A stretch of DNA of 32,467 nucleotides. Source: Alphaproteobacteria bacterium (GTDB taxonomy: Bacteria > Pseudomonadota > Alphaproteobacteria > RF32 > CAG-239). The stretch is taken from positions 100,027-132,493 of the forward strand of contig JAFYFJ010000020.1 of assembly GCA_017543835.1 (NCBI GenBank), in the 5' to 3' direction. How positions within the stretch are numbered: position 1 is the stretch's first letter; every line of letters begins with the position of its first letter. A program made the position numbers and the translations under genes. A model generated the notes under the pieces. That model was not told the origin of the DNA. It saw only the letters and a program-made list of their open reading frames with translations, and searched no databases. Positions 1 through 32,467 of the stretch are shown here, piece after piece.

Positions 1-678
1 AACGTCATGTATGATGAGGATGATTTGACGGGCGGTATCGCTTTGGCAATTCGTCTGCATTCTGATGACGTTGCTTTCGGTCTCGAAGATTACGGAATGA
101 AACAGGGGCAAGCCCTTATGAAGCTGAATCCGCTTAAGGATATTAAGGTTCCGGACGATGCTTATGAGCGTTTGCTTCTGTATATAAAGCGAGGTGAACA
201 CATTTTGGTGTCCGGTGCAACATCAACCGGTAAAACAACTTTTTTAAATAATTTGCTGAAAATTTTGGATATTCATAAACGAATTATTACAGTTGAAGAT
301 ACAAGAGAGTTGATTGTTCCGCACCCTAATCGTGTTCACCTCGTGATGTCTCGTACCAATCAGACAAATGATATTAACTATTCCGGCATTATCGATTTGG
401 TGGTGCGTTTTACGCCGGATGCAATTATCGGCGGCGAAATCTCGACCAGTAACGCCAGCGGTATTTGGCAGCTGATGGGTTCCGGTCACGATAACTGCTT
501 TGCCACCATCCACGCCGAGAGTTCGCAAGAGGCATATCTGCAATTTATTAAACGTATTATGGCCTCGACCAACGGCGCCGTCAATGTGGAACAAACGCTC
601 GATGAAATGCGCCGTAAGTTGCATGTGGTGCAGATTCAACGTTTGGGCAACCAACGTGCCATTACCGAAGTGACCTAG
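1..678 (+). CDS. virB11: VirB11-type type IV secretion ATPase, 3' part
   Basis: Hexameric traffic ATPase that powers type IV secretion from the cytoplasmic face of the inner membrane. The open frame runs in from the left edge; the Met at position 7 is internal, because VirB11 proteins are usually about 330 residues and only about 225 are present. Visible motifs are the Walker A loop GATSTGKTT at about residue 70 from that Met, an Asp box around VEDTRE, the segment DAIIGGEI that corresponds to the Walker B region (family usually GE[VI]R), and the His box FATIHAES. The N-terminal domain is mostly outside the window. It is followed 8 bp later by a DUF3137 gene in the same direction, so both may end one operon. 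The family call is firm; whether the system is conjugative or effector-translocating cannot be told from this fragment. Confidence 0.9.
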   Translation, partial: NVMYDEDDLTGGIALAIRLHSDDVAFGLEDYGMKQGQALMKLNPLKDIKVPDDAYERLLLYIKRGEHILVSGATSTGKTTFLNNLLKILDIHKRIITVEDTRELIVPHPNRVHLVMSRTNQTNDINYSGIIDLVVRFTPDAIIGGEISTSNASGIWQLMGSGHDNCFATIHAESSQEAYLQFIKRIMASTNGAVNVEQTLDEMRRKLHVVQIQRLGNQRAITEVT

Positions 679-686
679 GGTATTCG

Positions 687-1811
687 ATGTCGGTTGCAAA
701 ATCAAAAAAGAATTCGGACTTGGCGGAAACTCAACAACAGTTTTTTGAGTTTTATAAGCAGAATTTGCAATCCGTATATAAAGATTTGGAACAGGACCGG
801 CGCGAAAATCTGTTTGCGTTGGGGCGCAATACGGCGATAATTCTCGGTATTGCTCTGATATTTGCGGCCTTGCTCTATCATTACGGCGAGGCAATTTTAG
901 AGCATGCGTGGTCATCGTGGGTGTTCGTCGGATATACGCTGGCGGCCGTTTGGATGCTTTATTATCCGTTTTTGCGCTATAACGGGAACACCAAGTCGCG
1001 CACAATGAATAAAATTCTCTCGTTTTGGGGCAAATTTCGATATTTTAACGGTCAGGATTTAATCGGGAAAGAAAACGTTAAAAAATCCGAACTGTTCAGC
1101 TATTTTAATCAGTCAAAATCGGCCGACGCATTTTACGGCGAGCATAAAAATGTTGCGATAAAAGTTTCCGAGCACGACTTGCGGATTCACGGCAGCAAGG
1201 GTGATACCGTCATGTTTAAGGGTATGCTGATTATGCTCGGTTTTGAGCAAAAATTTGCCGGCAAAACGGTGGTGCTGAACAAAGGACGAAGCCGAAACTT
1301 TTTATGGAATAATCCGTTGCTTTTGATGATTTTATCGATTTTTATGTTTGCGCCGATGATGACCGTTTTTTATTATTTTACCGAGCCGGATGTGCCGATG
1401 CATTTGCTTTTTACGCCGCTACCGTTGTTGCTTCCAATATTTATCGCGTGGCTGTCGTATCGGATTTATCGGCATTTCCATCCTAAGAAAGCGACGCAAA
1501 AAGTTGTGCTTGAGGGCTTGCCGTTTATGAAAAAATGGCGGGTTTTGACCGATAATCAAGTTGAGGCGCGCTATATTTTGACGCCGGTATTTATGGAAAA
1601 AATGCTGGAAATTAAACGTTTGTTTCACGGTCGGCAGATTGATTTCAGCTTTTTCGGCAGCAAGCTTTTGATAGCCGTGCATACGCGTAAAAATATGTTT
1701 GAAACCACTTCGCTGTTTTTGCCGGCACTCAGCTACCATAAGGTGCGTGAGGTTGTCGGACAACTGCAAAGCATTTTTGACGTTATTGATGTTATCTTGG
1801 AAAACCGTTAG
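687..1811 (+). CDS. DUF3137-like membrane protein
   Basis: A 374-residue inner-membrane protein. It has a soluble N-terminal stretch of about 50 residues, two hydrophobic segments at about 50-70 and 78-97, a soluble region of about 110 residues, two further hydrophobic segments at about 210-230 and 240-260, and a C-terminal soluble domain. The region with FYGEHKNVAIKVSE and GMLIMLGFEQKFAGKTVVL matches my recollection of the DUF3137 family, in which a short phrase on filling and replacing (F.GKTVV) recurs. No enzymatic motif is visible and no function is known for the family. It starts 8 bp after the virB11 stop, which suggests cotranscription, but DUF3137 genes are common outside secretion loci. 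Its stop overlaps the convergent engB stop by 4 bp. Confidence 0.72.
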   Translation: MSVAKSKKNSDLAETQQQFFEFYKQNLQSVYKDLEQDRRENLFALGRNTAIILGIALIFAALLYHYGEAILEHAWSSWVFVGYTLAAVWMLYYPFLRYNGNTKSRTMNKILSFWGKFRYFNGQDLIGKENVKKSELFSYFNQSKSADAFYGEHKNVAIKVSEHDLRIHGSKGDTVMFKGMLIMLGFEQKFAGKTVVLNKGRSRNFLWNNPLLLMILSIFMFAPMMTVFYYFTEPDVPMHLLFTPLPLLLPIFIAWLSYRIYRHFHPKKATQKVVLEGLPFMKKWRVLTDNQVEARYILTPVFMEKMLEIKRLFHGRQIDFSFFGSKLLIAVHTRKNMFETTSLFLPALSYHKVREVVGQLQSIFDVIDVILENR

Positions 1812-2440
1812 AAAAACGAACAAATCTCGGCCTTAACCAACTCCAAGCCGATTTTCTTTTCCGAACTGGTGGCGATAATATCCGGCAGCGCGGCGGCGTG
1901 TTTTTTGATTTCTTCCGCCGTTGCCGCCAGCGTTTTTTGCAATTCAGCGGCAGAGATTTTATCGATTTTGGTCAAGATAATCTGATACGAAACCGCCGCC
2001 TCGTCGAGCATTTTCATAATTTCAAGGTCTTCTTTTTTGATACCGCGCCGTGAGTCAATCAGCACAAACACGCGCCGCAAATTCGGCCGTCCGCGCAGAT
2101 ATGTTTTCAAGGTGTTCTGCCATTGTTTAACCAGTTTTTCCGGTGCTTCGGCATAACCGTAACCCGGCAAATCAACCAAATACAGCTTATTATCAAAATT
2201 GAAAAAATTGAGTTGCTGCGTGCGCCCCGGCGTTGACGAAGTTTTAGTCAGCCGTTTTTGATTAAACAGCGCGTTAATCATGCTCGATTTGCCGACATTC
2301 GAGCGGCCGGCGAACGCCACCTCGTCAAATTCCGCTTCCGGCAGTTGTTCCAAACGCGCCACACTCAGCATAAATGTAATCGGACGCGTGAATTGCGTCA
2401 CGGCATTTGTTATTTCTTGCGCGTTGAACTTTTCGGCCAT
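1808..2440 (-). CDS. engB: Ribosome biogenesis GTP-binding protein EngB/YsxC
   Basis: TRAFAC-class small GTPase (YihA/YsxC family) required for late maturation of the large ribosomal subunit. The 210 residues have the usual length and all G motifs: G1 GRSNVGKSS near residue 45, a G2 Thr in the STPGRTQQ stretch, G3 DLPGYG, G4 TKID and a G5-like ATSSEKK near the C-terminus. The ATG overlaps the yidC stop by one base (TAATG), so it is translationally coupled as the last gene of the rpmH-rnpA-yidD-yidC-engB cluster. This order is standard in Alphaproteobacteria. Confidence 0.97.
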   Translation of the reverse strand: MAEKFNAQEITNAVTQFTRPITFMLSVARLEQLPEAEFDEVAFAGRSNVGKSSMINALFNQKRLTKTSSTPGRTQQLNFFNFDNKLYLVDLPGYGYAEAPEKLVKQWQNTLKTYLRGRPNLRRVFVLIDSRRGIKKEDLEIMKMLDEAAVSYQIILTKIDKISAAELQKTLAATAEEIKKHAAALPDIIATSSEKKIGLELVKAEICSFF

Positions 2441-4113
2441 TATTTGACTCCGTTTTTATGCATGATGATTTTTTGCTGAATGAGCGACAAAATATTGTTC
2501 AAAATCCAGTAAATCACCAAACCGACGGCAAAGTGCGCAAACATAATCGTAAAGATAATCGGCATCAGCATAAACATACGCGCTTGGTCCTTGTTTGCCG
2601 GTTGCGGATTAAGGCGGTTTTGGATAAACATGGTCAAGCCGTAAATCAGCGGCCATACACCGATATCAATGACCGACGGAACATAAATGTGCGCCCAAGT
2701 AGAAATCGTCAGCGGGTCCGGTGCGGAAAGGTCTTTAACCCAGCCGATGAACGGCGCGTGACGAATTTCTATGGCAATATTCAAAACCTTAAACAGCGAG
2801 AAGAAAATTGGAATTTGCAAAAACATCGGCAAACAACCAGCCGCCGGATTAACCTTTTCGCGTCTGTATAAATCCATTGTAGCGCGTTGCAGAGCCATCT
2901 TGTCATCTTTATACATCGCTTGCAAGGCCATAATTTTCGGCTGAATTTTCTTCATCTTCGACATATTGTCGTAGGATTTATGGGCGAGGGGGAACATCGA
3001 CAGACGCAAAATTGCCGCAAACAGCAAAATCGCCCAGCCCATATTGCCGATTAAGCCGTAGAGGAAGTCCAAAATGTAGAAAAACGGCTTGGTCAAGAAA
3101 TAATACCAGCCGAAATCAATGTTGAGGTCGAATTTTTTGATGCTATCGGCATATTTATCCAGCAGTTTTATCTCTTTGGCACCGGCATAAAGCTTGGTTG
3201 AAACAGACGATTTGACACCGCTCAAAACTTGCATCGGTTGCCCTTTATAATCGAGCTGATAGACATTGTCCTTAACTTTGCGCAAGTTGATTTTTGCCTG
3301 TGCATTGTCGCTGAAAACAAACGAGCCGAACCAATATTTGTCATTAAGAGAAATCCAACCGCCCGTTGTTTCAAATTCTTGCGGCTTATCTTTTATCGAA
3401 CCGTAACGCACTTCTTTGAGTTTGTCGTTCATCACGCCGGTAAAGCCCTCATGCACCACACTGCGCGACTTATCGGACGAGCCCAAATCTTTGTAAAAAC
3501 GGCCGTATGGCAACAATGTAATCGCTTTGCCCGAATTGTTTTCAACCGTTTGTTCGAGCGTGAATAAATAGTTTTCATCAACCGAGACCTGATTGATAAA
3601 CTTAATGCCTTGACCATTGTTCCAAGTCAATGTGACCGGCGTGGACGGCGTTAATTCGGCGTTGCCTTCAACCTGCCATACCGTTTCCGAATTCGGCAAG
3701 ATAAGGGATTTGTCGGCCGAGAGCCAGCCGTATTCGGCAAAAAAGGCACTTTCGGTTTTGGCCGGTGTCAATAAAGATACATCCGGACTGTCGGCATCGA
3801 GGGTTTCTTTGTATTTTGATAACGAGAGGTTGTCAAAACGTGCGCCTTTCAAGCGAATACTGCCTTTAAGCACATCGTTTTTAATCGGCAGACGCGCATC
3901 TTGTGCGACGACGGTGGCAACATCAACCGGTTTTGCTTCTTCTGCGGCGGATTCGCTTTTATTTTCTTCCGTAGCTGCCGTTTCGGATGTTATCACAACT
4001 TCTTCGGCGACCGGTGTTTGTTTAACCGGTTTCGGAAAGAAATAATTGACGCCCAATACCACAAATGCCGATAAGAAAATTGCGGCATATAAACCTCTGT
4101 AATCTTCGTTCAT
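2440..4113 (-). CDS. yidC: Membrane protein insertase YidC
   Basis: Oxa1/YidC/Alb3 insertase that places proteins in the inner membrane alone or with SecYEG. The 557 residues have the Gram-negative layout: an N-terminal membrane anchor (about residues 9-26), an acidic and Ala-rich linker, a large periplasmic beta-supersandwich domain (about 70-340), then five hydrophobic segments in the conserved C-terminal part starting near LTKPFFYILDFLYGLIGN. The cytoplasmic coiled hairpin with MSKMKKIQPKIMALQ and the segment PAAGCLPMFLQIPIFFSLF are family hallmarks. A positively charged tail (IIMHKNGVK) could contact ribosomes. It lies between yidD and engB; the gap to yidD is about 65 bp without an obvious promoter. 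Confidence 0.98.
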   Translation of the reverse strand: MNEDYRGLYAAIFLSAFVVLGVNYFFPKPVKQTPVAEEVVITSETAATEENKSESAAEEAKPVDVATVVAQDARLPIKNDVLKGSIRLKGARFDNLSLSKYKETLDADSPDVSLLTPAKTESAFFAEYGWLSADKSLILPNSETVWQVEGNAELTPSTPVTLTWNNGQGIKFINQVSVDENYLFTLEQTVENNSGKAITLLPYGRFYKDLGSSDKSRSVVHEGFTGVMNDKLKEVRYGSIKDKPQEFETTGGWISLNDKYWFGSFVFSDNAQAKINLRKVKDNVYQLDYKGQPMQVLSGVKSSVSTKLYAGAKEIKLLDKYADSIKKFDLNIDFGWYYFLTKPFFYILDFLYGLIGNMGWAILLFAAILRLSMFPLAHKSYDNMSKMKKIQPKIMALQAMYKDDKMALQRATMDLYRREKVNPAAGCLPMFLQIPIFFSLFKVLNIAIEIRHAPFIGWVKDLSAPDPLTISTWAHIYVPSVIDIGVWPLIYGLTMFIQNRLNPQPANKDQARMFMLMPIIFTIMFAHFAVGLVIYWILNNILSLIQQKIIMHKNGVK

Positions 4114-4178
4114 AAAATAGGTCTCCCTTTGATTTAACTTTTTATTTTCTAAATGCTAACGGCTCAAAAATCAAGTAA

Positions 4179-4427
4179 TTATCGCGACTTATGCCGTGTT
4201 TCTTTCGGCGGCACCGGGTCGTAGCCCGAACCGCCCCACGGATGACAGCGGCAAATCCGCTTAATTCCGAGCCATACGCCTTTGAGAAAGCCGTGCGTTT
4301 TAATCGCCTCAATCATATATTGCGAACAGGTCGGCTGATAGCGGCACACGCCCGGACACAGCGGCGAAATAAAGATTTGATAAAATACAATCAGCGCAAT
4401 CGGCAATTTTTTCATCGCTCGGCTCAT
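4179..4427 (-). CDS. yidD: Membrane protein insertion efficiency factor YidD
   Basis: Small inner-membrane-associated protein that assists YidC-dependent insertion. The 82 residues contain the full family signature: hydrophobic start [13 protein letters not shown], then [23 protein letters not shown], then [17 protein letters not shown] (conserved Cys, HPWG and GYDPVP elements). Two starts are possible, Met1 or Met5 (position 4415); most family members begin with the MKKL-type sequence, so Met5 is a serious alternative. In either case the gene starts deep inside rnpA in another frame (see findings). Confidence 0.95.
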
Positions 4428-4803
4428 TGTTTTGTTCTTGCTGCGGATTCGGCGCGGTAAATGCTTTGTTGACTTTCTTAAATGCGCGAATCACATCGGT
4501 GCGCAGATTTTCAAACGGGCAACAATATGTCTCGTAACGTCCGACCAAAACATAGTCGGTGTCGGGCAAGGCGTATTTATCGTAAACTTCGCGCATAACG
4601 GCACGCAGGCGGCGTTTGGTGCGGTTACGAATATGCGCTTTACCGAGTCGTTTTGTGGCCGTAAACCCGATTCGCGCCGGATTTTGCGGCGTTTCAAATA
4701 CATTATGAGCCGCTTGCAACAAGACGTTATGAAAAATAACGGTTTCGGCTTTAGCGGCTCTTAAAAAATCTTTTCGTTTTTTAATTATCGGAAAGTTGCT
4801 CAT
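4309..4803 (-). CDS. rnpA: Ribonuclease P protein component
   Basis: Protein subunit of RNase P that binds pre-tRNA leader and the catalytic RNA. The first about 115 residues match the family: KKRKDFLRA near the start, [30 protein letters not shown] containing the RNR motif (split here: [14 protein letters not shown]), and [10 protein letters not shown]. Length is 164 residues against a usual 110-130; the extra about 45 residues (Gln/Asn-rich, then a Cys-containing hydrophobic end) are read from DNA that also encodes the start of yidD. It begins 9 bp after the rpmH stop, as in most bacteria. Only a weak Shine-Dalgarno sequence is visible, consistent with coupling to rpmH. Confidence 0.95.
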
Positions 4804-4812
4804 GGCAAACCA

Positions 4813-4947
4813 TTAAGCAGAAATTCTTTTACGACCTCTCGCTCTGCGGGCAGACAAAACTTTGCGGCCGTTTGCGGTTGCCATACGTGCTCTGAAGCCA
4901 TGACGGCGTGCGCGCACGATTTTACTTGGTTGATATGTTCTTTTCAT
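4813..4947 (-). CDS. rpmH: 50S ribosomal protein L34
   Basis: Read directly from the minus strand: 44 codons starting MKRTYQPSK, continuing with [13 protein letters not shown] and ending RGRKRISA. This is the complete, canonical L34, a very basic protein of the large ribosomal subunit. A CCGGAG Shine-Dalgarno lies just upstream (AACTAACCGGAGAATTAAAAATG). It is the first gene of the rpmH-rnpA-yidD-yidC-engB cluster and has a convincing promoter at 5024-5052. All four lysine codons here are AAA, useful as a reference for what a highly expressed native gene looks like in this genome. Confidence 0.98.
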
Positions 4948-4980
4948 TTTTAATTCTCCGGTTAGTTATTAGTTATTTAA

Positions 4981-5002
4981 AATCCGCAACTTAACGCGGA
5001 TT
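4981..5002 (-). promoter_or_regulatory. Hairpin in the rpmH leader
   Basis: AATCCGC (4981-4987) and GCGGATT (4996-5002) form a perfect 7-bp stem with an 8-nt loop in the predicted rpmH 5' leader, about 15 nt after the inferred transcription start. It is not followed by a strong T-run on the minus strand (TTTAAATAA), so it is not a clear terminator. It may stabilise the leader or serve regulation; function is inference. Confidence 0.4.
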
Positions 5003-5023
5003 CTCGGTTAATTTTTCGTTACC

Positions 5024-5052
5024 CTTATAACTGTGAAAAATTCAGAAGTCAA
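5024..5052 (-). promoter_or_regulatory. Promoter of rpmH operon
   Basis: On the minus strand TTGACT (5047-5052) and TATAAG (5024-5029) are separated by exactly 17 bp. Transcription would begin near 5016-5017, giving a leader of about 70 nt before rpmH. The position between divergent genes and near-consensus hexamers make this a good vegetative sigma-factor promoter. Confidence 0.75.
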
Positions 5053-5102
5053 CAAAAAATATTCCGTAAAACATAATTTTCGAACAATCGGTGTTTTAGA
5101 GA

Positions 5103-5131
5103 TTGACAAATATAATATTTTTTTGTATTAT
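5103..5131 (+). promoter_or_regulatory. Promoter of pepF
   Basis: TTGACA (5103-5108) and TATTAT (5126-5131) with a 17-bp A/T-rich spacer, about 40 bp ahead of the pepF start. This is the closest match to the textbook consensus in the window. Confidence 0.8.
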
Positions 5132-5172
5132 TCTGACAAGTAACCCTATTATTCACTTACAAATTTTCGAGT

Positions 5173-6984
5173 ATGAACACATTCAAAATTGAGGCCCGTT
5201 CCGGCAAAAAACTGCCCGAATGGGATTTGTCTGTATCTTACTACAAGGACCTAAACGATTCGCAGATTGAGGACGACAAGAAGGCCCTCACCAAGCTGAC
5301 CAAGGAAATCAGTCTGTATCGCGGTGAAATCTCCGAGCTGGAACCTTACGAGCTCTCCATCTTGCTGCGGAAGTATGAAACGGCTATTGAGTTGTCACGC
5401 AAGTTGACATACTTTGCCCACATATATTCCGACACGCACAAGACCGATGAGAAGGCCTCGCAGTTTCAGTCGAGGATTCGGGAAGATGTTTCTCGTATGT
5501 TTGAGAATCTCGGCTTTATCCATTTTGAGCTGAACGCTCTGTCCGAATGGAAGAAGCTTGAGTTCCTGAATCACCCGAAGTTACAGCGCTGGATACCGTG
5601 GTTGCAGAGTTTGTTTGTCGGCTACTGGTCACTCACCGAAGGCGTATCGTTCATCATCAACAAGAAGTCTCTGGTTTCTTCTTCGTGGGACCGACTTTAC
5701 GATGAGACTTGCGCCGCGCTTAAGTTCCACTTGAACGGCAAGACTCTGAATGAAGCCGAAATCAGCAAGAAGGTTGGTGCTTCCGACGCCGGTGTTCGTC
5801 AGCGCGCTTTGGCCGAGATGAACAAGGTCTATCGAGAGCATGCGCACGTGTTCACCATGTGCTACAACATGATTCTGAAGGACAAGAGTGTTGATGACGA
5901 GCTTTACGGTATGGATGAGCCGGTAACGGACAGCTTGTATGCCAACAACATCAGCAAAGAAGACTTGCTGGCGATGGTTGACGAGGTTGTGGATTCTTAT
6001 ATTCCGATTTCGCAACGTTTCTACAAGCTTCTGGCCAAGCTGATGAAGGTTGACCACATCAACTATGCTGACCGTTGCTACAACCCCATCGAGATTTCCG
6101 AGAAGAAGATTTCGTGGACGGATTGTATTCAGCAGGTTTTGGAGGCGTATGCTGAGTTCTCGGTCAACTATCTGGCGTATGCGGCGCAGATTATCAACTG
6201 TAACACGATTGATGTTGCTCCGCGTCCCGGCAAGACCAGCGGTGCCTATTGTCTTCGCGGCGAGATTCCGTATATCTTGCTGAACTTTACCGGTTCAAAC
6301 GAAGATGTTCGCACCTTTGCTCACGAGCTCGGACATGCCGTGCACAACGTCTTGGCGGCACAGGTAGGTGTCTTGAACGATTCGACCCCGACTGCCCTGT
6401 CCGAAGTGGCATCGGAGTTTGCCGAGAATCTGATTTTCAAGCAGCAGATGTCTAAAGCGACGACCAATCGCGAGAAACTGGCGCTCTTGATAAACAGGGT
6501 TGAGGATATGATTAACTCTATCCATCGGCAGATTTCGTTCTACAAATTTGAGAATCGGACTCACAAGGAGCGCAAGAAGGGCGAGCTTTCGACCGAGCGT
6601 CTGAACCAGATTTGGCGTGAGGAGAACTCTCGCTGTTTGGGCTTTGACATTGGCAAGGACGCAGAGTGCATGTGGATGGGAATATCGCATATCTTCGGAT
6701 TGCCGTATTACGTCTATTGCTACGCTTTTGCCGGTCTGGTGGTCAACAATCTCATCAAGGCCTACGAGAAGTGGGACGAGGAAGGCGAATTCAAGATTCA
6801 GGAGGATTTCGACGACCTGTATATCGATATGCTTTCGAATACCGGTGTTGAGGACTTCAAGAGCTTGCTCGAGCCGTTCGGTATTGATGCCGACGCGCCG
6901 GACTTCTGGGCCAACGGTCTGTCGCTGATAACAGACTACATCAACGAGATTGAAAAGCTGGCCAAAGAGGAAGGTCTTTTATAA
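5173..6984 (+). CDS. pepF: M3 family oligoendopeptidase (PepF type)
   Basis: Cytosolic zinc metallopeptidase that cleaves short peptides. The 603 residues are the usual PepF length. An N-terminal helical domain (about 1-190, oligopeptidase F-like) precedes the M3 catalytic domain, where HELGH lies at residues 384-388 and the third zinc ligand is expected in SEVASEFAE about 25 residues later; the segment GAYCLRGEIPYILLNFTG ahead of it is also typical. There is no signal peptide. The gene is monocistronic, with its own consensus promoter and a strong terminator at 6999-7035. Codon use is strikingly different from its neighbours: from about codon 25 onwards Lys is mostly AAG, Glu often GAG, and Phe/Tyr often TTC/TAC, whereas neighbours and rpmH prefer AAA, GAA, TTT and TAT. 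This suggests acquisition from another lineage or a different selective regime. Confidence 0.95.
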   Translation: MNTFKIEARSGKKLPEWDLSVSYYKDLNDSQIEDDKKALTKLTKEISLYRGEISELEPYELSILLRKYETAIELSRKLTYFAHIYSDTHKTDEKASQFQSRIREDVSRMFENLGFIHFELNALSEWKKLEFLNHPKLQRWIPWLQSLFVGYWSLTEGVSFIINKKSLVSSSWDRLYDETCAALKFHLNGKTLNEAEISKKVGASDAGVRQRALAEMNKVYREHAHVFTMCYNMILKDKSVDDELYGMDEPVTDSLYANNISKEDLLAMVDEVVDSYIPISQRFYKLLAKLMKVDHINYADRCYNPIEISEKKISWTDCIQQVLEAYAEFSVNYLAYAAQIINCNTIDVAPRPGKTSGAYCLRGEIPYILLNFTGSNEDVRTFAHELGHAVHNVLAAQVGVLNDSTPTALSEVASEFAENLIFKQQMSKATTNREKLALLINRVEDMINSIHRQISFYKFENRTHKERKKGELSTERLNQIWREENSRCLGFDIGKDAECMWMGISHIFGLPYYVYCYAFAGLVVNNLIKAYEKWDEEGEFKIQEDFDDLYIDMLSNTGVEDFKSLLEPFGIDADAPDFWANGLSLITDYINEIEKLAKEEGLL

Positions 6985-6998
6985 TTCTGTATCAAAAG

Positions 6999-7035
6999 AA
7001 TACCCCGCGTTTGTTGAGCGCGAGGTATTTTTTTT
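6999..7035 (+). terminator. Intrinsic terminator after pepF
   Basis: Arms 6999-7009 (AATACCCCGCG) and 7019-7029 (CGCGAGGTATT) pair over 11 positions with one mismatch and a 9-nt loop, followed by eight T's (7028-7035). It lies 15 nt after the pepF stop. Confidence 0.9.
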
Positions 7036-7047
7036 GCTAAAAATATG

Positions 7048-7076
7048 TTGAATCAAGCGGGCGAAAGATGTAAAAT
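7048..7076 (+). promoter_or_regulatory. Promoter for the gene at 7108
   Basis: TTGAAT (7048-7053), 17-bp spacer, TAAAAT (7071-7076). Transcription would start near 7083, which is downstream of the more distal in-frame ATG at 7045 and therefore supports 7108 as the true start of the following gene. Confidence 0.55.
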
Positions 7077-7107
7077 GCGGCTTGTAAAAATAAATAAGGG
7101 AAACTCA

Positions 7108-7605
7108 ATGCGTTTATATCACTATGCTCCGAAAGAGAATACGGTTATGGAACAGGGGTTGCTGGCAATTTGCAAAGCGCCGCGTGATTTGCACGCTTAT
7201 GCGCATCGTGCCGGTTCGGAAAATCGTGATGAGATAATGGCTTGGCTCGATAAAACATTTGCCGGCAGAAGTCGGGCGATTTCGTGCTTAACCGAACCGA
7301 TAAAATGGCAGGGCAACGATGCGGTTTTGAAACGCATTGTCGATAATTCCGCCTTGTTTTCGTTTGAACTTGAAGATTTAATCAAAGCCGGTTTGGTCGA
7401 GGCGATTTGGTGCAAAGACGGCTCGGATGCCGGCGGATATAATGAAAAGTTTTATCAAGTATTGTCGCAAGAAATCGACCTTTCGCCGCTGACATGGGAA
7501 AAAGTCGATGCCGCCAAAGATTTGCTCTATGCGGTGGTGCGGCACTATTTAATTGTGCTTAAAGACGGCGTTATTCCGCCGGAATATTTAAAAGAGGAAA
7601 AGTAA
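7108..7605 (+). CDS. Conserved-looking hypothetical protein
   Basis: A soluble protein of 165 residues that I do not recognise. I chose the ATG at 7108 (MRLYHYAPKEN) because it has an AAGGG Shine-Dalgarno 7 nt upstream and because a promoter at 7048-7076 would exclude the in-frame ATG at 7045. It is rich in aromatic and acidic residues, with no signal peptide, membrane segment or known motif. The opening LYHYAPKENTVMEQGLL followed by a segment on SCLTEPI recalls proteins that begin with a ligand-binding or ADP-ribosyltransferase-like fold of the type L-Y-H-x-T/A, but this is only a resemblance. It stands alone between the pepF terminator and a convergent gene, with 1 bp between the two stops. 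Confidence 0.7.
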   Translation: MRLYHYAPKENTVMEQGLLAICKAPRDLHAYAHRAGSENRDEIMAWLDKTFAGRSRAISCLTEPIKWQGNDAVLKRIVDNSALFSFELEDLIKAGLVEAIWCKDGSDAGGYNEKFYQVLSQEIDLSPLTWEKVDAAKDLLYAVVRHYLIVLKDGVIPPEYLKEEK

Positions 7606-7606
7606 A

Positions 7607-7942
7607 TCAGCCCTTTAAGTTTTGCAGCGCTTCGGCGTTATTCGATATAATCTTGCCGACAAGTTGACATGAGGCCATATCGGCACAAGCGCCGCACGTC
7701 TCAACCTTTTTGTTCAGCGCGCACCGGCGAATTTCACACAAGCTTTGGCAGAACATTGTCTTAACGCCGTCGGCGCGACAGCCTTCGCAGTTGATATGCT
7801 CGGGCAAAATTGTAACATGGTTCAACTCAGACCAATGCCTTGCGGTTTTTTCACGCAAGGCATTGTCGTTGTTGCGGGTTGCAAGATAAGCATCACATTT
7901 TGCACAATCCAGCCCGCAGAATGCAATCATCTTGTTCATCAT
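7607..7942 (-). CDS. DUF3795-like cysteine-rich protein
   Basis: About 111 residues, rich in cysteine, starting MMNKMIAFCGLDCAKCDAYL. The patterns CGLDCAKC, NCEGCRADG, FCQSLCEIRRC and ETCGACADMASC match the DUF3795 family, thought to bind metal or an iron-sulfur cluster, with no established reaction. The start is placed at 7942 (or 7939) because the open frame upstream overlaps the coding sequence of the preceding Bax-inhibitor-family gene, whose stop is at 7953-7955; 10 bp separate them, suggesting an operon. The Shine-Dalgarno is weak, consistent with coupling. Confidence 0.8.
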   Translation of the reverse strand: MMNKMIAFCGLDCAKCDAYLATRNNDNALREKTARHWSELNHVTILPEHINCEGCRADGVKTMFCQSLCEIRRCALNKKVETCGACADMASCQLVGKIISNNAEALQNLKG

Positions 7943-7952
7943 TCGACTGTCT

Positions 7953-8753
7953 TTATCTTCTGTCGCCGAAAATGCGCAACAAATACAAGAACAGGTTGAT
8001 AAAATCAAGATACAAGCTGAGCGCGCCCGAAATGGCAAACCGCGCCGTCATATCTCCCGAGCCGTCGCCGTAGTAATACATTTGCTTAATGCGTTGTGCG
8101 TCAAACGCCGTCAGACCGACGAAAATCGCAACGCCGATGTATGACAACGCCCAATACAGTGCCGGACTTTGCATCCAAATATTGACGATACTGGCGATAA
8201 TCAGCCCGATTAAACCCATAAACAGAAAACTGCCGATTTTGGTTAAATCACGATTCGTGGTATAGCCGTATAAGCTGAGTGCGCCGAAAGTTGCGGACGT
8301 AATCAGAAACACGCGGGTAATGGATGTTATCTGATAAACCATAAAAATCGAAGACAGCGATGCCCCCATCAGCGCCGAAAACAGCCAAAACGTGAACTGA
8401 ACCGCACCCAAACTTTTGTTAGCCGCAACATAATTAAAGCCGAAAATCAAAATCAGCGGTGCAAAAGTTACGAGCCAGCCGAGTCCCGTCATTTTCATAC
8501 CATAAGCTGTTTGCGTGTAGAGCATATTTGTTAAAGCCGACGACGAAGCAAACAAATACGCAACGAGCGCCGTCACGAGCAACCCCGCACCCATATAGTT
8601 AAACACCTTAATCATATATTGCCGCAAGCCCTGGTCAACATAAGTTTCGCTACCGTTCATAACTTCAACGGCCGGCTTGTGCTGATATTCTTGCACATCA
8701 ACTCCGCCGTCTTCAAAGGTAAAAAGCTGCGGTTTGTTTTGAGATTCGTTCAT
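7953..8753 (-). CDS. Bax inhibitor-1/YccA family membrane protein
   Basis: A 266-residue polytopic protein of the BI-1 (TMBIM, UPF0005) family; bacterial members such as YbhL/YccA interact with FtsH or act as pH-sensitive calcium leak channels. After a hydrophilic N-terminus of about 45 residues it has seven hydrophobic segments. Family features include the first segment YMGAGLLVTALVAYLFA, AQRIKQMYYYGDG between the last two segments, and FAISGALSLYLDFINLFLYL near the end, carrying the conserved Asp in YLDFIN. The start has a strong AAGGAGAG Shine-Dalgarno. A promoter is visible at 8787-8815. It probably forms a two-gene unit with the DUF3795 gene downstream. Confidence 0.93.
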   Translation of the reverse strand: MNESQNKPQLFTFEDGGVDVQEYQHKPAVEVMNGSETYVDQGLRQYMIKVFNYMGAGLLVTALVAYLFASSSALTNMLYTQTAYGMKMTGLGWLVTFAPLILIFGFNYVAANKSLGAVQFTFWLFSALMGASLSSIFMVYQITSITRVFLITSATFGALSLYGYTTNRDLTKIGSFLFMGLIGLIIASIVNIWMQSPALYWALSYIGVAIFVGLTAFDAQRIKQMYYYGDGSGDMTARFAISGALSLYLDFINLFLYLLRIFGDRR

Positions 8754-8786
8754 TTTACTCTCCTTATAAATAAAGTTTCTAAAAAG

Positions 8787-8815
8787 AATATAGGTATTTT
8801 CGAGTTAAAAATCAA
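8787..8815 (-). promoter_or_regulatory. Promoter of the BI-1 family gene
   Basis: On the minus strand TTGATT (8810-8815) and TATATT (8787-8792) with a 17-bp spacer, about 33 bp ahead of the start codon. Confidence 0.6.
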
Positions 8816-8873
8816 TAAATAATCTATACAAAGCGCAAAAATGTTGTTATAAAGCGTATGTAAAAAGGGGAAG

Positions 8874-9605
8874 ATGATGGTATACAGCGAGCGGTTTCAA
8901 CAATTTATCGAAATGTGGCGCAAAGATTTTGCGATTGAACGCAGTATGAACGAAAAGGTCTGCGTCGACCGCGACGGTAACCCGATTCCGTGGTATACTT
9001 ATCCGGCAATCGAATATATTTCGCAATTTGATTACAGCGCCAAAAAAGTGTTTGAATACGGCACCGGCTATTCGTCGATGTATTGGGCCAAACGCGCGCA
9101 AAAGGTTGTCAGTATTGAAGATAAGCCGGAGTGGTTCGAAAAGTTTAAGCAAGAATTTTCCGCACCGAATTGGCAAATGCGCTATTGCGACGAAAAAGAG
9201 GGCTATGAGGATACGATTTTTGCGGACGGCGAAAAATACGATGTTATTGCGATTGACGGCAAACGGCGTGCCGAATGTGCCGCGTGTGCCGTAAAAGCGC
9301 TTGCCGCCGGTGGTATGATAATTTTGGATGACAGCGACCGCGTGAATACCAGCTTGGAATATCAAAGCGCCGTTAAAAATCTGCGCGCGGCGAATTTGTT
9401 GCAGGTCGATTTTTACGGCTTTTGCCCGATGAACAATTACACCAAAGCCACCTCGATTTTCTTTGCTCGCGATTTTGATTTTGAATCGCGCTTTACGGTG
9501 CAACCGATAAACGGCTTGGGCAATATCTGGTCGATGAGCCGCCGCGAGCGCAAACAGTTTTTCAAAAAACAGGAATGGCCGCTCGAAGAAGATAAGCAAG
9601 ATTAA
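8874..9605 (+). CDS. Class I SAM-dependent methyltransferase-like protein
   Basis: A soluble protein of 243 residues with a Rossmann-like methyltransferase core. Motif I is VFEYGTGYSSMYWA (about residues 59-72), followed by VVSIEDKPEW with an acidic residue at the end of strand beta-2, and YDVIAIDGKRRAECA, then GGMIILDDSD. The D-G-K-R-R segment resembles O-methyltransferases and nucleotide-sugar or FkbM-like enzymes that act on small or glycan substrates; the substrate is unknown. Two adjacent ATGs at 8874 and 8877 follow a GGGGAAG Shine-Dalgarno; the second has better spacing. It is divergent from the BI-1 gene and is followed 50 bp later by the NlpD-like gene, without an evident shared function. 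Confidence 0.8.
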   Translation: MMVYSERFQQFIEMWRKDFAIERSMNEKVCVDRDGNPIPWYTYPAIEYISQFDYSAKKVFEYGTGYSSMYWAKRAQKVVSIEDKPEWFEKFKQEFSAPNWQMRYCDEKEGYEDTIFADGEKYDVIAIDGKRRAECAACAVKALAAGGMIILDDSDRVNTSLEYQSAVKNLRAANLLQVDFYGFCPMNNYTKATSIFFARDFDFESRFTVQPINGLGNIWSMSRRERKQFFKKQEWPLEEDKQD

Positions 9606-9654
9606 GCAAAAATAAACGATTATTTCGTATAATTATGCGAAAACGGAGATAAAT

Positions 9655-10506
9655 GTGAAAAAGTTTTGGCATATAGTGATAATGGTTTGCTTGCTGAGCG
9701 GGTGTGCTTCGCTGAATTGGTGGGGCGGTGCCGGCAACAAAATAACCGTGCAGAAAGGGGATACGCTTTACAGTATTTCCCGTCGCTACAATGTGCCGAT
9801 AAAAGATTTAATCAGTGCCAACCGGCTTTCGCCGCCATATACGCTGTATATCGGACAAACACTGGCTATGCCGGGCAAACAATATCATATTGTGCAACGC
9901 GGCGAAAGTTTATACAGTATTGCGCGGGCGCATAATGTTGATGTGGCAACACTCAGCCGCGTGAATAACCTGCAAACGCCGTATTCTTTGGCCATCGGAC
10001 AAAAACTTGTGCTGCCGGCAAGCGCAACCGCGGCGGCAACAACCGCAAGCCGACCGGCAACTCAGAGTATTTCCACGGCGCAAAAATATCAGCAAAATGC
10101 GGTGCCGACAACTCCGCCTGCCGCCAAGCGTAACAGCAAGTTTATGTGGCCGGTGCAGGGCACGGTTATCTCCGGATTCGGCAATTTGGGTAAAGGGCGC
10201 AAAAATGACGGCATCAACATCAAAGCCGCACTCGGCACCGAAGTTAAGGCGGCCGACGGCGGAACGGTGGCGTATGCCGGTAACGAGCTGAAGGGCTTCG
10301 GCAATTTAATCTTAATCAAACACAGTGACGGCTGGATAACCGCCTATGCCCATAACGATAAATTGTTTGTGCGCAAAGGGCAAAAAGTGGTGCGCGGCGA
10401 AAAAATCGCAACCGTGGGCAAAACCGGCGGCGTGACGACTCCGCAGTTGCATTTTGAAGTCCGAACCGGCAAAAAAGCGGTTAATCCGCGGCCGTATCTG
10501 CCGTAA
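9655..10506 (+). CDS. nlpD: NlpD-like lipoprotein: two LysM domains and a degenerate LytM (M23) domain
   Basis: Starts at a GTG preceded by CGGAG. A 283-residue lipoprotein: signal peptide with lipobox LSGC (Cys17), LysM 1 about residues 30-73 (ITVQKGDTLYSISRRYNV), LysM 2 about 77-121 (HIVQRGESLYSIARAHNV), a Thr/Ala linker, and an M23/LytM domain from about 163 to the end. The zinc ligands of active M23 enzymes appear lost: the HxGxD-type motif reads NDGIN and the final HxH reads QLHFEV. This matches E. coli NlpD and EnvC, which activate cell-wall amidases at the septum instead of cutting peptidoglycan. A TATAAT hexamer sits at 9628-9633. Naming as nlpD rests on domain layout and the degenerate site; the partner amidase is not in the window. 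Confidence 0.88.
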   Translation: MKKFWHIVIMVCLLSGCASLNWWGGAGNKITVQKGDTLYSISRRYNVPIKDLISANRLSPPYTLYIGQTLAMPGKQYHIVQRGESLYSIARAHNVDVATLSRVNNLQTPYSLAIGQKLVLPASATAAATTASRPATQSISTAQKYQQNAVPTTPPAAKRNSKFMWPVQGTVISGFGNLGKGRKNDGINIKAALGTEVKAADGGTVAYAGNELKGFGNLILIKHSDGWITAYAHNDKLFVRKGQKVVRGEKIATVGKTGGVTTPQLHFEVRTGKKAVNPRPYLP

Positions 10507-10584
10507 AAAGCGTTTGTGCAAAGCGCGCGGTTTATATTGCAAAAAAAAGTATTTATGCCTATACTCAATCCGAACGGAGATAAG

Positions 10585-11364
10585 ATGTCGGATATAGAAT
10601 CGATTATTGAGTGGTATTTGTTAAGCGGCGTAGAAGATTTTTGCGCCGACGAGCCGATGAATGCACTGCATACGGCCGATTCGCCGAAAACAATAAAGCC
10701 CGCGGCACCCGAAAATAATGCCGTGCGTCCGGCAATCACACCTCTTTCGCAAATTAATATGGCGGCTTGTCGCAACGCCGAAGAACTGTGCCGCAAAGCG
10801 CAGACACTCGATGATTTGAAGGCAATGGTCGAGAGTTTTGAAGGTTGCCCGCTCAAATTTTCAGCCAATTCCACCGTATTCGGATACGGCAATCCGCAAG
10901 CTGAAGTATTTATTATCGGTGAGGCGCCGGGGAGTGATGAAGACCGCGTGGGCGAGCCGTTTGTCGGCCGGAGCGGACAGTTGCTGACGAAAATGTTGCA
11001 AACTATCGGTTTGGACCGGCACGACTGCTATATTACCAATGTTTTGCCGTGGCGTCCGCCGGGGAACAGAACGCCGACCGACGAAGAAGTTGTGACTTGT
11101 TTGCCGTTTTTGAAAAAACAAATCGAATTGGTCAGCCCGAAAATTATTTTTATTTTGGGCCGAAGTGCCGCCAATACGCTTTTGGATAACAGCGAAAACA
11201 TATCGTCTTTGCGCGGACATTTTATCGATTATACCACCGAAACCGGCAAAGTTATCCCGACTTTATCGAGTTTTCACCCGGCATATCTGCTACGCACAAC
11301 ATCGCAAAAGGCAAAATCTTGGAGCGATTTGCTACGCTTAAAACGCAAGTTGGAAGAAATATAG
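10585..11364 (+). CDS. Uracil-DNA glycosylase, family 4-like
   Basis: DNA repair enzyme that removes uracil from DNA. The start at 10585 (MSDIESIIEWYL) has a CGGAG Shine-Dalgarno 6 nt upstream; the open frame from 10516 lacks one. The 259 residues comprise a variable N-terminal region of about 90 residues and the UDG core: GEAPGSDEDRVGEPFVGRSGQLL (motif A elements GEAPG and PFVGRSG), YITNVLPWRPPGNRTPT, PKIIFILGRSAANTLL and the late FHPAYLLR motif. The four-Cys iron-sulfur site described for thermophilic family 4 enzymes is incomplete here: only GCPL in the first cluster region, and Trp where a Cys precedes RPPGNR. Alphaproteobacterial relatives often share this Trp. It begins 78 bp after the nlpD-like gene. 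Confidence 0.88.
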   Translation: MSDIESIIEWYLLSGVEDFCADEPMNALHTADSPKTIKPAAPENNAVRPAITPLSQINMAACRNAEELCRKAQTLDDLKAMVESFEGCPLKFSANSTVFGYGNPQAEVFIIGEAPGSDEDRVGEPFVGRSGQLLTKMLQTIGLDRHDCYITNVLPWRPPGNRTPTDEEVVTCLPFLKKQIELVSPKIIFILGRSAANTLLDNSENISSLRGHFIDYTTETGKVIPTLSSFHPAYLLRTTSQKAKSWSDLLRLKRKLEEI

Positions 11365-11441
11365 CTTTTTTTTGAAAATTAAGAAAAATTAAAGAATAAG
11401 CGTTTATACTTTAACCAGATTTAACTCTTTGGAGAATAAAA

Positions 11442-12428
11442 ATGAAATTGATGAATAAATTTTTAGTATCTTGTGTTGTTTGCGGATTCGCTGTATTTGC
11501 CGTATCCGCTTCGTTTGCACGTCCGGCGGACAACAGCGCTGATTGCCCTGTTCAAGAAGACGGAAAACCGTTAGGCAGAATCGCAAGAATGGTTAAAGCA
11601 AAGGCAGAAAAACAAGCAAAAGCTAAGGCAAAAGCCGAGGCCGAAGCCGAAGAAAAAGAAAAAAAGGAAGTCGAGCCGACTTCTGAGGCCAATGCCATTA
11701 TTTTCAGAATCGAAGATATTAAACCGCAAAGAAACGAAAATGACTTGGTCGATAAGTGCACATTTATGGTGACCGTGTTTAACCGTATGGATAAAGAGGT
11801 TAAAGAAGCCAATTTGGACTTTATTTGGAAAGACAGCATTTCCGCAAAATATAAAATTCAAGATGACGATGTAAAAGCCGTGACCAAACCGAGCGAAGCC
11901 TTAACCGTTATTACCAAAGCGATTACTTTGGAGAACGTTCCGCCGCATCAACAAAAGAGTTTTGAATTTACGGTTGATACGGATAAATGCTTCTTGTTGC
12001 TCGACCAGCTCGAATATAAAGTTAACAGCTGTATTGCCGACGGCGACCAAATCGTGGTGCGCAACAACCGCAGAATCGGCACGGGCAGTTGTATGGGACG
12101 CTTTGACTACATCAACTCGAAGAATCCGGAATATTATTCCGAGTTCAAAGATGTGCCGGAAAGCGTTTTGCAACAACAAGCGGAAGAAGCTAAACAAGCC
12201 GAGCTCGCCGGTATTAAAGAGGCCTTTGAAACCGCGTTGGCGAACATAGAAGAAATTGACGAAGAACTCGATAAAATCGTCGAAATGCCTGAAGAGGAAG
12301 AAGACCTCGAAGACGAAGAAGATGAGGAAGAAGAGGAAGAAGACGTCAAAAAAGGTAAAAACAAAAACGCCCAAAACGCCAAGAATAACAAAAACAATAA
12401 GAATAAAAACAAAAATAAGAAAAAATAG
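11442..12428 (+). CDS. Exported protein of unknown function with acidic and basic low-complexity tail
   Basis: A 328-residue protein with GGAG Shine-Dalgarno and a clear signal peptide (hydrophobic about 7-24, cleavage near SASFA-RP). After it come a Lys/Ala/Glu-rich probable helix (about 45-80), a globular domain (about 85-215) with four or five cysteines, a second helical region (about 225-283), an acidic run at 284-301, and a Lys/Asn tail at 302-328. The globular domain is related to the next gene: both show C-x3-V-x-V-x-N, a hydrophobic strand ending in IW, and a pair of Cys around CF...VN.C. The coding strand is almost pure purine from about 12289 to the stop. It heads a two-gene operon. 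I recognise no family; location is presumably periplasmic. Confidence 0.82.
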   Translation: MKLMNKFLVSCVVCGFAVFAVSASFARPADNSADCPVQEDGKPLGRIARMVKAKAEKQAKAKAKAEAEAEEKEKKEVEPTSEANAIIFRIEDIKPQRNENDLVDKCTFMVTVFNRMDKEVKEANLDFIWKDSISAKYKIQDDDVKAVTKPSEALTVITKAITLENVPPHQQKSFEFTVDTDKCFLLLDQLEYKVNSCIADGDQIVVRNNRRIGTGSCMGRFDYINSKNPEYYSEFKDVPESVLQQQAEEAKQAELAGIKEAFETALANIEEIDEELDKIVEMPEEEEDLEDEEDEEEEEEDVKKGKNKNAQNAKNNKNNKNKNKNKKK

Positions 12429-12461
12429 AATCGGTGTCATATTATCAAAAACAAAGGATAT

Positions 12462-13115
12462 ATGAAAATGCGGATGATAACTTTGGCGCTTATGTTGTTT
12501 GTATTCGGGGTGCAAAACGCCGATGCGCAAACTTTTTCGCCGGACTTTGATGCGGATGCAAAGGTAACCGCACCGGCAAATGACGAACAGCCGGTTGCCG
12601 CTGATGCCGAAGACGCAGATGCGGAAGAGGACGACGAAAATGTTGCGGAAGATGATGACAAACCGTTTATTCCGGCGCACGTCAACATCGGCGGTAACGA
12701 AACCGCCGAAAAGGACTACAACAATTCCGACGGACGTGTTATCCAATACAAATATGTCAACGGCAAAATAGTGTTCGGTGACCCGGCAGACCGCAAAATC
12801 TTGGTGTTTGTCGACAACTATAAGGCCGAAAAAGGTATGGATGGAATTGTCAAATGCTCATTGCGTGTCTATGTGCTGAATGATTTGCTCGACCGTATCA
12901 ACAACTTGAGCTTCAAGCTGATATGGCCGGAAATCAGAACGTCAATTCAGATGAACAAAGTTAATCCGGGCGTCAGAACCTATAAGGATATTATGCTTTT
13001 GGGCGAAGGGTGCTTTTCTATGGATAAAACGCCGACAATCGAGGTTAATCGTTGTCGCGTCAAAGGTAAAAGTCAGGAACAATGCGCTCAGGCGATTCAT
13101 TGGTTTAAACAATAA
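12462..13115 (+). CDS. Exported protein of unknown function, paralogue of the preceding gene
   Basis: A 217-residue protein starting at ATG 12462 after an AAAGGA Shine-Dalgarno. The signal peptide covers about 1-22 (cleavage near ADA-QT). Next is an Asp/Glu/Ala-rich spacer (about 25-62) and a globular C-terminal domain (about 85-217) with KCSLRVYVLN, LSFKLIWPEI, GEGCFSMD and VNRCRVKGKSQEQCA. The spacing of Cys, VxN, IW and CF...VN.C matches the domain of the upstream protein, so these are diverged paralogues in one operon (33 bp apart). The acidic stretch is on the N-terminal side here and on the C-terminal side in the partner. A terminator follows at 13131-13167. No known family recognised. 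Confidence 0.82.
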   Translation: MKMRMITLALMLFVFGVQNADAQTFSPDFDADAKVTAPANDEQPVAADAEDADAEEDDENVAEDDDKPFIPAHVNIGGNETAEKDYNNSDGRVIQYKYVNGKIVFGDPADRKILVFVDNYKAEKGMDGIVKCSLRVYVLNDLLDRINNLSFKLIWPEIRTSIQMNKVNPGVRTYKDIMLLGEGCFSMDKTPTIEVNRCRVKGKSQEQCAQAIHWFKQ

Positions 13116-13130
13116 GTATTATGTCAAACA

Positions 13131-13167
13131 AAAAATCACCGGTAAATTAAATGCCGGTGATTTTTTT
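13131..13167. terminator. Bidirectional intrinsic terminator
   Basis: AAAAATCACCGG (13131-13142) and CCGGTGATTTTT (13154-13165) form a perfect 12-bp stem with an 11-nt loop; T's continue to 13167 and A's precede it, so it can act in both directions. It lies 15 nt after the exported-protein operon and 12 nt after the stop of the convergent HxlR gene. Confidence 0.92.
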
Positions 13168-13179
13168 ATAATCTTTTCT

Positions 13180-13536
13180 CTAGCCGAGTGACGGCAGCAA
13201 GTTCTTGACATTTTGGTTGTAGTATTCTTCCGCCCATTCACGCATCGAATCTAACACCGGCTTTAAGCTGTATCCTAAATTAGTAAGTGTATATTCGACT
13301 TTTGGCGGGATTTGCGCATAAACCGTGCGAATCAGAATACCTTTTTCTTCCAACGCGCGTAAATTTGCGGTCAGAACCTTCTGTGTGATGTCGCCAAGCT
13401 CTTTTTTGATTTCGCCAAAGCGTTTGGTGCCATCCATAAGTTCTTGAATAATCATAACTTTCCATCTGTCGCCCATTGTTTTGAGCGCCATTTCGACCAG
13501 ATTTTGCGGCATTTCAATCATGTTCTTTGCTCCCAA
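13180..13536 (-). CDS. HxlR family transcriptional regulator
   Basis: A 118-residue winged-helix regulator. Family features: MGDRWKVMIIQELMDGTKRFGE, then ITQKVLTANLRALEEKGIL (recognition helix) and the wing RTVYAQIPPKVEYTLTNLG, followed by a C-terminal helix with MREWAEEY. Many HxlR proteins sense redox or aldehydes through a Cys near the N-terminus (CPVE-type); this one has PQNLVEMAL there and no cysteine anywhere, so its signal must be different. It is likely dimeric and binds near its own promoter, which is visible at 13556-13584. Its target is unknown, since no gene is divergent from it with a shared promoter region other than itself. The first Met is taken; Met6 is an alternative. Confidence 0.93.
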   Translation of the reverse strand: MGAKNMIEMPQNLVEMALKTMGDRWKVMIIQELMDGTKRFGEIKKELGDITQKVLTANLRALEEKGILIRTVYAQIPPKVEYTLTNLGYSLKPVLDSMREWAEEYYNQNVKNLLPSLG

Positions 13537-13555
13537 AATATAAACCTACCCATTA

Positions 13556-13584
13556 TGAATATCACGCTCAAACGCATAATGCAA
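13556..13584 (-). promoter_or_regulatory. Promoter of the HxlR gene
   Basis: On the minus strand TTGCAT (13579-13584), 17-bp spacer, TATTCA (13556-13561), about 20 bp before the start codon. The -35 belongs to the CTTGCA type seen also at rpoZ, rubrerythrin and the two small-RNA genes. Confidence 0.6.
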
Positions 13585-13609
13585 GCATAAATGTTCAACT
13601 TTTCCCGAT

Positions 13610-13966
13610 TTATTCGCTCCAAGCATTCGGAATATGGCAAACCGACAACGGAAAAGTAATCAGAATCGCATCAAAGCGCAAGTCATAAACGGCATATTGC
13701 GGATTGTTTTTCAAAAAACTTTTGGCACCGCGAATCAGCCGTTGGCGTTGCATCGGTGTAATGGCGTAAGCGGCATTTTCGAGGGTTGTGCGTTGCTTGA
13801 CTTCCGCAAACACCAGAAGTTTTCCGCGTTTGGCGATAAAATCGATTTCGCCGGCGGTGGTGCCGCGGCCGGTAACATAATTTTGGGTTATGATGCGAAA
13901 ACCGTGCAGACGCATATAAGTCCGTGCCAGAAATTCGGCGAATTTTCCGCGCACATAGCTATTCAT
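13610..13966 (-). CDS. yraN: YraN family (UPF0102) nuclease-like protein
   Basis: A 118-residue protein with the UPF0102 fold related to Holliday-junction resolvase/endonuclease cores. Visible elements: GKFAEFLARTYMRLHGFRI, then GEIDFIAKRGKLLVFAEVKQR (the E-D-ExK-type nuclease signature) and ITPMQRQRLIRGAKSFL. Biochemical role is not established. It overlaps the end of rsmI by 8 bp in another frame, so the two are translationally coupled; rsmI-yraN is a conserved pair in Proteobacteria. Confidence 0.95.
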   Translation of the reverse strand: MNSYVRGKFAEFLARTYMRLHGFRIITQNYVTGRGTTAGEIDFIAKRGKLLVFAEVKQRTTLENAAYAITPMQRQRLIRGAKSFLKNNPQYAVYDLRFDAILITFPLSVCHIPNAWSE

Positions 13967-14792
13967 TTTTAAGCTCCAGCGCTAAGGCATAAACATCGTT
14001 TTTGTTCAGTTTATATTGTTCGCAAATTTCTTTAACCGCCGTTTTGAGCGATGTTTCGCGCAAACGTTTTTGCAAAATGCCGCGCACATCTTCAAGCGAA
14101 TATTCGGCAGCGGTTGGCGGCGCAATCATTACCACAAATTCGCCGCGCGGCTCGTTGTCGGCAAAGGCGGCAAGCACTTCGGCAAAACTGTCGCTGATAA
14201 CTTCTTCATACATTTTGGTTAATTCGCGGGCAACGGCAACTTCGCGCGCCCCGAAAACAGACGCGGCTTGTTCAAGTGTTTTCAACAAACGCGGCGCGGT
14301 TTCATAAAAAACAAGCGTCGTATCAATGTTTTTCAGCTCATTAAATAAGTCAGCGCGTGCTTTGTCTTTGTTGGGAATAAATCCGGCAAACATAAAACGA
14401 TTGGTCGGCAACCCCGAAAGCTGCAACGCCGTAATAACGGCACATGCACCCGGAATTGCGGTCACATATATACTTTGCTCTCGACACTTGCGCACTAATT
14501 TGTAGCCGGGGTCGGAAATCAGCGGCGAGCCGGCGTCGGAAACGAGCGCAACGGCCGAGCCGGCATTGATTAAATCAATGAGCCCCTGTGCCTGTTTTTC
14601 TTCGGAGTGGTCTTCGTATTTGATGAATTTTTTATCGAGCGAAAGCCCTAAAAGCGAAAACAATTTTTTTGCCATACGCGTGTCTTCGGCGGCAATGACA
14701 TCGGCTTCGCGTAGAACATCGAGCGCACGCGCCGAAATATCCTGTAAATTACCGATTGGTGTCGCGATGATATAGAGTCCGTTTCTTAACAT
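13959..14792 (-). CDS. rsmI: 16S rRNA (cytidine1402-2'-O)-methyltransferase RsmI
   Basis: SAM-dependent enzyme of the tetrapyrrole-methylase fold that 2'-O-methylates C1402 in the decoding centre. The 277 residues have the usual length and motifs: LYIIATPIGNLQDISARAL at the start, VIAAEDTRMAKKLF, ALVSDAGSPLISDPGYKLV, IPGACAVITALQLSGLPTNRF and ARELTKMYEE. The C-terminal helical segment (about 230-277) is typical. It is divergent from the LpoA-like gene. Confidence 0.97.
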   Translation of the reverse strand: MLRNGLYIIATPIGNLQDISARALDVLREADVIAAEDTRMAKKLFSLLGLSLDKKFIKYEDHSEEKQAQGLIDLINAGSAVALVSDAGSPLISDPGYKLVRKCREQSIYVTAIPGACAVITALQLSGLPTNRFMFAGFIPNKDKARADLFNELKNIDTTLVFYETAPRLLKTLEQAASVFGAREVAVARELTKMYEEVISDSFAEVLAAFADNEPRGEFVVMIAPPTAAEYSLEDVRGILQKRLRETSLKTAVKEICEQYKLNKNDVYALALELKNE

Positions 14793-14866
14793 TTTATTAA
14801 ACTTTAGCTTTACAAAAAGATTATTTGGAATTATTGATATTATATTGTTTGATATTTTGAGGAAAA

Positions 14867-16159
14867 ATGCAAGTGTTAAAAAAAGTTAGTATCTTTTTTG
14901 TGTGCGCGGTTGTGTGCGGTTGTTCTCAAATGCCGTCTTTATGGAATCGCGGCGCCGACTATGACCCGTATCAGCATTATGTGGCCGACAAAAAAGCCGT
15001 CAGTATGACCGAAATGACCGATTATTCGCAAGTCGATTTAGGTAACGCCGGCAGTTTTCGGGTGGCGATGTTGTTGCCGCTGAGCGGTAATGCCGCGTCA
15101 ACCGGACAAAGTATGAAAAATGCGGCAATGATGGCCATCGGCGATATTAACAACAACAATTTGGTGGTGCAGTTTTATGATACCAAAGGCACGGGTAGCG
15201 GCGCGCGAGTCGCACTCGAAAATGCGCTCAATGCCGGCTGCGATATGATTCTCGGCCCGTTAACCAGCGAAGAAGTGGCGGCTGTCAGCACCGAGGCCAA
15301 AAACAAAAATATTCCGGTTGTGTCGTTCTCTACCGCACCGAATGTGTTGCAAAGCGGTATTTATTCTTTGGGTTTGCTGAATCAAAATCAAATCAATCGC
15401 ATTATCGAATATGCCGCGGCGCACGGACGTTCGCGCATAGCGGCGGTTTTGCCGAATAATCAGAGCGGCGAAAATATGTATCGCTCATTGCTGAAAGCGG
15501 CGCAAGATAACGGTGTCAGCGTGGTAAAAGTCGGCTTTTACGCGCCGACGAGTATGGACTTTACCGGCTTGGTGACGCAAATGAAAAGCGGCGGTGTTGA
15601 TTTTGATGCCTTGCTGATACCGGAAACGGGCAATCGCCTCAAAGCCATTTCTTCGATGTTCAGCTACTATGATGTAGCGGCGCCGGAAGTTCTGTTTATG
15701 GGCACATCGGTTTGGGATAACAGCGCACTCAACAAAGAAACCGAGCTTTACGGTGCGGCGTATCCGGTTATTTCACTCAAAAATCAGAGTCGCTTTTCCG
15801 AAAAATTCAGAGATTTGTTCGGCGAGCGCCCGAGCGGATTAAGTATCTTTGCCTACGACGCGGTGGCGTTGGCATCGGTGGTGGCGCGTCAGGGCGGCAA
15901 TATTTATGAGCAAATTATGCGGCCGGAGGGATATTCCGGTATGAGCGGTTCGTTCCGTATTTTTGCCGACGGCACCAATGAACACGGCATGGATATCGTC
16001 AAGGTATCTTCCGGCGGCAAATATGTGGTGGAATATGCTCCGTCACAGTTCCACGGTTATCCGGCACAAAATACAAATCAAACCGTCGGCTATGTCGATA
16101 TGCCGCAAATTTTCGGTAAGAGTGCGGCAGAATTGCAAAATGCGCCGGTCGTGTATTAA
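14867..16159 (+). CDS. Penicillin-binding protein activator (LpoA-like) lipoprotein
   Basis: A 430-residue lipoprotein. The signal peptide has lipobox VCG-C with Cys19. From about residue 60 it is a type-I periplasmic-binding-protein fold (peripla_BP_6): RVAMLLPLSGNAASTGQSM, GCDMILGPLTSEEVAAV, IPVVSFSTAPNV and ALLIPETGN. Alphaproteobacteria carry such proteins divergent from rsmI-yraN, annotated as LpoA-like activators of bifunctional penicillin-binding proteins; they lack the TPR-like N-terminal domain of E. coli LpoA. Activation of a PBP is inferred from this family link and not seen here. The ATG has a GAGGA Shine-Dalgarno. The 4.5S RNA promoter follows immediately after the stop. Confidence 0.88.
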   Translation: MQVLKKVSIFFVCAVVCGCSQMPSLWNRGADYDPYQHYVADKKAVSMTEMTDYSQVDLGNAGSFRVAMLLPLSGNAASTGQSMKNAAMMAIGDINNNNLVVQFYDTKGTGSGARVALENALNAGCDMILGPLTSEEVAAVSTEAKNKNIPVVSFSTAPNVLQSGIYSLGLLNQNQINRIIEYAAAHGRSRIAAVLPNNQSGENMYRSLLKAAQDNGVSVVKVGFYAPTSMDFTGLVTQMKSGGVDFDALLIPETGNRLKAISSMFSYYDVAAPEVLFMGTSVWDNSALNKETELYGAAYPVISLKNQSRFSEKFRDLFGERPSGLSIFAYDAVALASVVARQGGNIYEQIMRPEGYSGMSGSFRIFADGTNEHGMDIVKVSSGGKYVVEYAPSQFHGYPAQNTNQTVGYVDMPQIFGKSAAELQNAPVVY

Positions 16160-16168
16160 GTGATTTTT

Positions 16169-16203
16169 TTGCTTGCAAAACGGTGTGTTTTGCGCAATAT
16201 AAA
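16169..16203 (+). promoter_or_regulatory. Promoter of ffs with CAAAAC/GTTTTG palindrome
   Basis: Contains GCTTGCAAAAC-N5-GTTTTG: inverted hexamers CAAAAC at 16176-16181 and GTTTTG at 16187-16192. TTGCAA (16173-16178) can be the -35, with AATATA (16196-16201) at 17 bp or TATAAA (16198-16203) at 19 bp as the -10. The same palindrome with the same 5-nt spacing lies upstream of the probable 6S RNA. Confidence 0.6.
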
Positions 16204-16212
16204 ATAAGGTTT

Positions 16213-16304
16213 ATGAAGGGCTTGGGGTTATGCGCCCGCCAACTCGGTCAGGTTCGGAAGGAAGCAGCCGTAACGGGATTGTGTGAGGTCCGAGTCCCTT
16301 CGCC
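16213..16304 (+). ncRNA. ffs: 4.5S RNA, bacterial small SRP RNA
   Basis: RNA of the signal recognition particle, partner of Ffh. The conserved tetraloop and loop E region is clear: GGTCAGG, then the GGAA tetraloop in TTCGGAAGG, then AAGCAGCC (16247-16269). The ends pair: GAAGGG (16215-16220) with CCCTTC (16296-16301), extended by CTTGG with CCGAG. The size, about 90 nt, fits the small Gram-negative form. Its place directly upstream of dnaX is the usual one in Alphaproteobacteria. Exact ends are estimated to within a few nucleotides. Confidence 0.95.
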
Positions 16305-16324
16305 TCAAAATTAAAGAAGGTCAA

Positions 16325-17994
16325 ATGGCAGAAACAAACGAAAATAATCAATATGTGGTGTTGGCACGCAAGTATCGTCCGCAAAGATTTGAAGATTTGC
16401 TCGGACAAGATGCTTTGGTGCAAACATTAACCAATGCATCAAAAATAATCGTTTGCATCACGCCTATATTTTGACCGGTATCCGCGGTGTCGGTAAAACC
16501 ACAACCGCACGCCTTATTGCCCGCGCCATCAACTGTATCGGCGAAGACGGCAAGGGCGGGCCGACGATTCAGCCGTGCGGTGTTTGCGAAAATTGCAAAG
16601 CGATTGCGGAAGGGCGGCATATCGATGTTATCGAGCTTGATGCGGCGTCTAAAACAGGCGTCGACGATATGCGCGAAATCTTAGACGGTATCAGCTACAA
16701 GCCGGTTATCGCGCGCTACAAAGTTTATATCATCGACGAGGTGCATATGCTCTCCAAAAGCGCGTTCAATGCTTTGTTGAAAACGCTTGAAGAGCCGCCG
16801 GCGCACGTCAAATTTATTTTTGCCACGACCGAAATTCGCAAAGTCCCGGTGACGATTTTATCGCGGTGCCAACGTTTTGATTTGCAACGTTTAAGCATAG
16901 ATACTCTGATGACGCTTTTCCATAAAGTGTTGGCGGCGGAAAATATCGAATACGACGAAGAAGCGTTGCATGCGGTGGCGCGGGCGGCAGACGGCTCGGC
17001 GCGTGACGGCCTTTCGATGCTTGACCAGGCGATTGTTTTGGGTGACGGCAAAGTCAAAAGCGAAACCGTGCAAAATATGCTCGGTATGGTGGACCGTCAG
17101 CAAAGCGGTGAGCTTTATGAAAAATTGCTGAGCGGCGATGTGGCAGCGGTTTTGCAAACGTTGCGGACAATGTATGTCAACGGCGCAACGCCGATGTTGG
17201 TGTTGCAAGATTTAATCGAAATTACGCACCTGTTGGCGAAAGTCAAGGTTCTGCCGGATTTTGCCGACGATGCGTCTCTAAGCGAAGCGGATAAGGTGCT
17301 GTGCAAAAAACTCAATGCCGCACCAATCAGTATTCTTTCTAAAATCTGGCAGATGCTGATTAAGGGTTTGAGCGAATTGCAATACGCTACGGTGCAAATA
17401 GATGCGCTAGAGATGATTTTGATAAGGATTGCCTATTCGGCGGCTCTTCCTTCTCCGGCAACCTTGCTCGAAGAATTAAAAAAAAAATCCGGACTGAAGA
17501 ATAACGGTGCCAATATTGCCGTTTCCGATTCGATGAATGCCGATTCGGAAAAAATTGCGCTTGATACGACCGATGATTTGCTTAAATTGCTGACGGCCAA
17601 AAAACAGCCGCTTTTGATGTATGCCATCAAAAACGATGTTTCGTTCAAGTCGTTTGAAAACGGCAAAATTCATCTTGCGGTTTCGGAAAAAGCCGATAAG
17701 AATTTGATGCACGACTTCCGGCAGTTTTTGGAAAAAGAAACCGGTGTCGCGTGGAAAATCGAGATAGATTACGAGCCGCTCGGCGAAACATTGGCGTTTA
17801 TCGAAGCAAAGGAACTGAATAAAAATAAGAAAAATATCTCTGAATATCCGTTGGTTCGTGCTATACTTAATGAATTTAACGGTGCTACAATAGAAACAAT
17901 TATTCGCAAGAGCGTTCAGGAGGCAGAAGATGAGGAGCCGACCGAATTCTCCGGCGGAGAAAATATTAACGAAACACAAGAATATGAGGAATAA
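16325..17994 (+). CDS. dnaX: DNA polymerase III subunits gamma and tau, with a frameshift near the start
   Basis: Clamp-loader ATPase of the replicative polymerase. The start ATG at 16325 follows GAAGG and gives MAETNENNQYVVLARKYRPQ and then FEDLLGQDALVQTLTNA, the normal DnaX beginning, but this frame ends at 16474. The rest (NNRLHHAYILTGIRGVGKTT onward) is in the -1 frame to 17994. The break lies at 16436-16445; one missing base after 16437 would restore NAIKNNRLHHAY. Further motifs: zinc-binding Cys set around CGVCENC, Walker B YIIDEVHML, sensor 1 ATTEIRKVP. Corrected length is about 556 residues (tau). A run of ten A's at 17478-17487 ends domain III and could generate gamma. Followed 3 bp later by ybaB. 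Confidence 0.92.
17478..17487 (+). promoter_or_regulatory. A10 slippage site in dnaX (predicted gamma switch)
   Basis: Ten consecutive A's read as ttA AAA AAA AAA. In the -1 frame five codons follow before TAA at 17502-17504; in the +1 frame two codons follow before TGA at 17495-17497. Either slip gives a protein of about 390 residues that ends after domain III, the size expected for gamma. Thermus dnaX uses transcriptional slippage on A9, and E. coli uses ribosomal -1 shifting on A AAA AAG. Function here is predicted. Confidence 0.6.
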
Positions 17995-17997
17995 ACA

Positions 17998-18318
17998 ATG
18001 TTAAATATTCAAGGCATAATGAAACAAGCACAACAAATGCAACGCAAAATGCAAGAAACACAGGCCAAACTCGGTGAGCAGGAACAAGAAGGAACTTCCG
18101 GCGGCGGTTTGGTTAAGGTGGTGCTGAACGGCAAATCCGAAATGAAAAAACTCAGCATTGATAAATCGCTGGTTAATGCCGAAGAAGTCGATATGCTTGA
18201 GGATTTGATTTTGGCGGCCTACAATGATGCGCATGTCAAAGTTGACGCTATGATGGAAGAAGGTATGAAAGAAGCCACCGGCGGCGTTGGCTTAGGCGGC
18301 TTGAAACTTCCGTTTTAG
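17998..18318 (+). CDS. ybaB: YbaB/EbfC family nucleoid-associated protein
   Basis: A 106-residue DNA-binding dimer, shaped like tweezers, found with dnaX and recR in most bacteria. The sequence shows the N-terminal helix rich in Met and Gln (IMKQAQQMQRKMQETQAKL), the Gly-rich GTSGGGLVKVVLNGK strand region, LVNAEEVDMLEDLILAAYNDA and a Gly-rich end. It starts 3 bp after dnaX and is followed 10 bp later by recR, so the three are one operon with likely translational coupling. Confidence 0.97.
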   Translation: MLNIQGIMKQAQQMQRKMQETQAKLGEQEQEGTSGGGLVKVVLNGKSEMKKLSIDKSLVNAEEVDMLEDLILAAYNDAHVKVDAMMEEGMKEATGGVGLGGLKLPF

Positions 18319-18328
18319 GCATTAAACA

Positions 18329-18922
18329 GTGCAAGGCAACGATATCGAAAAATTGATAAAAATTATTGCAAAACTGCCGGCTTTGGGCGCGCGGTCGGCA
18401 CGTCGTATTGTTTTGCACCTGCTCAAAAAGAAGGATACGGCGCTGTTGCCGCTGATAGCCGCGCTTCAAGATGTGGCGGACAATATCAAAAAATGCCCGA
18501 TTTGCGGCAACTTTGACACCGACGAACCGTGCGCAATTTGTGCCGATGCGGCGCGTGATGCCGAGCTTGTCTGCGTGGTGCAGGATGTTGCGGATTTGTG
18601 GGCAATGGAGCGCGTCGGACTCTACAAAGGGCAATATCACGTTTTGGGCGGTATTCTTTCGGCGCTTGATGGCATTACGCCGGAAGATTTAAACATTGAA
18701 TCGCTGTTTTCACGCTTGAATCAAGGGCAAATCAAAGAAGTGATTTTGGCTCTGCCGGCAACCATCGATGGGCAAATTACAACGCACTATTTACTTTCGC
18801 GCCTTAAAGAATATCCGCTTAAGGTGACGACGTTGGCACAGGGTTTGCCGCTCGGCGCAGAGCTTGATTATATGGATGACGGAACGATACAGTTGGCTCT
18901 TTCCGCTCGCAAAGAAATATAA
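18329..18922 (+). CDS. recR: Recombination mediator protein RecR
   Basis: Acts with RecF/RecO to load RecA on SSB-coated DNA. The 197 residues begin at a GTG at 18329, 10 bp after ybaB. Order: helix-hairpin-helix (LIKIIAKLPALGARSARRIV; usual PGLG reads PALG), zinc finger CPICGNFDTDEPCAIC at about 57-72, Toprim domain from about 80 (LVCVVQDVADLWAME through EVILALPATIDGQITT), and the C-terminal Walker B-like LAQGLPLGAELDYMDDGT. Complete and normal length. Last gene of the ffs-dnaX-ybaB-recR cluster. Confidence 0.97.
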   Translation: MQGNDIEKLIKIIAKLPALGARSARRIVLHLLKKKDTALLPLIAALQDVADNIKKCPICGNFDTDEPCAICADAARDAELVCVVQDVADLWAMERVGLYKGQYHVLGGILSALDGITPEDLNIESLFSRLNQGQIKEVILALPATIDGQITTHYLLSRLKEYPLKVTTLAQGLPLGAELDYMDDGTIQLALSARKEI

Positions 18923-18925
18923 AAA

Positions 18926-19126
18926 ACGCGTATAATGGTCTATTGCTTGTTTATAAGGCGGCTTATGTACCTCTTTTGTACACTGCGCCGCCTTATAAAC
19001 GGCGCACTAGCCGCATTATCCGCGTTTTTCGTGATTCAGTGCTTGTTGCAGATTTTTCGCTTGTGTAGCTTTGTCTACGCGGCGTTCAAAAAGCACGGCG
19101 CACCAGCCGCGTTCTCCGCGTTTTTT
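18926..19126 (+). repeat. Palindromic repeat region, unit A and tandem unit B
   Basis: Fills most of the 335-bp gap between recR and tolQ. Unit A starts CGTATAATGGTC (TATAAT 18931-18936), then 14-nt arms GTTTATAAGGCGGC (18949-18962) and GCCGCCTTATAAAC (18987-19000) pair perfectly; the loop holds TTATGTACC...GTACAC, itself with inverted GTAC. A 31-nt segment at 18999-19029 is repeated at 19095-19125 with three mismatches, and unit B (from 19058) has a smaller analogous hairpin CGC-TTGT-GTAG...CTAC-GCG. A related unit C lies at 26824. An 83-codon open frame crosses the region, but I regard it as incidental. The rest of the gap holds a DnaA-box-like site at 19149 and the tolQ promoter. Confidence 0.82.
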
Positions 19127-19186
19127 CTCATCAATTCCAATGACAATTTTATCCACACAAAATTTGATAAATTAACAATATTTTAA

Positions 19187-19214
19187 TTGCCTGTTAAAGA
19201 TTTTATGCTATCTT
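19187..19214 (+). promoter_or_regulatory. Candidate promoter of tolQRA
   Basis: TTGCCT (19187-19192) and TATCTT (19209-19214) with a 16-bp spacer, about 44 bp before the tolQ start. Moderate matches only. Confidence 0.45.
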
Positions 19215-19257
19215 GCGCTTAACTTGGGATAAATTGCAATTTACAAAGGTTAAAAAT

Positions 19258-20007
19258 ATGGAAGAACAAGCTCTCTCGGAGGTTGCCGAAGTTGCAACCG
19301 AACAAATGTCTTTATGGGATATGGTCTGGTCATCGGATACCATTACCAAACTTGTGATGATTGGTTTAATCGCCGCATCGGTTTGGTCGTGGGCGATTAT
19401 TTTGGAAAAATTTGCCACGTTGCGTCATGTGCGCAAGCAATCGAAAAAATTTGAAGAGGCCTTTTGGTCCGGCGGCTCGCTTGACCGCTTGTTTGAGGCC
19501 ATCGGTAATCGCCCGAGCGACCCGATGAGCGCGATTTTTGTGGCGGCCATGCGCGAGTGGAAACGCAACACTCTGACAATGGGCAAAACCGACCGCAGCT
19601 TACGCGGTGTGTCGTTGCAGCAACGTATTGAAAAAGCGATGAGCGTATCAATGGATAAAGAGCTTGACGGCTTGGATACGCATCTCGGCTTTTTGGCGAC
19701 AACCGGCTCGGTGGCGCCGTTAATCGGCTTATTCGGCACGGTATGGGGCATCATCAACAGCTTTAATGCGATTGCCGTCACGCAAAGCAACTCGCTTTCG
19801 GCGATGGCACCGGGTATTGCCGAGGCACTGTTCACGACCGCATTCGGTTTGATTGCCGCAATTCCGGCGGTGGTGGCATATAATGCGATTTCTTCTTCTA
19901 TTGACCGCTATGCCAAAACCCTCGATAACTTTATGACCGAATTCGCAACCATTTTGTCGCGTGAAATCGATGCAACAACTTTGAAAGCCGATATGGCGGG
20001 AGAATAA
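19258..20007 (+). CDS. tolQ: Tol-Pal system inner-membrane protein TolQ
   Basis: Subunit of the TolQ5-TolR2 proton-driven motor that energises TolA for outer-membrane constriction. The start at 19258 (MEEQALSEV) has AAAGG 8 nt upstream; the longer frame from 19213 has none and overlaps the promoter. The 249 residues show three membrane helices: about 28-48 (LVMIGLIAASVWSWAIILEK), 145-167 (LATTGSVAPLIGLFGTVWGI) and 190-212 (EALFTTAFGLIAAIPAVVAY). The conserved Thr/Pro/Gly pattern of helices 2 and 3 that lines the proton path is intact. First gene of tolQ-tolR-tolA. Confidence 0.97.
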   Translation: MEEQALSEVAEVATEQMSLWDMVWSSDTITKLVMIGLIAASVWSWAIILEKFATLRHVRKQSKKFEEAFWSGGSLDRLFEAIGNRPSDPMSAIFVAAMREWKRNTLTMGKTDRSLRGVSLQQRIEKAMSVSMDKELDGLDTHLGFLATTGSVAPLIGLFGTVWGIINSFNAIAVTQSNSLSAMAPGIAEALFTTAFGLIAAIPAVVAYNAISSSIDRYAKTLDNFMTEFATILSREIDATTLKADMAGE

Positions 20008-20009
20008 CG

Positions 20010-20441
20010 ATGGCATTTATGCAAAATTCTTCATACGCTCGCCGTCGTTCGCGCCGCAAAGCAGATGTCAACATCACCAATTTGATGGATGTGATGATGG
20101 TGCTTTTGGTGGTGTTTATGGTGGCCGCACCGTTGATGACGTCGGGTATTCCGCTGAATTTGCCGAAAGTCGGCGGCAAAGCGATGACCGATAACAGTAC
20201 TTCGGTCAACATCAGCGTCGATTCGGACGGCTATTATTACATCGGCAAGAGTGTGGTCGAAGATGATAAAGTTTTGCCGAAGCTGATGGCGATTAAGGGC
20301 GAAAACAACGAGCTGACGATTACGATTTCCGGCGATACCGATGCGCACTACGGTCGCGTTATCGGTCTGATGGCTATGCTTAAAGAAGCCGGTTATGAAA
20401 AAGTCGGCTTAAAAACGGAATCCAAACCGCTTAAAAAGTAG
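20010..20441 (+). CDS. tolR: Tol-Pal system protein TolR (ExbD family)
   Basis: A 143-residue ExbD/TolR protein. After a basic N-terminus (SYARRRSRRKA) it has the single membrane helix with the functional Asp: DVNITNLMDVMMVLLVVFMVAAP, the D in LMDVM being the predicted proton-carrying residue. A periplasmic domain follows (about 45-143). It starts 2 bp after tolQ and its stop lies directly against the next gene, so the operon is tightly coupled. Confidence 0.97.
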   Translation: MAFMQNSSYARRRSRRKADVNITNLMDVMMVLLVVFMVAAPLMTSGIPLNLPKVGGKAMTDNSTSVNISVDSDGYYYIGKSVVEDDKVLPKLMAIKGENNELTITISGDTDAHYGRVIGLMAMLKEAGYEKVGLKTESKPLKK

Positions 20442-20447
20442 GTGACG

Positions 20448-21419
20448 ATGAACAAATATCTGAAACAGTCAATCATTTTACACATTGCGGTATTTATCGC
20501 AATGTGGATTGATATGCCGGATTTTTGGCATCATGATATGACACTGGGGCAAAATCCGATTATTGTGGATTTATCGCAAGTGCGTATTGACGAGCTGACC
20601 AATTTGCCGACCAAGGCCGAGTTTGCCGAAGAAGACCAAAAGGCAACCGTGACCGAACATAAAGAGCAATATACCGATGCGAGCGAGACCGAGCCGGAGC
20701 CGGTCAAAGACGAACAGCCGGAAGAGCCGATAGACGACAGCAAAGAAGATTATGTGGCACCGCCGGAGCCGGAAAAGAAACCGGAGCCGGATAAAAAGCC
20801 GGAGCCGAAACCGACACCGAAAAAGCCGCCGGTCCCGACCGCTAAGCCGAAACCGAAGCCGGAACCGAAGCCGGAGCCGAAAAAGGCCGAGCAAAAGCCG
20901 CAAGATACCAAGAAAAAAGAAGAAGAGCGCAAAGTTCGCAGCAACGCTCTCAAGAGTTTGCTCAACGAAATCGATAACGATAAAAATATCGATTTGGGGC
21001 CGCAAAATCAAAAAGCGACAATTAAGCAAGGCACGCAAGTCAACAATATGGGTATTGAAGGCGGCAATTCGCAGGGCTCGTATTTCAGCGATTTGACGAT
21101 TTCCGAAACCGACGCCATCGCCAGCTTGTTGCGTCAAAACTGGAACTTGGACCCGGGCGCAATGGGTATTGACGGAATGCGGGTTGAGATTCGCGTCAGT
21201 ATGAAGCGCGACGGCTCAATCAATGAAATCGAATTTGTGGATAAGCATCGCTACAACACCGACCCGAATTATCGCTCGGTGGCAGAAAGCGCACGCCGCG
21301 CCATTATTATGACCGAAAACGCGTTCAAACAGGTATTCGGCCAAAAATATGCTGACAAATATGATGTGTGGCAAACGCTTCGCTTGTATTTTGACCCGCT
21401 CGATAAGGGCGTTCACTGA
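20448..21419 (+). CDS. tolA: TolA-like energy-transducing protein
   Basis: A TonB/TolA-type protein of 323 residues linking the TolQR motor to the outer membrane. The ATG at 20448 has AGGTGA 3 nt upstream and is preferred to the GTG at 20442. An N-terminal membrane helix (about 7-25, SIILHIAVFIAMWI) is followed by a periplasmic region, a Pro/Lys/Glu-rich segment at about 80-150 made of repeats such as KPEPDKKPEPKP, then a basic stretch and a C-terminal globular domain from about 215 (ISETDAIASLLRQNWNLDPGA onward, with the family pattern on VRVSMKRDGSI-like residues). TolB and Pal do not follow; the next gene is convergent 2 bp away with no obvious terminator between. Confidence 0.92.
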   Translation: MNKYLKQSIILHIAVFIAMWIDMPDFWHHDMTLGQNPIIVDLSQVRIDELTNLPTKAEFAEEDQKATVTEHKEQYTDASETEPEPVKDEQPEEPIDDSKEDYVAPPEPEKKPEPDKKPEPKPTPKKPPVPTAKPKPKPEPKPEPKKAEQKPQDTKKKEEERKVRSNALKSLLNEIDNDKNIDLGPQNQKATIKQGTQVNNMGIEGGNSQGSYFSDLTISETDAIASLLRQNWNLDPGAMGIDGMRVEIRVSMKRDGSINEIEFVDKHRYNTDPNYRSVAESARRAIIMTENAFKQVFGQKYADKYDVWQTLRLYFDPLDKGVH

Positions 21420-21421
21420 TT

Positions 21422-22825
21422 TTACTCGTCGGCGGAAAACGTATCTTTACGCTGATATAAATCCGGCAAAATTTGCTGATAATCATTTTGCAGAATTTTC
21501 GGATTAAGAGAAAATCTCGGCGGATATTGCGTATAAATACCTTCCGGCTCGATATTGATATATTGCGGCCGGTGCTTATTGATAAAATCATTAACATCGT
21601 AATCCGGCTGCGAATGAAACAATGTTCCGTCAACGCTGTGTAATCTGTTGAACATAACATAATAAGATAATTGCGGGGCATAGACATTTATGGCCGTAAA
21701 ATAAACATTGAAAATCTGTGCGTTTTCATCTTGATTAACCAACGCCATTTTTTTGAGCCCTTCCTTACTGTAATCGGCAAAGAAAGAAACTAAATTGGTA
21801 ACGGCAGAAAATAAAAAGAAAGCGTAAAGAAAAGACTTTTTCTCTGACTTCATAAAAGACATAAGAAGCGGAGTCGCAACAATAGCCGTCAACATTGAAA
21901 GCTCAATCAGATAATGCGGTTGTGTCGGCGGATAATATATATGTTGAATAAAAGAACATACAAAAAGTAAAAAGAAGGTGTTATAGCAAAACGACGGTTG
22001 CTTTCTCCAAGTATATATTCCGCAAACAAGAGCAATAAGATAATACGGCAGCCAAAACCAAATAGCATAAGATTGCTGGCGATAAAACTTTGTGAACACA
22101 AAATTGTTAAGGAGCCAATTTGTTTCGATATATCGCGACCATGCGCCGTTGAAATACAACCACGCGGCAAACGCACCGAGCAGGACCATGCAAATCAATG
22201 CGGTAATTGCGGCATCGGCATAACAACGTTTGTTTTTGCGGCACAAAACGATAAGCGGCAAACCCAACGGTAATATGCCGAAAACAATGGTCTGAATAAA
22301 GAAAAATGCCACACAAAAACAAATGCCGCACCAAATCAGCGATTTTGTTTTGCGGACTTCGGCATAATCAAGAAAACAATAAAGACCGAGCACATAAAAA
22401 AAACGGGCAAATGATTCGGGCTTAAAAAATGAAAAACTGTAAAGGATAGGGAAAAAAATCGAAGAGCAGAGCAAAAAATACCAAAAAGCATTACTGCCGC
22501 CGAGAAAACGTTTGAAGATGAGATAAAAAATGTAAAAAGTCAAAAGCGAACAGACGGCCGCCACCGCTTTGGCAACATAAAAGGCCAACATGGCATTATG
22601 CGGCAATATTTTCATGAGCGGCGCAAACGTATACCACAGCAACGGATGATGATGCTCAAAAAAATCGCGATACGGCATATTGCCGAGACTAACGAGCCAA
22701 CTCATACGCAAATGCTCAAATGTATCCATATAGGCATAACCGTCGTAGCGGAAAAAATAGCCCAAAATAATCAGGTTGAGCAAGAGAATAATACACAGAC
22801 ATTTGTTCTTGAAAAACTCGGTCAT
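21422..22825 (-). CDS. Polytopic membrane protein, putative GT-C glycosyltransferase (copy 3)
   Basis: A 467-residue integral membrane protein. The start at 22825 (MTEFFKNKC) has a strong GGAGG 6 nt upstream. About 10 hydrophobic segments span most of the length, with a final soluble region of about 80 residues. The first extracytoplasmic loop contains YMDTFEHLRMSWLVSLGNMP then YRDFFEHHHPLLWY, which is shared with the two genes upstream. Acidic residues in this loop and the multi-helix layout resemble GT-C enzymes (GT39/ArnT-like) that use polyprenyl-phosphate sugars to modify lipids or proteins; that activity is inference. It is the most diverged of three tandem paralogues and starts 42 bp after copy 2. 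GC is lower than in the housekeeping neighbours. Confidence 0.78.
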   Translation of the reverse strand: MTEFFKNKCLCIILLLNLIILGYFFRYDGYAYMDTFEHLRMSWLVSLGNMPYRDFFEHHHPLLWYTFAPLMKILPHNAMLAFYVAKAVAAVCSLLTFYIFYLIFKRFLGGSNAFWYFLLCSSIFFPILYSFSFFKPESFARFFYVLGLYCFLDYAEVRKTKSLIWCGICFCVAFFFIQTIVFGILPLGLPLIVLCRKNKRCYADAAITALICMVLLGAFAAWLYFNGAWSRYIETNWLLNNFVFTKFYRQQSYAIWFWLPYYLIALVCGIYTWRKQPSFCYNTFFLLFVCSFIQHIYYPPTQPHYLIELSMLTAIVATPLLMSFMKSEKKSFLYAFFLFSAVTNLVSFFADYSKEGLKKMALVNQDENAQIFNVYFTAINVYAPQLSYYVMFNRLHSVDGTLFHSQPDYDVNDFINKHRPQYINIEPEGIYTQYPPRFSLNPKILQNDYQQILPDLYQRKDTFSADE

Positions 22826-22867
22826 ATTATATCCTCCGATAAAACGAAATACGGTGCGCAAAAAATC

Positions 22868-24349
22868 TTATTCATCGTTTGTATCCTCAAGCGGTAATGT
22901 ATTTTTGCGCATATAAATATCCTCTTCGATTTCTTCATAATTCTCTTTTATAAAGTCACCGACAAAGTGGCGCCGTATAATTTCTTTTTGTTCCGGTGTC
23001 GGTTTGAGAACGCGGCAGATTGTGTAATAATCTCCGGTAAAAAGCGGTGGGCGAAATATAATTTGCGCATTATGCCGCCGGTAAATTTCTTCCAAATCAT
23101 AATCGGAAACATACTGAAAAGACATATCGTCAATGCTTTCCAGATTAGGATACAGCCAATAATACGCCGGCTTTTTTTCAAAAACCTGTGACAGAACGGT
23201 TTCGCCGCCGGTTTGTGCAATATATTTTTGAGTCGACTTAAATAGATTTTCGTTGATGAATATAAAGTTTGTGCCGGTATGCAATAACCAAACAAAAACA
23301 AACAGCGCAAAGATTTGTTTATATTTCAGGCACAACTTTGTGATAAACGGCGCCGCAATCATAGCGGCAAAAATGGCTAACCAAGTCAGATAATATATAA
23401 AGTTTGTTACCAAAAATGTTCTGAGAATAAACTCGACAAGCAGGCAAAAAGCCAAGGTCAGAGTATAAATGTTGAATTTTTGCCGATAAGTCAAAAAACA
23501 TATCGCCACAACCGCCACCATCAACATATCGCCGACGGCCAAAAATTTGGTGACCGAAAGGCGCGTCTGCATCCATGCCGAAGTGTAAATCGAATTAAGA
23601 AGCCAGTTTGTTTCATAATAGCGCGTGAGCATATCGAATTTCCACAAAATTGCAACGCAAGCGGCGAGAATAGCGAGCGGCAAAACGGCGGCCTTGGCAA
23701 AGTCCCGCCACTTTTGCGGATTTTGATACAAAAAATAACACACCGGCACGGCAAGCGGCGCCACATAAAACAAAGTTGTTTGCAAAAACAGAAAAGCCGC
23801 CGTCCACAACAGTGCGCAAATTTGCAAATCACGAAACTTTTGATAACGAAAATAGCAAAACAAATAATAAAGCCCGATGAAAAAACAACAGCGCTGATAA
23901 ATATCCGGCTTGATGTGATACAACCCCGCCACCGATACATTGCTTATGCCCCAAAAATAAAACACGAGGCAAAACAGGGCGCAGAGTGTGCCGCCGATAA
24001 ATCGCTTTTCCGTTTTGTAAATAAACCAGCCGCCGAGAAGTGATACGCCCAAACTGATGAAACGGCCGATTCTCAGAGCCGTAATCGTATCGTGCGGCAT
24101 AATTGAAACAATCGGCGCCAACACATACCACAACAGCGGATGATGATGCTCAAAAAAATCGCGATACGGTGCATCGCCCAAACTGATAAAATATGCGGCG
24201 CGCAGGTGCTCGACATCATCAAACAAAATATGCCCCGAAAACAGCAGAACATAAACCGTTTGCCCCAAATTTATCAAAAGCAGCAACCACAATGCGCAGA
24301 AAAGAAATTTTTTGTAAGATAAATTACGGAGCATTTTTACACCTTTCAT
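22868..24349 (-). CDS. Polytopic membrane protein, putative GT-C glycosyltransferase (copy 2)
   Basis: A 493-residue paralogue of the flanking genes. Hydrophobic segments begin at about 13-33, and the loop after them carries DDVEHLRAAYFISLGDAP and YRDFFEHHHPLLWY. Mid-protein features include QRCCFFIGLYYLF and LPLAILAACVAILWKF. The soluble end finishes IYMRKNTLPLEDTNDE, resembling the ends of copies 1 and 3 (IYQRKDT). The ATG overlaps the stop of copy 1 (ATGA), with GAGGGAA upstream; Met6 with AAAGGTG is an alternative. It is very similar to copy 1 at DNA level in the middle region. Substrate is unknown. Confidence 0.78.
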   Translation of the reverse strand: MKGVKMLRNLSYKKFLFCALWLLLLINLGQTVYVLLFSGHILFDDVEHLRAAYFISLGDAPYRDFFEHHHPLLWYVLAPIVSIMPHDTITALRIGRFISLGVSLLGGWFIYKTEKRFIGGTLCALFCLVFYFWGISNVSVAGLYHIKPDIYQRCCFFIGLYYLFCYFRYQKFRDLQICALLWTAAFLFLQTTLFYVAPLAVPVCYFLYQNPQKWRDFAKAAVLPLAILAACVAILWKFDMLTRYYETNWLLNSIYTSAWMQTRLSVTKFLAVGDMLMVAVVAICFLTYRQKFNIYTLTLAFCLLVEFILRTFLVTNFIYYLTWLAIFAAMIAAPFITKLCLKYKQIFALFVFVWLLHTGTNFIFINENLFKSTQKYIAQTGGETVLSQVFEKKPAYYWLYPNLESIDDMSFQYVSDYDLEEIYRRHNAQIIFRPPLFTGDYYTICRVLKPTPEQKEIIRRHFVGDFIKENYEEIEEDIYMRKNTLPLEDTNDE

Positions 24350-25830
24350 TGCGTTCCCTCGGTTGCGGGTAATGTATCTTTGCGCTGATAAATATTGTAT
24401 TGGATTTCTTCATAATTTTTATTCAGAAAATCATCGATACATTGCTTGTCTAAAATATGGCGCAATAAAATCTTTTCCTTTTCCGGCGTAAACTTCAAAA
24501 TTTTGCGAATTGCCTCATAATCCTCGTTCGGCTTAGGCGGATAGAGAATGTATTGCGGATTATTCTGCTTGTAGATTTTTTCCAAACTGTAATCGTTGAC
24601 ATATTCGAACGACACATCATCAATACTTTCCGGCAACGGATACATCCAATAATAAGACGGGCGCTTTTCAAAAAACTGTGAGAAAATCGTTTCGCCGTGC
24701 GTGTAGGGAATATATTTTTGAGCGACCACAAACTCTCTCTGATTTAAGTAAAGCATATTGCCGTAAGTGTGCAACAACCACCCCGCCGCAAACAAAGCCG
24801 CAACATTTTTATATTTTAAGCTTGCTTTGGCCAAGAAAGGTGCAGACACCATCGAAGTATAAATGATTAACCAGGTGTAATAATGCCGGAAAGGTGTGAC
24901 AAGCAAAAAGCGGGATAGAAATTCGCAGACCAGCATCGAGATTAATGCGAGGTAGAAAATATTGAATTTCTTGCTGTAAATCAAATAGGCCAACGAACAA
25001 GATGTGATGAGCAAAATGTCCGATAAATGATGCAATATTTCGCGCGTCGGATGGTTATATTCAAACCATATCGATAGGTATATTCTGTTTAAAAGCCAGT
25101 TTGTTTCAAAATAGCGCGCAAGCAAATCGAGCTTCCACAAAATTGCGACGCATACGGCGAGAATAGTGAGCGGTAAAACGGCGGCTTTGGCAAAGTCTGC
25201 CCACTTCTGCGGATTTTTATACAAGAAATAACACACCGGCACGGCAAGCGGCGCCACAAAAAATACGGTTGTTTGCAAAAACAAAAAAGCCAATGTCCAT
25301 AACAGCGCGCAAATTTGCAAATCACGAAACTTTTGGTAACGAAAATAGCAAAACAAATAATAAAGCCCGATGAAAAAACAACAGCGTTGATAAATATCCG
25401 GCTTAATATAACACAGTCCGGCGGAAGATATGGAGTTCAACCCCCAAAAATAAAACACGAGACAGAACAGGGCGCAGAGCGTGCCGCCGATAAATTTCTT
25501 TTCTGTTTTATAAATAAAATAACCACCGATGAACGATACAGCCAAACTGATGAAACGGCCGATACGCACCGCCGTAATCGTATCGTGCGGCAAAACGGAA
25601 ACAACCGGCGCCAACACATACCACAGTAGCGGATGGTGATGCTCGAAAAAATCGCGATACGGCACATCGCCCAAACTGACAAAGTAAGAAGCGCGCAAAT
25701 GTTCGATGTCATCAAATATGATATTTCCCGAAAACAGCAAAACATAAATTGTCTGGCCCAAACTCAGAATAAGCAACAGCCATAAAATATAAAACAAAAC
25801 TCTTGCGTATGTTAATTTGCTGTGCGTCAT
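24346..25830 (-). CDS. Polytopic membrane protein, putative GT-C glycosyltransferase (copy 1)
   Basis: First gene of the three-gene operon: 494 residues from the ATG at 25830 (MTHSKLTYARV), preceded by AAGGGA; the frame to 25848 would start inside a terminator hairpin. The architecture equals that of copy 2: N-terminal membrane helix, loop with DDIEHLRASYFVSLGDVP and YRDFFEHHHPLLWY, about ten membrane segments, and a hydrophilic end with ILKFTPEKEKILLRHIL and IYQRKDTLPATEGTQ. No separate promoter is evident: the rubrerythrin terminator hairpin ends within about 20 nt of the start, so read-through or a promoter inside the rubrerythrin gene may serve the operon. Members of the family are often placed with envelope-polysaccharide genes; no such genes are adjacent here. 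Confidence 0.78.
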   Translation of the reverse strand: MTHSKLTYARVLFYILWLLLILSLGQTIYVLLFSGNIIFDDIEHLRASYFVSLGDVPYRDFFEHHHPLLWYVLAPVVSVLPHDTITAVRIGRFISLAVSFIGGYFIYKTEKKFIGGTLCALFCLVFYFWGLNSISSAGLCYIKPDIYQRCCFFIGLYYLFCYFRYQKFRDLQICALLWTLAFLFLQTTVFFVAPLAVPVCYFLYKNPQKWADFAKAAVLPLTILAVCVAILWKLDLLARYFETNWLLNRIYLSIWFEYNHPTREILHHLSDILLITSCSLAYLIYSKKFNIFYLALISMLVCEFLSRFLLVTPFRHYYTWLIIYTSMVSAPFLAKASLKYKNVAALFAAGWLLHTYGNMLYLNQREFVVAQKYIPYTHGETIFSQFFEKRPSYYWMYPLPESIDDVSFEYVNDYSLEKIYKQNNPQYILYPPKPNEDYEAIRKILKFTPEKEKILLRHILDKQCIDDFLNKNYEEIQYNIYQRKDTLPATEGTQ

Positions 25831-25846
25831 TGTATCCCTTAAAAAC

Positions 25847-25878
25847 AAAAAAAGACCAGATTTAATCTAGTCTTTTTT
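25847..25878 (-). terminator. Intrinsic terminator after rubrerythrin
   Basis: AAAAAAGAC.AGA (25848-25860) pairs with TCT.GTCTTTTTT (25866-25878) with one C/A mismatch and a 5-nt loop; on the minus strand it ends in a T-run. It lies 22 nt after the rubrerythrin stop and reaches to within about 17 nt of the next start codon on the same strand. Confidence 0.8.
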
Positions 25879-25899
25879 GCTTTATAAGTCTATGGAAAA

Positions 25900-26439
25900 T
25901 TAATAGTTTTCCGCTCTTAATTCAAAATAGCTGCGTGCATGCGCGCAAACCGGACAAGCGGCCGGAGCTTCCGTGCCGACAATAATGTGTCCGCAGTTGC
26001 GGCATTCCCATACCTTAACGGTTGAGCGTTTGAACACTTCTTGTGCTTCAACATTTTTCAGCAGCGCACGATATCTTTCTTCGTGCGATTTTTCGATGGC
26101 TGCAACACCGCGGAATTTTGCCGCCAAAGCCGGAAATCCTTCTTCTTCGGCTGTCTTGGCAAAGTTCTCATACATATCGGTCCACTCATAGTTTTCACCA
26201 TCGGCGGCGGCTTTTAAGTTAGCGGCTGTATCGCCCAATTCTCCCAGTTCTTTGAACCACAATTCAGCGTGTTCTTTTTCGTTTGCTGCGGTTTTGGTAA
26301 AGATTTCGGAGATTTGTTCAAAGCCCTCTTTTTTGGCGACGCTGGCAAAATAAGTGTATTTATTACGCGCCTGACTTTCGCCGGCAAAAGCTGTCCACAA
26401 GTTTTTTTCGGTTTGTGTGCCCGCATATTTGTTAGCCAT
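25900..26439 (-). CDS. rbr: Rubrerythrin
   Basis: Non-haem diiron peroxidase that reduces hydrogen peroxide in anaerobic or microaerobic bacteria. The 179 residues contain a ferritin-like four-helix domain with the iron-binding Glu/His motifs [33 protein letters not shown] and [10 protein letters not shown], then a C-terminal rubredoxin domain with CRNCG and CPVCAH. An AAGGA Shine-Dalgarno precedes the ATG. It is monocistronic with a clear promoter (26483-26511) and terminator. Its presence suggests life at low oxygen with oxidative challenge. Electron donors are not encoded nearby, although trxB lies 6 kb away. Confidence 0.97.
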
Positions 26440-26482
26440 ATCTTTTTCCTTTATAAAAAGTTAGAGTTATTCGGTAAAATGA

Positions 26483-26511
26483 TTCTTACAATATTTTTGC
26501 CGACTTTGCAA
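26483..26511 (-). promoter_or_regulatory. Promoter of rubrerythrin
   Basis: On the minus strand TTGCAA (26506-26511), 17-bp spacer, TAAGAA (26483-26488), with CGCTTGCAAAG around the -35. Start would be near 26476, giving a leader of about 37 nt. Confidence 0.6.
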
Positions 26512-26608
26512 GCGCTTTAAATTTTGCTCTTAATAAGTTTTGAACACGCGCAAATCGGCGCAAACCCGCGGAAATCCTAACTTTTTAGCCGTTTGAATTC
26601 TTTTTTGC

Positions 26609-26637
26609 TTGCAAAACTCAGAGTTTTGATGTATATT
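26609..26637 (+). promoter_or_regulatory. Promoter of the probable 6S RNA with CAAAAC/GTTTTG palindrome
   Basis: TTGCAA (26609-26614), 17-bp spacer, TATATT (26632-26637). Overlapping it are CAAAAC (26612-26617) and GTTTTG (26623-26628), the same inverted pair with the same 5-nt gap as at ffs. The region 26512-26600 before it shows nothing else I can name. Confidence 0.6.
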
Positions 26638-26647
26638 TAAATTAGAG

Positions 26648-26813
26648 ATAAGGAAGACTGTCTGATACGTGTCAACCGCATGTCACTCGAGCCAACATTA
26701 CCATTTCGGGAGCTGTCTCTGTCCGGATCGTGGTCCGGTTATATGGCACCCACCTTAACGCAAGCGGTTCGGTCTGAATGAAGAAAGTATGCACGGTCAG
26801 ACGGTCCCTTTTT
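26648..26813 (+). ncRNA. ssrS: Probable 6S RNA
   Basis: An RNA of about 165 nt that would bind RNA polymerase holoenzyme and mimic an open promoter. Evidence: its own promoter; a long closing helix in which GACTGTCTGA (26656-26665) pairs with TCAGACGGTC (26797-26806) with one G-U pair, extended inward by CGTG/CACG; a rod-like interior including the hairpin CCGGA...TCCGG; the segment CGAGCCAACATT on the 5' side, comparable to TGAGCCGATATT of the E. coli RNA, and TGGCACCCACCTT on the 3' side, which I recall from alphaproteobacterial 6S RNAs; and a T-run after the closing helix. No protein-coding frame is convincing here. Strand follows from promoter and T-run. Confidence 0.7.
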
Positions 26814-26823
26814 ATTTTAAAAT

Positions 26824-26965
26824 TCGTATAATGGTCAGATACTTGTGAGCGGGTTGGCTTATGTACCTTTTTGTACACCGCGCCACCCCGCTTACTGCGT
26901 CTCTGCCTCATTCTCCGAATTTTAAGGAGTCTGTGCTTGTAATTTTTTCGTTCGTGTTCTTCTTA
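26824..26965 (+). repeat. Palindromic repeat unit C
   Basis: Directly after the probable 6S RNA. It begins CGTATAATGGTC (TATAAT 26827-26832) as unit A does, with the same 18-nt distance to the hairpin. Arms GTGAGCGGGTTGGC (26845-26858) and GCCACCCCGCTTAC (26882-26895) pair with 12 Watson-Crick pairs, one G-U and one mismatch. The loop TTATGTACC...GTACACCGC is nearly the same as in unit A, while the stem differs. Downstream similarity continues through CATTCTCCG and GTGCTTGT...TTTTTCG to about 26965. Confidence 0.82.
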
Positions 26966-26980
26966 ATAAAACTTTTAAAA

Positions 26981-27047
26981 AAAGACTCGTCATTCTGAGG
27001 AGCGGTTTCCCGCGACGTGAGAATCTCAAACGTCGCCGTGCGGTCTT
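26981..27047. repeat. Dispersed palindromic repeat with ATTCTGAG/GAGAATCTC
   Basis: The segment CGTCATTCTGAGGAGCGG, then CGCGACGTGAGAATCTC (26988-27027) has internal inverted repeats (ATTCT/AGAAT), and outer arms AAGAC and GTCTT (26982-26986, 27043-27047) enclose it. Similar ATTCTGAG...GAGAATCTC palindromes occur as dispersed intergenic repeats in many bacteria, from general knowledge. No protein is implied. Only one copy is in the window. Confidence 0.5.
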
Positions 27048-27070
27048 GGGGCAAATCAAAACAGCAATAA

Positions 27071-27652
27071 CTATCTTTTCGGCTCAATATCGTAGGCATA
27101 ATAAACGGCATAATCGCCGTCAACCGAAACTTTTTCGAGCGGTTCCAAATCTTTGAACGGGTAGCGATTAACATAGATTCGCACCGTTTTATTGATATGT
27201 TTTTGCAAATACGGCAACAACTTTTGCATAATTGATGCCAGCTGAAAACACAAAATCGCATCGACATCGGCAAAATCTGCGGTGAAAAAATCTTGCCGAT
27301 AAAGTTTGATGTTCGGCAATTTACGCGTGCGCCAACGGCTGATAATATAAGGTAACCAAACCCGCTCGTAGCCGATAAAAGTGTGTTGCGGATATTTTTT
27401 TGCGAGCGGTAACAACAGCGAACCCCAGCCGCTGCCCAAATCGACAACGGTCGCGTGCGGCAAATTTTTGATATATTCTTCGGTGCCGCTTAACATACCC
27501 TCTTTGACGCCGCCGACGGTCGGCACCGGCGGGGATGAACGCATAAAGCGCGAGGCGAACAAAAAATAAGTGAACACGACACCGGCGCAAATAATAAAAA
27601 CAACATCAAGCACCACAAACACATAAAACAGAGTCCATAAGACGTTCGCCAT
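27071..27652 (-). CDS. Membrane-anchored class I SAM-dependent methyltransferase-like protein
   Basis: A 193-residue protein. A long hydrophobic N-terminal segment (about 4-33) anchors it to the membrane, followed by a methyltransferase core: motif I VVDLGSGWGSLLLP (about 69-82), the strand FIGYERVWLP with an acidic residue after it, and ADVDAILCFQL as the motif IV-like segment. The core is short, so the C-terminal part is reduced. It lies 4 bp after acpS and is probably the end of the rel-DUF2062-acpS unit. The substrate is unknown; a membrane lipid or quinone-like compound is possible but not shown. Confidence 0.8.
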   Translation of the reverse strand: MANVLWTLFYVFVVLDVVFIICAGVVFTYFLFASRFMRSSPPVPTVGGVKEGMLSGTEEYIKNLPHATVVDLGSGWGSLLLPLAKKYPQHTFIGYERVWLPYIISRWRTRKLPNIKLYRQDFFTADFADVDAILCFQLASIMQKLLPYLQKHINKTVRIYVNRYPFKDLEPLEKVSVDGDYAVYYAYDIEPKR

Positions 27653-27656
27653 AAAT

Positions 27657-28049
27657 TCAGCCCTCGATAATCACAACGGCAAACGCAAACGGCATATCAT
27701 CGCTCAAGGTTACAAACAATTGCGGTTTGGCGGTCAGTTTGAGCAAATATTTTTCGGCCGTGCCGCTGATTTTAAGCATCGGCTTGCCCAAATCGGTATG
27801 CAAAACCTGAATGTCTTTAAAGAAAATACCGTCGCGGAAACCGGTGCCGAGTGCCTTGGCAAAGGCCTCTTTGGCGGCATAGTATTTGGCCAACAGTTCG
27901 CGAAAACGCATATCTTCCGCCGCGCCGTTTTTACGAATTTCCGCTTGTTCGTCGGGGCCTAAAATTCGTGCCGCAAAATGTTGCAGATAATCACGCGTGT
28001 TTTGGATTCGCTCAATATTGACAATATCATTTCCCAGTCCGACAATCAT
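27657..28049 (-). CDS. acpS: Holo-[acyl-carrier-protein] synthase
   Basis: Transfers 4'-phosphopantetheine from CoA to apo-ACP. The 130 residues show the Mg-binding GNDIVNIERI near the N-terminus (Asp8) and the KYYAAKEAFAKALGTGF motif with the second metal-binding Glu; GKPMLKISG and FVTLSDD correspond to the later strands (many homologues have SLSHD here). The ATG overlaps the stop of the DUF2062 gene (ATGA). The rpoZ-rel-DUF2062-acpS order is common in Alphaproteobacteria. Confidence 0.95.
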   Translation of the reverse strand: MIVGLGNDIVNIERIQNTRDYLQHFAARILGPDEQAEIRKNGAAEDMRFRELLAKYYAAKEAFAKALGTGFRDGIFFKDIQVLHTDLGKPMLKISGTAEKYLLKLTAKPQLFVTLSDDMPFAFAVVIIEG

Positions 28050-28576
28050 TTTATATTCTCCTTTAGTGCGGCTTGCCGTTTGGCGCGACGCGCCGCCATT
28101 CTGTCCAGCATAACCTTGATGATTTTATAGGATAAAATCCATGATATGATATAATACGGCACACAACCGATAAGCATCGGGAATACAATCGGCCACACAT
28201 CGCGTCCGAAGTTTTTGAAGTTAAGCGTCAGCAACGCCTTGCTTGCCGATTCGAAAATGCTGATAAAATTGACGGGGTCGGTGGTGACGGCATCGCCCAG
28301 CAAAAAGCGGCCGGTTGAAAGCACCGCAATCCAAATAAACGGAAAAGTCCACGGGTTGCCGATGAGGGTGCCGATGGCTGAAGAAACGACATTGGCACGA
28401 ATAACCCACGCCGTAATCGCAGCCAAAATCAGATGAAAGCCGATAAACGGCGTAAACGAAATCGCCACCCCGCACGCAAATCCGGCGGCAATTTCATACG
28501 GCGTTCCTTTAAGACGTTTCAGCTGAACCAAAAATTTTTTGAGCAGTCGGTTGAAATAATTTTTAATGCTTTCCAC
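28046..28576 (-). CDS. DUF2062 membrane protein
   Basis: A 176-residue inner-membrane protein beginning at a GTG with GAGGTGAAAG upstream. Family features: a basic N-terminus, GTPYEIAAGFACGVAISFTPF then GFHLILAAITAWVIRANVVSSAIGT, and NPWTFPFIW, with two hydrophobic segments at about 28-70 and a third near 140-160. The role of DUF2062 is unknown; it is routinely found between rel/spoT and acpS in this class. It starts 11 bp after rel. Confidence 0.93.
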   Translation of the reverse strand: MESIKNYFNRLLKKFLVQLKRLKGTPYEIAAGFACGVAISFTPFIGFHLILAAITAWVIRANVVSSAIGTLIGNPWTFPFIWIAVLSTGRFLLGDAVTTDPVNFISIFESASKALLTLNFKNFGRDVWPIVFPMLIGCVPYYIISWILSYKIIKVMLDRMAARRAKRQAALKENIK

Positions 28577-28587
28577 CTTTCACCTCG

Positions 28588-30729
28588 TTATTTGTTGGCG
28601 CGTGCAACATAGCTGATGAGCTTTTCGGCACGCATATTCAAAATCAGATTATTCAATTGGTCGACGTTTTTAATTTCGATATCGAGCAATATTTCAAAAT
28701 AACTTAGTGTGCGATATGTAATATTCAAGTTGATAATATTAGCTTCGGCTTTGGCTACGATGTTTGCCACTTCCGCCAACGCGCCCGGTTCGTTGCTGAG
28801 CATAAGTTTCAGACGGGCAACGTGCTTTTCCTGCTCGGCTTCCGGACCCCAATCGACATCAAGCCAACGCTCCGGCTCTTGGTCATAATTATGCAACGAC
28901 GGACAATCGACCGTATGAATGGTCACGCCTTTGCCGGTGGTGACAATGCCGACGATTCGGTCGCCCGGCAACGGGTGGCAACAACCGGCAAAATGCACCG
29001 CCATACCGTCGATTAAGCCGCGGATTTTGAGCGAATCTTTTTTGGTTTTATCCTTTTTATTGAACACCGGCAGTTTGATGGCGCTGACAACTTTTTCAAG
29101 CTTGGATTGGCGATATGCCGGATGCATAATGCGCAGCACGTCCCAACCGGTGACTAAACCTTCGCCGACCTTGGCATAAACATCATCAACCGTTTCCGCC
29201 TCAAAATTAGAGAGATATTTAACCAACTCTTTTTCCGAAAACTCTTGGTCTTCTGCCTTAAACAACTTGTCGATGATTTCTTTGCCGAGCGCGATAAATT
29301 GCTCGCGCTTGTTAATACGCACATAGCGTCGAATGGCGGCTTTGGCCTTGCCGGTAACGACAAAGCGGTCCCATTCGAGCGACGGGTGCTGATTTTTGGC
29401 GGTCAGAACTTCGACTTGGTCACCGTTTTGCAAAATAGTGCGCAACGGTTTAATCTCGCCGTTGATTTTGGCACCGACGCAGGTGTTGCCGACATTGGAG
29501 TGAATCGCATAGGCAAAATCGACCGGTGTCGAACCGACCGGAAGCCCGATTAAATCGCCTTTCGGCGTAAAGCAGAACACTTGGTCGTTATACATTTCAA
29601 GCTTGGTATTTTCCAAAAACTCGTCCGGATTCTGCGCTTGGTCGAGAATTTCCAAAAGCTCGCGCACCCAGCGGAAGTTTTTGCCTTCCGTATGTTGCCC
29701 TTGCTTATATGCCCAGTGCGCCGCCACACCTTTTTCGTTGACTTCGTGCATTTCGTAAGTGCGAATTTGCACCTCAATCCGCACATCAAGCGGGCCGATG
29801 ACACCGGTGTGCAACGATTGATAACCGTTTGGTTTCGGCGTGGAAATATAGTCTTTGAAACGGCGCGGCACCATATGATATTTACTGTGAATGATACCGA
29901 GCGCCTGATAGCAGTCTGCCACCGTATCAACGCAAATCCGAAAGGCCATAATATCGGAGAGTTGTTCAAACGAGGCGTTTTTGAGCTGCATTTTGCGCCA
30001 AATCGAATACGGCGATTTTTCACGGCCGGTAATGGTGCAATGAACGCCGTTGTCTTCCATGTCTTTTTCGAGTTGCTTAATGATTTTCGGCACGACATCG
30101 CTGCCTTGCTCACGCAAAAAGTTCAGACGCGTCACAATGGAATCATGCGCATCTTTATACAATTCGGCAAAAGAAATCTCATCCATTTCTTCTTTAAGCT
30201 CATCCATGCCGATACGTTCGGCAAGCGGCGCATAAATATCGAGTGTTTCGCGGGCGATTCGCGCGCGTTTTTCCGGCGGGCAGAATTTTAGAGTGCGCAT
30301 ATTATGCAGGCGGTCGGCAAGTTTAATCAGCAAGACGCGAATATCTTCCGACATAGCAAGCAACAGTTTGCGAAAGTTCTCCGCCTGTTTGCTGGAGCCG
30401 GATTTATGCTCGAGCATGGCGAGTTTGGTCAGGCCGTCAACTAATTGCGCCACCTGTTCACCGAACAAATCTTTGATTTCTTCAAGCGTGGTATCGGTAT
30501 CTTCAACCGTATCGTGCAACAGCGCGGCAATAATCGAAGCGGAATCGAGCTTATATTTGGTTAAAATACCTGCAACCTCTATCGGATGCGAATAATAAGG
30601 GTCACCGGATGTGCGAATCTGCGAGCCGTGCTTTTTTAAGGCAAACACATAGGCGCGATTGAGCGCGTCTTCGTCCGCATACGGATCGTAAGACTTGACC
30701 AAATCAACCAACTCATACTGACGCAACAT
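28588..30729 (-). CDS. rel: Bifunctional (p)ppGpp synthetase/hydrolase (RelA/SpoT homologue)
   Basis: Makes and degrades the alarmone (p)ppGpp. I chose the ATG at 30729 (MLRQYELVD) because it follows AAGGA and because the frame to 30756 would begin inside a hairpin. The 713 residues contain an HD hydrolase domain (HDTVEDT, His72-Asp73, intact so hydrolysis should work), a synthetase domain with GREKSPYSIWRKM (RxKx-type, as in bifunctional enzymes) and RFKDYISTPKPNGYQSLHT, a TGS domain (VFCFTPKGDLIGLPVGSTP), a zinc-finger/RIS region with HFAGCCHPLPGD, and a C-terminal ACT domain. It is the only RSH in the window. It lies just after the rpoZ terminator hairpin, which may modulate its expression. 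Confidence 0.96.
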   Translation of the reverse strand: MLRQYELVDLVKSYDPYADEDALNRAYVFALKKHGSQIRTSGDPYYSHPIEVAGILTKYKLDSASIIAALLHDTVEDTDTTLEEIKDLFGEQVAQLVDGLTKLAMLEHKSGSSKQAENFRKLLLAMSEDIRVLLIKLADRLHNMRTLKFCPPEKRARIARETLDIYAPLAERIGMDELKEEMDEISFAELYKDAHDSIVTRLNFLREQGSDVVPKIIKQLEKDMEDNGVHCTITGREKSPYSIWRKMQLKNASFEQLSDIMAFRICVDTVADCYQALGIIHSKYHMVPRRFKDYISTPKPNGYQSLHTGVIGPLDVRIEVQIRTYEMHEVNEKGVAAHWAYKQGQHTEGKNFRWVRELLEILDQAQNPDEFLENTKLEMYNDQVFCFTPKGDLIGLPVGSTPVDFAYAIHSNVGNTCVGAKINGEIKPLRTILQNGDQVEVLTAKNQHPSLEWDRFVVTGKAKAAIRRYVRINKREQFIALGKEIIDKLFKAEDQEFSEKELVKYLSNFEAETVDDVYAKVGEGLVTGWDVLRIMHPAYRQSKLEKVVSAIKLPVFNKKDKTKKDSLKIRGLIDGMAVHFAGCCHPLPGDRIVGIVTTGKGVTIHTVDCPSLHNYDQEPERWLDVDWGPEAEQEKHVARLKLMLSNEPGALAEVANIVAKAEANIINLNITYRTLSYFEILLDIEIKNVDQLNNLILNMRAEKLISYVARANK

Positions 30730-30740
30730 CGCATTTTCCT

Positions 30741-30788
30741 TCAAACAAAAAAGCAAAACATAGCATTTAAGATAGTATGTTTTGCTTT
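30741..30788 (-). terminator. Intrinsic terminator or attenuator between rpoZ and rel
   Basis: AAAGCAAAACATA (30750-30762) and TATGTTTTGCTTT (30776-30788) form a perfect 13-bp stem with a 13-nt loop. On the minus strand TTTTTTGTTTG follows. The T-run ends about 12 nt before the rel start codon, so no complete promoter fits between them. Confidence 0.85.
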
Positions 30789-30813
30789 AATAAAAGTTAA
30801 TATGGAAATTTTT

Positions 30814-31281
30814 TTATTCTATATCATCCATATCGTCGAATGCATCATCCTCAAAATCGGCACCGTCGTCAAAATCGATTTCATCGGCTTCGGAGTCGAG
30901 GTCTAAATCCTCATCTTCATCATCGCCGTGAATTTGCATGGTGTTGTTCAAATCTTCATCGCTAATCATATCGCTGGAGAATTGAGAATCCAAGGCAGCC
31001 AATTCTTTTTCGGCCGAGATGATTTCGATTTCTTCATCTTCCGGTTCTTCGACTTCAACAAATTTTTGCTGACCCATAACGAGCGAACGTTGCAAATCTT
31101 CGATGCTGACACGGTTTTCCGAAATTTCGCGCAAAGCAACAACCGAGTTTTTATCGTTATCGCGGTCAACCTGAATCGGCGAACCCGACGAAATATCTTT
31201 TGCGCGTTGCGCGGCAACCAACACCAAATCATAGCGATTCGGGATTTTATCAATACAATCTTCTACTGTAACTCTTGCCAT
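30814..31281 (-). CDS. rpoZ: RNA polymerase omega subunit
   Basis: Smallest subunit of RNA polymerase; it helps beta-prime fold and mediates ppGpp binding in some bacteria. The first 60 residues are canonical: MARVTVEDCIDKIPNRYDLV, AAQRAKDISSGSP and NSVVALREISENRVS. The protein is longer than usual (155 against about 90 in E. coli and 110-135 in many Alphaproteobacteria), with an Asp/Glu-rich tail from about residue 75, ending DDAFDDMDDIE. It has a good promoter at 31318-31346 and a terminator that separates it from rel. Pairing with rel is functionally sensible since both concern ppGpp. Confidence 0.96.
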   Translation of the reverse strand: MARVTVEDCIDKIPNRYDLVLVAAQRAKDISSGSPIQVDRDNDKNSVVALREISENRVSIEDLQRSLVMGQQKFVEVEEPEDEEIEIISAEKELAALDSQFSSDMISDEDLNNTMQIHGDDEDEDLDLDSEADEIDFDDGADFEDDAFDDMDDIE

Positions 31282-31317
31282 TTTTCTACCTTTTTAAATA
31301 TTTGACTTTGTGAAAGA

Positions 31318-31346
31318 GTTATACATAGAATCTTTTGCAAATGCAA
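31318..31346 (-). promoter_or_regulatory. Promoter of rpoZ
   Basis: On the minus strand TTGCAT (31341-31346), 17-bp spacer, TATAAC (31318-31323), within ACTTGCATTTGCAAAAG. About 36 bp upstream of the start codon. Confidence 0.7.
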
Positions 31347-31389
31347 GTGTTTTTTAACGAAATTTTATCGATTGGCGAATTTTGTGGCT

Positions 31390-32316
31390 TCAGAGGCCCC
31401 GAATGGCATTGATGGCGGCTTTGGCACCGCATCCGGCGGCGATAATTGCCTGTCGATACGGATTACAAACATCGCCGGCGGCATAAACGCCTTTAATATC
31501 GGTCGAACAACCGTCTTCTTTGGTTTTGATGTAACCGGTCGAGCTCATTTTGAGATATTTTCGAAACAAATCGGTGTTCGGATGATGTCCGATGGCGATA
31601 AATACGCCCGAAACATTGATGTATTTGACCGTATCGGTTTTGACATTACGCACCTTGAGGCCGGTGACTTCAAGCGGATTCTCGCGCCCGAGAACCTCAT
31701 CAACAACGCTGTTCCATATAATGATGACCTTGCGGTTTTCGTGCAACCGCTGTTGCAACACATATTCGGCATTAAACGAGTGGCGGCGGTGAATCAGATA
31801 CACCTTATCTACGAAGTTTGTTAAATAAAGGGCTTCTTCAAGTGCGGTGTTGCCGCCGCCGACAACCGCAACTTCTTTGTTTTTGAAAAAATAGCCGTCG
31901 CAGGTGGCGCAAGAAGAAACGCCGTGCCCGATGTATTTTTGCTCGCTCGGCAATCCGAGCCATTTGACCGACGCGCCGGTGGCAATAATGATGGCGCGTG
32001 AAACATAAGAGTTGCCGCCCGCCGAACTGCAACAAAACGGGTGGTCGAAAAAATCGACTTCGGTAATTTCATCGTTAATAATACGCACACCTTGGTTCTC
32101 GGCTTGTTTTTGCATCCGTTCCATTAAATCGGGACCGCTCAGCGCTTCGTCAAATCCGGGATAATTTTCGACCTCGTGCGTCATCATCAGTTGTCCGCCT
32201 TTTTGCGCACCCGATACGACCAATGCGCTGATACCGGCGCGCGCGGTGTAAATACCGGCCGTATAACCTGCCGGTCCGGAGCCGATAATCAATAAATCCG
32301 TTCTGTATTCTGCCAT
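31390..32316 (-). CDS. trxB: Thioredoxin-disulfide reductase
   Basis: NADPH- and FAD-dependent reductase of thioredoxin. The 308 residues have normal length and layout: FAD-binding GSGPAGYTAGIYTARAG (about 12-28), redox-active CATC at Cys136-Cys139 followed by DGYF, NADPH-binding GGGNTALEEALYL, and the second FAD motif YAAGDVCNPYRQAIIAAGCGA near the end. The start ATG has GAGGGAAAAT upstream. Monocistronic by appearance; about 110 bp separate its stop from the rpoZ start. The remaining sequence from 32317 to the right edge (151 bp) holds its leader; a TTGAAA/TATTTT pair with 16-bp spacing is a weak promoter candidate. Confidence 0.97.
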   Translation of the reverse strand: MAEYRTDLLIIGSGPAGYTAGIYTARAGISALVVSGAQKGGQLMMTHEVENYPGFDEALSGPDLMERMQKQAENQGVRIINDEITEVDFFDHPFCCSSAGGNSYVSRAIIIATGASVKWLGLPSEQKYIGHGVSSCATCDGYFFKNKEVAVVGGGNTALEEALYLTNFVDKVYLIHRRHSFNAEYVLQQRLHENRKVIIIWNSVVDEVLGRENPLEVTGLKVRNVKTDTVKYINVSGVFIAIGHHPNTDLFRKYLKMSSTGYIKTKEDGCSTDIKGVYAAGDVCNPYRQAIIAAGCGAKAAINAIRGL

Positions 32317-32467
32317 ATTTTCCCTCTCTGTTTGAGAATTGATATAGGGAAAATAATGTCTTTTTGCCTATTTTCAATGTTTCGCAAAAAACTTCTTGAT
32401 TTTCTGATTAAATCGGATAAACTGCGCCTTACAACTGATGAACATTAACATATTTTACATTTTATAT

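What the first reader, a model, noticed from the sequence alone, without database searches (positions are those of the whole stretch)
18926..19029. Hairpin repeat with conserved loop but compensatory stem changes (unit A versus unit C)
Units at 18926 and 26824 share CGTATAATGGTC, an 18-nt distance from the start of TATAAT to the hairpin and nearly the same loop (TTATGTACC...TTTTGTACAC). Their 14-nt stems differ at 8 positions, yet pairing is kept: T-A to A-T, A-T to G-C, T-A to C-G, A-T to G-C twice, and C-G to T-A are six double compensatory changes, plus one T-A to G-U and one mismatch. Such covariation between two copies in one genome means the structure is selected or the element is copied with self-complementary turnover. 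The fixed TATAAT suggests that each unit starts a small RNA. The result could be a family of structured RNAs or a palindromic mobile element unlike the REP or RPE types I know.
Basis: partly seen in the sequence, partly recalled or inferred. Interest (0 to 1): 0.85.

Follow-up and report, generated by a model that had tools for sequence, protein, structure and literature searches.

The report
Self-copying hairpins at gene ends
Many genes of this gut bacterium and its relatives end in a long DNA palindrome that sits where a transcription stop signal normally lies; its two halves change together so cleanly that they seem to be copied from each other in DNA, not repaired step by step as an RNA would be.

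Summary
Units A and C differ at 8 of 14 stem positions, with six double compensatory changes. They are two of about 14 copies in this genome; same-genus genomes hold 1 to 26. The whole ~110-nt unit is one long interrupted hairpin.

TATAAT is in only 24 of 103 copies, pairs with the other arm, and has no promoter-like partner.

Two things were missed. (1) Copies sit directly behind stop codons, in the sense direction, mostly of housekeeping genes (rpoA, recR, rpsA, rpsD, nusG, pgk...) or behind 6S RNA. Behind rpoA, 12 of 21 genomes have it, eight have an ordinary intrinsic terminator in that slot, and one has a remnant. (2) Pairing is nearly strand-symmetric (G-U 2.0%, A-C 1.2%; 6S control 162 G-U to 4 A-C), and near-identical copies already differ mostly by paired changes. 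Arms are shared between loci of a genome and replaced at the same locus in relatives.

Best explanation: a mobile or copied family of long terminator palindromes whose arms are rewritten together in DNA (template switching plus copying between loci). Termination and mechanism are inferred. Related in kind to REP/Bru-RS repeats; the DNA-level arm turnover makes it unusual.

The parts
18920..19030 (+). Unit A: full ~110-nt palindromic element behind recR; its outer A-tract contains the recR stop codon TAA (18920-18922)
   Evidence: (118.5 bits)
18921..18930 (+). left outer arm AAAAAACGCG, pairs with 19021-19029
   Evidence: sequence; fold
18961..18988 (+). conserved apex GCTTATGTAC-loop-GTACACTGCGC (TGTAC/GTACA stem, TTA/CTGC internal loop)
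18987..19000 (+). right main arm GCCGCCTTATAAAC
19021..19029 (+). right outer arm and T-tract CGCGTTTTT
18329..18922 (+). recR, the gene that unit A follows
   Evidence: RecR domains, Toprim_4
26652..26811 (+). 6S RNA (SsrS), the RNA gene that unit C follows
   Evidence: RF00013, E 7.2e-7
26816..26926 (+). Unit C: full palindromic element at the 3' end of 6S RNA, where other species have an ordinary intrinsic terminator
   Evidence: (112.9 bits)

Best explanation
A genus-wide family of long (107-114 nt) palindromic elements that occupy the transcription-terminator slot directly behind stop codons (and behind 6S RNA), in fixed sense orientation. Shown: the A-tract/T-tract palindrome, the position and orientation, and that some species carry an ordinary intrinsic terminator in the same slot. 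Inferred: the unit ends transcription and protects the 3' end. Shown: the two arms change together, with little preference for G-U over A-C mispairs, and arms are shared between loci of a genome and replaced at the same locus in related species. Inferred: this comes from a DNA-level process, namely template switching (hairpin-templated synthesis) that rewrites one arm from the other around the conserved apex, plus copying of units or arms between loci. The tandem half-units (spacer, apex, right arm) behind many copies could supply alternative right arms. Who moves the units is unknown.
For: Position: 103 distinct copies from same-genus genomes (one from another family); of 97 with a called upstream ORF, 93 have it on the same strand, and the other four are two 6S sites and two ORF-calling misses whose stop codons lie at offset 4 in sense. 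85 of 103 start within -16..+13 nt of the stop codon's end. Downstream genes are unbiased (46 opposite, 43 same). Slot swapping: at rpoA 12 of 21 genomes have the element, 8 an ordinary terminator and 1 a remnant; at recR 9 of 25; at 6S 3 of 19, with ordinary terminators in G008, G002, G007 and G012. T-tract of at least 4 in 87 of 103. DNA-level turnover: pair cells WC 3761, G-U 82, A-C 50; same procedure on 6S RNA of the genus 162 G-U, 4 A-C; elements 14-25 G-U, 9-16 A-C; antisense folds as well as sense. Copies differing at 1-4 pairs: 87 double Watson-Crick changes against 76 one-sided, the one-sided ones with 18 G-U and 33 A-C. Arms shared between loci of a genome, e.g. TTCGCCGACTGTC at nusG, ppiB, rplA and a porin gene in G008. 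Between G000 and G021 at 6S the outer arms are identical while the whole inner hairpin is different. 54 of 103 loci have further right-arm copies downstream. Template switching is an established cause of multi-base compensatory change in hairpins (PMC8794818).
Against: Termination was not measured, and the simple terminator scan does not call either unit because it allows no internal loops. RNA folding gives slightly more G-U on the sense strand (4.4% against 3.3%; ordinary terminators 6.3% against 2.4%), so some RNA-level selection is likely. Strict orientation of a nearly symmetric palindrome points to a strand-specific role of the apex that this model does not explain. No transposase was linked to the family. 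Double changes between copies could also come from copying whole units between loci without any template switching.
Confidence: 0.6

Rival explanations
1. A structured RNA family (3'-UTR element or processed small RNA) whose stems are kept by ordinary compensatory mutation under selection for RNA structure; the apex binds a protein or RNase.
For: Sense orientation without true exceptions; conserved internal loops and apex; slight sense-strand G-U excess; 28 of 40 pairs covary.
Against: G-U only 2.0% of cells and hardly commoner than A-C, against 162:4 in 6S RNA of the same genomes; close copies show at least as many double as single changes, and their one-sided states favour A-C over G-U; antisense folds as stably as sense.
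Confidence: 0.2
2. A non-autonomous transposon (MITE-like) that inserts into terminators or stop codons, with orientation fixed by the insertion mechanism, and no function for the host.
For: Copy number 1-26 per genome, presence/absence at orthologous sites, arms shared between loci. In Gammaproteobacteria the same apex lies inside a ~280-bp element with terminal inverted repeats TAGGGCCTGTTAACAC.
Against: No target duplication can be told apart from the palindrome; no autonomous partner found; Y1 transposases absent in G000 and in copy-rich relatives; the same genes (rpoA, recR) carry it in many species with different arms, which looks like a persistent slot.
Confidence: 0.3
3. An ordinary intrinsic terminator family whose arms happen to be long; turnover is ordinary terminator evolution.
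For: Ordinary rpoA terminators in this genus also have perfect but unrelated stems between species; A-tract/T-tract and position match.
Against: Length of ~110 nt, three stacked helices with conserved internal loops and a conserved apex, shared arms between loci, and half-unit arrays are not features of ordinary terminators.
Confidence: 0.12

Closest known systems
Bru-RS1/Bru-RS2 palindromic repeats of Brucella (103-106 bp; cited in PMC10800456, PMC3163539)
   Same: Length, palindromic, extragenic, tens of copies. A Brucella tritici repeat with about 30 copies shares the apex motif (GGTGCT[TC]ATGTAC..GTACACTGCGCTCC), and about half of 15 copies read start 5-9 nt behind a sense stop codon.
   Different: I had no Bru-RS reference sequence, so identity of that repeat with Bru-RS is not proven. 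Arms in Brucella are much alike between copies; no half-unit arrays were looked for there.
REP/BIME/REPIN elements
   Same: Extragenic palindromes near the 3' ends of genes; in E. coli some REPs lie within 15 nt of the stop codon (PMC12306157).
   Different: About 110 nt instead of 20-40; no linked Y1 (RAYT) transposase in most genomes; sense orientation only; arms freely variable.
Rho-independent transcription terminators
   Same: A-tract, stem, T-tract, position behind the last gene; swapped with ordinary terminators at rpoA and 6S RNA.
   Different: Three stacked helices with conserved internal loops and apex, copied between loci, tandem half-units.
Template-switch mutations that create and maintain hairpins (PMC8794818) and quasipalindrome correction in E. 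coli (PMC7202029)
   Same: Explains multi-base paired changes without G-U intermediates.
   Different: Those studies concern single genes or reporters; here a whole dispersed family shows the signature.
ERIC and Rickettsia palindromic elements (own knowledge)
   Same: Dispersed long imperfect palindromes of about 100-150 bp.
   Different: Different sequence; RPEs lie inside reading frames, these lie behind stop codons.

Membership tests
REP / REPIN (RAYT-linked) | short 20-40 bp palindrome, GTAG- or CGTC-tagged superfamilies (PMC3733652 abstract) | tested here: not met
   103 copies are 107-114 nt; a tag was not looked for
REP / REPIN (RAYT-linked) | a RAYT (Y1) transposase in the genome | tested here: not met
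   PF01797: none in G000, G001, G002, G003, G008, G012, which carry 16-26 copies
Rho-independent terminator | stem followed by T-tract at the 3' end of a transcription unit | tested here: met
   T-run of at least 4 in 87 of 103, 85 of 103 at the stop codon; replaces ordinary terminators
Rho-independent terminator | terminates transcription | not testable with these tools
   no transcript data
Independent small RNA gene | own conserved promoter (TATAAT with -35) | tested here: not met
   TATAAT in 24 of 103 copies; no promoter-like hit at either TATAAT
Selected RNA structure | G-U tolerated, A-C avoided in stems | tested here: not met
   G-U 82 to A-C 50 against 162 to 4 in 6S RNA; slight sense excess of G-U remains
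Rfam families | match to a covariance model | tested here: not met
   nothing at gathering score; only chance-level hits at relaxed E
MITE | terminal inverted repeats with target duplication and a related transposase | tested here: inconclusive
   palindrome ends TAAAA...TTTTA hide any TA duplication; only Y1 transposases were searched
Bru-RS1/2 | sequence of the named Brucella repeat | tested here: inconclusive
   a Brucella tritici repeat shares apex and placement, but no Bru-RS reference was available
Rickettsia palindromic element | located inside protein-coding frames | tested here: not met
   copies start at the stop codon of an intact gene

The most novel reading that the evidence does not exclude
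The apex GCTTATGTAC-loop-GTACACYGCGC is the recognition hairpin of an unknown, horizontally spread enzyme system (single-strand recombinase or hairpin-primed copying) that installs and rewrites long terminators behind genes in unrelated bacteria, with the half-unit arrays as a store of alternative arms.
Probability: 0.15. Interest if true: 0.85.

Novelty: new variant of a known kind. Interest (0 to 1): 0.6.

Why it matters
Covariation is commonly taken as proof of selected RNA structure. This family shows massive covariation with almost no G-U preference, next to a 6S RNA control from the same genomes, so it is a natural test case for separating DNA-level palindrome copying from RNA selection. 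It also suggests that the terminators of core genes such as rpoA and recR are taken over and rewritten by a spreading repeat. It gives a simple check (G-U against A-C counts) for other claimed RNA families.

Tried and rejected
Promoter and small-RNA start at TATAAT: rejected. RAYT-driven REP: rejected. Known Rfam family: none. Phage origin: exact apex motif absent from viral contigs; one weak type-2 match (L224) has no full palindrome and was not pursued. 'Widespread across bacteria': rejected as an overstatement; 0 of 397 other genomes sampled from the phylum carry the exact motif, although the genome-contig scan found it in scattered phyla. Literature search for the apex string found only primer-like chance hits.

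Full report
Check of the observation. Units A and C are as described: 14-nt stems that differ at eight positions, six of them double compensatory changes, one G-U and one mismatch, and an 18-nt distance from TATAAT to the stem. Each unit is one interrupted hairpin of about 110 nt: an outer stem with an A-tract on the left and a T-tract on the right, a middle stem that includes the TATAATGG stretch, the variable 14-bp stem, and an apex TGTAC-loop-GTACA closed off by a TTA/CYGC internal loop. Free energies lie 7.7 and 6.6 standard deviations below shuffles.

Family. A covariance model of eight copies from this genome finds about 14 clear full copies in the 1.3-Mb draft and 1 to 26 in each of 21 same-genus genomes, plus four in one genome of another family of the order. 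In the eight, 28 of 40 pairs carry double changes, far above shuffles and slid controls. Named relatives that carry the exact apex are mostly rumen and gut Alphaproteobacteria MAGs.

Position. I collected 103 distinct copies with flanks. Of 97 with a called upstream ORF, 93 have it on the same strand as the element. The four exceptions are not real ones: two follow 6S RNA on the same strand, and two have a sense stop codon at offset 4 that the first ORF caller missed. 85 of 103 start within -16 to +13 nt of the stop codon's end, and usually the stop codon itself (75 TAA, 20 TAG) is part of the outer A-tract. Downstream genes show no orientation bias (46 against 43). Judging from their sequences, the genes are mostly core ones: rpoA, recR, rpsA, rpsD, nusG, rplA, ppiB, kdsB, fabG, pgk, dnaK, eno, tuf and others (names other than recR are my reading of the sequences, not a family search).

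What the slot is. Behind rpoA, 12 of 21 genomes have the element, eight have an ordinary short intrinsic terminator at the same spot, and one (G001) has a remnant. Behind 6S RNA, G000, G021 and G039 have the element where G008, G002, G007 and G012 have ordinary terminators. Behind recR it is present in 9 of 25, one of them degraded. The element and ordinary terminators thus replace each other, which is the main reason to think that it terminates transcription. This is inference; no transcript data were available.

DNA or RNA. In an RNA under selection, G-U pairs are tolerated and A-C mismatches are not. In 4,051 pair cells of the family I count 3,761 Watson-Crick, 82 G-U and 50 A-C. With one procedure for both (MAFFT plus RNAalifold), 6S RNA of the same genus gives 561/162/4, and three samples of 19 elements give 643-656/14-25/9-16. 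Among pairs of copies that differ at only 1-4 base pairs there are 87 double Watson-Crick changes and 76 one-sided changes, and the mispairs in the one-sided ones are 18 G-U and 33 A-C. These comparisons share copies and are not independent events. The antisense strand folds slightly better than the sense strand. A single-sequence folding count shows a small sense excess of G-U (4.4% against 3.3%), smaller than in twelve ordinary terminators (6.3% against 2.4%), so weak RNA-level selection is not excluded. I conclude that complementarity is produced mainly in DNA.

How arms move. Within a genome, arms are shared between loci: TTCGCCGACTGTC at nusG, ppiB, rplA and a porin gene in G008; GTAAGTCCTTTTGC at rpoC and rpoA in G020. 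At one orthologous locus different species have different arms. At 6S, G000 and G021 share the outer arms letter for letter while the inner hairpin is of another type, a swap that is symmetric about the apex. Behind many units lie tandem half-units: a short spacer (GCCGTGCCGGTTG in several species), the apex and a right arm, without the left arm; 54 of 103 loci have at least one further right-arm copy within 500 nt. G008 and G002 carry both arm types in the array behind rpoA but use different ones in the first hairpin. Template switching at quasipalindromes, known in bacteria and shown to maintain hairpins (PMC8794818, PMC7202029), would produce such paired rewriting. Copying of whole units between loci must be added; its agent is unknown.

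The TATAAT. It occurs in 24 of 103 copies and varies together with its partner strand; no sigma-70-like hexamer pair is found at either unit. It is an arm sequence, not a promoter.

Beyond the genus. The exact apex pattern hits scattered genomes of other groups, where it also tops palindromes of about 100 nt with unrelated arms, often right behind a sense stop codon, and a Brucella tritici repeat of about 30 copies with the same placement in about half of 15 copies read. In Chromatiales-like Gammaproteobacteria it is part of a ~280-bp element with terminal inverted repeats and no fixed orientation. It is rare: none of 397 other genomes sampled across the phylum has it. Common descent or convergence of the apex is open.

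Verdict. The independent small-RNA interpretation is not supported. The element belongs to the broad kind of extragenic palindromic repeats, is placed and built like a terminator, and is unusual for its DNA-type covariation, arm sharing and half-unit arrays.

Noticed in passing
window 21422-25848 (-): Three tandem paralogues of about 480-500 aa with weak PMT_2 (mannosyltransferase-like) matches; stretches of 300 bp are 86% identical between two of them.
   Followed up: partly
window 16165-16192 and 26601-26628: A shared 28-nt sequence (TTTTTTGCTTGCAAAAC...GTTTTG, 86%) lies just upstream of the SRP RNA and the 6S RNA, probably a common promoter/upstream element of the two RNA genes.
   Followed up: no
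L384 (G012), directly behind rpoA: A short ordinary-looking terminator whose loop contains TTATGTAC-TTTGT-GTGCA, like the element's apex without outer arms: a possible intermediate form.
   Followed up: no
L386 (G010), behind rpoA: Ordinary terminator stem AAAAGCCTTTTCTC resembles the inner arm AAGCCTTTTCTC of elements behind rpoA in G039, G002 and G016, as if arms and native terminators exchange sequence.
   Followed up: no
L170, L128, L120 and others (Gammaproteobacteria): A ~280-bp dispersed element with terminal inverted repeats TAGGGCCTGTTAACACTA that contains two long hairpins, one with the same apex motif.
   Followed up: partly
window 20759-20901: Proline/lysine-rich (PEPKPEP-like) repeat in the ORF at 20442-21419, without Pfam match; the ORF lies downstream of an ExbB/TolQ-like gene.
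   Followed up: no
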